A stretch of 64,000 nucleotides of DNA from a virus. A program made the position numbers and the translations under genes. This document shows, one piece after another, positions 1-64,000 of this stretch. Numbering within the stretch: position 1 is the first letter of the stretch; every line of letters starts with the position of its first letter. The stretch is from positions 1 to 64,000 of the IMG/VR virus record IMGVR_UViG_3300025466_000019; one strand, given 5' to 3'. The notes under the pieces are model-generated. The model was not told the DNA's origin, searched no databases, and worked only from the letters and a program-made list of their open reading frames with translations.

Positions 1-3000
1 GCTCCGCTTGCGCCAGTGGCTCCTGTTGCGCCGCTTGCGCCGGTAGCTCCTGTTGCGCCTGAAACTCCGCTTGCGCCTGTAGGTCCTGTTGCGCCGGTGG
101 CTCCTGTTGCGCCGATTGTGCCAGTGGCTCCTGTGTTACCGGATGATCCGGTATATCCAGTTGCACCTGTTGCGCCGGTAGGTCCTGTTGCTCCTGCGGG
201 CCCTGCACTTCCAACACTTCCAATAAACCCAGTAGCTGTGCTAGCCGATCCTGTATATCCCACACTGCCAACAAATCCGGTAATACCAGTGGAACCCACT
301 GATCCAATATATCCAGCAGATCCAGTATATCCGGTAGCGGTACTGGCCGATCCAGTATATCCAGGAGCGGTACTGGCCGATCCAGTATATCCCACGCTGC
401 CAATAAATCCAACGCTTCCGAGATATCCCAAGGAACCGGCGTATCCAGAGGCAGTACTGGCCGATCCAGTATATCCCACGCTGCCAATAAATCCAGCAGA
501 TCCGGTATATCCGGTGGCTGTGCTGGCCGAACCGGTATATCCTTTTGATCCTGAATAGCCAGGAGTGGTACTTATTGGTCCTTGTGATCCAATATAACCA
601 GCCGATCCTGCATATCCTACCGATCCGGTATATCCGGTAGCCGTGCTGGCTGATCCTACATAACCGGACGATCCTGCATATCCTACCGATCCAATAAATC
701 CGCTAGCTGTGCTAGCCGATCCTGTGTATCCGGCACTGCCAATATATCCAGCAGACCCGGTATATCCGGTAGCGGTACTGGCCGATCCTGTGTATCCGGC
801 ACTGCCAATATATCCAGCAGACCCGGTATATCCGGTAGCGGTACTGGCCGATCCTGTGTATCCGGCACTGCCGATAAATCCAACCGATCCAACAAATCCA
901 TTAGTTCCGGTTGATCCAGCAGATCCAGTATATCCTGCACTTCCTGCATATCCAACCGATCCAATATACCCCGAGGCAGTGCTGGCCGAACCGGTATATC
1001 CCACGCTGCCAATAAATCCAACAGATCCAATATATCCTGCACTGCCAATAAATCCAACCGATCCAATAAATCCATTAGTTCCGATTGATCCAGCAGATCC
1101 AGTAAAACCCACTGATCCGTTAAATCCTGGCACACTACTGGCTGATCCGGTGTATCCTCCTGCACTTCCGGTATATCCAACGGATCCTGCATATCCGGAC
1201 GCAGTACTGGCCGATCCTGTGTACCCGCCACCGCTGCCGATATATCCAACTGAACCAATATATCCAGCCACGGTGCTTGCTGATCCAGTATATCCTGCAG
1301 AACCAACAAATCCTGTTGAACCAAGATAACCAACTGATCCTGCATATCCAGACGCAGTACTAGCTGAACCTGTGTATCCTGCTGATCCTATAAATCCTAA
1401 TGAGCCTGTATATCCAAACGATCCAACCGATCCAATAAATCCATTAGTTCCGATTGATCCAGCAGATCCAGTATAACCCACTGATCCGCTAAATCCTGGC
1501 ACACTACTGGCTGATCCGGTGTATCCCCCTGCACTTCCGGTATATCCAACGGAGCCTGCATACCCAGACGCAGTACTGGCCGATCCTGTGTACCCTATTG
1601 AACCGGTAAATCCAATAGATCCGCTGTATCCTGTGGCGGTGCTGGCTGATCCGGTATAACCTATAGAACCAACGTAACCAATTGATCCTGCATATCCAGT
1701 AGTACCGGTAGTTCCTTGTGACCCAATGTATCCAATTGATCCTGTATATCCAATCGATCCTGTATATCCTGATGCAGTGCTGGCAGATCCGGTGTATCCG
1801 GCACTGCCTGTGAATCCAACGGAGCCGGTATAACCAATGCTGCCTGAATAGCCAACGGATCCTGCATATCCAATACTGCCTGTGAATCCAACGGAGCCGG
1901 TATAACCGATGCTGCCTGCATAGCCAACGGATCCTGCATATCCAATACTGCCTGTGAATCCAAAGGATCCATTGTAGCCAATATTACCAGTCGATCCAAC
2001 AAACCCTGCTGATCCTATATATCCAATAGATCCCACAAATCCTGTGGTACCCGTGGAACCAACATAACCAACTGATCCAAAATATCCAACCGATCCGATA
2101 TATCCCGTTGATCCGGTATATCCAGTGGATCCGGTATAGCCAATGCTACCACTATATCCAATACTACCCACAAATCCAGTAGTGCCCGTAGATCCCACTG
2201 ATCCGATATATCCGTAGCTTCCGATATATCCGATTGATCCTGTATATCCTGATGCAGTGCTAGCAGATCCAGTGTACCCGTATGACCCCACAAAGCCAAT
2301 GCTTCCCAAAAATCCAGTGGTTCCAACGGATCCGGTGTAGCCAACGGATCCGGTATAGCCAACGGATCCTACATATCCAATATTGCCTGCCGAACCAAGA
2401 TATCCAACGGCTCCTATTGAACCTATGTATCCAGCTGAACCGGTATAGCCAATACTGCCAACATAACCGATTGATCCTGCAAATCCAGTGGTACCAGTGG
2501 AACCGCCAGACCCAGTATATCCTGTTGATCCAGTGTAACCACGACTTCCTGTGTATCCATTTGGCGGGCCTTGGCTACCCACATACCCACTTGCGGTGCT
2601 GGCCGATCCAGTATAACCAAATACTGCAACGTCGGTGCTAAAAAAAGGACCTGTAATATCTACCCACCAGGTGCCGTCATCGTCAGTAACATATTCGTAC
2701 AATGCGCCGTTGGTGTTATTGTACCAATGATCTCCATTTTGGAATACAGTAGTAGGAGGATTTGACTTGTAATAGCCAGGCAATGATCCTTCGTAATAAT
2801 TTGGAATTCTGTAGCTGGGTCTGCCACCTATGTTAATAAACGAACTTACTGTGTTTGTAAATGTCATGGATCCAGTAATTGATACCAAATTGGTTATCAA
2901 ACTGATTGTGCCCGATGATGTGCTCACAATAAGTGTAATTGTGTTTAATGATGAAATATTTGGAGTTATGACGCCGGTATTAAAGGCCAAATTGCCTAGA

Positions 3001-3173
3001 CTGTTTGTGAATATTGTTCCAGTAGCAGATGATACCAGTGTATAACCAGTACTGGTTGTGGGACTCAATCCTAAATTGGGCTGTGCATTGCTTAGGTCCA
3101 AAAATTGATTTCTTGTTGGACTTAATCGACTGGCAGGTGTGACCAATATACGGCCACTGGTTAAATTAGGCAT
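1..3173 (-). CDS. Collagen-like fibre protein (3' end beyond window)
   Basis: The frame is open from the ATG at 3173 to base 1, giving at least 1057 residues; the C-terminus is outside the window. Residues 1 to about 185 are non-repetitive. From there the protein is Gly-X-Y repeats of the type G-Y-T-G-S-A and G-F-I-G-S-V, broken at intervals by the four residues STAT, STAS or STAP. The last ~75 visible residues change to a plain [12 protein letters not shown] style. Collagen-like triple helices are known in phage fibres and are usually followed by a receptor-binding C-terminus. The start overlaps the stop of the upstream gene by 8 bp, implying coupled translation. No transmembrane segment is visible. 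I infer an adsorption fibre or virion decoration fibre. The repeats make assembly errors possible here. Confidence 0.85.
715..846. repeat. Two identical 66-bp tandem units inside the collagen-like gene
   Basis: Bases 715-780 and 781-846 are the same 66-bp sequence, and a third, diverged unit follows. Each unit codes for 22 residues containing one STAT-type interruption. A longer near-identical dispersed repeat of about 160 bp occurs at roughly 1063-1225 and 1436-1596. These repeats would let the fibre change length by recombination or slippage. Confidence 0.85.
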
Positions 3174-3552
3174 TAGCGGTCTCCAATACGCTAAGTGTTA
3201 TATTACAGGTTCCTGGACTATCTGCATAACATACCACACTATCCAATTGCTCGACGATCATTTTACCATTAACTGCGTTTGCGGCATCATTGGGTGGAAC
3301 CAGAAATGCATCAAGCATTATGGTAGTTACTCCTGCCGGCTGAGCATTATGCCCGCTGGCGTCTGCAAATATAGGAAAGTTCCTTTGATGCGCAAACGTT
3401 ACTGCATGAGCGTTCACTAGATCCAAATTGGCAATCTGTGTCATCAATACGATACTGGTTACTCCGATAGGAGCAGTATAAACCGTAGCAGTGGTGTTGG
3501 TTGTTAACACCGCGGTTATTGTTCTAAATGTGTTTAACGGTAACGATGCCAT
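3166..3552 (-). CDS. Small virion structural protein, fibre-associated (128 aa)
   Basis: It starts with ATG preceded by a clear AAAAGGA ribosome site. The 128 residues are rich in T, V and A with alternating beta-strand character, and no signal peptide or membrane segment is visible. It resembles the 104-residue product of 12168-12482: both have a VYxxP(A/I)G element near the start, a central proline element and a C-terminal half reading like KxIxExxDxIxA. It lies between the giant fibre gene and the collagen-like gene on one transcript. I infer a fibre connector or capping protein. I do not recognise a named family. Confidence 0.6.
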
Positions 3553-3564
3553 GTTGTTTTCCTT

Positions 3565-6500
3565 TTATCTTCCTTCAATCGCTAATATAAACGGTGTCAA
3601 ATTAGCAAACAAGCTCTTAGTAAATGTTCTTCCACTCAATACACCGGTGGCCTGGCTAATTACCAATCCCGGTCCAATCCTAAAATCACCATTTTGATCT
3701 GTTGATGTAAAGAATATCTTACCATTATTTACTTGAACTACTTCCTGTCCCTGTATAGGATCTGCCACTCCTCTCTGGGGCAATGCACTGTATGTCACGC
3801 CAGCACCCACGTATTCAAATGTATAGCCCGAAGCACTCATATAACTTCTTTGATAGAAGTTAACAGTGGCACCGTCTGGAAACAGCAGTGGATTGGATAC
3901 TGTTTCTTCAATTCGCACAATATGATGTGTTCCTGCTCGATACCAATAACTCAATCCGCTGTAAACGCTGTAGTAGTTGGTACCGTAAGTGAGATCATAG
4001 ATCAACTGTTGTAAGATTAGAGCCACGTCGCGCCGACATTTATATTCTTTGAAGGGCAAGGTTGGGTATGTTTGTTTAATATAAACTATAACACTGTCAA
4101 CATAGCTTTGTATATTGTTGGAAATTACGATAATAGCTGCTCCTGCTCCGGCCGGCGGAATAGTAGCCGGAACGGTGCTGGGCTTGACTATGTTGATTGT
4201 GTTGGTAACTGTTGATCCTGACACCTTTGTGGTGTAGGTCACTATATTTCCGCTGGCGTTAACAATTGGTAAAGTCGTAGACGATGTTAAACTGGTGATA
4301 TAGTTTATGGATGTATTAATAAAATTGATAGGTCCTAAGATATTTGCATTGGTTAAAGTGTTAGCTATCAATGTATTGAGATATCGCAAACTGGCCACTT
4401 CCGGACCTATTTGATCTACTTGTACACTTGCTGTGCTAAGAATACTGGTCCCCAATGTGTGTCCAAAGCTGTCATTGATTGTGCTGGAATCCACGGTATA
4501 ATATGCATTACCGCAGAAATAAACATTGAAATAGTTGTTGTTGGTAAACAAGTTTGAGTTGGTAGGATCTTGTCCGCCGTTGCCCAATCCTTGATTCAAT
4601 GTTATTGATTGATAGCCAATGGCAACTATAGTGGTGCCTGGGAATGTGTAAGGCACAAAAATATTATTAGTAGATGTTGTTCCTGTATTTCCATATTGAT
4701 CGCGTATGTATACAGTATTGCCAACTGCTGCACCGGTAGTGTCAATGCCTTTTATTGTGATGCTGCCCGTGGTCAAAACGCCCACACTGGGTGAACCGGT
4801 TAGGAATCCAGGATAGCCTGCAGAATTAATATAGGTGGTAACAGTGTTTAAATATCCATTAAAATAATTCACAGGAGGAACAATTTCCATTAACAGACCA
4901 ATATGCGGTCTATAGCTAGTATCCGGCAAGTATACTTCAAGTGTGCCATTTTGTGGATAATAGCCTAGCGGGAAGTATTGTCCTATAGAGGTTGCAGTTG
5001 ATTGTGAATAGCTGTATATGTAAGTGGGATAAGGCGGATTGTAAATGGTTCCGCTGAATTCTAATGGTCCATGCCCGTTTGATAGCAAGCAAATATCGCC
5101 AAAGTTGCTGTTGCTGTTTACAATACTTGCGATACCACCGTTGTCCACTTGCACGCCCACACTGCAGAAAATGGTGAATACAGATACCAGCTGAGCATAG
5201 CCGTTGTTGGTCACATGTATACCAACACCGCCTTGATTGATCTGCGTGAACGCATCATACACAAATGATTGTATTGGCGAAATATCACTAACTACAGATC
5301 CATCAACGAGACTGCCGCCCATGGCGCCTATAACATCAACTTTTCTGCTGTTCCATGTGCTGGAACTGCCTGTATACTGAAGGCTCAGTGCTTCGACTTG
5401 ACTGTTAGTGGCTGGGAATACTGCAGGGTTTCCAAAATACAGTGTGCCATTTTGCGCATCGCCAATAGTGGGTGTTGATAATTTAATGGTATACACATTG
5501 TTTGAGTTGGTAAAGCTCAGTACCGTTGTACTATTTCTCACATCATCCGAGCTGATTCCTGTTGTGGCAAACAGACCGGATCCGGTAAATGCAGGAGGAG
5601 CAGCATTTGGTCCATTTTGTATCACATTGGTTATGATATGGAAATTTCTGTTGATAGCAGTGGCAGCATATTGACCGCCAATTAGATTGTAGTTGAAATA
5701 TTGTGTAGCTGTTGATGTTATCGTGCTCAAATATCTTGTTACTGTTGAGTTATCAAACGTAGAGCTCACAATGGGTGTATTGCTGATAACATTTAGGCAT
5801 ATGGCGTTCAAGTAGTTTATAGAATCCACACATATTGGAGCTTCTATGGATCCAAGAACCGGTGTAACTCCCATAAATGCAGGTTCGATCACTTGCGGAT
5901 ACACTACTTGATAACTTGGAACTAGCGGTTGATTCTGAATAACAGATGCCATGATATATTTCAAATGATCATAGGCTGCTGCCACTTGAGGTATTTCATT
6001 TCCTGCCGCAGTAACCAGTGCCGATGATGTGTTACTGAATGTATAATAGTACACTCCAGTTTGAATGGTTTGACGATTGCCCCCATGCAGTAGATCAAAA
6101 CTTAAGGCATCAATCATGTTGCCCACATCTCTAGTTAGAGTAGCAGTATTAATACCCAAAGTGTTATACTTGTTGGTAATAGTTGTAACCGTTTGTGTTT
6201 GTAGCACACTTCTGTTGGCCTGTATCAATTCGTATGCCATCACAGTATTGGTGTTGAGTGATGGAAGTCCATTGGGCACAATTAAGTTAGTTACATTGGC
6301 AGTTCCCGAAGTGAGAATATTGGTCAGCGTATTGACATTTGCAGTGATTGTGGCTGTGGATGATAGATAGTATGTTATTATTTGATTGATATAAATGCCC
6401 AGCGTCTGGACAGTGTCTACCGTGGCGGTCAATAGACTTTGAGTACCGGTGGTTAAACCGGCCTGATTCCAATATTGTAAACCAGCAAATGTGCTTTGAG

Positions 6501-9500
6501 TATTGCCGTTATAGAGCAAATCCATGGCCACGCTGTCCACAATGATTCCTGTATCTCTCACACACGTGACCTTGTCATAATAAAAAGGCTGTGCAAAATA
6601 ATAATTGATGTACGCGATTAATTCATTTTGTATGAATGCTCGATTAGCTGTCAATAAATTATAGGCATTGATAGTGGACTGAGTTGTGGTTGATGCTAGA
6701 AGAATAGGCTTCTTGGCATAGGGAATATTGGGTCCAGTATTGATGATGCTGTTGATAATGTCAATGTCATTGGCGATAAATGCCACATCGGCGCTGGTTC
6801 CTGTATTGGTACTGGTAATAGGACTAACAGCATTTCCAGGCGAAGGAGTTACAGTTTGACCCAGGATCAACTGGCTGGACACTTGTTTGATCCTGTTGTA
6901 GGCCGCTGTGATCTGTGCCAGCTCGTATGTGATTACACTGCTGTTGGGATTGTAATTGTAGTAATAGACACCAGATTGTATGCTCTGTCTATTTCCACCA
7001 TGTAACAAATCAAATGCCACGCTGGTCACTATATAACCAACATCTCTCGCGCATTTAACCTGATCATATTGAAATCCGGTAGCAAACTGATTGTTGATAT
7101 AGGCAACTGTTTCAGCCTGTATAAATGTTCTATTGGCCGCTAGCAATTGCGCAGCATATACTGTGGTTGCTGTGGTGGTTGCTGTGATCGCGATAGAATT
7201 AGGAGCTAGAGCCGCCGATGTTCCTGAGTTGATAATATTGACAATTAAACTGATTTCTTTATTGACATTAAAAACATCAGCCGTTGTCCCAGTGTTGGCA
7301 CTGAGCACTTGTGTGACCGTTGTTTGATACTGTGTGGGTATTCTTTGTCCTGTTATGATGAAATTTGCAAGACTGTTTATAAAATTATATGCCGCAGTGG
7401 TTTGTGGAATTTCATTTGGAATAGCAGTTGATGTATTTGTGGAAGTAAATGCGTAGTAATAGACACCAGTTTGAATGGCCTGTCTATTTCCTCCATACAA
7501 CAAATCAAACGCCACACTGTCTACCATTGATCCCATTGTTTGATAAAATTTATTCACATTATAAGAATAGCCATACGGGCTGGTAGCTGTGATATAAGCT
7601 ATCGCTTCTGTTTGCAGATAATTTCTATTGGCTTCTAATAACCAATAGGCAGTTTTCACATTGGTATTGGTACTGGCCGATATGCCATTGGGCACAATCA
7701 AATCTGTTACGCCGGCGGTGCCTGAATTTATTATGCCAACAATCAAATTGAAATCATTATAAATGGTTTGTGCTTCTGCGATCGTGGCGGTTGTGCTTGA
7801 AGTGATTTGTTGCACAGCAGTTTGATATCTTTTGCCCGTAACGGTATTGGTTACGATTTGGGTGGCCAAATTGTTTATGTAGTTGATGGTGTTGGTTGTG
7901 GTGGTTATTTCTTGCAGGAATGTGGGACTGGCATATCCATTTTGGCTCCAGTATTGCAATCCGGCAAAATTGCTTTGCGTATATCCATTGCCTGGGAAAA
8001 GCAAGTCCAACGATATAGAATCAACGATCAATCCTGTATCTCTATAACAAGTGGCCTGATTGTAAACAAATCCCGGATTGTTTTTATTCACATATGCTAC
8101 CACTTCGGCAGCAATAAAATTTTGATTGGCCAATAAAATATTGTAGGAATTAATTAGACCAACATTGGTAGAAGACGAACCGTTTGGCACGATCTGATTG
8201 GTGATTCCTGTGACACCATTTGACAAAATATTGGTAATGGTGCTGAACAACAGTGCCACTGTTGTAGTGGCACTGGAAGCAAATGTGGATGTTGTACCAA
8301 ACACCTGACTGGTAGCAGTCTGTAAAGATGTCACTGTGCTGTTGACAACTATTTTTTGTGCCAATTGACTGGCATATTTGATTGCGTTTGTAGTTGTTGT
8401 GATTTCTTGTGCGATAGCACCGGTATAGCCGTATTGACTCCAGTATTGTAGTCCAGCAAAAATGGCCTGACTGTTGTCTTGTTGCAATAAATCCAGCGCC
8501 AAACTGTCAACTATTAATCCAGTATCTCTATAGCAGGTGGAGGTGTTGTAATTGAATCCGTTGCCAAATGTGTTATCAATCCAGCCTGTGAGTTCGGCAG
8601 ATATAAATGCGCGATTGGCTTCTAATAGATTGTAGGCATTAAACGCATTGGTATTGGTAGACAGTGCGTTGACCGCTATGGTACTGGGATACGAAGAAGA
8701 TTTTGGGCCTTGTGTCACAATCTGCGTTATGAGATCAAGATTGGTGTCAATGGACTGCGCTTCTGCTGCCGTGGCCGGAGCTAGATTGGTTATTTGCGCA
8801 ATCAATGTTTGATACAGTCCTGTGTTTTGCATGTTGTTAACTATGTTTACACATAGCTGCTGCATATAAGTCAAAGCCGATGTTGGTAGAAGTTGTAAAC
8901 TATTATAGTTAAGATAGTATTGTATCGCTGCCTGAATGGTGTTGGCATTGCCGCCGGCGGCGGTATCTGCTGCTATAGCTGTAAGCACCGTTCCGATATA
9001 TTGATAACTTAGAGCTTGCTGTACAGGAGTCAGTGTATATGTGGCTGTGAATAAACTTCTTATATAGGCACTGACTTCTGTTTGAACAAACTGTATATTT
9101 TCATTTAGAATAACTTGGGCATTGGTATAGCCCGGTCCAAGATTGGGCCCAACCACAGTGGCAGGAACAGCACTTGGACCTGTTGTATAGATATTTTTAA
9201 ACAATGAGAAATTGTTTATCACAGCAGTTTGTGCTACGCCGCTGTCATCCTTGCTGCTTGTAAAATAACTTAGCGCCGCTTCAATGGTTTTGGTATTGCC
9301 GCCAACAATAATGTCTTGGCTGATGGCATCGATCAAAAATCCCGAATCTCGATAAGACTTTGCGAGATTGGTCACGAATGTGGGATAGGTGGCTGCAACA
9401 TAATTGGCCACTTGTGTTTGCAAGAAATTTCTATTGTTATGCAATAGTAATTCTGCGCTAACCAATGGAGCTTCCGGTCCGCAACTGTTGAATGTTTGGG

Positions 9501-11238
9501 GCGCAACGCTGGTACCACTGTTAATTATGCTGATAATGATGTTGTAACCTGTAACAATTTCTTGACCAGCCAACGAACCATTGATTAATGCTGTATTAAT
9601 GGTTTGTGACGTTGCTGTGCTAAACAAATTTGAGTTTAGAATCTGTTGATTTTGTATGATGGCTTGGCTGAGAGTATTGATGTAGTTAAGTGCTGCAATT
9701 GTTTGCAACTGTTGGCCTTGTATGAGACAAATATTGCCATTATAATAGGCCAATCCAGCTTCAACCGCTTTTTCATTGCCACCAAATGCAGCATCATAGG
9801 CCACATTTTGAACATTAAATCCCACATCTCTGGAAAATAGGGCCGGGGTATACACAAAATTTCTAAAACTGGTTGAGGTGTTAAGTTGCGGAATAGTAAT
9901 TGTGGCACTGGTAGCAATTTGATAATTTACCCAAGCCACTGTTTGATCCTGTATGAATGAAAGATTTGACAACAACAAGGTTCGAGCATTTAAGAACCCG
10001 GCGTCTTGAGGTCCACTTATCACATTCAATCCATTTACTATGGTTCCTGTAGAAACAGTTACCACTATGGTAGTTGTATTTGATGCAAAGGTAGAGGTTC
10101 CTACAGCTTGTGGAACTTGTACTGTTTGATTGGGCACAAACATAGTTCCATCAACCAGCCATGGACCGCTTTGATTGGTGCAATTTTGTATGTATGGAGA
10201 ATGGTAAACGTTTATCTTGGCACCATTCACTTGCGGAGGAAATGCTGTGGCGTATGCGCCTCTGTTTACTCCATTGGGATACACGCCAGGCAACAACCCG
10301 CTTCTTCCGTTGAGGAATTGCATCTGCGCAAGATAGCATCCGCTTTGAACGTGGAATAGATCTTGTGTTTTATTGATGGGCTCGATGCTGGTTGTTCTTA
10401 AATCGTCTCCTACGATTGCGGTGTTGGGCTGCAAAAGTATGGGATTGTTTTCTAGGTAATGTCCGCTATAAACCTTGATCATTGTGCCAGGAAGATAATA
10501 GGGACTGTTTACTGCACCGCTGATGGTGCGACAGGCTCTGCTGGGATCAGCTGCTCTACCATCGTTGGTGTCATTGCCGTCAACTGTGACATGCAGCACA
10601 TTGGTGATTACCGGAGCAGTGCCTATAGGATTTTTTCCTTGCACTCTTAATTCGGCGTTGATCTCAAGTAAATTACTGCCCGGATTTATCGTGATAGTTC
10701 CGGTGCTGCTGATTTGATTGGTAATTATATTTGATATATAGCCATCTAACCAGGATTTAGAAGCACTGCCAAGATTGTATTGTTGATCAACGGCAGGAAT
10801 GATATCGGAGGTTATTTCTGAACCAAAAGTCACTGTGTCGGTGGCTGTGTTATTTCCTAAAATAATATTGCCATCGGCGGTGATATTTCCTGTAGCATGC
10901 AGATTGCCAGTTACCAGGGTATTGCCAACGAGATTTATCATGCCGTTGGCACTTGGTTGCAGCGTTATTGGACCCACAGAAGTTGCAATAGTTCCGGAGT
11001 TTATTATCAATTGGCCTAATTGTGATTGACCAGTTCCGGGGCCTGTATAAACAACTTTTAGATTGTTGGCGTTAATGGTGCCATTAACATCCAATTCATA
11101 GGCAGGATTAGTTTTCTTGATACCAATGAGTCCACTGGAAACATTCAAGTATAATAAATTTGTTTCAAATGCTAAGTCTACGCCGTCGCGTAGTAAATTT
11201 GGCGCTAGCAACGGACCTGAGATGCGACCAATGGCCAT
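3565..11238 (-). CDS. Giant tail fibre with beta-helix domain and about ten repeat modules (2557 aa)
   Basis: The ATG at 11238 has a GAGGAG ribosome site. The first ~70 residues (start MAIGRISGPLL, later ELDVNG) are the N-terminal signature of T4-like marine phage fibres. Residues ~215-320 (VDGNDTNDG onward, IKVYSGHY, IVGDDLR) look like a pectate-lyase type right-handed beta-helix. Residues ~450-2420 contain about ten copies of a ~160-residue module with a conserved core of the form C-x-RD-(T/V)-G-x-(I/M)-VDS-(I/V)-AFDLL-x-GGN, then AGLQYW or TGVYYY. The core lies near 9835, 9352, 8975, 8525, 8042, 7535, 7045, 6555, 6125 and 4030; some copies have lost the RD pair. A phage-encoded depolymerase is possible for the beta-helix, but no catalytic residues are assigned. 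The role in adsorption is inferred. Confidence 0.8.
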   Translation of the reverse strand: MAIGRISGPLLAPNLLRDGVDLAFETNLLYLNVSSGLIGIKKTNPAYELDVNGTINANNLKVVYTGPGTGQSQLGQLIINSGTIATSVGPITLQPSANGMINLVGNTLVTGNLHATGNITADGNIILGNNTATDTVTFGSEITSDIIPAVDQQYNLGSASKSWLDGYISNIITNQISSTGTITINPGSNLLEINAELRVQGKNPIGTAPVITNVLHVTVDGNDTNDGRAADPSRACRTISGAVNSPYYLPGTMIKVYSGHYLENNPILLQPNTAIVGDDLRTTSIEPINKTQDLFHVQSGCYLAQMQFLNGRSGLLPGVYPNGVNRGAYATAFPPQVNGAKINVYHSPYIQNCTNQSGPWLVDGTMFVPNQTVQVPQAVGTSTFASNTTTIVVTVSTGTIVNGLNVISGPQDAGFLNARTLLLSNLSFIQDQTVAWVNYQIATSATITIPQLNTSTSFRNFVYTPALFSRDVGFNVQNVAYDAAFGGNEKAVEAGLAYYNGNICLIQGQQLQTIAALNYINTLSQAIIQNQQILNSNLFSTATSQTINTALINGSLAGQEIVTGYNIIISIINSGTSVAPQTFNSCGPEAPLVSAELLLHNNRNFLQTQVANYVAATYPTFVTNLAKSYRDSGFLIDAISQDIIVGGNTKTIEAALSYFTSSKDDSGVAQTAVINNFSLFKNIYTTGPSAVPATVVGPNLGPGYTNAQVILNENIQFVQTEVSAYIRSLFTATYTLTPVQQALSYQYIGTVLTAIAADTAAGGNANTIQAAIQYYLNYNSLQLLPTSALTYMQQLCVNIVNNMQNTGLYQTLIAQITNLAPATAAEAQSIDTNLDLITQIVTQGPKSSSYPSTIAVNALSTNTNAFNAYNLLEANRAFISAELTGWIDNTFGNGFNYNTSTCYRDTGLIVDSLALDLLQQDNSQAIFAGLQYWSQYGYTGAIAQEITTTTNAIKYASQLAQKIVVNSTVTSLQTATSQVFGTTSTFASSATTTVALLFSTITNILSNGVTGITNQIVPNGSSSTNVGLINSYNILLANQNFIAAEVVAYVNKNNPGFVYNQATCYRDTGLIVDSISLDLLFPGNGYTQSNFAGLQYWSQNGYASPTFLQEITTTTNTINYINNLATQIVTNTVTGKRYQTAVQQITSSTTATIAEAQTIYNDFNLIVGIINSGTAGVTDLIVPNGISASTNTNVKTAYWLLEANRNYLQTEAIAYITATSPYGYSYNVNKFYQTMGSMVDSVAFDLLYGGNRQAIQTGVYYYAFTSTNTSTAIPNEIPQTTAAYNFINSLANFIITGQRIPTQYQTTVTQVLSANTGTTADVFNVNKEISLIVNIINSGTSAALAPNSIAITATTTATTVYAAQLLAANRTFIQAETVAYINNQFATGFQYDQVKCARDVGYIVTSVAFDLLHGGNRQSIQSGVYYYNYNPNSSVITYELAQITAAYNRIKQVSSQLILGQTVTPSPGNAVSPITSTNTGTSADVAFIANDIDIINSIINTGPNIPYAKKPILLASTTTQSTINAYNLLTANRAFIQNELIAYINYYFAQPFYYDKVTCVRDTGIIVDSVAMDLLYNGNTQSTFAGLQYWNQAGLTTGTQSLLTATVDTVQTLGIYINQIITYYLSSTATITANVNTLTNILTSGTANVTNLIVPNGLPSLNTNTVMAYELIQANRSVLQTQTVTTITNKYNTLGINTATLTRDVGNMIDALSFDLLHGGNRQTIQTGVYYYTFSNTSSALVTAAGNEIPQVAAAYDHLKYIMASVIQNQPLVPSYQVVYPQVIEPAFMGVTPVLGSIEAPICVDSINYLNAICLNVISNTPIVSSTFDNSTVTRYLSTITSTATQYFNYNLIGGQYAATAINRNFHIITNVIQNGPNAAPPAFTGSGLFATTGISSDDVRNSTTVLSFTNSNNVYTIKLSTPTIGDAQNGTLYFGNPAVFPATNSQVEALSLQYTGSSSTWNSRKVDVIGAMGGSLVDGSVVSDISPIQSFVYDAFTQINQGGVGIHVTNNGYAQLVSVFTIFCSVGVQVDNGGIASIVNSNSNFGDICLLSNGHGPLEFSGTIYNPPYPTYIYSYSQSTATSIGQYFPLGYYPQNGTLEVYLPDTSYRPHIGLLMEIVPPVNYFNGYLNTVTTYINSAGYPGFLTGSPSVGVLTTGSITIKGIDTTGAAVGNTVYIRDQYGNTGTTSTNNIFVPYTFPGTTIVAIGYQSITLNQGLGNGGQDPTNSNLFTNNNYFNVYFCGNAYYTVDSSTINDSFGHTLGTSILSTASVQVDQIGPEVASLRYLNTLIANTLTNANILGPINFINTSINYITSLTSSTTLPIVNASGNIVTYTTKVSGSTVTNTINIVKPSTVPATIPPAGAGAAIIVISNNIQSYVDSVIVYIKQTYPTLPFKEYKCRRDVALILQQLIYDLTYGTNYYSVYSGLSYWYRAGTHHIVRIEETVSNPLLFPDGATVNFYQRSYMSASGYTFEYVGAGVTYSALPQRGVADPIQGQEVVQVNNGKIFFTSTDQNGDFRIGPGLVISQATGVLSGRTFTKSLFANLTPFILAIEGR

Positions 11239-11334
11239 TAGGACTCCTCATACCACCGAGTTTCACGGGGAACCACATTACATTGCGGGTTTACCACAGT
11301 ATGTTCCTGCTGGTAAAAGCCCCAACATCGATTG

Positions 11335-11342
11335 TATTTATT
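11335..11342 (-). promoter_or_regulatory. T4-like late promoter octamer AATAAATA
   Basis: AATAAATA on the minus strand matches the T4 late consensus TATAAATA at seven of eight bases. It lies about 95 nt upstream of the giant fibre gene, in the only gap between that gene and the 268-residue structural gene. Assignment is by motif and position only; in AT-rich DNA such matches also arise by chance. Confidence 0.5.
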
Positions 11343-11364
11343 AAGGAATTCTTAAATGTTTCGG

Positions 11365-12171
11365 TTAGGACTCAAATCGATTGCCTAACGGTCCTGCTGG
11401 AAAATATCCATCAAACCCCAACAAAGAGAATACAGGTTTGGCAGGTACCGTTCCTGTAAACTGGATATAGGTGCCCGTATTTGGGTAGGATACTGTTATT
11501 ACCGTGCTGGCCGGAATGGACGTTAGAGTTGGATTGCTGATTCCAAGTGCATATCCATTAAATTGATTGGTAAATGTAAACGAAACACTGGTAACAGTTG
11601 TGCCCGGCTGTATTCCAACTCCGCTAACGGGTCTCCAATATCCTGATTCTCCGGCGTCTATATTTGTTATCGTGTTAAGATAGATTGTGGTTACATTACT
11701 GGACGTGGAAACTGATAAAGATGCAGTAGAGGCAGATGGATTGGTTATTAGCGAGTAATTTGTGTTAGGCACTTGATAGACATTGTCAACAAAAACTAAT
11801 ACATTTTGTGGTTTACTGGTGCTGATATTGTAAGCCAATGGTCCAAACACAGTGTCATTATAATTGCCATATCCTAAATTTTGAGCAGTGATGGTGGCTT
11901 GTCTCACAGTCCTAATAATTTCCCATGGAGTAACACTTGCTCCTGAATTATAAATTGCGGGATTATAAACTTCAAACTCGTTTAATGTTGTGTTATATCG
12001 CACAGTGCCTGTGGTCAAAACTGCAGGAAGGGTCACACGTTGCGCAGTGTTTCCGGAAGGTAATTGCAAAGTGGCAGCACTGTTTGTGACAATCCTACCA
12101 TCAGGATAGACTGAAAATTTATCGTCTACCGGATCTTTACTATATAATGATAATTTTTTAAGGTATCTCAT
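11365..12171 (-). CDS. Fibre/structural protein (268 aa)
   Basis: The start codon overlaps the stop of the upstream 104-residue gene (ATGA). The N-terminus (KKLSLYSKDPVDDKFSVYPD) is followed by a TNSAATLQLP(S)GNTAQRV element and a beta-rich body (VLVFVDNVYQVPNTNYSL) of the type repeated in marine T4-like fibre and baseplate proteins, where similar sequence also occurs in the 4367-residue protein of this window. The C-terminus is glycine/proline-rich (FDGYFPAGPLGN). No enzyme motifs are visible. I infer a virion fibre component from composition and neighbours. Confidence 0.6.
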   Translation of the reverse strand: MRYLKKLSLYSKDPVDDKFSVYPDGRIVTNSAATLQLPSGNTAQRVTLPAVLTTGTVRYNTTLNEFEVYNPAIYNSGASVTPWEIIRTVRQATITAQNLGYGNYNDTVFGPLAYNISTSKPQNVLVFVDNVYQVPNTNYSLITNPSASTASLSVSTSSNVTTIYLNTITNIDAGESGYWRPVSGVGIQPGTTVTSVSFTFTNQFNGYALGISNPTLTSIPASTVITVSYPNTGTYIQFTGTVPAKPVFSLLGFDGYFPAGPLGNRFES

Positions 12172-12482
12172 GATGTCTGTACATAGCTAACCAGAGCAGT
12201 AACAACGCCAGAAACAAGAGAGGTAGCCCAAATCTGATCACCATTTTCTAAAATTATTTTTTCAGCATCAAAAACAAAAGTCTCAGTTGCCGGAAGTGGT
12301 AACGCATTGATAATTATTGTGCCGGTTCCAGGTGGAAGGCCTGCCGGTACAGCATAAACATTAACGCTAGTGCTGGTATTGGCCGAATTATTACAAAAAA
12401 ACATCGTGGTTATCGCGTTTTGTGACCCGGATAGAAATACCGAGGTCAGTGTTGAATTTATTATAGTGGCTGTAATGGACAT
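12168..12482 (-). CDS. Small structural protein (104 aa)
   Basis: The ATG has an AAGG ribosome site. The product is beta-rich with the pattern NSTLTSVF ... NVYAVPAGLPPGTG ... FVFDAEKIILENGDQIWA. This is similar in shape to the 128-residue product of 3166-3552, which suggests distant paralogy. It is in the middle of the fibre operon with a 4-bp overlap to the next gene. It may be a small connector in the fibre; its function is not known. Confidence 0.6.
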   Translation of the reverse strand: MSITATIINSTLTSVFLSGSQNAITTMFFCNNSANTSTSVNVYAVPAGLPPGTGTIIINALPLPATETFVFDAEKIILENGDQIWATSLVSGVVTALVSYVQTS

Positions 12483-12492
12483 TGTTTATACC

Positions 12493-13506
12493 TTAAAATA
12501 TTATACCATAGATAATGGCTTTTCTACGGCTGACTAATTCGTCTGATCTATTTGTATTTACAAAAAATAATCCCGTGCCCCCACCTGATGCGGGTTCTTT
12601 GTAATAAATCGCGGTTTGATTAGCCACTGCTGGAATAATTGTGGCAGTTGATTGCCTTTGTAATATTAAAGGAGAACTCACTAACACTGAACTGTTTGTT
12701 GGAGGTTGCAAAATGAGATTTGTAACTGTATTGCTAAAGGTACTAAGAGATATAACATTGTTGTTAACAGCTATACCTTGTATAATTGCGCTGTTACCCG
12801 ACAATTGAAATACTATATTGGTAGCAGAGCCTAATGCAGCAGTAATTGAACTGATAGGTCCATAAAATTGATCATTAGAAGGAACCGATGGATCATTTAT
12901 CTGGATAAAAGAGTTACCAACCTGCAGTTTTTTAGCAAAAGTTGTACCTGTATACAGCCTATTATCAACATATGCTTTGTTAGGAATATGATCAGGATCA
13001 ATCACCTGTCTTTCATAATGGCTTGTGCCCTTTACGCTCAAAATTCCAAATTGATTTTCAGCTCCAAGAAAATTTATTTCTTGTAGAGTACTGTTTGATC
13101 TAATAGCGCTTACCGCTATTGCCGACCCTGTACTAGCCGCGGAAAATTGCCATACACCTCTGAAACTAGTTCCTGAGCTGTTTGTCCAGCCGTTGTTACC
13201 ATTGTATCCGTCATTGTAATACATTGTTGCAGCATTTGTAAGATCGCTATTGCTTCCACGATCAATGGCAATACCACTAGTTCCTAAAGTGACATAGGGA
13301 TTTATCTCGCCGGCATTCAATACTATGATGTTGTCATTAATTAAAGAATTAACACTTTCAATTTGACTTGTTTGACCAATCACATCCAAATTGCCCAAAA
13401 TACGCACAGTTCCAGTCGTAGGACCGGTAACATCAAAAATGATATTTCCGTTATTGTTAGCGGCTATGCGGTAGTCGCCTGATACTCTTAAAACGTCAGT
13501 GGGCAT
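12493..13506 (-). CDS. Tail fibre-type structural protein (337 aa)
   Basis: The ATG is preceded by AAAGGAAAT and a late-type octamer. The sequence has features usual in phage fibres: TVRILGNLDVIG, then SLINDNIIVLNAGEI, and a central INFLGAENQFGILSVKGTSHYE followed by HIPNKAYVDN. The NKAYVDN element is common just before the C-terminal part of long fibre proteins, and the 641-residue fibre at 61647-63572 has the related NKYYVDN. The C-terminus ends RRKAIIYGIIF. No enzymatic domain is visible. A fibre role is inferred with good support from these patterns. Confidence 0.7.
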   Translation of the reverse strand: MPTDVLRVSGDYRIAANNNGNIIFDVTGPTTGTVRILGNLDVIGQTSQIESVNSLINDNIIVLNAGEINPYVTLGTSGIAIDRGSNSDLTNAATMYYNDGYNGNNGWTNSSGTSFRGVWQFSAASTGSAIAVSAIRSNSTLQEINFLGAENQFGILSVKGTSHYERQVIDPDHIPNKAYVDNRLYTGTTFAKKLQVGNSFIQINDPSVPSNDQFYGPISSITAALGSATNIVFQLSGNSAIIQGIAVNNNVISLSTFSNTVTNLILQPPTNSSVLVSSPLILQRQSTATIIPAVANQTAIYYKEPASGGGTGLFFVNTNRSDELVSRRKAIIYGIIF

Positions 13507-13523
13507 TTAGATTTCCTTTAATG

Positions 13524-13531
13524 TATTTATT
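13524..13531 (-). promoter_or_regulatory. Late promoter octamer AATAAATA
   Basis: It lies 17 nt before the ATG at 13506 with a ribosome site AAAGGA between, which is the classical leadered arrangement. It contrasts with the leaderless arrangement at 14053, 15100 and 19639. Confidence 0.5.
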
Positions 13532-13534
13532 TTA

Positions 13535-14053
13535 TTACCATACTCTTATGACGAAGTAGTTAATTCGAGGAGCTACATTGTGCGGCCACGAAGGATGACT
13601 TTGAAATCTTAAAGTTGCCCCAAAACTAGGGTCTGATATTATGGTCGGAGTGAGTGTGGTTCCCCAAAAAACTCCTTCCCCGCCGTAATTTTTTATGATA
13701 CTGAGATCGTCGCTGGCTAGATTTTCTCCAAGCGGCTGTCCGAGATACTGTAATTGTATCACATCATCTGTGATCCTAGCGCCTCGATCAATGCCCAGCA
13801 TGGCTTCTAGTCCTGATATAGTGGGCGGTAACGATGCTATGGCAAAGTTTGTTAGAGATAGATAGTAGGTTTTTTGTTTGACATCATTAACATATGTATT
13901 GGCAATATGGGCCAACGGTTTAACAGTAGAAACAAACGTATTGGTCTGATTCCGTAAATTGTAAAAATTACTGCCGTCATCTACCCATGCGATATGTTGT
14001 GCAACTTCGCAATATTGACTTACAGCGTTAGGATATAACCAATTGGTAGGCAT
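13535..14053 (-). CDS. Structural protein of the fibre operon (172 aa)
   Basis: The start MPTNWLYPNAVSQYCEVAQHI is a plausible structural N-terminus. The C-terminal half contains LQYLGQPLGENLASDDLSI and FRFQSHP-like elements (LRFQSHPSWPHNVAPRI). No catalytic motif is seen. The gene has its own late-type octamer GTTAAATA exactly 5 nt upstream of the ATG and no Shine-Dalgarno, and a strong terminator hairpin lies just upstream, so it begins a transcription unit. Homologues without known function are likely in marine T4-like phages. Role inferred from neighbours. Confidence 0.6.
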   Translation of the reverse strand: MPTNWLYPNAVSQYCEVAQHIAWVDDGSNFYNLRNQTNTFVSTVKPLAHIANTYVNDVKQKTYYLSLTNFAIASLPPTISGLEAMLGIDRGARITDDVIQLQYLGQPLGENLASDDLSIIKNYGGEGVFWGTTLTPTIISDPSFGATLRFQSHPSWPHNVAPRINYFVIRVW

Positions 14054-14058
14054 ACGAC

Positions 14059-14066
14059 TATTTAAC
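14059..14066 (-). promoter_or_regulatory. Late promoter octamer GTTAAATA, 5 nt before an ATG
   Basis: With the T4 spacing (transcription begins about six bases after the octamer) the first transcribed base would be the A of the ATG at 14053. No ribosome-binding sequence is present. Located directly downstream of the hairpin terminator at 14075-14098. Confidence 0.55.
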
Positions 14067-14074
14067 TAAAATAG

Positions 14075-14098
14075 AAAAAGGCTCCAAAGAGCCTTTTT
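14075..14098. terminator. Bidirectional rho-independent terminator
   Basis: A perfect 10-bp stem (AAAAAGGCTC / GAGCCTTTTT) with loop CAAA has A-runs on one side and T-runs on the other, so it can terminate in both directions. It separates the 231-residue gene from the 172-residue gene. Confidence 0.9.
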
Positions 14099-14122
14099 CT
14101 CATTTTCCAAACAGAGATCTAA

Positions 14123-14818
14123 TTAATAGGTTGTGATACCTACAATAGTTCCTGTTGCAGTTCCGGTAGTCCAGGCAGTTAAAACACCATTTCCTACCAA
14201 GAATCCAGACCCAGTTGAAGTGCTTTGATACACCAATGCTTTTCTAGAAGTTAATTTTTTGATCCAATAAGTGCTACCATTGAAATCTACAGCGGATAAA
14301 TTCATCTGTCCTGCAGTCAAAAATGAAGTACCAGTTGCTGCTAGTACGCAACGACCAAATCCATCAGACGTTTGCACAAAATATGCGCGACTGGATATTT
14401 GTTGCAAAATATCTGCAGTCGATGCTGTTGTTCCGCCAGTAATGAACGCACTAGGCTTAAATGTTCCTGAAGGTCCGGCTGGAGGAGCAGTCATGTTAAT
14501 CAAGAAAGTGGCTCCTGTTCCTGTTCCCACGTTTGCTAAACTGATACTGGGTGGAGATTCGTACCCAGAACCTGCTGTAACTACTGTAATTGTGGAAATT
14601 GTTCCAATAGCACTCACGGTTGCTGTGGCCACTGCCTGTACTCCTATAGGAGCAGGCACCTGCGGAGCTGATAATACAACTGTGACTCCAGTTGTTGTGG
14701 AATAGTTTGTACCAGAGGTTTTTACCGTGATACTGCTTACCCCTGCTACGATAGACGATGGTGGCGAATCTGTGCCTGTGCTGCTAAAAAAAAACTTTTT
14801 CTTGATCGGACGTCCCAT
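14123..14818 (-). CDS. Virion structural protein, MGRPIKKKFFF type (231 aa)
   Basis: The ATG has an AGGAG site. The N-terminus MGRPIKKKFFF resembles the MGRPLNKKYFG start of a family of cyanophage structural proteins. Then come one or two copies of a beta element ending in a GSGYESPPSISLAN... GTGATF pattern, which recurs in the 4367-residue protein as [10 protein letters not shown]. The C-terminal half (RAYFVQTSDGFGRCVL, VDFNGSTYWIKKLTSRKA) is compact. It is between the capsid gene and the fibre block and may be a head decoration or neck protein; this cannot be decided from sequence alone. Confidence 0.65.
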   Translation of the reverse strand: MGRPIKKKFFFSSTGTDSPPSSIVAGVSSITVKTSGTNYSTTTGVTVVLSAPQVPAPIGVQAVATATVSAIGTISTITVVTAGSGYESPPSISLANVGTGTGATFLINMTAPPAGPSGTFKPSAFITGGTTASTADILQQISSRAYFVQTSDGFGRCVLAATGTSFLTAGQMNLSAVDFNGSTYWIKKLTSRKALVYQSTSTGSGFLVGNGVLTAWTTGTATGTIVGITTY

Positions 14819-14897
14819 TTTTTTCTCCTTGTTTATGGCAGTTTTATTGCCTACGCAGTGGGTGCATAAATCCCCAAAGATATTCCAGGGACAGTGT

Positions 14898-14905
14898 TAT
14901 TTATA
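14898..14905 (-). promoter_or_regulatory. Late promoter with exact T4 consensus TATAAATA
   Basis: The minus strand reads TATAAATA, a perfect match to the T4 late promoter, about 80 nt upstream of the ATG at 14818. It lies in the gap after the 61-residue gene and probably drives the 231-residue structural gene. Confidence 0.7.
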
Positions 14906-14914
14906 TAAAATTCT

Positions 14915-15100
14915 TTATCTTCCATGTCCTTTAATCTTGCAACCCTTTTGAAAACTGGCATTGGAAGTGGGCGGGCATTGATTGGGATTGCGAATATTCT
15001 TGCGTGTGGCCCAGGCATATCCTGCTTGATGTCCTGAGCAGTCTTTGGTGCATTTGGAACCTTTAAAGTCTAATTCTGTTATGATTTCATGTATACGCAT
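14915..15100 (-). CDS. Small Cys-rich protein with capsid-targeting-like N-terminus (61 aa)
   Basis: The product starts MRIHEIITE and then has four cysteines in a basic context (SKCTKDCSGHQAGYAWATRKN ... CPP ... GCKIKGHGR). The KCTKDCSGHxAGY element looks like a conserved family in marine T4-like phages whose function I do not know. The MRIHEIITE start resembles the T4 capsid-targeting sequence (MKTYQEFI-x-E) and ends in I-T-E, which fits the L/I-x-E cleavage rule of the gp21 protease. The gene follows the capsid gene and has a late octamer 4 nt from its ATG with no ribosome site. I infer a protein packed into the head. Confidence 0.6.
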   Translation of the reverse strand: MRIHEIITELDFKGSKCTKDCSGHQAGYAWATRKNIRNPNQCPPTSNASFQKGCKIKGHGR

Positions 15101-15104
15101 CGGG

Positions 15105-15112
15105 TATTTATT
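15105..15112 (-). promoter_or_regulatory. Late promoter octamer AATAAATA, 4 nt before an ATG
   Basis: The octamer is followed by CCCG and then the ATG at 15100. No Shine-Dalgarno is present. Transcription would begin at or within the start codon. Confidence 0.55.
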
Positions 15113-15127
15113 TTATTCTCTCAACAA

Positions 15128-15150
15128 AAAGCCCGCACTGGGCGGGCTTT
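15128..15150 (-). terminator. Terminator after the capsid gene
   Basis: On the minus strand the stem AAAGCCCGC / GCGGGCTTT with a 5-nt loop is followed by TTG. It lies about 27 bp after the gp23 stop codon and ends the head operon, so the 61-residue gene needs its own promoter. Confidence 0.9.
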
Positions 15151-15176
15151 CTGTGTAATCAACAAATAAGTAAAAC

Positions 15177-16358
15177 TTACTTGTAGCTTACTGTAGCGCT
15201 GTTGATCGCCACTTTGGACAAGTAATCAGCTGCATTGCCTAGTGACGATGCAGTATTTGACAACTCAACATAACCGTAACGGGTTAGGAAGCCAACTACT
15301 GGTTCAAAGGTGCTTGGATCTAGTACAACACCGGAGCTCATTAGAGGAATATATGGGCAATAGAAAGCAGGTGCGTCTGCTTCGCTTGAACCCTTATAAC
15401 CAATTAGAACCTGGTTGTTGTTGTCTGTATCAACCTTGTAGGCATCAACATAAACTTTCATCGCGCCATTTAATGTACCAACAAACTTGGTGTTTGTTGG
15501 AGCTTCAAATGTGCCTTCGGTTGTTCTTGCGAACGCAGAAGTTGTTGCGCTCTGGAGGATTGTTAGAGCCTGGTTTGAAACCACAGCCCAGTTGCCTGCG
15601 CCACGACGTGTACGCTGTGCAATTAGGTTGCTGACACGGTTGATCTGGATAGCTAGTGCAGCATGTTCGTCACCGACGAATGTGGCTGTACCAGAAACTA
15701 GAGCCTGGTCATATGTTTCATCAACTGAGGCCAAACCACGTAGCGAAGCTAGGATTTCCTGGTCGATTTCAACCGTGATTTCCTGGGCTAGTGCTGCCAT
15801 GATTTCTGCTTCGATGTCAATTCCCTGCTGAGCCTGTGCATCCTGTGCAGCCTCAAAAGTCCAACGAGCTGATAGCTTGCGTGACTTGGCTTCTACTGGA
15901 GCCTTGAGGATCTGGATGCTCATTCTCTTACCTGGCTGACCTTCTAACTGGCTGGTTGAAGCGGCTTTTGGAATCGCGTCAACGTTGTTACCAGAGTAGG
16001 CAGCAGCAATCTTGAACGGGCTTAGTGCTTCTTCACCGGCTACTACTGCACCGTCGCCGCTGCTGTCAGCATAACGAACACGTAGAGTATGGATTTGACC
16101 AACAGGGCCAGTCATTGGCTGTACGCCGATGATTTCGTTGGCAATAACTGTGGGCATCACACGTCTGATAACTGGTAGAATTACACGGTTAAGTGTTGCT
16201 ACGTTACCACTGCTGGTTGCACCTGCTGTTGCAGCTTCTGCCAAGTAACGACGAGTGTTTTCTAAGCAAACCTGCATAGAAGAACGACGATTACCTGATA
16301 GGCCTTCAAGCAGAGCTTCCTTTGTCTCGGACCATCTTTCATTTAATAACTGTGACAT
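15177..16358 (-). CDS. 23: Major capsid protein (gp23-like)
   Basis: The 393-residue product forms the capsid lattice. It carries the conserved T4 gp23 core: NRVILPVIRRVMPTVIANE followed by IIGVQPMTGPVGQIHTLRVRY, close to T4 sequence in this stretch. It is shorter than T4 gp23 (521 residues) and nearer to small marine versions. The prohead protease site is probably L-A-E41 / A42 (RYLAE-AATAG), matching the L/I-x-E rule and the position where T4 gp23 is cut. The start has AAGGAG. It is the last gene of the gp20-21-22-23 cluster and is followed by a terminator. Identification is secure. Confidence 0.95.
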   Translation of the reverse strand: MSQLLNERWSETKEALLEGLSGNRRSSMQVCLENTRRYLAEAATAGATSSGNVATLNRVILPVIRRVMPTVIANEIIGVQPMTGPVGQIHTLRVRYADSSGDGAVVAGEEALSPFKIAAAYSGNNVDAIPKAASTSQLEGQPGKRMSIQILKAPVEAKSRKLSARWTFEAAQDAQAQQGIDIEAEIMAALAQEITVEIDQEILASLRGLASVDETYDQALVSGTATFVGDEHAALAIQINRVSNLIAQRTRRGAGNWAVVSNQALTILQSATTSAFARTTEGTFEAPTNTKFVGTLNGAMKVYVDAYKVDTDNNNQVLIGYKGSSEADAPAFYCPYIPLMSSGVVLDPSTFEPVVGFLTRYGYVELSNTASSLGNAADYLSKVAINSATVSYK

Positions 16359-16379
16359 TTATGTCTCCTTGAATATAAG

Positions 16380-17474
16380 TTATTTTAGACCCGCTAACTT
16401 GCGGATATCTAAGATATTATCTAAGCCTACCTGTGGCTGTGCTTTAACTTCACGATTGCCGGTCACGGCAGTCGATTCGGTTAAAGTAGCTTTCGCTGCT
16501 TTCTTTCGCTCGCCTTCCATTACTGCGGGTAGGTATTTGTCAAATGCGGAAGCCAATTTGGAAGTTTCTACACTTTCTAACAAGCTGCGCATCATTTCTC
16601 TTTTGTCAGCACCTAACGGAGCTAACATTTCGCCCATAAGCGCTTTGCGTTCTGCTAGATCGTTGGCTACGCGGATTTCGCGGTCCTTGGATTCAACAAT
16701 ACGCTGCTTCTTCTCTAGGGCTTTCTTTGTTTCAGTAATTTCCATATCTTTCTTAGCAAGGACCTTTAACAATTTACTTGTTTCAGATTTCTCATTGAGA
16801 TAAGATGAGGAATATTCCTGAGCAAATGCTTCAAATAAGCGACGACCAAAATCGTTGGTACGTGCACTGTCAATATCTTCTTTCAATTGCTTGATTTCAG
16901 AAGTCAACTGTTTTGCCACTGTAGATTCAACCACTCTAGCTCCGCGCTTAATAAACTTTGTTTTTATATCTTCAAATTTTGCCTTGGCTTCTCTGACCAG
17001 CTTGACTCTAGCTTCTGCTAGCTCCTGCTTGTCTTGAGCAAATTCTGTGATTTCTTTTGCCAATGCATGAACAACAAACTGTTCCAATTTGGCAAAATTT
17101 TCAGAAACTTTCTTGCGATCGTTCTGGAATTCTACCAATTCCTTACCCAGCTGATCCGTGATAAATGATTCTAAAATCTTAGCATCACCCTTCATTTTCT
17201 TCTGATATTCCACACGAGCCTCGGCTAGTGTTTTTTTATCTTCAGCGAATTCAGCCATTTCTGCGGCCAATCTCTCGCTCAACATGCGATCAATTGCTTC
17301 AACCATAACACCTTTATCATGCGTGTATTTTTGAGCAAATTCTTCGCGTAGTTCAGCGGTGATTTGATCGCGATTCTCTTGAATCCTAGCGGCAAATGCA
17401 GCTTCAACTACTGACTTCGTTTCTTCTGTCATCACGCCAGACTCTACCAAATGTTTGAATGCGTCCAACATCAC
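16380..17474 (-). CDS. 22: Prohead scaffold protein (gp22-like)
   Basis: The 364-residue product is highly charged and almost wholly helical, with long coiled-coil stretches (for example LAKKDMEITETKKALEKKQRIVE). The tail is KAQPQVGLDNILDIRKLAGLK. These traits and its place between gp21 and gp23 identify it as the main scaffold of the prohead core, degraded by the gp21 protease during maturation. Several L/I-x-E sites suitable for cleavage are present. The start has AGGAG. Confidence 0.9.
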   Translation of the reverse strand: MMLDAFKHLVESGVMTEETKSVVEAAFAARIQENRDQITAELREEFAQKYTHDKGVMVEAIDRMLSERLAAEMAEFAEDKKTLAEARVEYQKKMKGDAKILESFITDQLGKELVEFQNDRKKVSENFAKLEQFVVHALAKEITEFAQDKQELAEARVKLVREAKAKFEDIKTKFIKRGARVVESTVAKQLTSEIKQLKEDIDSARTNDFGRRLFEAFAQEYSSSYLNEKSETSKLLKVLAKKDMEITETKKALEKKQRIVESKDREIRVANDLAERKALMGEMLAPLGADKREMMRSLLESVETSKLASAFDKYLPAVMEGERKKAAKATLTESTAVTGNREVKAQPQVGLDNILDIRKLAGLK

Positions 17475-17488
17475 TGTCTCCTATACGG

Positions 17489-18124
17489 TTATTTCAAACC
17501 GCTAATTAATTTCAGCATCGCCTCTCGGAGATACTGCTGTTTTTTTGGATCTTCTTTGACTTCTTGCGCCGTCCTAATCGCTTTATAACCGCCTCGACTG
17601 TTCATCAAGTGTTCATAAACCGGAGTAGGATAAGCTCCTGGCGCCGAAGGTTGGGCAACAATATCAACTGTTATGATTTCAAAATCGGCCACTTCGCCAG
17701 AGCGATCGTCAACGTTGCCGCTGCCTCTGCTGCTGACTCCAAGTTTCACTCCGCTTTCAAGCATCGTACGAATCAAGTTGCCCATCGGAGTGGGAAGAAT
17801 TTTCATCTTCCCATATCCATTAGGACCGTCCATCCACATGTCTGTAATCATGTGGCTAACACGGTCCAAATTTACTTTTAGGTCATCAGGATGATCAACT
17901 TCGCCTAGCACTGAATATCCATTTTGTATCTGATCATTTAGAGTTTTGACAGCATTGGTAATTTCGTTAACCGGATAAACCCGCTGATTAGCGTTACGAA
18001 TACCACCTTGGATAGCTATACCTTTAAGATAAAGATTTTTGCTACCTCTCTCTTCAGACTCGTATATTTCCACACGAGCTTGATCAAAACTGAGATTTTC
18101 TCTTAGATAGGCTAGTTGTTTCAT
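17489..18124 (-). CDS. 21: Prohead protease (gp21-like)
   Basis: The 211-residue product is a serine protease that matures the prohead. The conserved signatures are GEVDHPD (His78) and GVSSRGSG (Ser131 or Ser132), followed by an acidic candidate around Asp154 (ITVDIVAQPSAPGA). This is the T4 prohead protease family. It has the usual size and lies upstream of scaffold and capsid genes as in T4. The start is preceded by AAGGA. The C-terminus ends LKLISGLK. Confidence 0.93.
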   Translation of the reverse strand: MKQLAYLRENLSFDQARVEIYESEERGSKNLYLKGIAIQGGIRNANQRVYPVNEITNAVKTLNDQIQNGYSVLGEVDHPDDLKVNLDRVSHMITDMWMDGPNGYGKMKILPTPMGNLIRTMLESGVKLGVSSRGSGNVDDRSGEVADFEIITVDIVAQPSAPGAYPTPVYEHLMNSRGGYKAIRTAQEVKEDPKKQQYLREAMLKLISGLK

Positions 18125-18133
18125 CTCAATTCC

Positions 18134-19264
18134 TTAGCGCTTGGGCAGAACGTCTTTGTCATTGACGCTCATTTCCTTGTTAGTACGCTTGGCATTGTGT
18201 ACATAGCCTTTGGTTTCTTTGCCATCAACGTTTTGATCAACTTTATCGGTAAATTTCTTACCGCTGTCCTTGACTAAACCGGCAGCTTTTCCACGTGGAG
18301 TAGTACCGTCCTGATCTAGATCTGCGCCGTTGTCGGTAGCAATGTTTCTTGGGCTAGCCTTTCCGCCATCTGGACGACCTTTAAAATCAGTGTTGATAGC
18401 GCTCTTCTTAAAAACGCCGCCTTCTTCATTTGGACTTCCTGAAGAATAATTGCTTTGTTTTCCGCGGACTAGTTCGCGATATTCGCGCACAAAAGACTCG
18501 TCAAAATCTTCCTCTTCTTCATCGTCCTCTTCTTCACTATCTTCTTCCTCTTCTTCATCGTCCTCTTCTTCTTCGCCGTGCATGTCGTTTAGAATCTTGC
18601 TCATTTCAGATTCTAGATTCTTGACCATATCTTTAAGATCTAGCACGTCATTGTGTAGTTCATCGTGTGCATCGCTGTCCATTTCATGTTCGTCGTCCAT
18701 TTCATGTTCGTCGTCCATTTCTTCGCCGGCATCGTGCATGGCATCATGATCTTCTACAGAATCGAGAAATTCATCGGATTCGTCGCCGCCCAGTTCATGC
18801 TCTGAATCATTACCGATTTCAAACATGCTTTCTTCTTCATCCATCATGGACTCATCTTCCATTTCTTCGGGTAAGCGTCCTGTTGGTCCGCCCATGTCGT
18901 AGTGTTTTTTCAAGTGCTCGGGATATGGCTCGCCGCTGGCAGTGGTTCCGGTACGCATGGCTTTGTATTCGTCACCGTATTTGGCTATTGCATCTGCACG
19001 TCTATTGGCCAATTTATCCTTGGATGGATTGGATCGACCGCCTTTCTCGGCGTCATCGTCATAGTGGTACATCTCATCCATTTCTTCCTCGTCATCTTCT
19101 TCACGAGCTTCATCCATTTCTTCGTCATCCATTTCTTCTTCGGCAATTAAATTTTCGTAGATCGATCTAGATTTTTCAACGATAATTTCATGAAACAGTT
19201 CATTGGCTTTGTCTGTTTCCTCGTTAACTAGATAATCTAATAGTTTTTCAAACTTTTTAGACAT
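18134..19264 (-). CDS. Acidic prohead core protein (gp67/gp68 position)
   Basis: The 376-residue product starts with a helix (KKFEKLLDYLVNEETDKANELFHEI) typical of T4-like prohead core proteins and then has long runs of Asp and Glu, especially around residues 215-250. The C-terminal 100 residues are polar and basic. In T4 the genes between 20 and 21 are 67 and 68, small core proteins. The location and charge support a core-scaffold role, perhaps destroyed by gp21. It is far longer than T4 gp67 (80 aa) or gp68 (141 aa). The start has AAGGAG. Confidence 0.75.
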   Translation of the reverse strand: MSKKFEKLLDYLVNEETDKANELFHEIIVEKSRSIYENLIAEEEMDDEEMDEAREEDDEEEMDEMYHYDDDAEKGGRSNPSKDKLANRRADAIAKYGDEYKAMRTGTTASGEPYPEHLKKHYDMGGPTGRLPEEMEDESMMDEEESMFEIGNDSEHELGGDESDEFLDSVEDHDAMHDAGEEMDDEHEMDDEHEMDSDAHDELHNDVLDLKDMVKNLESEMSKILNDMHGEEEEDDEEEEEDSEEEDDEEEEDFDESFVREYRELVRGKQSNYSSGSPNEEGGVFKKSAINTDFKGRPDGGKASPRNIATDNGADLDQDGTTPRGKAAGLVKDSGKKFTDKVDQNVDGKETKGYVHNAKRTNKEMSVNDKDVLPKR

Positions 19265-19312
19265 TGCGGGTTCTCCTTTTTTAAATTTAACACTGGCAAG
19301 GCTGTCAGCTAA

Positions 19313-19320
19313 TATTTACA
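19313..19320 (-). promoter_or_regulatory. Possible late promoter TGTAAATA
   Basis: This weaker match (TGTAAATA) is about 50 nt upstream of the acidic core gene, in the 129-bp gap after the 81-residue gene. No terminator is apparent in that gap. Confidence 0.35.
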
Positions 19321-19393
19321 ACCATTGTAGAATACTTATACAAAATGGGTGAAAAACACGCCGTTTTAATCTGTGAGCAGGAAACAGTGGTTT

Positions 19394-19639
19394 TTAGATA
19401 CCAGGAGCAGGTTCTTTAGGTAGTGAATACATTTTTTTAACCAATTGTGATTCTTCTTTTTGCTCTCTTTCGCGAGCATCGCCGGCCTTGCGTAGTTCAT
19501 TCAACATGCCCAGTGTGAGTCGGCTTTTTCGTAGATCCGTGGACTTGATCACACTGCTGTCGTGTTTGGGTTCGTAACGACCTTTGTCCCGCATTTCGTT
19601 TTCTTCGGGATTGAAATAAATGAATTCTCTAAGTAGCAT
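19394..19639 (-). CDS. Small head-cluster protein at the gp67 position (81 aa)
   Basis: The product begins LLREFIYFNPEENEM and contains KSTDLRKSRLTLGMLNELRK and a Lys/Glu-rich middle. It looks like a conserved small protein found between portal and core genes of many T4-like phages. T4 gp67 (80 aa) occupies this position, but I see no clear sequence match. The ATG has a perfect late promoter 5 nt upstream and no ribosome site. Its role in head assembly is inferred from position. Confidence 0.7.
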   Translation of the reverse strand: MLLREFIYFNPEENEMRDKGRYEPKHDSSVIKSTDLRKSRLTLGMLNELRKAGDAREREQKEESQLVKKMYSLPKEPAPGI

Positions 19640-19644
19640 ACACT

Positions 19645-19652
19645 TATTTATA
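19645..19652 (-). promoter_or_regulatory. Exact late promoter TATAAATA, 5 nt before an ATG
   Basis: The minus strand reads TATAAATA, then AGTGT, then the ATG at 19639. With T4 spacing the transcript would start at the A of the ATG. No Shine-Dalgarno exists between the gp20 stop (19658) and this ATG. It is the strongest of the five leaderless candidates. Confidence 0.7.
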
Positions 19653-19657
19653 AGTTT

Positions 19658-22639
19658 TTATGCCTTTGGAATGGGAGCGGCAGCTCCTCCGCCGGTAGGG
19701 GTTGGACTGGCAACTCCGGGCTGGCCCGGAGGTTCTTGACCTGTTTGCAGTGTTTCCGATCCTAGATCACTTTGTCCCAAATTGCCTAGATCGCTGCTCA
19801 ATCCTGCAGAAGTTACACCTACCGAACGCATCTCGGCCTGTGCATTTACATTGGCTGCAGACTCAATATTTTCTTCTCTCCACAGTTCTTCATTTTCAGC
19901 GATTTCTTCTGCTGTCAATCCCAAGAATCGTTTCAGGGTGAATCGTTTGCTGAGATAAGGCACTTCGGAAATGGCCTGATATGTGGATACCCTGGCTGTG
20001 TCCATTTCGGCTTGCCTGTGTGCGGCAAAATTTTGAGGAGGATTAAATCTTAAATCAAACAGATTTGGATCAATGTTCATGCCTTTGTTATAAAGGTATA
20101 ACTTGAACTCTTCGTCAAATTTTTCATTGATCAAACTTTGCAGGCGTTCGCAATAGTTATTAAAACGCAGTTCTTGTATGTATGCTGTTCCAACTTTTCC
20201 ATCAGTGAACGCTGCCTGGCTGTCATCTACCCCGGTAGGCAAATAGCTGCTGGGGATACGCAATGCACGCATTAATTTTTGTGTAAAGAACAGCAAGTCA
20301 CTGATTTCACCTAGATTGGTGCCGCCGGGCAATATCTCAACCTTAGATCCTCTGCCCTCGGCAGTTTGCGGAAAGAAATAGTCTTCATTTATGGAGTTTT
20401 TGACAAAAATTCCGCTTTCTATTGCAAATGTGTGGAAGTTGTGCCATTTTTCAGTACCGTCAATGGTTATTGTTCCGGTATCTCTATTTGAAACCGTTTC
20501 AATTTTTACAACTCTATGATTGAAATGGTGGATTTCTCGTACAAACGACTTCCAATTTTTATAACCAAATTTTTCAATCAATCTATCTAATTTACTATAT
20601 CCAAACTTATCAAAGTCAATCTTGCATTGTGCGTTTTTATATTCTAATGTGTTGGAATTTTCCTTGCGCACCATATCTAATAGCGTTTGATCTTTATCGC
20701 ATAAAGAAATTATTTCATTTTTATTCGCACATCCCAATTTAACTTTGTCTGCAATACGTTGCAACATATCAAATGTTAAGTTAAGTGATTGATTTTTGAT
20801 CTTGATTCTGTTTTCTAAATTTTTATTCAGCTTATCTAGAAACTCCGGATGATTAGCAATATATTTTTTCCTAGATTCTGATGCATTCTTTTTATACGAT
20901 GCTATTGTAGCGAGATCAGTCTGTCTCATTATCACTGATTTTTTCTGTGCGGCTCTGATATTCCACAAAGCATCTAACCGTTCTTGCTCAGTTAAATTAG
21001 CCCACCGCTGTTTAAGTGTCGTAGAAATTTTATCAGTCATTTCAAGTCTATATTCCTCGCTCATGGTTTCCCAAAATTCTTTTTTCTGAGAAGCATGATA
21101 CAGAATATGATCCTCTTTGTTCATGTAGGTTAAATTTCTTGGATCGTTATTATATCTATTAGAATCTTTATGATGTATTACAGCTTTTGCTTTGTCTGCA
21201 TTTTCTGGCAGATACGTGAATTCTTGATGTTTGTTAACACTTCTAAAGAATTCTCCAACGATCCTATGTGTCCATTTCCACGATTTAGATGCATGATCCC
21301 AAACCTGTTGATAGGTATTTTTACTATTGGGCATTGCGGTCTGTTGGGTGTTGAACGCAATTAAACTGTCATCAATAGTTAAATCTTTTGCTTGAACAAA
21401 ACCTTTTCCAAATACCGGAATTTTATGATCTGGAGTACATATTAGTTCTTTACCGTTATCAAAGGTCAATTTAATAACAGCCGTGTCTTTTCTTGTAACT
21501 CCTGCCCAATTAATCACGCCTGGAACAATTTCTCCAGTTTCTGGATTGCAACTGTATGCCCAATTTTCTTTTCCTGATTCAAATTCAGATATAAGTTCAG
21601 ATAAGGTCAATGTTCTTCCATCTAACAAAGGAATTTTGGTATTCAAATCCAAACATAAAGGGTTATAACTGGCATCAATCACGCTTTGTCCGCCGCCGGT
21701 AACACTAGGAATACGACGTTGATTGATTTCATTTTTAACACGTTCCACAAAGCTCATGGCCAAGTGACTTGGCATGTTGCCTACGTCAATATAAAATACG
21801 CGGCGTTCCGGTGCACGCTGCACTCGATAGATAATGATGGCATCTTCTAATAATTCTTTTTGTTTGTAGACTTTGAAAATGGTTTCCATCAAGCTGTTGC
21901 CAAACGGAAAGTTATTATCCAGTCCTTCACTAAGGCTCAGATGCACCACATGTTTGGCATCAATGGCCCATTGATTCTGATTGATGGTAAATCTGCTGCC
22001 CATGCTTTGAGGATATGCGCCGACCATGCCTCTCTGTTGGGCTCCGCCGGTCACATAGGCTGTGCCTCCAGGAGTGCTGTTTTGATTGGTAGGAGTGATT
22101 TGTGTTACTGTTAAATTTTGAAAATTGATATTGACATCACGTATCACATACTGTTCAGGTTTCTTGCCTTCACTTTCATTAACAATCACTTTATCAATCT
22201 TGCTGGGATCTATGTAAAACCAAGCGTGTGTTTCGGGATCTCGAATAAAAAAGCAGTCACCGTACTTGAATGTGTTACGGATGATTTTAAAAATCCTATT
22301 GCTGAACTTGTTGAGTTTGGTCCACTGCTGCAGATACTTTTTGATAATTTTAATTTCAGTGGGTGTGGCTTGATCTTTGAAAAAGGCATAGAACGGAGTG
22401 CCATTTTCGTCGTTGAGCTGTGTGCAAAATTCTGCCAATATGTCAAATGCAGCATTGACTTCTGGATCCATGTCCATGGTATCATACTGACTGTATCTTT
22501 CCAAACGATTAGGATGACCACTGTAAACATCTGGCAAATATGATGAATAATTGGTTCTCGCAGGACTAGTGCGTCCAGACTGACTCAATGGACTCATTGA
22601 TCCTGAATTTACTGGGGTAAAATATCTTTTCCACGTCAT
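19658..22639 (-). CDS. 20: Portal vertex protein gp20 containing an intein (993 aa)
   Basis: The precursor joins a 573-residue portal with an intein at residues 329-748. The N-extein shows the T4-like portal pattern (YDTMDMDPEVNAAFDILAE, then KHVVHLSLSEGLDN, RVQRAPERRVFYIDVGNMP, IPSVTGGGQSVIDASYNPL). The C-extein resumes SINEDYFFPQTAEGRGSK and SSYLPTGVDDSQAAFTDGKVG. The portal forms the dodecameric DNA channel and starts prohead assembly. Splicing would join NPL to SINEDYF in the most conserved part of the protein, so an unspliced precursor should be inactive. T4 gp20 is 524 residues. It follows the tape-measure gene by 6 bp. Confidence 0.93.
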   Translation of the reverse strand: MTWKRYFTPVNSGSMSPLSQSGRTSPARTNYSSYLPDVYSGHPNRLERYSQYDTMDMDPEVNAAFDILAEFCTQLNDENGTPFYAFFKDQATPTEIKIIKKYLQQWTKLNKFSNRIFKIIRNTFKYGDCFFIRDPETHAWFYIDPSKIDKVIVNESEGKKPEQYVIRDVNINFQNLTVTQITPTNQNSTPGGTAYVTGGAQQRGMVGAYPQSMGSRFTINQNQWAIDAKHVVHLSLSEGLDNNFPFGNSLMETIFKVYKQKELLEDAIIIYRVQRAPERRVFYIDVGNMPSHLAMSFVERVKNEINQRRIPSVTGGGQSVIDASYNPLCLDLNTKIPLLDGRTLTLSELISEFESGKENWAYSCNPETGEIVPGVINWAGVTRKDTAVIKLTFDNGKELICTPDHKIPVFGKGFVQAKDLTIDDSLIAFNTQQTAMPNSKNTYQQVWDHASKSWKWTHRIVGEFFRSVNKHQEFTYLPENADKAKAVIHHKDSNRYNNDPRNLTYMNKEDHILYHASQKKEFWETMSEEYRLEMTDKISTTLKQRWANLTEQERLDALWNIRAAQKKSVIMRQTDLATIASYKKNASESRKKYIANHPEFLDKLNKNLENRIKIKNQSLNLTFDMLQRIADKVKLGCANKNEIISLCDKDQTLLDMVRKENSNTLEYKNAQCKIDFDKFGYSKLDRLIEKFGYKNWKSFVREIHHFNHRVVKIETVSNRDTGTITIDGTEKWHNFHTFAIESGIFVKNSINEDYFFPQTAEGRGSKVEILPGGTNLGEISDLLFFTQKLMRALRIPSSYLPTGVDDSQAAFTDGKVGTAYIQELRFNNYCERLQSLINEKFDEEFKLYLYNKGMNIDPNLFDLRFNPPQNFAAHRQAEMDTARVSTYQAISEVPYLSKRFTLKRFLGLTAEEIAENEELWREENIESAANVNAQAEMRSVGVTSAGLSSDLGNLGQSDLGSETLQTGQEPPGQPGVASPTPTGGGAAAPIPKA
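20396..21655 (-). other. Intein with HNH homing endonuclease inside gp20 (420 aa)
   Basis: The intein begins with Cys329 (CLDLNTKIPLLDGRTLTL, block A) and has block B with TPDHK at precursor 402-406. The end is HNFHTFAIESGIFVKN with Asn748, followed by Ser as the +1 residue. Between the splicing blocks is an HNH-type nuclease (AVIHHKDSNRYNNDPRNLTYM, HH at precursor 489-490), then a Lys-rich NUMOD-like stretch. The penultimate residue is Lys instead of the usual His, which occurs in some active inteins. All splicing blocks look intact. Confidence 0.9.
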
Positions 22640-22645
22640 AATTTA

Positions 22646-25126
22646 TTAACTCGGGAATACATTTCTGTTCAAAGCCTTGGTTGCGCTGACATTTTGCTTG
22701 GCATGATCATTGGATTCTTTTATAACCCGTAACATCTCCATCATTGTGTTATTTAACTTTTTTACTTCGGTTCCAAGATTTATTTCTTCTTTGGCCGCAA
22801 CTGGTGAACTATTGCTAGCAGTGGCAACAGTATCAGACTTTTCATTAGGGCCAAATGCCTTGGTGACCAACGACACAAACCCTGAAACAATTGTTTGTCC
22901 CACGCCCGGCGAAGCTTCTTTGATCTTTTGCATACCAGCTGCTACCTGCGCTAGTTTTGCTGGATCTACTTGATTGAGTTTCTGTAAACCCTCAGCCACA
23001 GTTCCATATCCTTTGCCCAACGCTATCAATCCCAAACTTAACGGAATGGCAGACAGCCCAAAAGCGCTCATTCCCGGAGCTGCCAGCAGCATACGACCAT
23101 ACGGAGCGTTGCTTATAAAATCCGCTAGATTCATGCCCAGAGCTCCTAATCCGTTTCCGCCGCCGCTTTTTTGTATAGATTGCAGCCCTGTACCCATGGC
23201 AACAAGTGCAAGGCCCAGCATCCCAAATGCCACGGACGTAAAAATTATTGCCGGAGCAACCGGAGCTGCGAGAGCAGCAGCAGCAGCAAGACCTGTCATG
23301 ACTCCAATTCCTATAAAGGCCGAACCCCAATTAACTCCGCTAAATTCTTTAAAAGCATTGGCCGCTACATATACCGCTGCCCCTAATCCTACGAGAGACG
23401 CTACTCCTAGCAATGCTCTAGGATCTCCTAGTTTTTTGAGACCTTCGGCCAATCCTCCCACGGCCTCTCCTGCACCTTTGCCAATTCCTCCAAGAACTGA
23501 CCCAACTCCGCCAACTCCTTTTCCAACAATGGCTCCGCTGCCACCTACGGCTTCGCCTGCACCTCCTAAAACAGATGCACCAACTGATGCTATACCTGAT
23601 ACAGCACTTTTAAAAGCCATTCTGGCAATAACCGCTGAGATCGCTATTCCAAGCACTGTTATAAGTTTTCCAAATCCGCCAAACAGTCCATTAAGACTTG
23701 ATACTAGAGATGATAAAAATGTCAATGTTTTTCCAAAGACACCAAGTATGCCTGTCACGATTGATATAGGAAGAGAAAAACTATCAATCAAAGATGCTCC
23801 CAGTTCACGAAATCCTTTGTTAAGTTCGGCCATTTCAGATGCTTGGCTTGTTGCCCTAGCAGCTCTTTCGTCGGCTATTTTTTTATCTCTAGCAGCAAAT
23901 GCCTCTTCGTTGTTTAGCCCAGCTTGTGTTTGTTTAGCCACAGTGAGTTGAGCCTGATCTATACCTTTTACAAATCCAAGCACAGCAGGTGAAACTTGGT
24001 TTAGGCCTTGTTGTGCCGCAAGTGAAATGTTGTTTTGCGCTTTTATGTACTCTTTTGATCCCACTGCATATTTTGTCAGATTGGCATATGCCGAGGTCAT
24101 TCCGGGAGCCAATGCTGAGAGCATTTGTCCTTCCTTGGTGATTACAGCACGACCTTGCGCCTGCGCCAAAGCCATATCTCTACCTGCGGTGCCGTACTGT
24201 TGTGTCATGTATTGCACATTTGCTAAAAATTTCTCTCGGATTTCCGGTGCCATTCTAGCAGCAGTTGTTTGTATTTCTGCATCCAATTGTTGTTTTTTCA
24301 TTAATTCATTTTGTTCTTCACGGGATTTTCCTGTTACTTCTGCCAATCGATCCAGCTCTTCCAAGTACTGTACTGCTCCTTCTCTCAATGCTTTATTGGT
24401 TTCAAGTTCCTTGGCGTTGCTGACTCCCGAAGCGGCCAAATACGTCAGCATGCCTTGATTGGCTTCTTGCGCGGTGTATCCCAAAGCCATTAAATCGTTA
24501 CCAGCTTGACTGTTTAGTATTTGCGACGAAAATTTTGAAAATGCTATTACACCGCCATTGACGCTGCCTGTTATCTGTAAAAAAGCGGCACTGTTTGATT
24601 TTATCAAACTGCTAAATTGATCTATAGTTAGATAACTTTTTGCTGCTGCTGTTCTTAGATCGGTTAGGCTTCCAGCAAATGAAGCGCCTGCATTGCTTAT
24701 CTGCTGATAAACTTCAAAGTTTTTTTCCTGCATGGCTGCTGCTTTGGCCAATCCCTGGAAAACCAATCCCACCACTGTGGAATCATTTGCAAATGTTTTA
24801 AAAATACCGCTAGCAGACGAAGTGCCTTCAACTAAAGAATTTAAACTGGAATGAAATAACGTTTGTTTTTGTCGCAGATCTTCAGCGTTTTTTGATAATT
24901 TTTTGAATTCTTCAGATTGCTTGTTTGTTTTTGCTGATAGATCTTTTAGAGATTCTGCTGTTTCGCTAACATTTAGACCAGCGGCCTGCGCTAATTTTTT
25001 TAGGTCTTCTTTATTTTTTAGTCCAGCAGCTACTGTTGCCTGTAATAGTTTGTTTAAGGTGGCTTCTGTGGCGGCATTTTCTAAATTTACTTGTTGATCG
25101 CCTATTTGTCCGGTCACATTGCTCAT
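22646..25126 (-). CDS. Probable tail tape-measure protein (826 aa)
   Basis: The 826-residue product has a helical N-terminal half with polar heptads (EEFKKLSKNAEDLRQKQ, LEELDRLAEVTGKSREEQ) and a hydrophobic, glycine/alanine-rich region at ~440-700 (ISIVTGILGVFGKTLTFL and more), then KLNQVDPAKLAQVAAGM repeats and a helical C-terminus. This profile fits a tape-measure protein, which fixes tail length and enters the cell membrane. T4 gp29 has this role, but I cannot show homology. It lies divergent from the gp26/gp51-like pair, matching the usual closeness of tape-measure and chaperone genes. The start has only a weak GGGG ribosome site. Confidence 0.65.
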   Translation of the reverse strand: MSNVTGQIGDQQVNLENAATEATLNKLLQATVAAGLKNKEDLKKLAQAAGLNVSETAESLKDLSAKTNKQSEEFKKLSKNAEDLRQKQTLFHSSLNSLVEGTSSASGIFKTFANDSTVVGLVFQGLAKAAAMQEKNFEVYQQISNAGASFAGSLTDLRTAAAKSYLTIDQFSSLIKSNSAAFLQITGSVNGGVIAFSKFSSQILNSQAGNDLMALGYTAQEANQGMLTYLAASGVSNAKELETNKALREGAVQYLEELDRLAEVTGKSREEQNELMKKQQLDAEIQTTAARMAPEIREKFLANVQYMTQQYGTAGRDMALAQAQGRAVITKEGQMLSALAPGMTSAYANLTKYAVGSKEYIKAQNNISLAAQQGLNQVSPAVLGFVKGIDQAQLTVAKQTQAGLNNEEAFAARDKKIADERAARATSQASEMAELNKGFRELGASLIDSFSLPISIVTGILGVFGKTLTFLSSLVSSLNGLFGGFGKLITVLGIAISAVIARMAFKSAVSGIASVGASVLGGAGEAVGGSGAIVGKGVGGVGSVLGGIGKGAGEAVGGLAEGLKKLGDPRALLGVASLVGLGAAVYVAANAFKEFSGVNWGSAFIGIGVMTGLAAAAALAAPVAPAIIFTSVAFGMLGLALVAMGTGLQSIQKSGGGNGLGALGMNLADFISNAPYGRMLLAAPGMSAFGLSAIPLSLGLIALGKGYGTVAEGLQKLNQVDPAKLAQVAAGMQKIKEASPGVGQTIVSGFVSLVTKAFGPNEKSDTVATASNSSPVAAKEEINLGTEVKKLNNTMMEMLRVIKESNDHAKQNVSATKALNRNVFPS

Positions 25127-25151
25127 TCGTAAAACCCCAATTAACTGTGTA

Positions 25152-25159
25152 GATAAATA
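25152..25159 (+). promoter_or_regulatory. Late promoter GATAAATA for the gp26-like gene
   Basis: The plus strand reads GATAAATA about 40 nt before the ATG at 25200, with a GGAG ribosome site in between. It is paired with an identical octamer on the minus strand at 25180-25187, so the two promoters are nested head to head. Confidence 0.65.
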
Positions 25160-25179
25160 ATATCACGCTTGATCAAAGT

Positions 25180-25187
25180 TATTTATC
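25180..25187 (-). promoter_or_regulatory. Late promoter GATAAATA for the tape-measure gene
   Basis: The minus strand reads GATAAATA about 53 nt before the ATG at 25126. The two identical octamers are 20 bp apart and face each other's upstream region, giving overlapping transcript starts in opposite directions. Confidence 0.65.
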
Positions 25188-25199
25188 GGAGTATAAAAT

Positions 25200-26069
25200 A
25201 TGCAAAATCCGCCCAAGATACAAACCAAAATAAATCCCTTGGCTGGTCTTATGAGACAGCCTAAAATTTATGTGACCCTTCCTAGCAATGGAAAATATTG
25301 GCCAGAAGGCAGTTTGAACATCAGCAGCAGTGGCGAATATCCGGTATTCTCAATGACTGCCAAAGATGAACTGACGCTAAAAACGCCTGATGCTTTGTTA
25401 AATGGACAGGCTGTAGTGGAAGTATTAGAAAGTTGTATTCCAAACATCATAGACGGATGGCAGGTGCCGCAGATTGATCTTGACGCATTGTTGATAGCCA
25501 TCCGGATGGCCACTTACGGTAACACCATGGATAACAATGTCAAAATTGGCGACGAAGAAGCTGTATACTCAGTGGATTTACGACTGCTGTTGGAGCAACT
25601 TAAATCTCAAATTTCCTGGGATGAACGCATTGAAGTCACTGATTCACTCATTATCTACGTTAGACCTCTAAACTATCGAGAACTATCCAAGGCCAGTATT
25701 GAATCCTTTGAAACACAGCGTATTCTAAATTTAGTCAACGACAAAGACATGGATGAAGATAAGAAAATTGCAGTGTTTAAAAAAAGTTTTAACAAATTGA
25801 CTGAAGTAACTTTGGGCATTGTGGCCAATTCAATTTACCGGATTGATACCAACAGCGGTTCTGTTACCGATCAGGAATTCATAAAAGATTTTATAGCACA
25901 GTGCGATAGAGAAATTTTCAATGCAGTAAAAAATAGATTGGATGAACTGAAGGAAAAAAATAGCATCAAACCCATGCGCGTTCAGGCCACTGCAGAAATG
26001 ATCGCAGCCGGGTCCGCAGAAGAAATAGAGGTGCCAATCATGTTTGATACTTCAAATTTTTTCGAATAA
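25200..26069 (+). CDS. 26: Baseplate hub gp26-like protein (T4 baseplate family, 289 aa)
   Basis: The product shows the gp26 family pattern: LAGLMRQPKIYVTLPSNGKYWPEG, VFSMTAKDELTLKTPDALLNG, LESCIPNIIDGWQVPQIDLDALL and a helical C-terminal half. In T4 gp26 acts with gp51 in building the baseplate hub. The ribosome site is GGAG. The last codons AAT TTT TTC GAA TAA carry a slippery heptamer, so part of the ribosomes may continue in the -1 frame into the gp51-like region. T4 gp26 is 208 residues; this one is longer. It is next to the tape-measure gene, the usual place of tail-assembly chaperones. Confidence 0.8.
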   Translation: MQNPPKIQTKINPLAGLMRQPKIYVTLPSNGKYWPEGSLNISSSGEYPVFSMTAKDELTLKTPDALLNGQAVVEVLESCIPNIIDGWQVPQIDLDALLIAIRMATYGNTMDNNVKIGDEEAVYSVDLRLLLEQLKSQISWDERIEVTDSLIIYVRPLNYRELSKASIESFETQRILNLVNDKDMDEDKKIAVFKKSFNKLTEVTLGIVANSIYRIDTNSGSVTDQEFIKDFIAQCDREIFNAVKNRLDELKEKNSIKPMRVQATAEMIAAGSAEEIEVPIMFDTSNFFE

Positions 26070-26089
26070 GGCTTTTGTTATTGAGCCTT
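26057..26089 (+). other. Candidate -1 programmed frameshift signal
   Basis: The heptamer T TTT TTC at 26057-26063 is in the correct phase for a -1 slip and lies just before the stop codon at 26067. Four bases later a hairpin begins (AAGGCT at 26068-26073, AGCCTT at 26084-26089, plus one G-U pair, loop of about eight bases). The -1 frame is open from 26048 through 26293, and it has no ATG near its beginning. This is the layout of frameshifted tail-chaperone genes in many phages. Confidence 0.7.
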
Positions 26090-26293
26090 GAAGAAATTGA
26101 CCAGTTGGTTCAAGGCATGGATAGAGAAGCAAAAGCCTTAAGAGAGGAACTGTTTAGGATTTGCTGGTTCATGAGAGGCGGAGTCACCATAACAGAAGCC
26201 TACAGCCTTGATTATCAGGATAGAGAATCTATTGGCAAAATCATTGAAGGCAATCTAGAAACCACTAAAAGCAGTGGCCTACCATTCTTTTAA
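26063..26293 (+). CDS. 51: gp51-like -1 frame extension (76 aa beyond the slip)
   Basis: The frame reads RIRLLLLSLEEIDQLVQGMDRE and then EELFRICWFMRGGVTITEAYSL, ending NLETTKSSGLPFF. The CWFMRGG and ETTKxSGLPFF elements match the gp51-like (hub assembly) family of marine T4-like phages. Its only early start codons are TTG (26075 and 26081, the latter with AAGG nine bases upstream), then an ATG at 26117 that would lose conserved sequence. Translation as a C-terminal extension of the gp26-like protein (about 364 residues) is therefore favoured; independent TTG initiation cannot be excluded. Its stop overlaps the stop of the convergent gene. Confidence 0.7.
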   Translation, partial: RIRLLLLSLEEIDQLVQGMDREAKALREELFRICWFMRGGVTITEAYSLDYQDRESIGKIIEGNLETTKSSGLPFF

Positions 26294-26748
26294 CTGTTTA
26301 AACGATTTACTAGGAATAAAATACGATCGAGAGATTCTTCAGTGTTTTTGGGCTGAGTGGGTCCTGGACCTGAGGCCTTGATTACTCCCGGCGCAGCTGA
26401 TGTAGCAGCATTTGATTTGGCGCCCAATGTGCCTGCTCCGCCTTGAGTGGGTGTTGATGTGGGAGTTTGCGGTTGAGCATTGGCTCCCGGAGTTGATCCG
26501 TTGCCGGTAACAGTCGCTCCGGCTCCGGCCGGATTTGGCGCCGCCGGTTTGACTACCGGAGCAGCAGCGGCCACTGGCAAGGCTATGCCCAATGATTTAA
26601 ATGCGTCATTGATTTTGCCTGCATCCAACCCTGCTTTGTTTAGCATGTCAGAAATTTGAGAAATCTGATTAGGATTCAAATTGGCCTCGGCTATAGGGCG
26701 GATCTTGTCAACTGCGGCTTCCACTATTGATCGTTTTTTCATAAACAT
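26290..26748 (-). CDS. Ala/Pro-rich protein with EESLxRIL tail (152 aa)
   Basis: I chose the ATG at 26748, which overlaps the upstream stop TGA by one base; a GTG one codon earlier is less likely. The N-terminal 60 residues are helical (SIVEAAVDKIRPIAEANLN), the middle is low-complexity Ala/Pro/Gly/Thr, and the last 16 residues read EESLDRILFLVNRLN. The neighbour ends with almost the same motif. The function is unknown. A virion-internal or scaffold-linked role is a guess from the shared tail and late promoter. Confidence 0.6.
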   Translation of the reverse strand: MFMKKRSIVEAAVDKIRPIAEANLNPNQISQISDMLNKAGLDAGKINDAFKSLGIALPVAAAAPVVKPAAPNPAGAGATVTGNGSTPGANAQPQTPTSTPTQGGAGTLGAKSNAATSAAPGVIKASGPGPTQPKNTEESLDRILFLVNRLNS

Positions 26749-27524
26749 CACCCGTTTAATCTTTTGGCAAGATACAAAATTCTTTCCAACGATTCTTCTG
26801 CGCTGGCTCTACCCGGAGCACGTGCCAATGCATTCCTTTGAGCTTCATGCTCGGCTGCTGCTTCGGCTTTTTTTCTTGCTGTTTCTTGCTTGGCCTGTTC
26901 CCATGCATCCGGCTCTGCGGTATTGTTTGCAGGCGGAGCTGCTGATGCTGGAGCTGCCAGTGCATCAATTTTATCTTTAGCATATTTTATCACCGCGGGT
27001 TTACGATCTGGTCTAACTGAATTCACGGTATTAATTGCTTGATCCACTGCTGCTTTACCTGCCGGAGCTCCAATAGGTTTTGTATTTTTCGGTGGTGTTT
27101 CTGCCTGAGCAGAATTTACCGAATTAGCATCAGTAGTTGATGTCGGAGAAGAAACAGCAGCAGATGAAGTTGCACCTGGTCCTGGATTAGATACAGTGGT
27201 TGTTGCAGGAGCAGCGGTAGCGGTCGGATTGGCAGGAGGAGTTACATTTGGTCTCACAGATGCCGCTGCTGTATTTGCCGCAGAAGCGGTGTTTGCACTT
27301 GGTTGAGCAGCAGGAGCGCTATTATTTCCACCAACGGCTTGTTTTCCTGCGGTGTATCCTTGTGCTGCTCCTGCTTTTAGTTGATTGTAAGCGCCTACCG
27401 CTCCGCCGGCTACAGCACCAACACCTTTTCCAATAGCACCAGCTGTTTTGCCTATACCTTTACCAATATCACTCCACTTGAGCTCTAGTAATTCTTCTTC
27501 TGTTAAAATTTGATCAACGCGCAT
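26748..27524 (-). CDS. Ala/Pro-rich protein with capsid-targeting-like N-terminus (258 aa)
   Basis: The start at 27524 is preferred to a TTG five codons upstream because GGGAG lies five bases before it. The product starts MRVDQILTEEELLELKW, resembling MRIHEIITE of the 61-residue protein and the T4 capsid-targeting signal, with L-T-E as a possible gp21 cleavage site. A glycine-rich hydrophobic stretch (IGKGIGKTAGAIGKGVGAVAG) follows, then long Ala/Pro/Thr low complexity, a short helical region and the tail EESLERILYLAKRLNG. No enzyme motif is visible. I infer an internal head or injected protein. Confidence 0.6.
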   Translation of the reverse strand: MRVDQILTEEELLELKWSDIGKGIGKTAGAIGKGVGAVAGGAVGAYNQLKAGAAQGYTAGKQAVGGNNSAPAAQPSANTASAANTAAASVRPNVTPPANPTATAAPATTTVSNPGPGATSSAAVSSPTSTTDANSVNSAQAETPPKNTKPIGAPAGKAAVDQAINTVNSVRPDRKPAVIKYAKDKIDALAAPASAAPPANNTAEPDAWEQAKQETARKKAEAAAEHEAQRNALARAPGRASAEESLERILYLAKRLNG

Positions 27525-27548
27525 GTGTACTCCCAACAAGCTGTGTTT

Positions 27549-27556
27549 TATTTATG
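27549..27556 (-). promoter_or_regulatory. Late promoter CATAAATA
   Basis: The octamer lies 24 nt before the ATG at 27524 and immediately after a minus-strand terminator, so it starts a late unit of two genes separate from the operon upstream. Confidence 0.55.
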
Positions 27557-27580
27557 TATAAAAGTGAGCTAAAGCTCACT
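27557..27580 (-). terminator. Terminator of the gp55-gp47-gp46 operon
   Basis: The minus strand forms AGTGAGC, loop TTTA, GCTCACT, followed by TTTATA. It stops transcripts that come from the endonuclease gene and the structured non-coding stretch, just before the late promoter at 27549. Confidence 0.7.
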
Positions 27581-27584
27581 AGCT

Positions 27585-28009
27585 TCTTCACCTATCGGTT
27601 CGAAGCATTTTTTAACACAATGATCTTTGATATACATTCATGCAGATTGTATAGTCAGACGGAACCATTTCGCTGGTTCCGTCTTTCTTGGTGATTTTCA
27701 TGCGAGTTGCACTAGCCAAGACATGGGAAGTAGGTACTATGTTTATACACCTCTCCTGGGACTCTGTACTTTTCCTGCCTACTACGACGCATTATCAATG
27801 TCGATAATGCCCAAAGCTCGTTCCTGATCCTTTGGGTGTTTAGGAGTAATGGTGTTTGCGAATGACAGCAATCATTCTACGTCAATACTTAGAGCCTCAG
27901 ACTTGCGGGGCAATGTCTCAACGTGTTGCGTGTGTAGTTTCACCCACTACCTTTTCCACAGCGGTATTATGACCGGCCCGCTAACCTTGTGTGCTGTACT
28001 GGATTTTGC
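27585..28009 (-). ncRNA. Candidate structured non-coding RNA (unidentified)
   Basis: No gene fits this stretch of about 425 bases, and it is dense in perfect stems: 27658-27667 with 27674-27683 (10 bp), 27789-27796 with 27803-27810 (8 bp), 27810-27816 with 27830-27836 (7 bp), 27860-27865 with 27872-27877 (6 bp), 27729-27734 with 27778-27783 (6 bp), 27687-27691 with 27716-27720 (5 bp) and 27934-27938 with 27946-27950 (5 bp). It would be transcribed with the upstream endonuclease gene and end at the terminator at 27557. The strand is inferred from this. The hairpin at 27658 has T-rich sequence only on the plus strand, so it could also be a plus-strand terminator. I did not recognise tmRNA, RNase P RNA or a group I intron core. 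Confidence 0.45.
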
Positions 28010-28438
28010 CTAGAGTTTTTTAATAATATGTGAGCCGTGTACGCGAACTCTTATCTGATTGTTGTAATAATCAGTTGATTCCAACACCTGATGTTCAAAT
28101 TGCAGCTTTGCTTCCATGTAGGAGCATTCGGCCTTTGATTTACAAAACAGTAATATTTCGCGTTTGAAATTTTCTTTGCCTAATTTTTCTATGTCTTGAG
28201 TGAGTTCTTTTGATGAGCCGTGATATGTTTGCCAGTCTGATTCTATGGTGCTTTTGATTTTTTTGCGCTTTTTTTTGCCATTTTTTAACTTGACCATTCT
28301 ATATTTTGTTTTTGAAAATGCCGCGAGTTTTTTTCCAATATACTTTCTGCCAGAAATTAAATTTGTAATAAGATAAACAAATCCTGCACAATCTTGAGGA
28401 AGTTCTGTTATTTCCATTCCTTGATAATGCCATGACAT
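28010..28438 (-). CDS. GIY-YIG homing endonuclease, SegE-like (142 aa)
   Basis: The N-terminal part has GFVYLITNLISGRKYIGKK, the GIY-YIG motif pair, followed by a basic stretch KLKNGKKKRKKIK and DWQTYHGSSKELTQDIEKLG, typical of the putative endonuclease segE family of T4-like phages. It nicks or cuts DNA and promotes its own spread. I chose the ATG at 28438, which overlaps the preceding stop by one base. It is freestanding and lies next to the structured non-coding stretch. Whether it is active is not known. Confidence 0.8.
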   Translation of the reverse strand: MSWHYQGMEITELPQDCAGFVYLITNLISGRKYIGKKLAAFSKTKYRMVKLKNGKKKRKKIKSTIESDWQTYHGSSKELTQDIEKLGKENFKREILLFCKSKAECSYMEAKLQFEHQVLESTDYYNNQIRVRVHGSHIIKKL

Positions 28439-29394
28439 CAATCTAAAAATACCGATTTAAATTGACTCATAACAGTGTCTGGATTAAATTTGTCAACAAT
28501 TTTTTTATATTCCCTGTTAAATGATTTTATATTAAGTATTTTTTCTTGCATATCCTGTTGATCGTTATATAGTAATCCTGTTCCTTGTAACATATTGATA
28601 TGATTAAGATCAATGCCGTTGTTCCATGCCAACACCGGTTTATTGAAATATAAAAATTCCGAGATAGCTAGACCAAAACTTTCTCCTATATATCTTGCAT
28701 GGACCATTCCGTCGCAAGTATTAATAAAATTTGATTTAAATTGTAAATCTTGAAAACCTGGAACATGAATGATATTAGGATGAGAATACCATTCTGCACA
28801 ATTGCCCATGAGAAAAACAATTTCATCTGTTTTATTTAAAACATCAATAATGGCTGTTCTAGCCCATTCCATCTGATGTCCAAAACCCCAGTAATCGCCT
28901 AATCTTCCGATTACAATTTTATTTTTAGGTATTCCAAAATAATCTCGTAAATCCTGTGTAGGTTCAGGCAGTTGCACAATATAGGGCACCCATGGTATTT
29001 TCCCATCACTACAGTAATTAGATAACCATTCTGAGATAAATGCATATTTTCCATGTCCATATGGATTTTTATTTTGAAATACAGCATGTACAGCTACCGA
29101 GGTGATATCGGGCAAGGGTTCAGGCCCTCCGTGTCTCATAAAATAGGCTAGATCGATATCTTTGCAAACTCCGTCATAATTGTTGTCATTGGATATAGTT
29201 CTTACTTCAAATTCTTTTTGAAATGACGAAATTATTTCAAAGCTATTGGTTTCATCCACGTTGCAAGGAATGTCTCTGTTATAACAAATTACACTTTCAT
29301 TTCCTAAAATTTCCTGATTATAGCGTGCATAATCTCTTATAGCAACTGTACTTCCTCTTAAATTTAATTGATTGCAATAGAATAAAATTTTCAT
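28438..29394 (-). CDS. GT-B type glycosyltransferase (318 aa)
   Basis: The product starts MKILFYCNQLNLRGSTVAIRDYARY, a typical GT-B N-terminal Rossmann strand with glycine loop, and has the C-terminal donor-domain pattern IHVPGFQDLQFKSNFINTCDGMVHARYIGESFGLAISEFLYFNKPVLAW, where the ESFGLAISE element corresponds to the E-x7-E motif of retaining enzymes. The donor and acceptor sugars cannot be told. It is paired with a methyltransferase gene 9 bp upstream. Modification of host surface glycan, of phage DNA or of virion protein are all open. Confidence 0.75.
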   Translation of the reverse strand: MKILFYCNQLNLRGSTVAIRDYARYNQEILGNESVICYNRDIPCNVDETNSFEIISSFQKEFEVRTISNDNNYDGVCKDIDLAYFMRHGGPEPLPDITSVAVHAVFQNKNPYGHGKYAFISEWLSNYCSDGKIPWVPYIVQLPEPTQDLRDYFGIPKNKIVIGRLGDYWGFGHQMEWARTAIIDVLNKTDEIVFLMGNCAEWYSHPNIIHVPGFQDLQFKSNFINTCDGMVHARYIGESFGLAISEFLYFNKPVLAWNNGIDLNHINMLQGTGLLYNDQQDMQEKILNIKSFNREYKKIVDKFNPDTVMSQFKSVFLD

Positions 29395-29403
29395 AATCTT
29401 TCC

Positions 29404-30174
29404 TTATTTCCAAACAGCTCGATGTCTTACTCCGTCATACATCACTCTACTATCTTCCATTACAATTTCAAATGGTTTCATACGCATTCCAAATTGATCA
29501 AATAAGATTTCTAAACTTTTTCCTGAATACATGCAAACATGTCCATTCCTTGGTGATATATAATAAGAATTAATACCTTCGGTGGTCATGGTGTCATTGA
29601 CGAGAGTACTAAAAATTATCTGTCCGGTAGGTTTTAAATAATTAATCATTTCTCTTATTGTTTCACAAGGGAAAGGAGTATGTTCTAATACTTCGATAGC
29701 AGTAATGACATCAAATTTTTTATTCTTATCAAACTGCGGCTGAATTTGCCACATAGGATCCCATCCAATTGCATCTATTCCATCATTTTGTAAAAGTTGA
29801 CTAAAATCATTTGTACCGGCTCCATAGTCTAATACTGATAAATTATTTTTTTTTCCAAATACAGAATAAAACCATTCGATACAATTTTTTGGTCGAATAT
29901 TTTTATATTCTGGATCCACTACTATATATTGATCATTATAGATATTGTTTAAAAAATCATCTTTTGACCAAGTATCGAAGTCTATCGTAAAAATAAATCC
30001 ACAGTCATTACAACGATGATAGTAAACTGCTACACCGATCAAGGGCATTTGATTCAATATTCGATCACCTTCGCAACTTTTATTAAAATCACATACCCCG
30101 TAGATCTTGGTTGACCCATCACAGATTTTACAATGTAGATTTTGATATTGTGCTGTGACAGGTTTGTTAATCAT
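29404..30174 (-). CDS. Class I SAM-dependent methyltransferase with zinc-binding N-terminus (256 aa)
   Basis: Two Cys pairs (CKIC at residues 15-18 and CNDC around 55-58) suggest a small zinc-bound domain at the start, as in C-methyltransferases of sugar pathways. The SAM-binding motif is VLDYGAGTNDFSQLL, followed by FDVITAIEVLEHTPFP and then LKPTGQIIFSTLVND. These are motifs I, II and III of the Methyltransf_23/11 type. Acting with the neighbouring glycosyltransferase it may modify a sugar chain. Start overlaps the stop of the Hc1-like gene (ATGA). Confidence 0.8.
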   Translation of the reverse strand: MINKPVTAQYQNLHCKICDGSTKIYGVCDFNKSCEGDRILNQMPLIGVAVYYHRCNDCGFIFTIDFDTWSKDDFLNNIYNDQYIVVDPEYKNIRPKNCIEWFYSVFGKKNNLSVLDYGAGTNDFSQLLQNDGIDAIGWDPMWQIQPQFDKNKKFDVITAIEVLEHTPFPCETIREMINYLKPTGQIIFSTLVNDTMTTEGINSYYISPRNGHVCMYSGKSLEILFDQFGMRMKPFEIVMEDSRVMYDGVRHRAVWK

Positions 30175-30401
30175 TTTGCTGTTTTACGTGCGTTCTTTTC
30201 AGTTGTGATTTCATTGCGCCGAGCTTTGGCAGCTTTGCCTAATTCTGCCAAAGCCTTGCGTGCTCGTGTACCTGCTGCTGCATTGCCGGCAGCATGCTTT
30301 TCATTTTCCATGAGATATTCTGCAAATAATACCTGCATTCTGTCAGTTGTTGTTGATGCCGGGGTTGATGTCGGCGTTGGTGTTGATGTTGGTGTTTTCA
30401 T
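30171..30401 (-). CDS. Histone H1/Hc1-like basic DNA-binding protein (76 aa)
   Basis: I chose the ATG at 30401, which has AAAGGA seven bases upstream; an earlier in-frame ATG at 30434 has none. After a Thr/Pro/Ser-rich start (TPTSTPTPTSTP) the body is FAEYLMENEKHAAGNAAAG followed by TRARKALAELGKAAKARR and NEITTEKNARK. This GN-AAGxRARKAL pattern matches the Hc1-type histone-like family. A role in condensing or shielding phage DNA is inferred. Its first 59 bases also code for the end of the preceding gene in another frame. Confidence 0.55.
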   Translation of the reverse strand: MKTPTSTPTPTSTPASTTTDRMQVLFAEYLMENEKHAAGNAAAGTRARKALAELGKAAKARRNEITTEKNARKTAK

Positions 30402-30651
30402 TTTTTTTCCTTTCTTTGATTTTTCTACGTTCAACTATTCTCTGTCTTTTTTCTTCTAGCATTTTGGTTCTAGTAATGGTACAATTTCTTCTCATTTCTG
30501 CAACTAATTTTTTAAGTCGTTTCATTACCTTGGTAATGCTTTCGGAATTATAATAATTTGGTCTTCTAATAAATCTTAAATGAGCATTGTGATACTCGGC
30601 TAAAAGATCAATAAATTCTTTATGTAATTCTATGTACTTGTTTATCATCAT
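30343..30651 (-). CDS. Small helical basic protein of unknown function (102 aa)
   Basis: It begins at the ATG overlapping the gp46 stop by 4 bp, so it is translationally coupled. The sequence is helical and charged (HKEFIDLLAEYHNAHLRFIRR, then VMKRLKKLVAEMRRN) and ends in Asn-rich NTNINTNADINPGINNN, which is the alternate reading of the repeat that gives the neighbour its Thr/Pro tract. No family is recognised. Basic charge suggests nucleic-acid contact, but this is only a guess. Confidence 0.55.
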   Translation of the reverse strand: MMINKYIELHKEFIDLLAEYHNAHLRFIRRPNYYNSESITKVMKRLKKLVAEMRRNCTITRTKMLEEKRQRIVERRKIKERKKNENTNINTNADINPGINNN

Positions 30652-32639
30652 GCATCAATCCAGTCGGCTGAATTTGAATAAGATGTAAATCCGGATTCTT
30701 TTACCACTCGTAGTACATTGTTTACTCTTCCGATCAATTCCTCTTTGTGTGAAATCAGGAAAATGTTTTTATTTCTTTCTCTGGCCATCTTTTTTAACAC
30801 ACTTAGCCCTGCTTCAACACCTGCGGAATCCATGCCAGAATCTATCAACTCGTCAATAAACAGCAGATTGATGGGTTTATACAAGTTTTCCCAAACATCT
30901 CGAAAGGCAAAACTCATGCTCAATATCAGTCTGTTACGTTCGCCTCGTGAAAGATTATCAAAATCTAGATCTTGACCAAAATTGGTGATTTCAACCGATA
31001 AATCATTTTGAAAAACCACCATATGAGGTAATCCCAATTTGTCTATGTAATAGCTTAGTCGTTTGTTGAGATAATTTAAATTTTGATCGATGATCTTTTT
31101 GCGTATAAAACTTTCTTTATTGGTCAGCAGCTTCAATAGGAATTCTTGATGTTCTTTTAAATTGTTTAATTCGTTGATCTTGTGCCATGCAATTTCCTGC
31201 AATGCGGTTTTTTCTAATTCTTCAATTTGTTCCTGATAGGGATTTTCATCCTGTTTTCTGTCAATCAATGTTTTCTCTAAAGAGTTAACTTGACTTTTAT
31301 GATTGAGTGCATCGGCCTGTGTGGGATAAAACACAGTGGGCTTGTTGCCAATCTCGCCCACACCGTGAATCTGATCCACTACATTTTGCAATGTTTGATA
31401 CACAGCATCATAATAATCTGTGGCATCTTTTAGATTGTGTTCAGCGTCATGCACCAAGTTGGTATGCTTGTGATCCTGAAGAGTCTGTTCACACTGAGGA
31501 CATTTTCGATCCGCCAATGCTGCAATTTCTCTTTGATATTTTTTAACCGACTTGTCCGCCTGTGACAATGCAGACTCGTAACTGATTTTTTGTCTGCGTA
31601 AATCCGTCAGCTGGTTATTTTTTTCCTGCCACAGAGCGAGGCCGGCATGATCGCTCAATTCCTGTTCAATGTCAATGGCTTGCAAGGTCACGATGGCATC
31701 ACTGAGATCTTGTAAATCGGAGGTCTTTTTATTTTCCCATGCGGTACTTTTTAGTATCAAAGAATTGATACTGCGTTGCACACTTTCGTTGGCTGTTTTT
31801 ATGCTTTCAATTTTAATCTGTTCGGTTTGTATAGAATCCTTAGAAGATTTAATCAACAGTTTGAGTGTTTCGGCCTTTTCACTCAGCAAAGTGATGCCCA
31901 GCAGTTGTTCAATCACTTCTCGTTGATCCGCAGCCTTCATGGAAAGAAAAGGTTCGGTATATGTGTTCAAGGCTACTAGATGTTTGAACATGGTATGACT
32001 CATGCCCAACTTGTGTTCTATGAATTTTTGCGTTTCTCTGCTGTCGCCCTGCGCATCATCGTCCTTGCTTTCATGCTCGTGATTATTGATGAAAACCTTG
32101 AGCACGTTTGGTTTTCGACCTCGTTCAATGCGTATAAGTTCGCCGTCATTTTCAAACTCGCCGGTGACCAACATGTTCTTGCCGTTGATTTTGTTGATCA
32201 AGTTTTCTTTCTTGATATTGGACAACGCCTGCCCAAACCACAGATAGGACAATGAATTAATAATGGTCGTGTTGTGTGATAATATGCCGTTGGTATAGTA
32301 TCTGTGATCTGCCGAATCTACTGTGATATCAAACATGTTTTCTGTTCTATCGGACACAGACAGCGAGGTAACTAGTTCTGGACCATGCTGGGTCTGCACA
32401 TATGAGCTTGGTTTGATATGCTTGACGAATTTTTCGTTGAGCTTTTCATCAAACAAGATATGATCATCTGCGCACTCAAGCATTTTTCCGGATTCTGTTT
32501 GAATAGTCCAAACTTGATATGGCACAGTTTTCATTATTTTAGAAATGGGTTTCCACCCAGAATCTGTTTCTATCTCAAGATTCTGCAAATCCACACTGTC
32601 GACAAATTTTCTGTTCACTGTGTCAGAAATTGAATGCAT
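30648..32639 (-). CDS. 46: gp46 C-terminal part preceded by C-terminal split intein fragment (663 aa)
   Basis: Residues 1-123 are the C-terminal part of an intein: SGKMLECADDHILFD is block B and the end is DSADHRYYTNGILSHN. The extein then continues TTIINSLSYLWFGQAL from residue 124 to 663. It has the Rad50-like coiled coil, the zinc hook CPQC (LADRKCPQCEQTL), the ABC signature LSRGERNRLILS and Walker B LLFIDELID. Walker A is completed only after splicing with the upstream fragment (GSRNGTGK + TT). gp46 with gp47 is the T4 recombination nuclease used in replication and host DNA degradation. The start ATG has AGGA ten bases upstream. Confidence 0.93.
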   Translation of the reverse strand: MHSISDTVNRKFVDSVDLQNLEIETDSGWKPISKIMKTVPYQVWTIQTESGKMLECADDHILFDEKLNEKFVKHIKPSSYVQTQHGPELVTSLSVSDRTENMFDITVDSADHRYYTNGILSHNTTIINSLSYLWFGQALSNIKKENLINKINGKNMLVTGEFENDGELIRIERGRKPNVLKVFINNHEHESKDDDAQGDSRETQKFIEHKLGMSHTMFKHLVALNTYTEPFLSMKAADQREVIEQLLGITLLSEKAETLKLLIKSSKDSIQTEQIKIESIKTANESVQRSINSLILKSTAWENKKTSDLQDLSDAIVTLQAIDIEQELSDHAGLALWQEKNNQLTDLRRQKISYESALSQADKSVKKYQREIAALADRKCPQCEQTLQDHKHTNLVHDAEHNLKDATDYYDAVYQTLQNVVDQIHGVGEIGNKPTVFYPTQADALNHKSQVNSLEKTLIDRKQDENPYQEQIEELEKTALQEIAWHKINELNNLKEHQEFLLKLLTNKESFIRKKIIDQNLNYLNKRLSYYIDKLGLPHMVVFQNDLSVEITNFGQDLDFDNLSRGERNRLILSMSFAFRDVWENLYKPINLLFIDELIDSGMDSAGVEAGLSVLKKMARERNKNIFLISHKEELIGRVNNVLRVVKESGFTSYSNSADWIDA

Positions 32640-33715
32640 TTTTCTATGGTTCCTGTCTTATCTTTTTTGAAATCTGATTCCCATACCACTAATACTTCAT
32701 AGCCTTGATCAAAGGCGACCTTTAATTTTATACGGTCGATCTCCCATCTGTCAATGGCTTTGATTTTTGTTCTTGGATTTATATGTTCTGATGAATATTT
32801 CTTTGGGTTACTGTGCCAAAAATCGCCATTATATTCAATAATTTTTTTGCCAACATTTATGTCATAGACATATTGCTTTTTATCTGACTTATTCAATGTG
32901 AATTGATGTTCTACTGATGGAAATATTTTCTTTACTTCAGCAAGGATTATTTTTTCAGCAGCAGAGACAGTGATTCCTTTTGATAATTTCAATCGATTAA
33001 TTCTAGCTTTCTCTTCTGGTAATTTAGCACTTAATGTTGCTTGCCACTTATCCTGTCTCGCTTGCCAAATTGATATTCCGTTTTCTTCTCCATATTTTTG
33101 TACACAGATATCTTTGGAAAAATATTTTTGATTCTCTGATACCAGCTCTTTTGCTTCATCAATGGAATATCCTCTAGCAGTGTAGTATTCTTCACATCTT
33201 TTCGATGTTGCTCTTCGGATATGTTTATCCATCCCAATTTTAGCACCTTTTTTATTATTTTTTTGTTTGGTATCCGATGCTAACTGTGCGGCATCTATTT
33301 CAGAGTAACCCTGTTTGATCCAATACTCTGCTCTAATGGGTCTACGACTATTACGTTCAAAATCTGCTTCATCTACCGTATAGTTTGTTCCAGTGACTGG
33401 ATTGATTTTTTCCAACCAAGTTTTGCGACTGTACACACTTTTACAGTTTTTTTGTTTGTTTTCTTTGGATTTGATGTGAGATTCTGCATCAGTCCATCCT
33501 CGAGACAGCCAGTATACTTTGGTATGTTTTGATAGTGTTGTGGTTAGATTCAATTTGCTTCTCAAAAACTTTTCAATGATCTTTTTATTATTTTCAATAT
33601 TAGATTCTAATAGTTCGTGTAGAAGATTCTGATACAGATCAGATTTGAGATTTTTAATAGTATTATTCAAGATATCTTTGCAGTTATTTTCTAGACTGTT
33701 GTTCCAACGCGGCAT
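32615..33715 (-). CDS. Vsr-like homing endonuclease between the split gp46 genes (366 aa)
   Basis: The C-terminal ~110 residues form a very-short-patch-repair-like nuclease: SAAEKIILAEVKKIFP, YVYDINVGKKIIEYNGDFWHS (Asp285, Glu294, Trp300-His301), WEIDRIKLKVAFDQGYEVLVVWE. The N-terminal half has three copies of a DNA-binding-like repeat with core YW(L/I)xx(R/Q)G(W/Y)SxxEA, near residues 68, 131 and 177. This endonuclease class is known in fractured phage genes. It overlaps the upstream fragment by 32 bp and the downstream fragment by 25 bp, with GGGAG before its start. It is the mobile driver of the split-intein locus, inferred from its position. Confidence 0.85.
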   Translation of the reverse strand: MPRWNNSLENNCKDILNNTIKNLKSDLYQNLLHELLESNIENNKKIIEKFLRSKLNLTTTLSKHTKVYWLSRGWTDAESHIKSKENKQKNCKSVYSRKTWLEKINPVTGTNYTVDEADFERNSRRPIRAEYWIKQGYSEIDAAQLASDTKQKNNKKGAKIGMDKHIRRATSKRCEEYYTARGYSIDEAKELVSENQKYFSKDICVQKYGEENGISIWQARQDKWQATLSAKLPEEKARINRLKLSKGITVSAAEKIILAEVKKIFPSVEHQFTLNKSDKKQYVYDINVGKKIIEYNGDFWHSNPKKYSSEHINPRTKIKAIDRWEIDRIKLKVAFDQGYEVLVVWESDFKKDKTGTIEKCIQFLTQ

Positions 33716-33956
33716 TGTATAATTCTCCCATGGTCAGTTGGGTTATTTCACCAGTTACAGTGTTCCTAACCTTTACTAATGTATTTATACAAACACACTT
33801 GCCAGTGCCATTCCTGCTGCCGGTATCGTCGCCGCCTAGATCGAGATTGGCACCCAGCACCAAGGTCAGCATTTCTTTGCTGAAATCCACAGCCTGAGTC
33901 TGTTGACCCACGCTCATAAAATTCTTTACAGTCAAATTTTTGATTTTCAAGGTCAT
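33684..33956 (-). CDS. 46: gp46 N-terminal part fused to N-terminal split intein fragment (90 aa)
   Basis: Residues 1-53 are the start of gp46 (KIKNLTVKNFMSVGQQTQAVDF, ending GSRNGTGK, most of Walker A). From Cys54 there are 37 intein residues (CVCINTLVKVRNTVTGEITQ and LTMGELYNAALEQQSRK), then a stop. Cysteine directly after the Walker A lysine is the splice junction, and block A is intact. Such a very short N-fragment corresponds to atypically split inteins such as AceL-TerL. Start overlaps the gp47 stop (ATGA). Alone this fragment is useless as an ATPase, so trans-splicing is required to make gp46. Confidence 0.9.
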   Translation of the reverse strand: MTLKIKNLTVKNFMSVGQQTQAVDFSKEMLTLVLGANLDLGGDDTGSRNGTGKCVCINTLVKVRNTVTGEITQLTMGELYNAALEQQSRK

Positions 33957-34966
33957 AGGCTGTTGTAAATTTCCAATAAAAGTTTTTGATTAAACTGTTC
34001 ACTTTCAATATTGACCAATCCTTGAGATACAATTTGATCAACACTTTCAAATCCGGAACCAACGTTTTCGTTCACTATTTCGTCTAGTGATATCTTTTCC
34101 TGTATCATGCTGAATTCACGTATGTCATGCTCATTCACAAAAGTTTCCTTGATAAAAGTGGCTTCTTCGTAGCTGACATCAATATCTAAATTGACTTTGA
34201 GATACATTTTTGACTTGAGAATGGATTCCTTGTTGTCTATCAATTGACTGAGATTCAGCGTTCTATATTTGGGAGCATCGGGCCATGCTGCAAATTGAGG
34301 TTTACCGCCCCATTCCAATGTCATCATGCCGCGTTCATCATCGCCGGCATCGGCATAATTATGCGGAAATGCGTTGCCAATGTACCAAATCTTGTTTTGA
34401 TTCTGTCTTTTATGGAAATGGCCTGAAAACACATAATCTTGATGATGAAAATGCGATGCCTGCAGCTCTCCGTGATCCGGCATTTGTATCATGGCGTTCA
34501 TGTAAAATGAAGGTAATTCCAAATGCCCAAAAATATACTTGCTTTTAATTTTACTGATGTTTTTCCATTCATCACCAATCAACCAAGGGATCAATGTCAC
34601 ATCATCAATTGTGGTCACATGATCAATCACAGTGACACCCGGAATGTACTTTCCAAAGATTGAACTGTGTACATCACGTTTGTCTTTGTAAAACAAATCA
34701 TGATTTCCAGGAAACCAGATAAATTTTTCAAACGCCGACCCTAATTTCTCCAGACACCTAATGCTGGTGTCTAGAGTGATTAGATTGATGGAATTACGAT
34801 GGTGATGCCAATCGCCTAGGAAAATCCCAGTGTCACAATTTTGTTGTTTGGCCTGCTCTATAAACCAATCAACAAAATCCTCGCAATCTTTAAGATGAGC
34901 GAGGCTGTTACTTTTGAGGCCAAAGTGTATGTCGGTCATGCACGCTACTTTCTTAAACAGTGGCAT
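33953..34966 (-). CDS. 47: gp47, Mre11-like nuclease subunit
   Basis: The 337-residue product has the metallophosphoesterase motifs in order: TDIHFG, GIFLGDWHHHR, FPGNHD and FSGHFHKRQ. It forms the nuclease complex with gp46 that prepares recombination intermediates and breaks down host DNA in T4. The length equals the T4 protein (about 339 residues). It is upstream of split gp46 with ATGA overlap, as in T4 order. The start has GGAG. Confidence 0.95.
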   Translation of the reverse strand: MPLFKKVACMTDIHFGLKSNSLAHLKDCEDFVDWFIEQAKQQNCDTGIFLGDWHHHRNSINLITLDTSIRCLEKLGSAFEKFIWFPGNHDLFYKDKRDVHSSIFGKYIPGVTVIDHVTTIDDVTLIPWLIGDEWKNISKIKSKYIFGHLELPSFYMNAMIQMPDHGELQASHFHHQDYVFSGHFHKRQNQNKIWYIGNAFPHNYADAGDDERGMMTLEWGGKPQFAAWPDAPKYRTLNLSQLIDNKESILKSKMYLKVNLDIDVSYEEATFIKETFVNEHDIREFSMIQEKISLDEIVNENVGSGFESVDQIVSQGLVNIESEQFNQKLLLEIYNSL

Positions 34967-35011
34967 ATTGTAATTCTCCTTGCCTTATATTAGCAAAGGA
35001 CTGTGGACAAG

Positions 35012-35923
35012 TCAACTTTCTTCTTCATCAACAGGAGCATAGTCGCCTTCTTGGCTTTTTGGCATCCGAGTATTTTTGTAGATTTCAGCCTGTTTGGCCA
35101 CTTCTTCGGCAAACTCCTGTTGAGTTTGTCTGGTCATGCTTGGAGTCAATCCGTTGACTTCGAGCAAATCATCTCTGATAGTTTGATTCTTCTTTTCAAT
35201 ATTGAGCACTCTGGTAAACGAATTGGTTACCGCGGCGGTGTAATAGGCAAATGGATTTTCTGACTTTGATTCATCAAACTGTAGTCCAATTTGGCTCAAT
35301 TGAAGTATGGCCTGTCCTCGCATTTCATCAACGTAGGTATATCCTCTCCAGTTGCTGCGTTGTGCATATCTTTCGCTGAGTTTAATGAACATTTTGCCTA
35401 GATTTTCTGTGATCCTGCCGTGATCTTTACAAAACTTGCCTTTTAAAATATCACCCTTCCAGTGACTTAATCCCACACATTCCAATTGGTCTTTTTCGTT
35501 AAATTTGTAATGCTGAAAAGGTGGAAAATTTACCTTTTCGTGAGAGTCGGCCACTGTTTTAGTTGTCTTTTTCCTTCCAGGCGCTAACGGAATATGATCA
35601 AATGTCATCACACGTATGATGATATCTTGTTTGTTTATGGTTTTATAATCTGGCGTACATTCGGCCAATTTAATTTTTTTATCACCAGTTGATCTTGCCT
35701 CAACAAAGGCGTTTAATCCTAGTCTTTTAGCTCTGGTTCTTTTGGCATCCGCAATTGTGCGAATATTGATCTTGTCCAAACCGGTTAATATTATGTCGTA
35801 TTGTCCATATTCGGGTTTTAAAAAACTAGAATATGAACATTTGCTTTTGTGTATTTCTGCTAGTAAATCTCTATTGTTTAAATATTTTACTTTTCTTCCT
35901 GTTGCATTTATTGTTGTTGTCAT
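35012..35923 (-). CDS. 55: Late sigma factor gp55 with N-terminal extension (303 aa)
   Basis: I chose the ATG at 35923 with GGAGACC upstream; the open frame begins earlier without a ribosome site. The C-terminal half is gp55-like: YVDEMRGQAILQLSQIGLQ, ENPFAYYTAAVTNSFTRVLNIEKK and NQTIRDDLLEVNG. It recruits host RNA polymerase to late promoters. T4 gp55 has 185 residues; here an extra ~150-residue N-terminal domain (KYLNNRDLLAEIHKSKCSYSSFL) precedes it. The NNRDLLAEIHKSK part resembles a small separate protein in marine T4-like phages, so a fusion is likely. The C-terminus is acidic. Promoter is sigma70-like. Confidence 0.85.
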   Translation of the reverse strand: MTTTINATGRKVKYLNNRDLLAEIHKSKCSYSSFLKPEYGQYDIILTGLDKINIRTIADAKRTRAKRLGLNAFVEARSTGDKKIKLAECTPDYKTINKQDIIIRVMTFDHIPLAPGRKKTTKTVADSHEKVNFPPFQHYKFNEKDQLECVGLSHWKGDILKGKFCKDHGRITENLGKMFIKLSERYAQRSNWRGYTYVDEMRGQAILQLSQIGLQFDESKSENPFAYYTAAVTNSFTRVLNIEKKNQTIRDDLLEVNGLTPSMTRQTQQEFAEEVAKQAEIYKNTRMPKSQEGDYAPVDEEES

Positions 35924-35947
35924 TGGCCCAGGTCTCCTATTATTTTT

Positions 35948-35976
35948 AATATAACAAAAATACAATTAAATGTCAA
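35948..35976 (-). promoter_or_regulatory. Sigma70-type promoter of the gp55 operon
   Basis: On the minus strand TTGACA at 35976-35971 is followed by a 17-base spacer and TATATT at 35953-35948. Spacing and -35 box are ideal for host sigma70, and -10 differs from TATAAT by one base. It lies 25 bases before the gp55 start and would be read early, before gp55 exists. Confidence 0.85.
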
Positions 35977-36003
35977 GCATTTAAGTGCGTATATTATTTA
36001 TTG

Positions 36004-36011
36004 GTTAAATA
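36004..36011 (+). promoter_or_regulatory. Late promoter GTTAAATA of the baseplate operon
   Basis: It is 20 bases before the ATG at 36032, with ACAGGAG between. It opens the 28-kb plus-strand structural block. Divergent to the sigma70-type promoter of gp55, so early and late control meet in this 108-bp gap. Confidence 0.6.
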
Positions 36012-36031
36012 CGTTACAGGAGCATTGATAC

Positions 36032-36952
36032 ATGGCAACTCAATCATCAATTGAGACATTTTTAAATGGTGGAACCAAAACTACAGGAGCAGACGGGATA
36101 ACCTACTCGAGTGTTTTGGCCAGTAGCACAGATAATATTGTAAATCCTAGTAATTCAGATGCCATAACGCTTAAAAAATACGCCAAAGCTACCTTGGTAA
36201 ATTCCAAAGATCCGCTTGTTAATTCTCCCACCAGCACGGTAAAGTCACCAACTTCCACTGCAGACATCAATGACAATGGAAAACCAACTGCGGTTCCTGA
36301 TAAGGTAACCCCGGCCAGAGCAAGATTCATGGATTCATCTGATCAAAGGGTTAGATTAATTGTGCCCAATTATTACATACAATCAGGCACACTGGCCGCA
36401 GGACCAGATGATATTTTAAAGAAAAATTTAGGAATATTGTTTCCTTATACTCCCAGTATCAAGATTGAATATACTGCAAATTATAAAACAACCAATGTTG
36501 TACACTCAAATTACGCACTGAATTTTTATCAACATTCTCAAATAGGCGACATTGTGATCGAAGGACCAATAACAGTTCAGAATGATCAAGATGCTCAAAT
36601 TTGGCTTGCAATGCAACATCTTTTGCGAGCATTGATCAAAATGCCCTTTGGAGACGACCAGTATGCAGGAAGTCCTCCGCCAGTATGTAGATTATATGCT
36701 CGAGGTGATTACATGTTTAATCAAACCCCGGTCGCTGTAAAATCGTTTAGTTTTGACTTACCAGACTCAGTGGATTACTACACAGTTCCGTCATCCATGG
36801 ACGGTTCTAACTCCAATTTTGGCATAAGTTCGGTTCCGGTATATTCTAAATTATCAATTACCTTGGTACCAATATACAGTAGATCCGAAATGTTATCCGG
36901 AACAGTGCAGGGATGGCTTACTGGCGGTCAAAGATTTGATGGATATCTATAA
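36032..36952 (+). CDS. Baseplate/tail-tube junction protein (gp48/gp54-like)
   Basis: The 306-residue product has an N-terminal region rich in Ser and Thr, then LFPYTPSIKIEYTANYKTTNVVHSNYALNFYQHSQIGDI, and later WLAMQHLLRALIKMPFGDDQYAGSPPPVCRLYARG and VKSFSFDLPDSVDYY. This is the tail-tube-like pattern of the baseplate tube-cap proteins gp48/gp54 in marine T4-like phages. It caps the baseplate and starts polymerisation of the tail tube. gp48 versus gp54 cannot be decided without a search. The gene leads the baseplate operon and shares one base with the gp53 start. Confidence 0.75.
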   Translation: MATQSSIETFLNGGTKTTGADGITYSSVLASSTDNIVNPSNSDAITLKKYAKATLVNSKDPLVNSPTSTVKSPTSTADINDNGKPTAVPDKVTPARARFMDSSDQRVRLIVPNYYIQSGTLAAGPDDILKKNLGILFPYTPSIKIEYTANYKTTNVVHSNYALNFYQHSQIGDIVIEGPITVQNDQDAQIWLAMQHLLRALIKMPFGDDQYAGSPPPVCRLYARGDYMFNQTPVAVKSFSFDLPDSVDYYTVPSSMDGSNSNFGISSVPVYSKLSITLVPIYSRSEMLSGTVQGWLTGGQRFDGYL

Positions 36953-37281
36953 TGTCAGCAGTATATTCCAAAGACAGTCCATACTATACAACTCCGATTA
37001 AGGGATCCTATCTTGACATCATTAATTTTAGAAATATTCCCAATGTTACCAATGATGTTCAATTTCGAGTGACCACACAGTATGCAAACAGACCGGATCT
37101 ATTGGCTCATGACCTATATGGAAATTCCAATCTATGGTGGGTTTTCGCTGTCAGGAATAAGGATATTATTCAGGATCCAATCTATGATATGTATGCCGGA
37201 CAAACTATATATCTTCCTCAACCGTCTACGATACAAACATTAATAGGTCAAAATTTAGGTCAAAACCTATCAGGATCCTAA
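36952..37281 (+). CDS. 53: Baseplate wedge subunit gp53-like
   Basis: The 109-residue product carries YANRPDLLAHDLYGNSNLWWVFAVRNKDIIQDP and AGQTIYLPQ, the conserved signature of gp53 wedge proteins and their LysM-like fold. It is shorter than T4 gp53 (196 residues). It begins 1 bp before the end of the preceding gene (TAATG). It joins gp25 and gp6 in the wedge. Good match. Confidence 0.85.
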   Translation: MSAVYSKDSPYYTTPIKGSYLDIINFRNIPNVTNDVQFRVTTQYANRPDLLAHDLYGNSNLWWVFAVRNKDIIQDPIYDMYAGQTIYLPQPSTIQTLIGQNLGQNLSGS

Positions 37282-37284
37282 AAT

Positions 37285-40200
37285 ATGGCAGCACGTAAGT
37301 TTCCAACATCTGATCCGACCCGAGTATCTGGTTCAAAAGATATCCAAGATAAAACTCCTAGTCCTGAAAAAATGCAGGCAAAAAAACAAACAGTCAACCA
37401 GTTTCGTAGACAGGCCAAAACAAATGTTCTCAACAACTACAGATCCTATAATTATATTTTTACTCTGGCAGCGTTGGAAAAAAACGCATTAAATGATTCT
37501 TCACAATATAAAAATTCATCCAATTACTACGTGGTAGCCAAATCAGGAGGAAAAGGAACCAAAGGCATAACGAATACGCAACGCCCTAGTCCTACAGAAT
37601 TAACCAAAGAAGAAAAAGCATTAAATCCACTGGAAAAAAATCTCGCTAGTCTGCGTAATAGAGTAAAGGATTCCGGTGTCTACCAGTTAAACAATCAATT
37701 GGTAGCTCAGTTTAATTCACAAAGTCCTGGAGCCAAAGATTTTTTTATTAACAATGTCAAAATAGACACAGTTATGGGCGGAAGCAAAAATACCAGCATG
37801 TCTATTGCAACCAATTTTGATTTTGATATACTTGAGCCCTATAGCATGACCGGTTTTTTAGAGGCATTACATGTTTCGGCTGTGGCTGCAGGATATGCCA
37901 GTTATGCAGAGGCCTGTTTTCTATTTAAAATAGAATTTGTAGGATATCCAGATGGAGATGGTTTGCCCGATCCAGTGTCAATACCCAATTCCAGCCGATA
38001 TTTTGTAATAAGAATAACCGGAGTTGATATTACTGTAACAGAATCAGGAGCTTTATACAAATGCAAGGCTGTGTCAGTTGAACAAATTGCATTTGGCGAG
38101 GCCAATCAACTCAAAGATGATATTAAAATGTCGGGTACAAAGGTAGGAGACATATTATCTAATTTTATTAACGGAATAAACAATTCAAAAATAGATGATG
38201 CACAAACCACCAATCAGGACGAAGATAAGAATTTACATGACACCTACGAGATTTATTTTCCTCTAGTGACCGATACGGGTATAGATACTGCCTATCTTCA
38301 AAATCCATCGGGGTATGAGAAAAATGAAATTGCATCAAAAGAATTAACAACACTATTAAAAAGTAATGAAAATTACGCATTTGCCACACCTGATAATAGC
38401 ACTAGCACAACTGTGGTATCATACTCTCCCACGTCCAATGCAGTAAGTTTTTCAAAAGGACAAAATATACATGAATGTATAATTTCGGTAGTGAGAGATA
38501 GCAATTATACCAAAGATATTTTAAAAGGACTCAATGAGGGTAAGATTGCCGACTCCAAAGGCATGATCAAATATTTTATGGTACATGTAGAATTGGAATT
38601 TACCGGAAAATATAACAAAAATACAAATAGTCCGGTTTATAAATACCGATATCTTGTAATTCCTTATCAAATACATCTAACAAGAATAAAGCCTAAACCT
38701 GATGGTATTATTGATACCACACAGTTAAAACTAAGTGCTCATCGTATCTATAATTATATATACACGGGAAAAAACGTTGATATATTAAATTTTCAATTAC
38801 GTTTTAATAATTTATACTTCCAGGCCATTGCTAAGGTATTAGGAGATCAAACAACTTCTCCGGCCGCCGACAAATCTGTTCAACCTAGTAATCCAATATC
38901 TTCAAAATTTGGCCAAGGAACCACTGCCGCCCAAGCAAATAATTATACTTTTGGAATTTCAAGAAAAATAACACCGGTAGATATAACCAAGCCTGTAGTG
39001 GATGGAACTCCAAACGCTGGTGTTCCTCAAGTTGATCCTTATGCAAGATTGAGCAAAAACATGCATGAATCAATACTGGAAAATACAGATCAGTGCACAG
39101 CCGAAGTTGAAATCATTGGCGATCCTTACTACTTGGTCACAGGCGGGTCAGGCAATCAAAAATTAAAATTAAATTCGGACGGAACAGCCGGGGACGGCGA
39201 GGCTCCATACACAACATCGGATGTCAGTGTTGTGATGTTTTTTAAAAACCCAGTTGATATAGATCCTGTTACTGGATTTGCCAATTTCAATAATGCCGTA
39301 GCAGAATACAGCGGAGTTTTTCAGGTAACTCAAGTTGAAAGCAAATTTAATGATGGACTTTTTACGCAAAAAATCAATTTAGTTAGAATTCCTGGGCAGG
39401 TAGAGGATGTTGATACAAGTAGCACGCCTTATGATCCAAATAACCCTGCTGTTTCGTCGCTTACTCCTGCATTTGTTCCGGTTCCGGATCCTTCAAAGGC
39501 CGCAGTTGAGCCCACAATTATTCCCGAAGCGACATCTCCTGCCGTACAAGAAAACTCGTCTAGAGCCAGTTATAATGCCTTGCTTGCATCTATCGCTAAT
39601 GGTCTTCCTATAACAGGATTACCTGGCGATCTTTCAAATCTTGTTCCGGGATTTAATAATAATTTAGGATCTTTAAGCAATCTTGCGTCAATTGGTTCTT
39701 TAATAAATTCTGTAAAATCAAATATTGCAGGAGCTACCAATGCAGCAGGCGCATTAATTAATCAAGTGACCGGAAGTGCTGCACAAGGACTGAGTAATAT
39801 CAGCACTGTGCTTAGATTGGCCAAATCTGGATTATCTGGCATATCAATTAATTACAATAGTGCAGGTGGAAGTGTGGCTCAATTGAGCTTGTTGGGAAAA
39901 TCAATAGGATTTTCCAATTCCACGCCTGATAATTTAGCAAGATCGATATTATCATCAGGAGCCAAATTATCAAATGAAATTGGTTACACTGCTATGTCTG
40001 CTGTTAACAGACTTGAATCAAATTCAGCAGGCTTAATAAATGGAATATCTGCCAAGATTGGCAATCTTCATGGTAACAGTGCCGCTTTGGGAATACAATT
40101 AGGAATCAATCCCAGTGTTTTAAGTGGATTGAGCATTAATTTACAATCCTCAATTTTGCATCGAATTTCGTCATTGGCCGCTACTGTTCCTAGAAATGTT

Positions 40201-40692
40201 GACTTAAACAACGAAATTAAAAATGGAATACTAATCGATAATCTTCCTCCTTCGGCGTTGGCAAATTTGCCTGCTACTCAACCTTTTGCAGTAGCTCCGC
40301 CCCCGTCTATCAATTTATCAGACGTGCAATTCAATGTTTCTCAGGGAGTTCCTTTATCAACCATGCCAGGCATTTATTCTGTATACAAACTAGATACAAT
40401 TTTATCAAACAATGTTTCTTCCGACTTAAATAATCCAGCCTCGCTGTTGACCAATGGCGGATTAGATTATAGATCAGTGGCCAATAAATTTTCCACCTTA
40501 CAAGCAGGAATCGTGAATATTACAGGCAACGGTTTAAGTATTGAGGCAAGTTTAAATAATGTAAACAATGTGGTCCCATCCGGTCTTCCTTATACCGCAA
40601 ACATTTCGGCCTCGGTAATAGCAAAATTTGGAAGCAAGAGTGGATCAGCATCTAGTCCGTTGACAGTTTTAATACAAGGTAATACAGGTTAA
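37285..40692 (+). CDS. Large baseplate/hub structural protein (1135 aa)
   Basis: The N-terminal ~600 residues carry folded-protein signatures (YNYIFTLAALEKNALNDSS and YYVVAKSGGKG, FFINNVKIDTVMGGSKNTS, EFVGYPDGDGLPDP), with VDPYARLSKNMHESI and YSGVFQVTQVESKFNDGLF later. The last ~400 residues are low-complexity Ser/Asn/Gly/Leu. It lies between gp53 and gp5, where cyanophages also carry large virion proteins with this N-terminal type. The VTQVESKF element is like hub proteins that bind tube ends. I call it a baseplate structural component; a specific T4 equivalent (possibly gp27-like) is not established. Confidence 0.65.
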   Translation: MAARKFPTSDPTRVSGSKDIQDKTPSPEKMQAKKQTVNQFRRQAKTNVLNNYRSYNYIFTLAALEKNALNDSSQYKNSSNYYVVAKSGGKGTKGITNTQRPSPTELTKEEKALNPLEKNLASLRNRVKDSGVYQLNNQLVAQFNSQSPGAKDFFINNVKIDTVMGGSKNTSMSIATNFDFDILEPYSMTGFLEALHVSAVAAGYASYAEACFLFKIEFVGYPDGDGLPDPVSIPNSSRYFVIRITGVDITVTESGALYKCKAVSVEQIAFGEANQLKDDIKMSGTKVGDILSNFINGINNSKIDDAQTTNQDEDKNLHDTYEIYFPLVTDTGIDTAYLQNPSGYEKNEIASKELTTLLKSNENYAFATPDNSTSTTVVSYSPTSNAVSFSKGQNIHECIISVVRDSNYTKDILKGLNEGKIADSKGMIKYFMVHVELEFTGKYNKNTNSPVYKYRYLVIPYQIHLTRIKPKPDGIIDTTQLKLSAHRIYNYIYTGKNVDILNFQLRFNNLYFQAIAKVLGDQTTSPAADKSVQPSNPISSKFGQGTTAAQANNYTFGISRKITPVDITKPVVDGTPNAGVPQVDPYARLSKNMHESILENTDQCTAEVEIIGDPYYLVTGGSGNQKLKLNSDGTAGDGEAPYTTSDVSVVMFFKNPVDIDPVTGFANFNNAVAEYSGVFQVTQVESKFNDGLFTQKINLVRIPGQVEDVDTSSTPYDPNNPAVSSLTPAFVPVPDPSKAAVEPTIIPEATSPAVQENSSRASYNALLASIANGLPITGLPGDLSNLVPGFNNNLGSLSNLASIGSLINSVKSNIAGATNAAGALINQVTGSAAQGLSNISTVLRLAKSGLSGISINYNSAGGSVAQLSLLGKSIGFSNSTPDNLARSILSSGAKLSNEIGYTAMSAVNRLESNSAGLINGISAKIGNLHGNSAALGIQLGINPSVLSGLSINLQSSILHRISSLAATVPRNVDLNNEIKNGILIDNLPPSALANLPATQPFAVAPPPSINLSDVQFNVSQGVPLSTMPGIYSVYKLDTILSNNVSSDLNNPASLLTNGGLDYRSVANKFSTLQAGIVNITGNGLSIEASLNNVNNVVPSGLPYTANISASVIAKFGSKSGSASSPLTVLIQGNTG

Positions 40693-40694
40693 TC

Positions 40695-43043
40695 ATGCCA
40701 ATAGAGACCAGAATAAGTGGAAAATATAAATCCTTTGATTCTCCGGGTCCCTACATAGGAAGAATTACCAATTTGCTTGATACCACGTATATGGGTGGAC
40801 TAGAAGTTGTTCTTGAAAAAGGACATCCGGGTAATACTCAAATACAAGAACAAACATATATAGTACAGTACCTTACACCATTTTATGGAGTTACCGATGT
40901 TCGAACTGAAGGTAATGATCCTGCTAATTTTAATGATGTTCAAAAAAGTTACGGTTTTTGGATGGTTCCTCCTGATATAGGAACCAAGGTTCTTTGTATT
41001 TTTATTGATGGGGACCCAAATCAGGGCTACTGGATAGGATGCATAGCGGATCGTTTCCAAAATCAAATGATTCCAGGCATAGCAGCTAGCCAAAACGTGC
41101 TGCTCACAGACGCACAGCTCAAAAAATATGGAGAAGTCACTAATCTTCCAGTAGCTGAATTTTTAAAGAGAACTATCAAACCGCTTATCAGCCCAAATGC
41201 GCAGTTAAAACCAGTACATCCGTTCGCTGATAGATTACTAGAACAAGGATTGCTGGCAGATAATATTCGAGGAGTTACTTCTAGCTCTGCAAGACGTGAG
41301 GTTCCCAGTTCGGTATTTGGCATAAGCACCCCGGGTCCGTTGGATCCAACCGGAAAGACAACCTTGATAGGGTACGGAAAAACCAATCAAAAATCCCAAC
41401 GTATCAGTAGATTAGGCGGAACCCAATTTGTCATGGACGACGGAGATGCAGCGGGTCAAAACGAATTAGTAAGACTAAGAACCAGAACCGGTCATCAGAT
41501 TCTCATGCACAACAGCAGCGACTTGATTTATATAGCTAATAGCAAAGGAACTGCATGGATTGAATTGACATCCAACGGCAAGATAGATGTCTACGCCAAT
41601 GATAGCGTCAGTATTCATTCTGAAGCAGATTTTAATTTCAGAGCTGATCGAGATATAAATCTTGAAGCTGGAAGAAACATTCACATGGCTGCTGGGTCAA
41701 ACATGGAAACCAATGTTGGAGGATTTTATAATCTTGTAATTTCCGATTATGCTAAAATATCTATAGCCAACGACAAAGATGAAACAGTTGGAGGCAGTTC
41801 AAGATTTACTGCAGGAGATTCTATCAATCAGTCGGCAACTCGTAATATAATCGCCACTGCTGGCTCAGGAATGAGCTTGTCGGCGGGCGGAAATTTAAAT
41901 CTTACTACCGATGTAAACTTGAATCTCTCAGCTACTGGAGATATACTGCAAACTGGATATCAAATATTCCTAAATGGACCTCCGGCCGAAGAGGCAGAAA
42001 AAGCTGACGATGCCAATCCGGCTCCTGCCTTGCCTTTTTACCATCTACCTAATAGAGTTTACAGCGCTGGATGGTCAAAAGGTAATTTCTATCAAGGTCC
42101 GCCTATCGCTAGTATCATGCAACGTGTTCCTACCCATGAGCCGTGGGATCAACATGAAAATATTAATCCTGATCTATTCAGTCCTGCACGGACAGATGTA
42201 ACCTTGATAGATAGATCTGCAAGCGGTATTCCGGCAAACACCAGCGGAGCAGCCCCGTCTAACAGTGCTGATGTTATACCTGGAACATGCGATCCTGTTT
42301 ATGCCAAACAAATTTCAGAACCCGCGAGCCAGGCAGGAATTTCCGCTCTCAAAGAAGCATGCAAGCAATTAAATATCACTTCGCCGGTGGCAATCGCCTC
42401 TCTTTTAGGTATTGCAGGTGGCGAAAGTAGATGGAAAACGGTACAGGAAGGATTTAATTACAGCGCGGCCAGATTGTTGCAGGTATTTCCAAGTGTGTTT
42501 AAAGGGGATCAAGCGTTGGCACAACAATATGCTGGCAATCCCAATAACAGTTTACCAGAATTTTTATATGGGTATCAAACCGCTAAAGGAAAAGGACTAG
42601 GCAATACACAGCCAGGCGATGGAGCTAAATTTATCGGTAGAGGCTATATACAATTAACTGGTAGAGCAAATTATGCACGATATGGTCAAATACTTTATCA
42701 AAAACAAGCATTAAACTCGCCGACTGCATTAGTTGATGATCCTACTCTATTGTTAGATCCAAAAATCGCAGCACTGGCTAGTGCGGCCTACATGTTGGAT
42801 AGATGTAAAACTTCTGTGACCGATCCAGGATATTTTGAAGCAGCAGTCCGTTCGGTTGGCTTTTGTACTCCGGACATACACACCACAAAACTTGGTTTTT
42901 ATCAGTGTTTTATTGGACAACTGCAAGGAAATTCTTCAAACATTCAAGCTCCTACTCCTCAAACCAACAGCGCAGGTCAACCAATAACTTCAACTGTGCC
43001 TCCAACCACCCAGTCAACTACCGGACCCAATCCTACTACATAA
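40695..43043 (+). CDS. 5: Baseplate hub spike gp5-like with C-terminal GH19 lysozyme domain (782 aa)
   Basis: An OB-fold region at ~1-130 (GPYIGRITNLLDTTYMGGLEV, YWIGCIADRF) is followed by a spike-like repetitive stretch at ~235-430 (SVSIHSEADFNFRADRDIN, LEAGRNIHMAAGS), then a linker. The C-terminal part (~550-740) is a glycoside hydrolase family 19 domain: LLGIAGGESRWKTVQEGFN, YSAARLLQVFP, KFIGRGYIQLTGRANYARYG. Family 19 enzymes cleave chitin or peptidoglycan. T4 gp5 instead has a T4-lysozyme domain in the middle. This protein should pierce the outer membrane and digest the cell wall at injection. It ends in Thr/Pro-rich repeats. Confidence 0.88.
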   Translation: MPIETRISGKYKSFDSPGPYIGRITNLLDTTYMGGLEVVLEKGHPGNTQIQEQTYIVQYLTPFYGVTDVRTEGNDPANFNDVQKSYGFWMVPPDIGTKVLCIFIDGDPNQGYWIGCIADRFQNQMIPGIAASQNVLLTDAQLKKYGEVTNLPVAEFLKRTIKPLISPNAQLKPVHPFADRLLEQGLLADNIRGVTSSSARREVPSSVFGISTPGPLDPTGKTTLIGYGKTNQKSQRISRLGGTQFVMDDGDAAGQNELVRLRTRTGHQILMHNSSDLIYIANSKGTAWIELTSNGKIDVYANDSVSIHSEADFNFRADRDINLEAGRNIHMAAGSNMETNVGGFYNLVISDYAKISIANDKDETVGGSSRFTAGDSINQSATRNIIATAGSGMSLSAGGNLNLTTDVNLNLSATGDILQTGYQIFLNGPPAEEAEKADDANPAPALPFYHLPNRVYSAGWSKGNFYQGPPIASIMQRVPTHEPWDQHENINPDLFSPARTDVTLIDRSASGIPANTSGAAPSNSADVIPGTCDPVYAKQISEPASQAGISALKEACKQLNITSPVAIASLLGIAGGESRWKTVQEGFNYSAARLLQVFPSVFKGDQALAQQYAGNPNNSLPEFLYGYQTAKGKGLGNTQPGDGAKFIGRGYIQLTGRANYARYGQILYQKQALNSPTALVDDPTLLLDPKIAALASAAYMLDRCKTSVTDPGYFEAAVRSVGFCTPDIHTTKLGFYQCFIGQLQGNSSNIQAPTPQTNSAGQPITSTVPPTTQSTTGPNPTT

Positions 43044-43046
43044 ATA
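43039..43046 (+). promoter_or_regulatory. Late promoter CATAAATA, 5 nt before an ATG
   Basis: It overlaps the stop codon of the gp5-like gene and is followed by TTCAT and the ATG at 43052. No ribosome site is present, so a transcript from here would be leaderless. Confidence 0.55.
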
Positions 43047-43051
43047 TTCAT

Positions 43052-43492
43052 ATGCCATATAAAAATCTTGAACTTAATCCACCGCAATTTAGCGCTGCTT
43101 TGCAAAATAAACAAAGCCAGTTTTATATTGGATATAGCAGTGTGAATGTAGGAACCTTAGGAACCACTAAATTATATGATTTTAATCTTATAAAGCAGGA
43201 TCTATTGAATCAGTTTAATACAAAACAGGGCGAAAGAGTGATGAATCCCTCATTTGGAACAATTATTTGGGGATTGATGTTTGAACCTTTCACGGATGAT
43301 GTCAAGCAAGCTATCACTAATGATATCAATCGCATCTGCAATTTTGATCCAAGAATTGTTCCTATACAAATAGATATCACTGAACAAGAATATGGAATGA
43401 TTTTAGAACTTACTCTTCAATATGTAGGAACGGATCAAAGTCTCAATTTAAGATTGAATTTTGATCGAGAAGTTGGAATATTGCCGCAGTAA
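43052..43492 (+). CDS. 25: Baseplate wedge subunit gp25-like
   Basis: From the ATG at 43052 the product has 146 residues with the gp25/GPW signature FNTKQGERVMNPSFGTIIWGLMFEPFTDDVKQAI and a typical C-terminal beta part (LRLNFDREVGI). T4 gp25 has 132 residues. An open frame extends upstream inside gp5 but has no homology there, so the inner ATG is the start. It fits the gp53-gp25-gp6 wedge cluster. The protein binds the sheath initiator position of the wedge. Confidence 0.9.
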   Translation: MPYKNLELNPPQFSAALQNKQSQFYIGYSSVNVGTLGTTKLYDFNLIKQDLLNQFNTKQGERVMNPSFGTIIWGLMFEPFTDDVKQAITNDINRICNFDPRIVPIQIDITEQEYGMILELTLQYVGTDQSLNLRLNFDREVGILPQ

Positions 43493-43515
43493 TAATATAC
43501 CAATTTAATTAAAAC

Positions 43516-43523
43516 AATAAATA
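43516..43523 (+). promoter_or_regulatory. Late promoter AATAAATA before gp6
   Basis: It lies 25 bases before the ATG at 43549, leaving room for a short leader; the ribosome site (GAGAT) is weak. Confidence 0.5.
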
Positions 43524-43548
43524 TCGGTATCAACGAGATAGATAAAGT

Positions 43549-46500
43549 ATGATACCGTCAACAACAAATAAATATCTGGTCGCCGAGAACTGGACAAAAA
43601 TTTATCAAAGTTTTAAAAACGCAGAATTTCAAAGTTATGATTTTGAAACGCTGCGTCGTACAATGATTACCTATCTCCAGCAGAATTATCCCGAAGATTT
43701 CAATGATTATATTGACAGCAGCGAATTTATAGCATTAGTTGATCTTATTGCATTTTTGGGACAAAATCTCAGTTTTCGTATTGATTTAAATGCTCGTGAA
43801 AATTTCATAGAAACTGCCGAACGTCGAGACAGTATTCTTCGTTTGGCCTACTTGATTAATTATAATCCATCCAGAAATATTTCCGCTAATGGATTCTTAA
43901 AAGTATCATCGGTATTTACAACAGAAAACATCTATGACTCTAATGGCATTAATCTTGCCAATAACATTATTGGTTGGAATGATCCAACAAACCCTAATTG
44001 GTACCAACAGTTTATTACTGTTATGAACGCTGCTATTTCGTCACCAAATGCATTTGGAAATCCGGCAGCCAGCAAAGTAATAAATGGTATACAAACAGAT
44101 CAGTATAAAATTAATTCAAGCGGAAATGGACTTCCGGTTTTTGGTTTCAATGCAAATATTGCAGGAACTTCCATGCCATTTGAATTGGTATCCTCGAGTT
44201 TTGCCAATAAAAATTACATTTATGAAGAACCCCCGCGTCCAGGCAATCAGTTGGGTATCATATTTCAAAATGATAATCAAGGAAGCGGTAGTGCCAATAC
44301 AGGATTTTTTGTTCAATTCAAACAAGGAGCTTTGGCATCCAGTACTTTTAGTATTGATAGCCCGGTTCCAAACGAATTAATCGGTGTCAATGTAAGCAAT
44401 ATTAACAATACAGATGTGTGGTTATGGCAATTGTCATCAAACGGATCAACTCCCAACACATTATGGACTCAAGTTCCTGCAGTGACAGGTAACAATGTAA
44501 TTTACAACAGTATCAGCTTAGGCAATCGTAATTTTTACGCAGTTATAAGTCGAGCCAACGATCAAATTGACCTTTCTTTTGCAGATGGCAGTTTTGGTAA
44601 TCTGCCTAATGGTAGTTTTATTTTATATTATAGACAAAGCAATGGACAAACTTATTCTGTTACTCCACAGCAGATGAATAATATATCAGTACAGATTCCT
44701 TACACCAACAAATCGGGACAATCTCAAAATCTTACCTTGGTTTTGAGTTTACAATATACAGTATCTAATGCCGCTGCAAGTCAATCCAATAGTGATATAG
44801 TATTAAAGGCTCCGCAAACCTATTATACTCAAAATAGAATGATCACCGGGGAGGATTATAATATTGCTCCTTTGAATGTTGATCCTGATATCATCAAGGT
44901 AAAAAGTATAAATCGTGTTAGCAGCGGTATAAGCAAATATTACGAATTAACTGACATAAGCGGAGCGTACAGTTCAACGGATATTTTTGCCAGCGACGGC
45001 ATTTTATATAAAGAAACAAATCTCAATAACTTTGAATTTTCTTTTACTACCAGAAATCAAATTTTTTCCACTATATCAACTCGTTTGGCCTCTGTAATAG
45101 ATTCTCCAAGTTTTTATGCATTTTATTTAGATAGCAATAATTATCCAAGGATTAATTTGCAATCGTATAATCTCAAATGGACGCAGTCCACCACTGCCAA
45201 TAATGATCAATCTACTGGATATTTTAGTGCATTGTCCGTATCAAGTTTTACCCCGGTCAGCATAGGATCATTTGGAAGTAATAATTTAGCTTATCTTGTT
45301 CCAGGAACATTAATTAAGTTTATACCCCCAACTCCTGGACAATATTTTTTGCCAAATGGCAAATTGACCACTGTTGCTGATGATACTACAGTATCTTATA
45401 TATGGATACAGATAGCAAATGTAATCGGCGATGGATCCAATACCGGACTAGGAACTCTCAATAACGGGACAGGCCCTGTTATATTGTCCGGAGTGGTACC
45501 AACTGGATCTATACCTACAGAAGTAATTCCTCCTTTCCAAACAATTCTACCGTATGGATTAGAAGTAGAAATAGCGAATCTTTCTTTGGCCAAAAGAAAT
45601 TTTGGGTTAAGCTTCAGTGTTTCATCCATGACCTGGTTAATAATCGAAGACACCAATCTCAATTTAACAAGTCCTTTTAGTTTATCTAATCAAGGAAATG
45701 TAAGTAATTCAAATTTAGATTCCAGCTGGATGGTAGCATTTCAATGGACAGGTCAGCAATACACAGTAATGTATCGAGTGGTAGAATATATATTTGAAAG
45801 TCAAGGACAAACTGCTTTTTTTGTTGATTCATCAACAAAAAATTATGATTTTACAACCGACACGGTTATAAAAGATAGAGTAGATGTGCTTTCAAATAAC
45901 AGTGTACCTAACAATTCAAATGTTTCGTCAACCACATACAAAGATGTCAATGTAATTGTGTCTCCAAATGGATCCGTAACAATAGTGTCAAGTGACACTA
46001 ATCAGCCGCTTGCTATTTTAAATTCTGCCGGATTAGGAATAAATTATTCTTGGCAAATTAACAGCGCTGTGGTTGAATCCGACGGATATGTCAATCCACA
46101 AAAGGTTTTGGTAAGTTTTTATGATAGTAATAATAATGGACAAATACAGGATCCTGATATGTTTGATATTATTGTTGGAACCTCCACCATAAATGCACAA
46201 ACAGGATTTAACGATAAATTTGTCTATTTCCAATATTCGTCCGATGGTTCCACATACAGTTTATACAATGGAACAATTTATGCGTATCCTTCGTTTGATT
46301 ATGTTCCTAGTTCCATGCGTATAGACGGACAACTATATTATTTTTATGTGCCCAACATTATCTCGTCTTATTCGGTTATTACAAATTCCTTTTCAATACA
46401 AACATTTGCTAATTCAAATAATCCATTGTATTTTGCCTATCCTGGTAGGAAGGGTTTGAAATTTCATTATGTACATAACAGCGGATCACAACGAAGATTA

Positions 46501-47085
46501 GACCCTAGTAAAATGAACATTGTTGATGTCTATTTGCTCAGCAGCAGCTATGACATCGCTTATAGAAATTGGTTAAGTAGCGGAACAGGAACACCTCCTT
46601 TGCCGCCTACTACACAAAGTCTAGAAAATACTTATTCTGCTACATTAGAACCAATAAAAGCAATCAGTGACGAGATAATATATCATCCTGCAAGATATAA
46701 GGTATTGTTTGGAAGTCAAGCAGCCCCGGCACTGCAAGCAACATTCAAGGCCGTGCAAAGTGCTTCAAGTACAGCAAATACCACGGAATTACAAACTAAA
46801 ATACTCAATGCAATAAATCAATTCTTTTCAATTGAAAATTGGGATTTTGGTCAAACCTTTAATTTTGGAGAATTATTAACGTATGTTATGAATATTATGA
46901 CCCCCGATATTGTAAATTTTGTGATAGTTCCAAATTCGTCAGATAGCGTGTTTGGAAATCTTTTTCAAATCACTTGCGAAAGCAATGAGATATTTGTTAG
47001 CGGAGCAACTGTTAATAATATACAAATTATCAATAATTTAACAGCGTCTTCGCTGAACGCATCTTCTCTAGTGACCAGTAGCTAA
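43549..47085 (+). CDS. 6: Baseplate wedge subunit gp6-like (1178 aa)
   Basis: The N-terminus carries the gp6 pattern WTKIYQSFKNAEFQSYDF, LQQNYPEDFNDYIDSSEFIALVDLIAFLGQNLSFR and ENFIETAERRDSILRLAYLINYNPSR. The middle has the LSFADGSFGNLPNGSF element and KSIN(R)VSSGISKYYELTDISGAY. The C-terminal NFGELLTYVMNIMTPDIVNFVI is also gp6-like. T4 gp6 has 660 residues, so this copy is almost twice as long through insertions. gp6 forms the wedge ring of the baseplate. It precedes the gp7-like giant as in T4 order. Confidence 0.9.
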   Translation: MIPSTTNKYLVAENWTKIYQSFKNAEFQSYDFETLRRTMITYLQQNYPEDFNDYIDSSEFIALVDLIAFLGQNLSFRIDLNARENFIETAERRDSILRLAYLINYNPSRNISANGFLKVSSVFTTENIYDSNGINLANNIIGWNDPTNPNWYQQFITVMNAAISSPNAFGNPAASKVINGIQTDQYKINSSGNGLPVFGFNANIAGTSMPFELVSSSFANKNYIYEEPPRPGNQLGIIFQNDNQGSGSANTGFFVQFKQGALASSTFSIDSPVPNELIGVNVSNINNTDVWLWQLSSNGSTPNTLWTQVPAVTGNNVIYNSISLGNRNFYAVISRANDQIDLSFADGSFGNLPNGSFILYYRQSNGQTYSVTPQQMNNISVQIPYTNKSGQSQNLTLVLSLQYTVSNAAASQSNSDIVLKAPQTYYTQNRMITGEDYNIAPLNVDPDIIKVKSINRVSSGISKYYELTDISGAYSSTDIFASDGILYKETNLNNFEFSFTTRNQIFSTISTRLASVIDSPSFYAFYLDSNNYPRINLQSYNLKWTQSTTANNDQSTGYFSALSVSSFTPVSIGSFGSNNLAYLVPGTLIKFIPPTPGQYFLPNGKLTTVADDTTVSYIWIQIANVIGDGSNTGLGTLNNGTGPVILSGVVPTGSIPTEVIPPFQTILPYGLEVEIANLSLAKRNFGLSFSVSSMTWLIIEDTNLNLTSPFSLSNQGNVSNSNLDSSWMVAFQWTGQQYTVMYRVVEYIFESQGQTAFFVDSSTKNYDFTTDTVIKDRVDVLSNNSVPNNSNVSSTTYKDVNVIVSPNGSVTIVSSDTNQPLAILNSAGLGINYSWQINSAVVESDGYVNPQKVLVSFYDSNNNGQIQDPDMFDIIVGTSTINAQTGFNDKFVYFQYSSDGSTYSLYNGTIYAYPSFDYVPSSMRIDGQLYYFYVPNIISSYSVITNSFSIQTFANSNNPLYFAYPGRKGLKFHYVHNSGSQRRLDPSKMNIVDVYLLSSSYDIAYRNWLSSGTGTPPLPPTTQSLENTYSATLEPIKAISDEIIYHPARYKVLFGSQAAPALQATFKAVQSASSTANTTELQTKILNAINQFFSIENWDFGQTFNFGELLTYVMNIMTPDIVNFVIVPNSSDSVFGNLFQITCESNEIFVSGATVNNIQIINNLTASSLNASSLVTSS

Positions 47086-47098
47086 GGAATTTTATTAA

Positions 47099-50000
47099 AT
47101 GGCCAATACATCGACTACTATTAGAAAATCAGTTAATTTACTTCCTACCTATTTTCAAACTAACGTAAATTCTAAATTTCTTGCTAGTACTATTGATCCT
47201 TTAATTTCTGTCCCGGAATTGGTTCGTATCAGCGGGTTTGTAGGGAGCAAACTAGATGTAACCTACAATTCATTAACAGATGTTTACATCTCAGATTCAA
47301 ATTCATCTAATGCCACTAGTCTAAGACAAAAATATCAATTGCAGCCGGCGTTAACCATGTCCGATGTTGATCAAAATATCACAAAGGCTTATGGGTTTGA
47401 CGATTTAGTAAATCAATTAGGCGTATACGGAGCCAATACCAAAAATTTCAACAAGTTATTTTCTCCAGAAGTCAATGCCTACGATCCACATATTGATTGG
47501 GATAAATTTGCCAATTTTAATCAATATTATTGGCTTCCGGTAGGACCTGATCCTATTTCTATTTCTGGACAGCAGCAAAATACAATTAGCACATATGCCG
47601 TAACCGATTCCCCGGATGGTCATTATTTTATTTTTTCACCCGACGGAGTTACAGAAGATCCGTTAACTACACTTTATAAAGGTGTAACTTATGTTTTTAA
47701 CGTAAATTCACAAAATACGTTTTACATAAAAGCAAACAATCAATCCGGCGATTATGCAGCACTTACATCCCAGGATGGAGTGATTAATAACGGTACCAGC
47801 ACCGGACAGATAATTTTTACGGTAGGAGATACGCTACCTGGAACATTATTTTATGGATCAAGTAATAATGATGTAGTTGTAGGCACTTTCTTGATACGAC
47901 CCATACAGGATAATTCTTCAATTGATGTTGATCAAGACATTGTAGGCAAAGTTACTTACAAAACAGCCAACGGAATTCAATTTATCAATGGTTTGAAAAT
48001 TCAATTTGTGGGAAATGTTACTCCTTCTTCGTATCTCAATAAAACGTTTATTGTAGAGGGTGTTGGTAAATCAATTACCCTGGTGGATTTTTCTACGTTG
48101 GTGACTCCGGAAATGGTTGGAACAATATTTGATGAAAATTTTGACGCCACAAATTTTGATGACTATCCGTTTGATGGAAATAAAACACTACCTTTAACTC
48201 CGGACTATATCACAATAAATCGTGCTAGCAGAGATCTAAATCCATGGACAAGATATAATCGATGGTTTCATGCAGATGTAATTACAACTACCGCGTTGGC
48301 CAACGGAAATATTCCAGTTCTTCCATCAACAGGCAGAGCTCAACGACCCATCATTGAATTTGAACCAAACATTCAGTTATACAATTTTGGAACAAATGCT
48401 ATAATTCCGGTTGACATCATTGATCAAACTAGTGCTGATGTTTTCTCTACGATCGAAGGATCAACTGGCTATACAGTCGACGGAGTTGCTCTAACTTCGG
48501 GACAGCGCATTATATTTCTAGCAGATACTGATTCATTGGTATATGGAAATGTTTTTGAGGTTACATTTGTTTCTATAAACGGACAATATGTTATTAATTT
48601 GGTAGAAACGTATTCTCCTGTCACAGGCGACGGTGTCAGTATCACACAAGGTGATATAGGACAAGGAACCCAATGGTGGTTTAATGGATCACAATGGAAT
48701 TCTGCTCAAGCAAGATCAAAATTAAATAGTCCTCCTTTATTTGATTTATTTGACGGATCAGGTAACAGTTTTAGTGATAAGACATATTATGATTCAATTT
48801 TTTATGGTAATCAAATTTTTGGATATTCTATTGGTAAAGGTGCCGATGATCTGATATTGGGATTTCCATTAAATTATTACCAAAACATTGGAATTGAAGG
48901 TTCCTATCTATTTGAGAATTATTTTAATAACGGATCATTGTCCTTATTAAACGGTAATCAAATTACTACTATTCAAACCTCACAAACTTTTTTACGTGTC
49001 AATCAAGGATCAGCTGGATATTCTTATGAAAATGTTTGGACTGCTGGCGCTCCTTACCAGTTAGCTGTTCAGCAATTCCAAGTAGCTCCGGCAGGAACTT
49101 CAACTATTCCGGTTACCGTATTTGATAATTCCAGTTTAATAACCGATTTAAAAATTTCCATATTTTTAGATACAATTAAATTAAACACCGATGCTTACAC
49201 ACTCACGACAGCCAGTAATGGATTATCATTGAATGTTAATTTTGTTAACACGTTAACAACTGTGACAAATGTATTGTTCAATTGTTACACCAGCTCTAAT
49301 CCTAATGAAAAAGGCACATATGAAGTTCCTTTAAATTTAACAAATAATCCGCTAAATGGTCAGATCGAACAGTTCACTCTTAGCGAACTATCAAATCATG
49401 TTCAAACAATGACTCAAAATGATCCTGATTTTTTGGGATTATTTCCTGGAGAAAGTAATTTAAAGAGTTTGCCGACTGCAAATAGATACGGCACAAGATT
49501 GATTAGTAACAATAATCCGCTGTCTTTTGCGCAGATATTCTTGACAGACATTGAACATAGTCTTATTAATGCAACCAGAGCAGCAGCTTCCGATTATTAT
49601 CAATTTAAATTAAATTTACTTAAATTAATTTCACAGTCCGATCAGTTTGTAACGCCAGGCGGAATACTTGATCAAGCTATTGGTTTGTTGATCAAGAATA
49701 AAAATTATACATTTCCTTATTCATTGAGCGATATGATTCCATATGGGGATAATTATGTTTCAAAATCGTATACTGTCAAGGATATTAGAAATATAAAATA
49801 TCCTTTGCCGTCTGTTTTTGATATAACAAAATTATCAAATAGAGCCGTTTTAATTTATCAAAATGGAAATTTACTTACATATGGAATTGATTATATATTT
49901 GATCCTGATAATCCCAGTGTAACAATAATTGCATCTCTGAAAAAAGGAGATACAATCAACATTGTAGATTACGTCAGTACTGTAGGGTCATATGTTCCGC

Positions 50001-53000
50001 CTACACCTACAAAATTAGGACTTTATCCTAGTTATGCTCCTTTGATGTATTTGGATAGCAGTTACGTAAATGGTCCTGTTGTGGTCATACAAGGTCACGA
50101 CGGAAGTCTCACTGTAGCTTATACAAAAGTTGCAGATTATAACAATAAAAATATTGATTTTCGAGATCTGGCATTATTGGAGTATGAAAAACGAGTTTTT
50201 AATAATCTTAAAACTCAATACGATCCTGATCTTCTAAATATAAACACTGTTTTGCCAGGAGTATTTAGAAACAACGATTATTCTTACAATGAAATTTATA
50301 AATTAATTGAAGGAGATTTTATTAATTGGACTTCTGCCTACAACATAAATTTCATTGATAATGCAGCTTATAATCCTGATTACTCTAAGACTTACAACTT
50401 TAAATCTGCCACTGATTATATCTTTAATAGTGTGATTCCGGGAAACTGGAGAGGCATGTACAAGTATTATTTTGATACCGAACGTCCTGATACATGCCCT
50501 TGGGAGATGTTAGGATTCACGATCAAACCCATTTGGTGGGAAACTGAATACGGGCCCGGACCTTATACTTCCGGAAACTTGAACTTATGGCAAGACCTTG
50601 AAGCAGGATTAATACGACAAGGTAACAGAGCCGGTGTAGATATGACGTATGTGCGTCCAGGTCTTAGTAAAATAATTCCAGTTGACGCCAGTGGTAATAC
50701 CGTGGACATTAGACAATGGGCGAGTCTTGGTCAGAATGGATATATTAATAATCCGGATCAAGATTGGGCGTTTGGTGATAATGGGCCTGCAGAAAATGCA
50801 TGGAGACGTAGTAGCTTGTGGCCTTTTGCTGTTCAGATTGCTTGTGCATTGGCCAAACCTGCCGATTATGCGGCCAAAATGTTTGATCCAAGTCGATTGA
50901 GGAAAGATGTCACCGGGCAATACAAATATGGCCCTAACAGTTTATTTTTAAGTCCTAGCAATGTCAGTTTGTTCACCGATGTAGACAGTTCAGGAAACAC
51001 AATTCTATCAGCTGGATACAGCGTCTGGGTAATAGAACATGGTAAAAAACGATCAGCAACTTATCTATTATCTCTAAAGCAGGATTTATCATTTTTAGAC
51101 TTTAATCTATTTTACAAAATAGGAGGATTTACTGATAAAAATCAATTGGAGATCGTGATTGATTCTGTAAGTCCTAATACCGTGGCGCCTGGGGTATTAT
51201 TTCCAGGGAATGATTATACTTTATTTTTTAATGTCAGTAATCCAATCAGATCGGTATCTATTTCTGGAATTATTATTGAAAAGAAAAATGGGCAATTTTT
51301 AATCAAAGGATATGATAAGCAAAATCCATTTTTTACAATCAATGCGCCAATACATCAAACTAATGATACAATTGTCTCAGTTGGGGGGAAATCCCCGCCA
51401 TTTTTAAATTGGGCTGAAAACACATTATATATTGCAGGACAATATATAAAATATAATAACACATTTTACACAGTATCAAACACCATTAATTCGGGCACAG
51501 CCTTCAATCCGACCGATTATATAAAACTTTCTCAGTTGCCCACTATTGGAGGAGCTACTGTATTAGGTACATTTAATTACAGTTTCAATGATACAATTAT
51601 ACCATATGGAACATATTTTAGCACTCTGCAAGAAGTGTATGATCTTATAGTAGGATACGGACAATATCTTGTTAGACAAGGATTTGTGTTCAACGAATAC
51701 AATTCTAATTTAGGAGTTACGCTAGATTGGTTTTTTTCTGGAAAAGAATTCCTATATTGGACCACACAAAACTGGGCAGATGGTTCCGTAATTACTGTAA
51801 GTCCTTTTGCTGACAAAATACAGTACAAGTTCACCAATGCTGCGGTTGATAGTGTGCTTGATAGTTTTTACAATTACAGTTTATTGAACGCTAGCGGAAA
51901 CGCATTTCCTTACCAAAATATAGGTGTCAGTAGAGAAGATGGAATATGTTCAATTTCTACAGTGAATACTACCGACGGATTATATTTTGCTAGATTAAAT
52001 TTGGTACAGAAAGAACATACCATTGTTATGAAAAACAAAAGTATGTTTGGCGATATTGTTTATGATATTGAGACAGGGTATCGTCAGGCAAGAATACTAT
52101 TGTCCGGATTTGTAACTGGAAAATGGAATGGCAACTATCTAAGTCCTGGTTTTGTCTACGACGATGTTTCCGTTTCTAATTGGAAGGCCTATATTGATTA
52201 CAGAGTTTCAGACGTTGTAAAATACAATGGGCAATTTTATTCTGCCAATCAAAATATTACAGGATCATCTACATTTGTTCTAACACAATGGGATGTATTA
52301 GGATCCGCTCCAGTAGCACAGTTATTGCCGAATTTTGAATATCAAATTAATCAATTCCAGGATTTTTACAGTTTAGATGTCAATAACTTCAATGCTACAC
52401 AACAACAGTTGGCGCAACATCTCACAGGGTATACTCCAAGACAATATCTTACAAATATCTTTATTGATCCAGTAGCACAATATAAATTTTATCAAGGATT
52501 TATTAGAGAAAAAGGAACTTATAATTCTATCGAAAAATTGGCCAAGGCCAGCATACATAATCTACAAGGACAGATCAAGTATGACGAAGAATGGGCGTTT
52601 AGAGTAGGATCATATGGCAATTACTTGTCATATGACCAACTGGAATTTCCTTTAGATGAAGCAAATTTTGTAGAAAATTCACAAATAATACAATTTGTTG
52701 ATACGGTTCCTGTGGTTCCATTTGATCCTATCTCCTATATAACACCTGCACAGGTGAGTATCAAGCCAAACAATTATTCCTCAAATAATGTTTTTGCCAC
52801 TATAAATTCATCCACCTACACAAATACAAATTTTGTTTTACCAGTGGCAGGATATGTAAGAACAGACGATGTAACTGCAACTGCTTACAATATTGGCAGT
52901 TTGTTAGATATAGCAAATAATAATTTGCTGAATGATGGCAATACAATTTGGATAGGATTTACCAGCAATAGCGATTGGGATGTTTTTAGATACACCAAAC

Positions 53001-56000
53001 AAATGGCCAAAGTAATTGGGACACAAATATCTATCCCAGCAACGTCATTACTTTTCATAACAGATTCATTCCATAATTTAGTGGTGGGTGATATTGTTTC
53101 CATTAGAGGATTGGACAATGGAACCGATGGTGTTTATAAAGTTCTAGGAATTCCGTCACCAACTTCATTTACAATCAGTTCTACACTGGTGCAGGTGCAG
53201 ACTCCTACTGTGAGCGCACTGCTATATAAATTTATCAGTGTGAGAATCAATAGCTTTGATGATGTATCTTTATTACAACAGTATGTAGATTTTAAAGATG
53301 GAGATAAAGTATGGGCTGACAGAGGAGATGCCTCAACTCCGTGGGCAGGATGGGAGGTATATCAAAAAACGTATAATTATTCTACCGCTAGCGATATCTC
53401 AGTTGGCGGAGTTGCGATTGGACAGCAATTTGCATATCAGATGGCAACTAGATATAATAACAATACACTGGTGATATCTGCGCCCAGCTATTACGGAACA
53501 GCGGGTGCTAATGGAAACATTTATGTTCTTGATATTTCTAATATAAATCAGCCAATCACGGTAGCAAATTTTTCTCTGTATCCCACATCAACAAATCCTA
53601 ATTTGGAAACAGCATTAGGATTGGGTGCATCTTTGGCCTATGATGCAGAGCATGATATTGTACTGGCAGGAGCTCCTAATCAAAGTATTGTGCAATTTAC
53701 AGGCATCAACAGATCTATAAACGCTAATACATCTACCGTTCAACTGTTTGATCTAACCAGTAAATCTGGATTTGGTAGATTTGGCAGCACTATTTTCCTG
53801 GCAGAAAATGGTGACCAATTTGGAAATAAAATTTTATTGGTTGCATCACCGGATGAACAAGGTGGACCAATCTATGTATATGGGTTTAATGCAGCAAACA
53901 ATACAGCTACTTTTGCATATACATTTACTCCTTTGAATGTGTTTCCTTATCATACAAGAGATTATGTAATCGCAGGCAATAGTAATGGAAGTACCATTGC
54001 AGTCGCCACTCTTGATCATACTTCTGGAAATAACGGTGTTGGAATTTACAACAGTGTAACTGGATTTCAGTATGCCACGCAGATATTAGATTCAGTATCT
54101 GGAGGATTTGGATCTGCGATGGCCATGTCATCCGATGGTATGTATTTGGTTGTATCAGCTCCATATAACAATAATGGAATGGTGTTAGTTTACAAACTTC
54201 AAAATCATCAATATACAAAAGTTCAGGAAATATTAAATCCATCCATGGATAAAAATTTGTATTTTGGTACTGCAATTACCATTGACAATAGCGCAAATAA
54301 ATTAATTATTTCATCAAGCGGAAAACAAAAATTCCAATTAACATTTGACAAAAATGGAACCACTTTTGATAATACCTCATTAACATTTTATGATTATATT
54401 GAAAATTCCGGCGTAGTTTCCATATACGAACGTAAAAATATCAATTTTGTTTTTTCCACAGAACTAAAAATTAATATAGATGCTGTCAATTCTTTAGGTG
54501 CCGGAAATAATTTTGGAAAATCGCTTGCAATTAACTCAAATAATATATTTGTAGGCGCTCCGGGGATTAATGCATATAGCAGCGTTGGCAATGTGTATGC
54601 ATTTACGGAATTGAATCCGCCTTCGTTGGGTTGGAAAACTTTAAGGCAGCAAGACTCATTAGTTGATGTATCCAAGATAAATCGTGCAATTACCATTGAT
54701 ACTACAATTGATCAAGTGCAAAATTATTTAGATGTGATTGATCCTATCAAAGGCAGAATAGCAGGTATTGCAGAACAAGAATTAACATATAAAACCCTGT
54801 ATGATCCTGCAGTTTACAGCGTTGGAACACAACAGGTAGTTGTTGATACCAATACCAGTTGGATTGAAGATCACGTGGGCGAGCTTTGGTGGGATTTATC
54901 TACAGTAAAATACATTTGGTATGAACAAAGCGATTTAGAATATAGAAAAAATTCTTGGGGAAAAATCTTTCCAGGAGCAAGCGTAGATGTATATGAATGG
55001 GTCACTAGCAGTTATCTTCCTAGTCAGTGGAGTGCTCTTGCAGATACTCCTGATGGACTAGCCAAAGGAATAAGTGGACAACCCAAATATCCAGATAACA
55101 GTGTTGTGAGTGTCAAACAATACTATAATGGAGCCACTGGCGCGACTTCAAACATTTATTATTATTGGGTAAAAAATACAGTTGTTCTTCCTGCGCAGAT
55201 TAATAGACGATTGTCTGCCAATGATGTTGCAAGTGCAATTTTTAATCCTGCAGGATATGGATTAGAATTTGTTTCTATACTTTCTCCTAACGCACTTGCT
55301 GTTACAAATTTAATTTCAAATTTAATAGGAGACACTGTCAATCTAAATATTTCTCAAAATCTTATTAATAATGATATCAAGAGACATACGGAATGGATAC
55401 TGCTGGGCGAAGGAGTGGCTGCTGATCAGCCTACTACTCTTTTAAATAAAAAACTGATTGACAGTTTGGTTGGTCAGGATAGCCTGGGTAATCAAATACC
55501 TGATCCATTGCTCAGTGATAGACAAAAATACGGAATTGAAATACGTCCACGACAGAGTTTATTTGTTGATAGAAAAGCAGCCCTCAGAAACGCTATTGAA
55601 TATGTCAATACCGTTACATCTCAGTACTTAATTACAGATATGATTGATTTTACACTGCTTAATTCCAAGCAAGAAATACCTGCGGTCTATCTAAATGAAT
55701 ACGATCAATTGGTAGACGTTTACGATGATTTGTTAGAAATAAAAACCAGTCTATTTTCGCCAGCAATTCTGACCTGTAGCATCAGTACAGGTACTGGCAC
55801 TGTTGGAACTATTTCTTCAGTGAATATAATTAATCCTGGATCATATTATGGAACATTGGTTCCTATATATAGTTCAACAGGATCAATCTTAGCATATCAA
55901 GGTCCTACTGTACAAATTTATTCATCGGCAAATTCATTAGATATAAGCGGAGCTGTAATTACCACACAGGTAAATGCTGCAGGTAGCATTATAACCGCAA

Positions 56001-59000
56001 CAATTGTGAATCCTGGAAATAATTTTACAGTCAGTCCTATTCTCGCAGTGAGACCTTTCACAATTATTGTTCAAAATGATGTTAATAGTGATAATCTCTG
56101 GGCCAAATATCAGTTGATAAACGGTACATTGAATAAAACTTTTACGCAAAGTTTTGATACTACAAAATATTGGAATTACGTTAATTGGGTCAGTGCCGAT
56201 TATGATCCAGTTAAACCATTAGCGGCAACCGTGGCCGAAACTTATCTACTTGCTTCTTTATCACTAACACTTGGTGATTACGTTAAAGTTAATAATCAAG
56301 GAAATGGAAATTATATAATTTTGCAATATGTTGCTAGAAATGGAACGTTCAGTGATAATTTCAATCTGGTTTGCAGCGAAAATGGCACCATTAGATTCAG
56401 CGATGACTTATGGAACAGCGTAAACAATGAATATAATTTTGATTATCATTTTACTTACGATCAAACTTTATATGATCAAACGCCTGTTACAGAATTAATC
56501 AATATATTAAATGCTATAAAAAATAATATTTTTATAGGTGAATTATTAGTCTATTGGAATTATTTTTTCTTCAAGGCAGTCAAGTACGCCATGAGCGAAC
56601 AATTATTTTTGGACTGGGCTTTTAAAACATCATTTATAAATGTTACAAATCTTGCCGGTTCCTTGGATCAACGTCCGGTTTATAAATTTCAAAACAGTCA
56701 ATATTATCAAGAATATATCCAAGAGGTAAAGCCATATCATACCAAGATAAGGAATTATCAAGTGGAATATAGCGTGATAGATCCTAGTCAGACATACACT
56801 ACTGATTTTGATCTGCCGTCTTTTTATAATACACTAACTCAGAAATTCACAGTTGCCAATCCAGGTGATAGCATATTGAATTCCTATCCTTGGAAGGGAT
56901 GGGCAAGTAATTACACTTTAAGCGTTGATAGTATTATTGTTGAAAATCCAGGAAGTGGATATACTTCTGTACCAACTGTTCAAATTATTCCTGCAATGGG
57001 TGATACCGGCGCTGGAGCAACTGCAGAAGCATCTATTTCTTTAGGAAAAGTGGTAGGTATAACTGTAACCAATGGCGGAAGCGGGTATACCTCTACGCCT
57101 ACAGTTTTAGTCGTAGGAGGCGGCTCAACTAATTTAACTTTGGCTTCTGCATATCCTGTAATGATTAATAAAAAAGTAAGGAATGTTACCACAGAAATTA
57201 AATTTGATCGTGTTTCAGGAATTTCTGAAATCAGCACTTCTTCAGTGACTGATGTATTTTACTGTGATGGAAACACATTGAAATTTCCTTTATCCTGGGC
57301 TGCTGAAAACAAAAAATCTAATATATCAATTAATGTTAATGGGCTTAGAGTATTGGCCACTGAATATAATATAGTTACTTACAAACAATTAACTAACGGA
57401 TATCAAAAGCTGTATTCAACCTTGATTTTAAATGTTGCTCCTCCTAACGCACATATATTAACAATAACTTATAATAAAAATGTTGATTTGTATTACGCTG
57501 CTGACAGAATATCAGCATTTTATAGTCCTACTCCTGGAATGCCGGCAAATAATATTGCACTACTAATGTCAGGAGTTGAATTTCCAGGAACGCAAATACA
57601 AGGTCTACCATTTTCTTATACAACAAACTGGGATGAAGCGCCGTTTGGTCAAACATTATATGGTGATGATTCCGATTATTATATCACTAGCGGAGTTGCT
57701 GTAACTGCTTCTTCAGGAACATATCAATTGCAGGTAAACAGTATTGCTGGAATAACGCCGGGACTATATGTCAACACAGTTGCATTGACCACTTCAACGT
57801 TAAATGACAATAAATTTGGAATCAATAATGTCACTGTGATATCTGTCAATACAGCCGCATCAATAGTGACTTTTAGCACCTCCACTATTGAAACAATTAT
57901 TGCCGGAACCGTAATGTTAGAATTCTGGGATTTTAACAAAACTTCAGGAATACTTGACACCGTTTTAGATGGCGGAGATCTAGGTTATACAACTGCTACC
58001 GGTACTGGGACTGCTGATATAATAGTTGACGCAGATAAATTTATCTCTGCTAATGTAAGCAACAGTCCTGAAGAACTAATCAATGGCAGTGTAAGTGACA
58101 CATTGGGAATCAGTATTTTTACTAGAGATAATCCTGGAGTACCGTTAGTTACACAAACCTTCGATCAAATTAATCAGATAACGTCTACTTCTATTTTTAA
58201 TTTGATAACACTTCCTCCCAATACTTCTTCGGTACTTGTTTCGTTTAATAATCGAGTATTAAACTACGGCAATGATTACACTATTAATTTTAATAATCAA
58301 ACATTAATTATTAATACACAAACCACCACCGGGTTGGTAGGTATTACTGCAATAAGTGCAGGAGGAAATGGATATATTAATTTTAATTACATAGAGGCAT
58401 CTAACACCAACACAATTAGTCTCAGTATTGGAATACCCAGCGAAATTGGCAGTTTATATGTTAGCCTAAACGGCGTGACATTAACTTCTTCGCAATATAG
58501 CTTAAATTCTCAAGGAGAGATAGTTGTAACAGGCCTGGATCCTGCGTCAGTTAATGTATTGCAGGCCTATGCGTTCTTGGGATCCTCATACAGTGTGGTG
58601 CATCAACAAACACATATTTTTAACGGTAGAGATACTGCGTTTGCAGTTTTGGCCTATCCAGGAAATACATGGTCTCCAAATTCTCAGGCTATCGTGGAAT
58701 ATAATAACAGTATAATTCTAACTCCTCCTAATACTGTATACTATTCAATTAACAGTAATCAAACAATATTTTTAATTGACCCAAATAACAATTATCCTTC
58801 AGGCGCTTTTAGCTTAGGATCGCTCGAGGTATATGTAAATGGAGTTCAACTTAGAAACGGAATAGATTTTATATTGAATCAAAGCGCCGATAGTATTCAG
58901 TTTAATAATGGATTTTTGCATACCGGTGATGTAATGGCCATCACTAACTATTCGTTTAGTGATTATTATTTCAAATATGGAGGAATTGACATTACCAATC

Positions 59001-60202
59001 CTGCATATCACGGATATGGTAGTCAAATTAAAGTTGTTACATTTACAGATGCCACAGGATCATTGATTAGAACAGAGGTATTTAAGAGCCATTCTTCTAG
59101 GCAATATAAAATAAGCAGAATCGCACTTAATCAAAATTATCTTTGGGTAACTATCGGCGGCTATCCTTTGATAAATGGGGTAGATTTTTATGTGGGTACT
59201 GATAATCAAACGATTATTATTAGAGATACATATCCGTTTGATGGTTCTCAAATGGTTTCTATAATGAGTATGGCCAATGTCACAGACACAGTGTCTTTAG
59301 GATATAGAGTTTTTACTGATCTACTGAATAAAACGCAATACAAGAGATTGAGTCAAAATAACACAACGCAATTGGCACAAGATTTACAAATTACAGCAAC
59401 TAATATTGTTGTACAGAATATATCTGGTTTAACTCCGCCAAATCCTGCACTAAGAACCAGTGGACTGATATTAATTGAGGGAGAATTAATACAGTTTAAT
59501 GGAATTTCTGGCAATACATTAACTGGAATCACTAGAGGAAGTTTTGGAACAGGATCTAAATCTATATACTATGCTGGAACTACTGTTTTAGATCAAGGAT
59601 ATAGGCAAAATCTTCCATATTCAGAATCCATTGTTCGCCAAGTGCTAACAGCTACAAATACCACATCTTACAGTATAAATGGGATATTGTTAACTACCGC
59701 TACTTCTATTAATCAGGTATCCATTTATTATGGAGGACAGTTGTTAAACAAGCAAGGGTATTATCAACAAGATGCATCAGTTTGTTATGACGCTATTACT
59801 TCAAACATTATCGGTACAGTATCTACTTCAACCCTTCTTCCAGCTACCACTGTGCTAGGAACAGCTTATCTAGTTTCGGGATCAAATCAAGTTTGGACCT
59901 ATACTGCATCTAAACTTGCATCAGCTACGACCACAAATGGATATGTTTATAGCGGACTTATGTACGTTAATCCGCAATTTACAATCACAAATGTTATATC
60001 AAATGGAACAATCAGTACCGCGACTTTGATATTGAATCTTCCATCAATAACTCCAGGAATTTCAATATCTGTTGTACAACGAACGGCAATTAATAATTTT
60101 TATGCCTCAACTACTACCTCATTACTAAATGATACCGGAATCGTAGCTAAAATTTTACAACTAAGTCCGGCCTTGTTGCCTGATAAATATTACTATGAAT
60201 AA
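47099..60202 (+). CDS. 7: Giant gp7-like baseplate wedge protein with FG-GAP propeller (4367 aa)
   Basis: The N-terminus ([61 protein letters not shown]) fits the gp7-like wedge family of marine T4-like phages. T4 gp7 has 1032 residues. The body has many beta elements; residues ~2100-2500 form an FG-GAP-like propeller ([84 protein letters not shown]). C-terminal regions hold elements such as [29 protein letters not shown] and [13 protein letters not shown]-type repeats. SD is AAGGA. Its size suggests an elaborate baseplate with extra outer domains. gp7 identity is inferred from position and the first 150 residues. Confidence 0.8.
60182..60189 (+). promoter_or_regulatory. Late promoter GATAAATA, 5 nt before an ATG
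   Basis: The octamer is inside the last codons of the giant gene and is followed by TTACT and the ATG at 60195. No Shine-Dalgarno precedes this ATG. This is the fifth case with 4-5 nt spacing. Confidence 0.55.
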
Positions 60203-60863
60203 TAATGAGAAAAATAAAATGACGGAAAACATGCAAAAAAATCCTAAAACTGCTGACAAACCTAATGAATTGGGGTCAATCAGAGTGCAAGGACACATTA
60301 AAATCTTTGATCCAGAAACCAAAGAAATATACGTAGATAAAAGAAACGCTATCAACTACGAAAATTTCTCAATAGCTTTGGCCAACGGCGTTGCGAATTT
60401 GAATCAAAGTTTTATCTCGGAAATGGCTTTTGGTAATGGAGGATCACGTATTGATCCTACTGGAATTATTACCTATTTAACTCCAAACACAGTTGGATCT
60501 AATGCGGCACTTTATAATCAAACTTATTTCAAGGTAATTGATGCCAGTAACCCATTTGATATAGATCCGGCAAGAAATTTTATGGAAGTAAGACATACTC
60601 CCGGAACCTATTATTCTGATGTAATTGTAAGTTGTCTTTTAGATTTTGGAGAACCAAACGGTCAGTCAGCGTTTGACACAGCAGCCAATCAAAGTAGTCC
60701 TTATGTTTTTGACGAATTAGGACTTAGGGGTTACGGACCAAATGGGCAAAATACCGGTCCTTTATTAACGCATGTAATTTTCCATCCAGTGCAAAAAGCA
60801 TTAAACAGATTGATACAAATAGATTATACTGTCAGAATACAAAGTCTGACTAGCGGAAGTTAA
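60195..60863 (+). CDS. Virion structural protein following the giant wedge gene (222 aa)
   Basis: I chose the ATG at 60195 because of the late promoter 5 nt upstream; it overlaps the giant gene by 8 bp. After a polar start the sequence has [52 protein letters not shown] and [21 protein letters not shown]. This pattern is common in tail structural proteins of large phages. gp8 would be the T4 neighbour, but sequence does not prove it. A wedge or fibre attachment role is inferred. Confidence 0.65.
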
Positions 60864-60865
60864 TT

Positions 60866-61642
60866 ATGCCATACGTTGTGAACAGATCAACATCCACTAA
60901 TCCCCCAATCATCATTCCTGATGGAACTGCCAATGTTGCCGACACTAGTTTAACTTTGGTAGGTAGAAATTATCCAAATTATGGGCAGGCTTTTGCTCAA
61001 AATTTTGTTTATCTACTTGAAAATTTTGCAAGCCCTAACGCTCCTACAGATGCAATACAAGGACAACTGTGGTATGATTCTGCACATGCAAAGTTAAGAT
61101 ATTTTGACGGATTGCTGTGGAATCCGGTTAATGTTGCTTATGTAACTACGTCAGCTGGGCGCGATGCATCAATACCTAACCCTCAGTATGGCGATCTTGC
61201 TGTGCTATATGATACTGCTCAAATACAAGTTTTTACCAATTCCGGACCATACGGTAGTTGGCAGTCGCCGTCAACTGCTTTAAATGCCGGATCAATTACT
61301 TCGTTAAATCCTGAAAATGTTACCACTCAATTATCGGGTTTAATTCCTGTTGTAGATTTTGGTGGTCAAATTTTTAATACAACAAAATTAAATTTTTTAG
61401 GTGATGTTTATCCATCGCTGGTACAAACCGGTATGATAGTATTATGGCCAATGGCTATAAGTACGGTGCCGTCGGGATGGTTGCCTTGCAATGGATTATC
61501 ATATCCATTTTCAAGTTACCTAAATTTGTACAATGTCATAGGAACAACGTATGGAAATCCGTATCCTAATTATTTCTCCGTTCCTAATTTAATCGGACCA
61601 ACAACTGGTACCAACACTTTACTTTACATAATCAAGACCTAA
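60866..61642 (+). CDS. Short tail fibre with phage collar domain (258 aa)
   Basis: The N-terminal module (DTSLTLVGRNYPNYGQAFAQNFVYLLENFASP ... IQGQLWYDS) is shared with the next two genes. The C-terminal 75 residues are a Phage_Collar type domain: GMIVLWPMAISTVPSGWLPCNGLSYPFSSYLNLYNVIGTTYG ending YFSVPNLIGP. In T4 this domain occurs in gp12 and fibres that bind the baseplate or receptors. I infer a short tail fibre. It follows the preceding gene by 2 bp. Confidence 0.8.
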   Translation: MPYVVNRSTSTNPPIIIPDGTANVADTSLTLVGRNYPNYGQAFAQNFVYLLENFASPNAPTDAIQGQLWYDSAHAKLRYFDGLLWNPVNVAYVTTSAGRDASIPNPQYGDLAVLYDTAQIQVFTNSGPYGSWQSPSTALNAGSITSLNPENVTTQLSGLIPVVDFGGQIFNTTKLNFLGDVYPSLVQTGMIVLWPMAISTVPSGWLPCNGLSYPFSSYLNLYNVIGTTYGNPYPNYFSVPNLIGPTTGTNTLLYIIKT

Positions 61643-61646
61643 CACT

Positions 61647-63572
61647 ATGTCATATACAATAATTAATTCAGATGGTACAGTTTTATTAACACTTGCTGAT
61701 GGAACAATAGATCAGAACGCTACAAGTTTAACGTTGATTGGAAAAAATGTTAATTCTTATGGACAGTATTACAATGATAATCTTGTGGCCATGCTTGAAA
61801 ATTTTGCTACCAATGGAATACAACCTAGAAGTCCTTTAGTTGGTCAGCTGTGGTATAATAAGAGTAATGGTCGACTCTATGCCTATACTCCTTTTAATAC
61901 ATTTAATCCGGTTGGCATCCCTGCTGTTTCCCCTAGTCAGCCTGTGGCTCCTAGTATTGGGGATTTTTGGATTGATAGCATAAACAAACAATTGTATTTT
62001 ACAACAGATGGCTTAAATTTTACCTTGGCCGGACCACCTAATTCAATTAATTCAGCAACCATTAGGAATGGATGGTATGTTGATTCAATTATAGACAATG
62101 CCAGTAATTCTAGGTTAGTGGCCAGTTTATACAACAATAACAGTTTATTAGCAGTAGCATCATCTGCAACATTTACCTTTGGCACAAATTTTAATGGGAT
62201 GAATTCTACCAATGTGGGCATAACATTAAATCCCGCCATTCAAGGCAATATGTTTAATGGTATGGCTAGCAGTGCGCTTACTGCTAATACCGTGAACACA
62301 GTGAGTCAAAGTTATGTATTGCTGTCATCAAACAGTATAAATCAAACTATAACCGGCCCACTGACTCTTCAAGGACGACTGCAGGCTTTAGATTCTAACG
62401 GAATTAGTGCAGGAACCAGCGGCGAAATTTCGATCACTACGCTGCCAAATGGATATGCCTATCTAAGCAGCAACGCACAAGATAATCTATTATATGTTAG
62501 AGTCACTAGCAGTTTAGTAGGCGGATATATTAATGCCATGGTCGTTAATCCCAACGATAACTCTGCAAATACTGCCACAATTACATTTTTTCCAGGATCA
62601 AATAGTTCGCAAGTGACATTTGCAGGAAATGCAGTAGTTTCTGCAAATCTAACAGTAAATGGGACCTTGACCAATCTTAATTCCACAAATGTCAACATAA
62701 AAAGTAAAATACTATCGCTGGCCACAGGTCAATCGGTTCCTAGTGATAATTTTGCCAATGGTGGAGGAATTACGCTAGTTGGATCAACCAACCATACTAT
62801 ATCCTGGACCACTTCTTCCGGAAAAGCCTGGCAAGTGTCAGATAATTTTAATTTGATATCGTCAACCGGAACTTATCTAGTAGGCGGAAATCCGGTATTA
62901 ACATCTTCAACATTAGCATCGGGGGTTTCTTCCGCTCCTGGGTTAACAAGTTTAGGAACACTAAAATATCTTACTGTAACAAATATAACCATTACCTCTA
63001 GCACCATCTCAACAACTTCGTCCGGTGCGGCGGCAAATTTGTATCTAAGTCCTGTAAATGGCGGAACGGTTGATGTTTTAGGTAATAAAATAACTACCTT
63101 ATCGACTTGTACCAATCCGTCTGATGCTGCCAATAAGTACTACGTTGATAATATTTTTGCCAAGGTAGGAGCCAGAGGATATGCATTTAGCATGGATATC
63201 ACTGCCATGTCCAATCCGCCAAGAAATATCATAGGATATCTAAATGCTGTGTTGCCTATAACCAATAGTGATTCAACCTATAATTTAACCACAGGAACTT
63301 TTGCCAATGTCCTGTGTTCAACTAGTACTGCATATATTCCTAGTCAACCTATAACGGTAAATCAAACCGGGGCAGTTACAGTGTTTGATACTAACGGAGT
63401 ACAACAATCTGTATTAACTGGGGTAGGAGCAACTCTTCCTGCCATTAGTTCAACACAACAAAATCCAATTATTACCATAGCATATAGTGTTTTAAAATTC
63501 CAAATTCTTGCAGGCCCGTCAGGATTGGCATGGACCTATCAGGGAGTAGTACCTGTAGTGCCAACAAATTAA
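61647..63572 (+). CDS. Long fibre protein with shared N-terminal module (641 aa)
   Basis: The module is NATSLTLIGKNVNSYGQYYNDNLVAMLENFATNG ... VGQLWYNKSNGRLYAY, followed by a beta-rich shaft with features of fibre proteins: LTVNGTLTNLNSTNVNIKSKILSLA, SSTLASGVSSAPGLTSLGTL, and TCTNPSDAANKYYVDN, then a distinct C-terminal end (residues ~500-641). NKYYVDN is also seen as NKAYVDN in the 337-residue fibre. The tip probably binds the receptor. Confidence 0.75.
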   Translation: MSYTIINSDGTVLLTLADGTIDQNATSLTLIGKNVNSYGQYYNDNLVAMLENFATNGIQPRSPLVGQLWYNKSNGRLYAYTPFNTFNPVGIPAVSPSQPVAPSIGDFWIDSINKQLYFTTDGLNFTLAGPPNSINSATIRNGWYVDSIIDNASNSRLVASLYNNNSLLAVASSATFTFGTNFNGMNSTNVGITLNPAIQGNMFNGMASSALTANTVNTVSQSYVLLSSNSINQTITGPLTLQGRLQALDSNGISAGTSGEISITTLPNGYAYLSSNAQDNLLYVRVTSSLVGGYINAMVVNPNDNSANTATITFFPGSNSSQVTFAGNAVVSANLTVNGTLTNLNSTNVNIKSKILSLATGQSVPSDNFANGGGITLVGSTNHTISWTTSSGKAWQVSDNFNLISSTGTYLVGGNPVLTSSTLASGVSSAPGLTSLGTLKYLTVTNITITSSTISTTSSGAAANLYLSPVNGGTVDVLGNKITTLSTCTNPSDAANKYYVDNIFAKVGARGYAFSMDITAMSNPPRNIIGYLNAVLPITNSDSTYNLTTGTFANVLCSTSTAYIPSQPITVNQTGAVTVFDTNGVQQSVLTGVGATLPAISSTQQNPIITIAYSVLKFQILAGPSGLAWTYQGVVPVVPTN

Positions 63573-63590
63573 TATTAAAAGGAATTCAAC

Positions 63591-64000
63591 ATGCCATATA
63601 CAATTACTTTAACCGACGGAGCGACACTTACAACAATTCCTGACGGACATTATGATAACACTACAAGTTTGACTCTTCCTGGAAAAAATCTTTCAGGGTA
63701 TGGGCAAATACAAAATGAAAATTTTATATATTTGCTAGAAAATTTTGCAAATACCTCTGCACCGGCGGGTCAATTACTAACTGGACAACTTTGGTTTAAT
63801 AAAACTACCAATTCCTTAAACGTATACAATAACAGCAACTGGCAGCCGTTGTCGGTGATATCGACCAATCAATCTGTTGCTTCAAACTTTGGAAATTTTT
63901 GGTATGATACTGTAAATAATCAATTGTCAATCAATACAGGATCTGGTTTTACCGTAATTGGGCCGGAACAAGTTCCTGGCTACGGAACAACACGATTGAT
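63591..64000 (+). CDS. Third fibre gene of the tandem family (3' end beyond window)
   Basis: It starts at ATG 63591 with AAAAGGA. The visible 136 residues have the module NTTSLTLPGKNLSGYGQIQNENFIYLLENFANTS ... TGQLWFNKTTNSLNVY, then FGNFWYDTVNNQLSIN as in the preceding gene. The C-terminal receptor part is not in this window. Paralogy with the two preceding genes is clear. Confidence 0.8.
   Translation, partial: MPYTITLTDGATLTTIPDGHYDNTTSLTLPGKNLSGYGQIQNENFIYLLENFANTSAPAGQLLTGQLWFNKTTNSLNVYNNSNWQPLSVISTNQSVASNFGNFWYDTVNNQLSINTGSGFTVIGPEQVPGYGTTRL

Follow-up and report, generated by a model that had tools for sequence, protein, structure and literature searches.

The DNA analysed here (the window) is a 64-kb stretch of 64,000 nucleotides, part of an 88,348-base virus record, and carries a T4-like portal gene (PF07230) together with T4-like structural genes. 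Among these is a gp26-like gene whose 3' end reads, in the 0 frame, ...TCA AAT TTT TTC GAA TAA. The features of the locus are as follows.

22646-25126, minus strand: putative tape measure protein (TMP) gene, 826 aa, divergent neighbour of the gp26-like gene
25200-26069, plus strand: candidate TAC-N (tail assembly chaperone) gene, gp26-like (PF12322/phrog_150), 289 aa, 0-frame product
26057-26063, plus strand: -1 slippery heptamer T_TTT_TTC; the codons TTT TTC encode residues 287-288
26067-26069, plus strand: 0-frame stop TAA, one sense codon past the heptamer
26057-26293, plus strand: -1 extension (TAC-C), 78 codons plus TAA; open frame with -1 codon-phase substitutions
26067-26078, plus strand: 5' arm of a predicted stimulatory stem, from 3 nt past the heptamer
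26083-26090, plus strand: 3' arm of a short alternative hairpin, 8 bp, -9.3 kcal/mol
26129-26140, plus strand: 3' arm of the long stem (CAAAAGCCTTA, perfect over 26130-26140)

The heptamer lies in frame near the 3' end of the gp26-like gene, and the -1 frame, open over 26048-26290, ends at the TAA at 26291-26293. The predicted frameshift fusion, TAC-NC, would comprise 286 + 78 = 364 residues. The original prediction was accurate as regards the phase of the heptamer, the 0-frame stop 3 nt past the slip site and a fusion of about 364 residues; the -1 frame, which it described as lacking ATG, is open but contains one ATG, at 26117 (extension codon 21).

Elsewhere in the window, the portal protein gene (gp20, PF07230; 19658-22639, minus strand) contains a complete intein that matches HNH weakly. 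The gp46-like recombination nuclease gene (30648-33956, minus strand) is broken in two inside the P-loop: its N part (33684-33956) ends ...GTGK/CVCINTLVKV..., and is followed by a free-standing endonuclease-like ORF (32615-33715), which gave no Pfam match, and then by an intein C part ending ...GILSHN/TTIINSL and the rest of gp46. This arrangement resembles a split intein whose halves are separated by an endonuclease gene of its own. A SegE-type GIY-YIG homing endonuclease gene (PF19835, E = 9.6e-35; 28010-28441, minus strand) stands beside genes with glycosyltransferase and methyltransferase matches (28438-30174). Finally, a perfect 10-bp inverted repeat (AGGCCACTGC at 25984-25993 and GCAGTGGCCT at 26271-26280, 277 nt apart) flanks the frameshift region.

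Conservation of the slip site and use of the -1 frame

The 12 large genes of the window contain 17 FF dipeptides, 4 of them with T_TTT_TTY, and a -1 frame open for at least 78 codons is found at about 1% of the in-gene positions. The heptamer by itself is not rare, and the case for frameshifting is therefore made by its conservation. A tblastn search retrieved 62 phage records with a gp26-like protein, all below 60% identity. The comparison set comprised 16 annotated jumbo-phage records (Atu_ph07, PBECO4, RaK2, PA5oct, CBB, Phosso, Hallingskeid, BF, Kaldavass, XbC2, GAP32, Munch, Vibrio 2.275.O, XaC1, SCTP-2 and XacN1) and further IMG/VR contigs, with loci deduplicated.

T_TTT_TTC was present at the homologous place in 33 of 33 deduplicated jumbo-phage loci, an additional locus (XacN1) having T_TTT_TTT, and the -1 frame was open for 71-81 codons in every deduplicated locus of this clade, in which the gp26-like proteins are 23-43% identical to that of the window. 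The same heptamer stands at the end of gp26, before a small -1 frame, in 48 of 48 cyanophage-type loci; phiAS5 and IC12 also have T_TTT_TTC, and RL38J1 has T_TTT_TTG. The heptamer, whose conservation in relatives the original prediction had proposed as its own test, is thus conserved in both the jumbo-clade and the cyanophage-type loci. Codon choice and the preceding T are constrained beyond the requirement for FF: F287 and F288 are among only ten invariant residues of the gp26-like set, and the codon before TTT is NNT in all 33 loci, whichever residue it encodes (N, S, H, R, Y or D). A naive product of codon-usage probabilities over the 34 related loci gives 10^-38.8, a figure that ignores shared ancestry and serves as an illustration only.

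The locus might be thought to be a broken gene that resembles a frameshift pair by chance or through a sequencing artefact, given how often FF dipeptides of the window are encoded by T_TTT_TTY. However, the same junction recurs in dozens of phages that were sequenced independently and infect widely different hosts, and this conservation rules out such a reading in practice, leaving it a negligible probability. The frameshift signal is almost certainly real.

The sequence past the heptamer bears on how the -1 frame is read. At 32 of 33 loci the heptamer is followed by G, so that the -1 residue is Arg in 32 of 33, and the 0-frame residue at this place varies (E, G, A, D, V or R). Over the first 12 -1 codons past FF, which mostly precede the annotated starts, substitutions at codon positions 1/2/3 number 45/36/86 and 128/80/256, with the third position predominating. 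The G that yields the -1 Arg and the -1 codon phase separate read-through at the slip site from a distinct downstream gene, and they demonstrate, at the level of sequence comparison, that the -1 frame is used for coding directly from the slip site onward.

The alternative to be weighed against these data is an independent small gene of gp51 type in the -1 frame, expressed by re-initiation or through a TTG or ATG near the stop, with the heptamer being incidental. Annotators do call a distinct small ORF in most relatives; TTG codons are found in the -1 frame of the window at 26075 and 26081, the latter with a partial TAAGG 9 nt upstream; an ATG overlaps the 0-frame stop in PBECO4 and Phosso; and cyanophage-type loci retain an ATG just past that stop. 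On the other hand, there is no good start near the junction in the window's -1 frame; the first 16 -1 codons, although conserved as protein, contain neither ATG nor GTG nor TTG in 13 of 34 loci; and the -1 Arg next to FF is conserved, as is the -1 codon phase, ahead of any start that has been annotated. Moreover, the heptamer is invariant while stop and start positions drift, the 0-frame stop lying anywhere from 1 to 11 codons past the heptamer in the jumbo-clade loci, with the -1 frame staying open. Relatives carrying separate gp51 genes with good ATGs had been named in the original prediction as what would speak against it; separate small ORFs are indeed annotated, but the positions of their ATGs are not conserved. 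We consider a separate gene very unlikely: some relatives may re-initiate at a start close by, but this leaves the set as a whole unexplained. A joined (frameshifted) gene is annotated in none of the 16 jumbo-phage records examined, and the records of RaK2 and PA5oct have no gene of any kind annotated at the extension.

RNA structure downstream of the heptamer

The GC-rich AAGGCT/AGCCTT hairpin pointed out in the original prediction exists (z -3.5 over 30 nt), but it is only part of a longer alternative stem that uses 26129-26140; the short hairpin and the long stem have a common 5' arm and are mutually exclusive. The 5' arm and 26130-26140 form a perfect 11-bp inverted repeat, and the 77-nt structure with the long stem has a predicted energy of -29.8 kcal/mol and a z of about -5.5, with 0 shuffles equally good.

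Comparable stems begin 3-6 nt past the heptamer in Phosso, XacN1 and the loci L037, L039, L042 and L045, and in Atu_ph07 a similar stem is found within the minimum-energy fold. Three pairs of the stem are changed on both sides, and 80% of the cells pair as against 28-70% when slid, in a set of five sequences; because these five were picked for having the stem, with the partner at a homologous place, the covariation is supportive rather than proof. Many enterobacterial jumbo phages, as well as the L002/L028-L034 group, show no significant structure downstream of the heptamer. With so many relatives lacking it, the stem may tune slippage but cannot be what slippage rests on in general. A stimulatory stem conserved throughout the group is thereby ruled out.

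The encoded proteins and the putative tape measure neighbour

The upstream protein of the window matches PF12322 (E = 1.1e-10; 42.1 bits against a cut-off of 24.5) and phrog_150 (E = 1.5e-14), the family of both T4 gp26 and T4 gp51, which confirms the gp26-like identity first proposed for it. A profile of the gp26-like set matched the single T4 gp26 or gp51 sequences weakly, and the assignment therefore rests on PF12322/phrog_150. In its predicted structure (mean pLDDT 86), the protein resembles most closely the T4-like baseplate hub assembly proteins of BFVD, with TM-scores of 0.84-0.87 to three viral proteins, two of which are named T4-like baseplate proteins. A Foldseek search against the PDB gave no match at E <= 0.001, and a PDB sequence search returned nothing relevant.

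Most gp26-like proteins of the relatives have two CxxC pairs (CPxC...C and CxxC-HEW, residues near 117-122 and 262-278), which resemble a zinc ribbon and are lost in the window's own protein. The TAC-N model is also matched, at E of about 1e-4 to 1e-7, by uncharacterised BFVD proteins of about 450-550 aa from Erwinia Special G, Ralstonia RSF1 and RP12, and Klebsiella Eowyn; judging from these predicted structures, such proteins of other large phages may be unrecognised chaperones.

The -1 extension is less easily placed. Its profile aligned with that of gp51 (phrog_634) with an hhalign probability of 62.5% over 32 columns for the wider set and of 16.8% for the closer set; hmmscan of the extensions of 17 members gave no match to gp51 families and PHROGs nothing convincing, no match was obtained against BFVD structures, and tblastn with the extension only retrieved just Atu_ph07 and Phosso. 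Given this weak sequence link, the term "gp51-like" used in the original prediction is a positional one with modest support: it is favoured by the location of the frame and its C-terminal place in the fusion, but the profile match is weak, and the sequence comparison weakly suggests that the extension may be homologous to gp51.

The TMP candidate adjoins the gp26-like gene but is divergent from it, as in most annotated relatives, where its position beside that gene is conserved and it is named virion structural protein or "similar to tape measure". It has no Cys and contains hydrophobic segments. Pfam tape-measure families were not matched, and because no profile match to T4 gp29 was obtained either, the tape measure role of this neighbour is one that we infer. 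In the CBB virion proteome, CBB_251, the putative TMP homologue, is among the best-covered proteins, with 29 peptides (PMC5259590); its 722 residues represent a size fitting the CBB tail of 123 nm, collar (7.4 nm) and baseplate (14.7 nm) included.

Taken together, we consider it very likely that 25200-26069 gives rise to TAC-N and to a frameshifted TAC-NC, acting as lambda G/GT-type chaperones of the adjoining divergent tape measure protein. Most ribosomes would stop at the TAA at 26067, yielding the short TAC-N, while a fraction would slip back one base on T_TTT_TTC and yield the 364-aa TAC-NC, which ends in a helical domain of 78 residues; the stem starting 3-4 nt downstream probably aids slippage. 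By analogy with lambda G/GT, many copies of TAC-N and few of TAC-NC would coat the tape measure protein, the C domain of TAC-NC would recruit tail tube subunits, and both proteins would depart before tail completion. The occurrence and rate of slippage, the effect of the stem and the chaperone role are what we infer in this scheme.

The frameshift may also be real and yet serve another purpose, its products having a different role in baseplate hub assembly or being minor hub parts. Among the hub assembly chaperones listed for T4 are gp26 and gp51, and some studies place gp26 in the hub (PMC3004832); the CBB record labels gp250, the gp26-like homologue, "structural protein"; and the TMP candidate is encoded on the opposite strand. 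Nevertheless, a short form and a minor frameshifted long form beside a TMP-like gene are the architecture of tail assembly chaperones, and a TAC role has already been proposed for T4-like gp26/gp51 (Vladimirov et al., 2022, as related in PMC10885494 and PMC12846349). In addition, CBB_250, like CBB_249, is not among the 55 CBB virion proteins (PMC5259590), and in the PA5oct record the gp26-like protein carries no mass spectrometry note, while both its neighbours have one. A hub role of this kind appears unlikely, and chaperones of the tape measure protein are the reading that we retain.

Relation to known tail assembly chaperones

The proposal of gp26/gp51 as T4-like tail assembly chaperones is due to Vladimirov, Gautam and Davidson (Virology, 2022), according to PMC10885494 and PMC12846349, in which some T4-like phages are also described as using two separate TAC genes; the latter source credits the same authors with poly-T frameshift signals in T4-like TAC-N genes. 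The chaperone role, which the original prediction regarded as not usually assigned to these proteins, is therefore not new. The same design in T4-like phages, also suggested there, is found in jumbo and cyanophage-type loci but not in T4 itself, where genes 26 and 51 are separate and divergent, no slip site is present at the end of gene 26, and gp51 has its own gp26-like N domain.

T4 gp51 consists of this PF12322 domain followed by a C-terminal part matching phrog_634. The -1 extensions of the cyanophage-type loci, mostly 63-68 aa long, clearly belong to phrog_634, and those of phiAS5, IC12 and RL38J1 match phrog_634 "baseplate hub assembly catalyst". The slippage fusion therefore matches T4 gp51 in layout, and T4 gp51 can be regarded as a fixed TAC-NC. 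Cyanophage gp51 was described as having about 20% of the normal length, without the first 200 residues (Sullivan, 2010; PMC3037559). As a phrog_634 extension lies in the -1 frame after gp26, the simplest account of this short gp51 is that it represents one half of a frameshift product, not joined to the other. A scenario with about even chances of being correct is that the gp26/gp51 frameshift is ancestral in T4-related phages and has persisted in jumbo Rak2-like phages and in cyanophages with T_TTT_TTC almost wholly constrained, that the T4 lineage swapped in a duplicated, permanently fused gp51, and that in some of the jumbo phages (the window, Atu_ph07, Phosso and two metagenomic relatives) a covarying stem of about 75 nt adjusts how often slippage occurs. 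In their 2022 abstract, Vladimirov and colleagues reportedly describe conservation of the frameshift in several groups of T4-like phages.

Giant T4-related phages encode a putative recoding switch of the lambda kind, its signal almost without variation, and in them the frameshift locus gives a lead to the tape measure gene. Such a switch accounts simply for the "truncated" cyanophage gp51 and provides a directly testable system for the setting of tail length in very large phages.

With the type represented by lambda G/GT, the window shares an in-phase X_XXY_YYZ heptamer near the end of the upstream gene, and its group shares a conserved -1 extension without a start of its own in 13 of 34 loci, some relatives having an ATG. 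No sequence similarity was found between the window proteins and lambda gpG/gpGT, P2 E/E' or HK97 gp13/14, and HK97 gp13 (2ob9) is a middling structural match to TAC-N (Z 6.3, rmsd 3.5, 89 aligned), ranking 39 among unrelated helical chains. In lambda, the TAC gene lies just upstream of a tape measure gene on the same strand, whereas the TMP candidate of the window is on the opposite strand; being adjacent but divergent, it leads us to class the window pair with the T4-like TACs (gp26 as TAC-N, gp51 as TAC-NC) and not as a lambda homologue. With these it has in common the PF12322 TAC-N, the slippery poly-T at its 3' end and the -1 C-terminal extension, T4 itself differing in the separate, divergent genes described above. 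The cyanophage loci share the heptamer and the small -1 frame but differ from the window in the ATG kept near the junction and in the shorter, recognisable extension. Phage Adele and the Vandenendeviridae/Andersonviridae (PMC12846349) likewise have a conserved -1 frameshift at a poly-T site with an unannotated downstream ORF, on comparable comparative evidence, although the slip site (GTTTTT) and the phage families are different. The principle is therefore known, and what is new here, and well supported, is the conserved frameshift of jumbo Rak2-like phages, absent from the annotation of every record examined.

What the first reader, a model, noticed from the sequence alone, without database searches (positions are those of the whole stretch)
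30648..33956. gp46 is made by an atypically split intein with a Vsr-type endonuclease gene between the halves
The sequence shows three overlapping genes: gp46 residues 1-53 plus 37 intein residues; a Vsr-like endonuclease; and 123 intein residues plus gp46 residues 54-593. The break lies between splicing blocks A and B, not at the usual site after block B. Known atypically split inteins (for example AceL-TerL) have such a short N-fragment and a similar C-terminus (ITNGVVSHN there, YTNGILSHN here). The insertion is inside Walker A (GSRNGTGK / TT), so splicing is needed to make an active ATPase. Natural split inteins with an endonuclease between the halves were described from marine metagenomes as fractured genes. 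I know of no report in gp46 combined with this split position. A very short (37 aa) N-intein is also useful for protein ligation.
Basis: partly seen in the sequence, partly recalled or inferred. Interest (0 to 1): 0.9.

Follow-up and report, generated by a model that had tools for sequence, protein, structure and literature searches.

The report
Split intein interrupting phage gene gp46
A phage DNA-repair gene is broken into two genes by a self-splicing protein element (an intein) with a DNA-cutting gene sitting between the halves; this is a real, recurring arrangement of a known kind, here found in a repair ATPase, where the two protein halves must be stitched together to work.

Summary
On the minus strand, gp46 (the phage Rad50/SbcC subunit) is encoded as three overlapping genes: gp46 residues 1-53 plus a 37-aa intein N-fragment; a 366-aa endonuclease of the Vsr/EDxHD type; and a 123-aa intein C-fragment plus the remaining 540 aa of gp46. 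The break lies exactly inside Walker A (GTGK|TT), where intact relatives have no insert. It is not an artefact: about 30 contigs carry the same three-gene order with gp46 C-halves roughly 50-66% identical, and all parts show purifying selection. The intein C-fragment is predicted to fold like the atypically split VidaL and Cat (TerL-type) inteins, and the split position matches AceL-TerL/GOS-TerL. The same intein family occurs at the P-loops of TerL, UvsX-type, UvsW-type and gp41-type genes. In gp46 it carries exchangeable nucleases (Vsr-like, GIY-YIG-like) and also occurs split without a nuclease. Best explanation: a trans-splicing 'fractured gene' maintained by a homing endonuclease; splicing and homing are inferred, not shown. 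Fractured genes and atypical split inteins are published kinds; I found no report in gp46, but the key 2009 survey was not readable here. New member of a known kind.

The parts
33684..33956 (-). gene for gp46 N-extein (residues 1-53) plus intein N-fragment (37 aa)
   Evidence: phrog_77 positions 294-333
33798..33956 (-). gp46 N-extein, ending in the first part of Walker A (GSRNGTGK)
   Evidence: 68-90% identical to N-ends of intact gp46 in L003-L080, which continue directly into the C-extein
33687..33797 (-). intein N-fragment CVCINTLVKVRNTVTGEITQLTMGELYNAALEQQSRK (block A, Cys1)
   Evidence: conserved in the gp46 loci, lengths mostly 31-39 aa
33724..33729 (-). ribosome-binding-like GGGAGA 8 nt before the endonuclease ATG, made of intein codons
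   Evidence: similar GGAG-type sequence in nearly all relatives
32615..33715 (-). 366-aa Vsr/EDxHD-type putative homing endonuclease gene, overlapping both neighbours
32618..32968 (-). nuclease domain of that gene (about residues 250-366; IIEYNGDFWH core)
   Evidence: invariant D285 E294 G297 D298 W300 H301; fold match to I-Bth0305I and Vsr
32650..32654 (-). AGGAA 10 nt before the ATG of the C-gene, inside endonuclease codons
   Evidence: GAGGAA(G) at about the same place in most relatives
30648..32639 (-). gene for intein C-fragment (123 aa) plus gp46 C-extein (540 aa)
32271..32639 (-). intein C-fragment (blocks B, F, G; ends in HN, next residue Thr)
30651..32270 (-). gp46 C-extein, starting at the Thr-Thr of Walker A
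   Evidence: phrog_77 positions 334-953, 294.7 bits
33953..34966 (-). gp47 (SbcD/Mre11-like) directly upstream, 4-nt overlap with the gp46 N-gene
   Evidence: phrog_100 E 7.2e-61

Best explanation
gp46 is a 'fractured gene'. Two separately translated proteins, gp46(1-53)-IntN and IntC-gp46(54-593), associate through an atypically split (S2-type) class 1 intein; Cys1, the penultimate His, the terminal Asn and the Thr of the C-extein carry out trans-splicing, giving a full-length gp46 with a closed Walker A. The gene between the halves is a separate homing endonuclease that cuts Walker-A DNA of intein-free gp46 genes and so spreads the cassette. Shown by sequence: gene order, exact insertion site, intein motifs, fold class, purifying selection, patchy distribution. 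Inferred: that splicing occurs, that the endonuclease cuts the empty site, and that homing spreads it.
For: Exact insertion: intact relatives run N-extein into C-extein without gap. About 30 contigs keep the same order, similar overlaps and the same reading-frame relations; 37 distinct gp46 C-junctions were recovered. Intein residues A57 D58 H60 (block B), M102 D104, H122 N123 are invariant in 28 C-fragments from several gene types; 93 of 94 distinct junctions read HN|T/S/C. AlphaFold model of the C-fragment (pLDDT 87.5) is closest to VidaL and Cat, both atypically split. Median dN/dS 0.24 IntN, 0.14 IntC, 0.15 endonuclease, 0.16 C-extein, the last from only 2 unsaturated pairs. The gp46 tree needs at least 3 changes of intein presence, and the window's nearest relative is intein-free. 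No second gp46 in the record. In L193, L195 and L228 the halves persist without a nuclease, and in L171 with a 36-aa nuclease stub.
Against: No splicing, protein or cleavage data exist here. The block B Thr is Ala (ADDH), which is conserved in the family but not canonical. The match to Vsr is weak by sequence (E 0.066) and by whole-chain fold E-value (0.056-0.077; probability 0.99-1.00). The record is an 88-kb fragment, so an intact gp46 elsewhere in the genome is not excluded. The intein-free loci were collected by similarity to this gp46 and the intein-bearing ones mostly by similarity to the endonuclease, so the tree is a biased sample.
Confidence: 0.9

Rival explanations
1. Gene in pieces without splicing: the halves of gp46 work as a non-covalent pair or are inactive, as when an endonuclease breaks a reductase gene without an intein.
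For: A phage gene broken by an endonuclease that stays functional as two peptides is known (cited in PMC10448857).
Against: A complete set of intein motifs and a Hint-like fold are kept under purifying selection; the break cuts the P-loop itself, with only 53 aa on one side; halves keep the intein even where the nuclease is gone.
Confidence: 0.05
2. One precursor by frameshifting or read-through: ribosomes pass from the N-gene through the endonuclease into the C-gene and the intein splices in cis.
For: The frame relations between the three genes are constant in the gp46 loci with this endonuclease type.
Against: No conserved slippery sequence in either overlap; the N-gene stop varies in position; each inner start codon has its own ribosome-binding-like sequence; in L193 and L228 the halves lie in different frames with no nuclease.
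Confidence: 0.03
3. Assembly or sequencing artefact joining unrelated genes.
For: Metagenomic origin.
Against: 9,480 of 9,480 nt identical in another contig, which may come from the same population, and many diverged contigs with the same structure.
Confidence: 0.01

Closest known systems
Atypically split TerL inteins (AceL-TerL, GOS-TerL, Cat consensus)
   Same: Short IntN split after the first helix (S2 position), large IntC, Cys1 (AceL, Cat), phage P-loop ATPase host; GOS-TerL IntN is also 37 aa (PMC11766414, PMC13014065); best PDB sequence hit is Cat 6dsl
   Different: Host gene is gp46, and the +1 residue is Thr rather than Cys as listed for the TerL inteins (PMC11766414)
Fractured genes of Dassa et al. 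2009
   Same: Conserved enzyme broken by a split intein with a free-standing Vsr-related endonuclease gene in between (from my own knowledge of the abstract; paper not held)
   Different: Here the split site is atypical; whether gp46 was among the eight gene types could not be checked
AceL NrdHF fractured gene
   Same: Fractured organisation with an intervening endonuclease in an Antarctic phage-like contig (PMC7891396)
   Different: Class 3 intein, typical 98/48 split, GIY-YIG nuclease
VidaL atypically split intein (6vgv)
   Same: Closest solved fold to the C-fragment
   Different: Split at S1 with a 16-aa IntN (PMC13014065)
I-Bth0305I / EDxHD endonucleases and Vsr
   Same: Nuclease domain fold and E, D, H core residues
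   Different: Low sequence similarity; long helical N-terminal region with no solved relative found
Contiguous TerL mini-inteins of Ackermannviridae (PhaxI, Kuja)
   Same: Same intein family (41-53% identity) at Walker A
   Different: One unbroken gene, no endonuclease

Membership tests
Split inteins | Nucleophile at position 1, block B His, block F Asp, penultimate His and terminal Asn, nucleophilic +1 residue | tested here: met
   Cys1; ADDH; D104; H122 N123; Thr+1; conserved across relatives
Split inteins | Halves encoded by separate genes with host-protein fragments outside | tested here: met
Split inteins | Protein trans-splicing activity | not testable with these tools
   needs expression and mass spectrometry
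Atypically (S2) split inteins | IntN of about 15-37 aa, break before block B, after the first helix | tested here: met
   IntN 37 aa (31-39 in relatives); block B in IntC; nearest folds VidaL and Cat
Fractured genes | Free-standing endonuclease gene between the two intein halves in a conserved enzyme gene | tested here: met
Vsr/EDxHD homing endonucleases | Nuclease fold and catalytic E/D/H residues | tested here: met
   3r3p probability 1.00, 1cw0/1vsr 0.99, though E 0.056-0.077; D285, E294, D298, H301 invariant
Vsr/EDxHD homing endonucleases | Cleavage of the intein-free allele | not testable with these tools
   needs a cleavage assay
T4-type gp46 | Rad50/SbcC family, next to gp47 | tested here: met
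   phrog_77 and phrog_100

The most novel reading that the evidence does not exclude
One lineage of mobile cassette, an S2-split intein whose coding ends double as start signals for a swappable nuclease gene, has specialised on the P-loops of phage recombination and packaging ATPases (gp46, UvsX, UvsW, gp41, TerL). In the recombination genes, splicing would activate machinery that the cassette needs for its own homing, which would help keep it in place.
Probability: 0.35. Interest if true: 0.65.

Novelty: new member of a known kind. Interest (0 to 1): 0.5.

Why it matters
It adds a recombination ATPase as host for atypically split inteins and gives dozens of natural pairs with short N-fragments and mostly Thr+1 junctions, useful for protein ligation. 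The gp46 loci show side by side intein-free, nuclease-bearing, nuclease-swapped, nuclease-decaying and nuclease-less split states, which makes models of how split inteins arise and persist directly testable.

Tried and rejected
Group I intron (no Rfam match); frameshift or read-through precursor (no conserved slippery site); artefact; second intact gp46 in the record. Salicola phage SCTP-2 looked like a match to the split gene but has a contiguous Ala1 intein with LAGLIDADG-like motifs at the same site and no detectable similarity to this one. Sequence search of the PDB with the endonuclease found nothing useful. The promoter/terminator scan was little above chance. Literature searches for gp46, Rad50 or SbcC with intein gave no report of this; Dassa 2009 and Bachmann 2015 were not held. 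Laying the whole genome in the Python box was not possible.

Full report
What is there. On the minus strand, directly after gp47 (phrog_100), lie three overlapping ORFs: 33684-33956 (90 aa), 32615-33715 (366 aa) and 30648-32639 (663 aa). The outer two match the SbcC-like family phrog_77 at adjoining profile positions, 294-333 and 334-953: together they are one complete gp46, broken between GTGK and TT of Walker A. The inner 37 and 123 residues are intein: Pfam Intein_splicing E 3.4e-7 when joined, TIGR01443 above its cut-off, PDB best hit the consensus atypical split intein Cat (6dsl, E 3.9e-6).

It is real and recurrent. Another IMG/VR contig is identical over 9,480 nt; it may be the same population, so it is weak as independent evidence. 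Strong evidence comes from diverged relatives: about 30 contigs (L002, L082-L108, L129, L130) have gp46 C-halves roughly 50-66% identical to this one, and those that are complete keep the same order, the same frame relations and similar overlaps; L107, L129 and L130 are cut off at the N side, and L108 has frameshifts. Intact gp46 genes (L003-L080) run from N-extein to C-extein without a base gained or lost. In a gp46 tree the label changes at least 3 times on well supported branches, and the window's nearest relative, L003, is intein-free. The sampling is biased, and gain cannot be separated from loss.

The intein. Across 28 C-fragments from several gene types the block B A-D-x-H, Met102/Asp104 and the terminal His-Asn are invariant; 93 of 94 distinct junctions end HN followed by T (65), S (18) or C (10). 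The AlphaFold model of the C-fragment (mean pLDDT 87.5) has as nearest solved structures VidaL and Cat, both atypically split. Published natural atypical split sites are S1 (VidaL, PolB16) and S2, after the first helix (AceL-TerL, GOS-TerL) (PMC13014065). The break here, after TMGELYNAALEQQ, fits S2 by sequence position, and GOS-TerL likewise has a 37-aa IntN (PMC11766414).

The gene in the middle. Its C-terminal domain carries invariant D285, E294, G297, D298, W300 and H301. Sequence similarity to Vsr is marginal (E 0.066), but the predicted fold matches I-Bth0305I and Vsr with Foldseek probability 0.99-1.00 at weak E-values (0.056-0.077); unrelated hits with low probability rank among them because of the long helical N-terminal part. 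In L109 and L110 about 240 N-terminal residues are 47-49% identical but the nuclease domain is replaced; in L109 it is a T5orf172 (GIY-YIG-type) domain (E 0.0074, just under the Pfam cut-off). Other gp46 loci hold further Vsr-like types (L160, L172, L176, L179, L198; L177, L203, L206, L214, L215) or GIY-YIG-like ones (L192, L207, L220); those not were sorted by eye.

Translation. A GGAG-type sequence 7-9 nt before the endonuclease start is formed by intein codons, and a GAGGAA-type sequence about 10 nt before the C-gene start is formed by endonuclease codons, in most relatives. The overlaps show no conserved slippery sequence. This favours three separate proteins.

Selection. Median pairwise dN/dS in 14 gp46 loci is 0.24 for IntN, 0.15 for the endonuclease, 0.14 for IntC. 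Synonymous sites are near saturation, most of all in the C-extein (only 2 usable pairs), and overlaps constrain IntN, so these values are rough. IntC is more alike than the C-extein in 71 of 91 pairs, as expected of a horizontally moving element, though different constraint could also explain it.

Family picture. Among 94 distinct junctions, clusters fall into TerL (48), gp46 (37, two subfamilies), UvsW-like (4), UvsX/RecA-like (3) and a gp41/DnaB-like helicase (1), with one short gp46 fragment standing alone; the names other than gp46 rest on my reading of the sequences. Some of the TerL junctions may belong to further inteins in the same genes. Split halves without a nuclease occur in L193, L195 and L228; L171 keeps a 36-aa fusion of the two ends of the nuclease gene. 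More than 300 isolated-phage records carry relatives of the C-fragment, mostly in TerL; in the two Ackermannviridae I opened (PhaxI, Kuja) the intein is contiguous and without nuclease. So unbroken, fractured and split-without-nuclease states all exist.

Explanation. The best-supported account is trans-splicing of gp46 from two proteins, with the middle gene as homing endonuclease for the Walker-A site. Sequence anatomy, site and conservation are shown; splicing, cutting and homing are inferred from the families. T4 literature lists gp46/gp47 as possible participants in homing repair (PMC2988022), hence the more speculative idea that splicing switches on machinery used by the element itself.

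Novelty. Fractured genes with Vsr-related endonucleases (Dassa 2009, from memory) and atypically split inteins are known; a GIY-YIG nuclease in a fractured gene is known too (PMC7891396). gp46 as host is not reported in any paper I could search, but the 2009 gene list could not be read. I file this as a new member of a known kind.

Noticed in passing
window 19658-22639 (-): The portal protein (T4 gp20 family) holds a second, contiguous intein with an HNH nuclease motif (Intein_splicing E 1.3e-9, HNH_3 E 1.4e-4).
   Followed up: partly
L238 (Pseudomonas phage PA5oct, NC_071039) 1223-4229: An isolated phage appears to have a fractured UvsX: an 81-aa N-gene with about 17 intein residues, a 477-aa Vsr-like endonuclease, and a C-gene annotated with mass-spectrometry support; the first two are annotated as hypothetical, the last as UvsX-like.
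   Followed up: partly
L109 2847-3896; L134 4581-5588: Endonuclease whose N-terminal part resembles the window's but whose nuclease domain is GIY-YIG-like: apparent swap of the catalytic domain (L134 judged by eye).
   Followed up: partly
L171 4333-4872: Endonuclease gene reduced by internal deletion to a 36-aa stub between persisting intein halves.
   Followed up: partly
L153 2352-5117 (Salicola phage SCTP-2): Contiguous intein starting with Ala and carrying LAGLIDADG-like motifs in gp46 at the same Walker-A site; annotated as hypothetical protein.
   Followed up: partly
L144 about 3500-4711: In a UvsW-like gene the intein N-fragment is fused in frame to the endonuclease, with the C-fragment separate.
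   Followed up: no
L114, L124, L131, L134: TerL genes with the split intein at Walker A also seem to carry a further intein at RGKS|C.
   Followed up: no
L046-L048, L055-L057, L061, L064-L067: About 800 nt inserted between gp47 and gp46 in intein-free relatives.
   Followed up: no
L154 3036-4058 (Caulobacter phage Cr30): Relative of the endonuclease standing free just upstream of an intein-free terminase gene.
   Followed up: no
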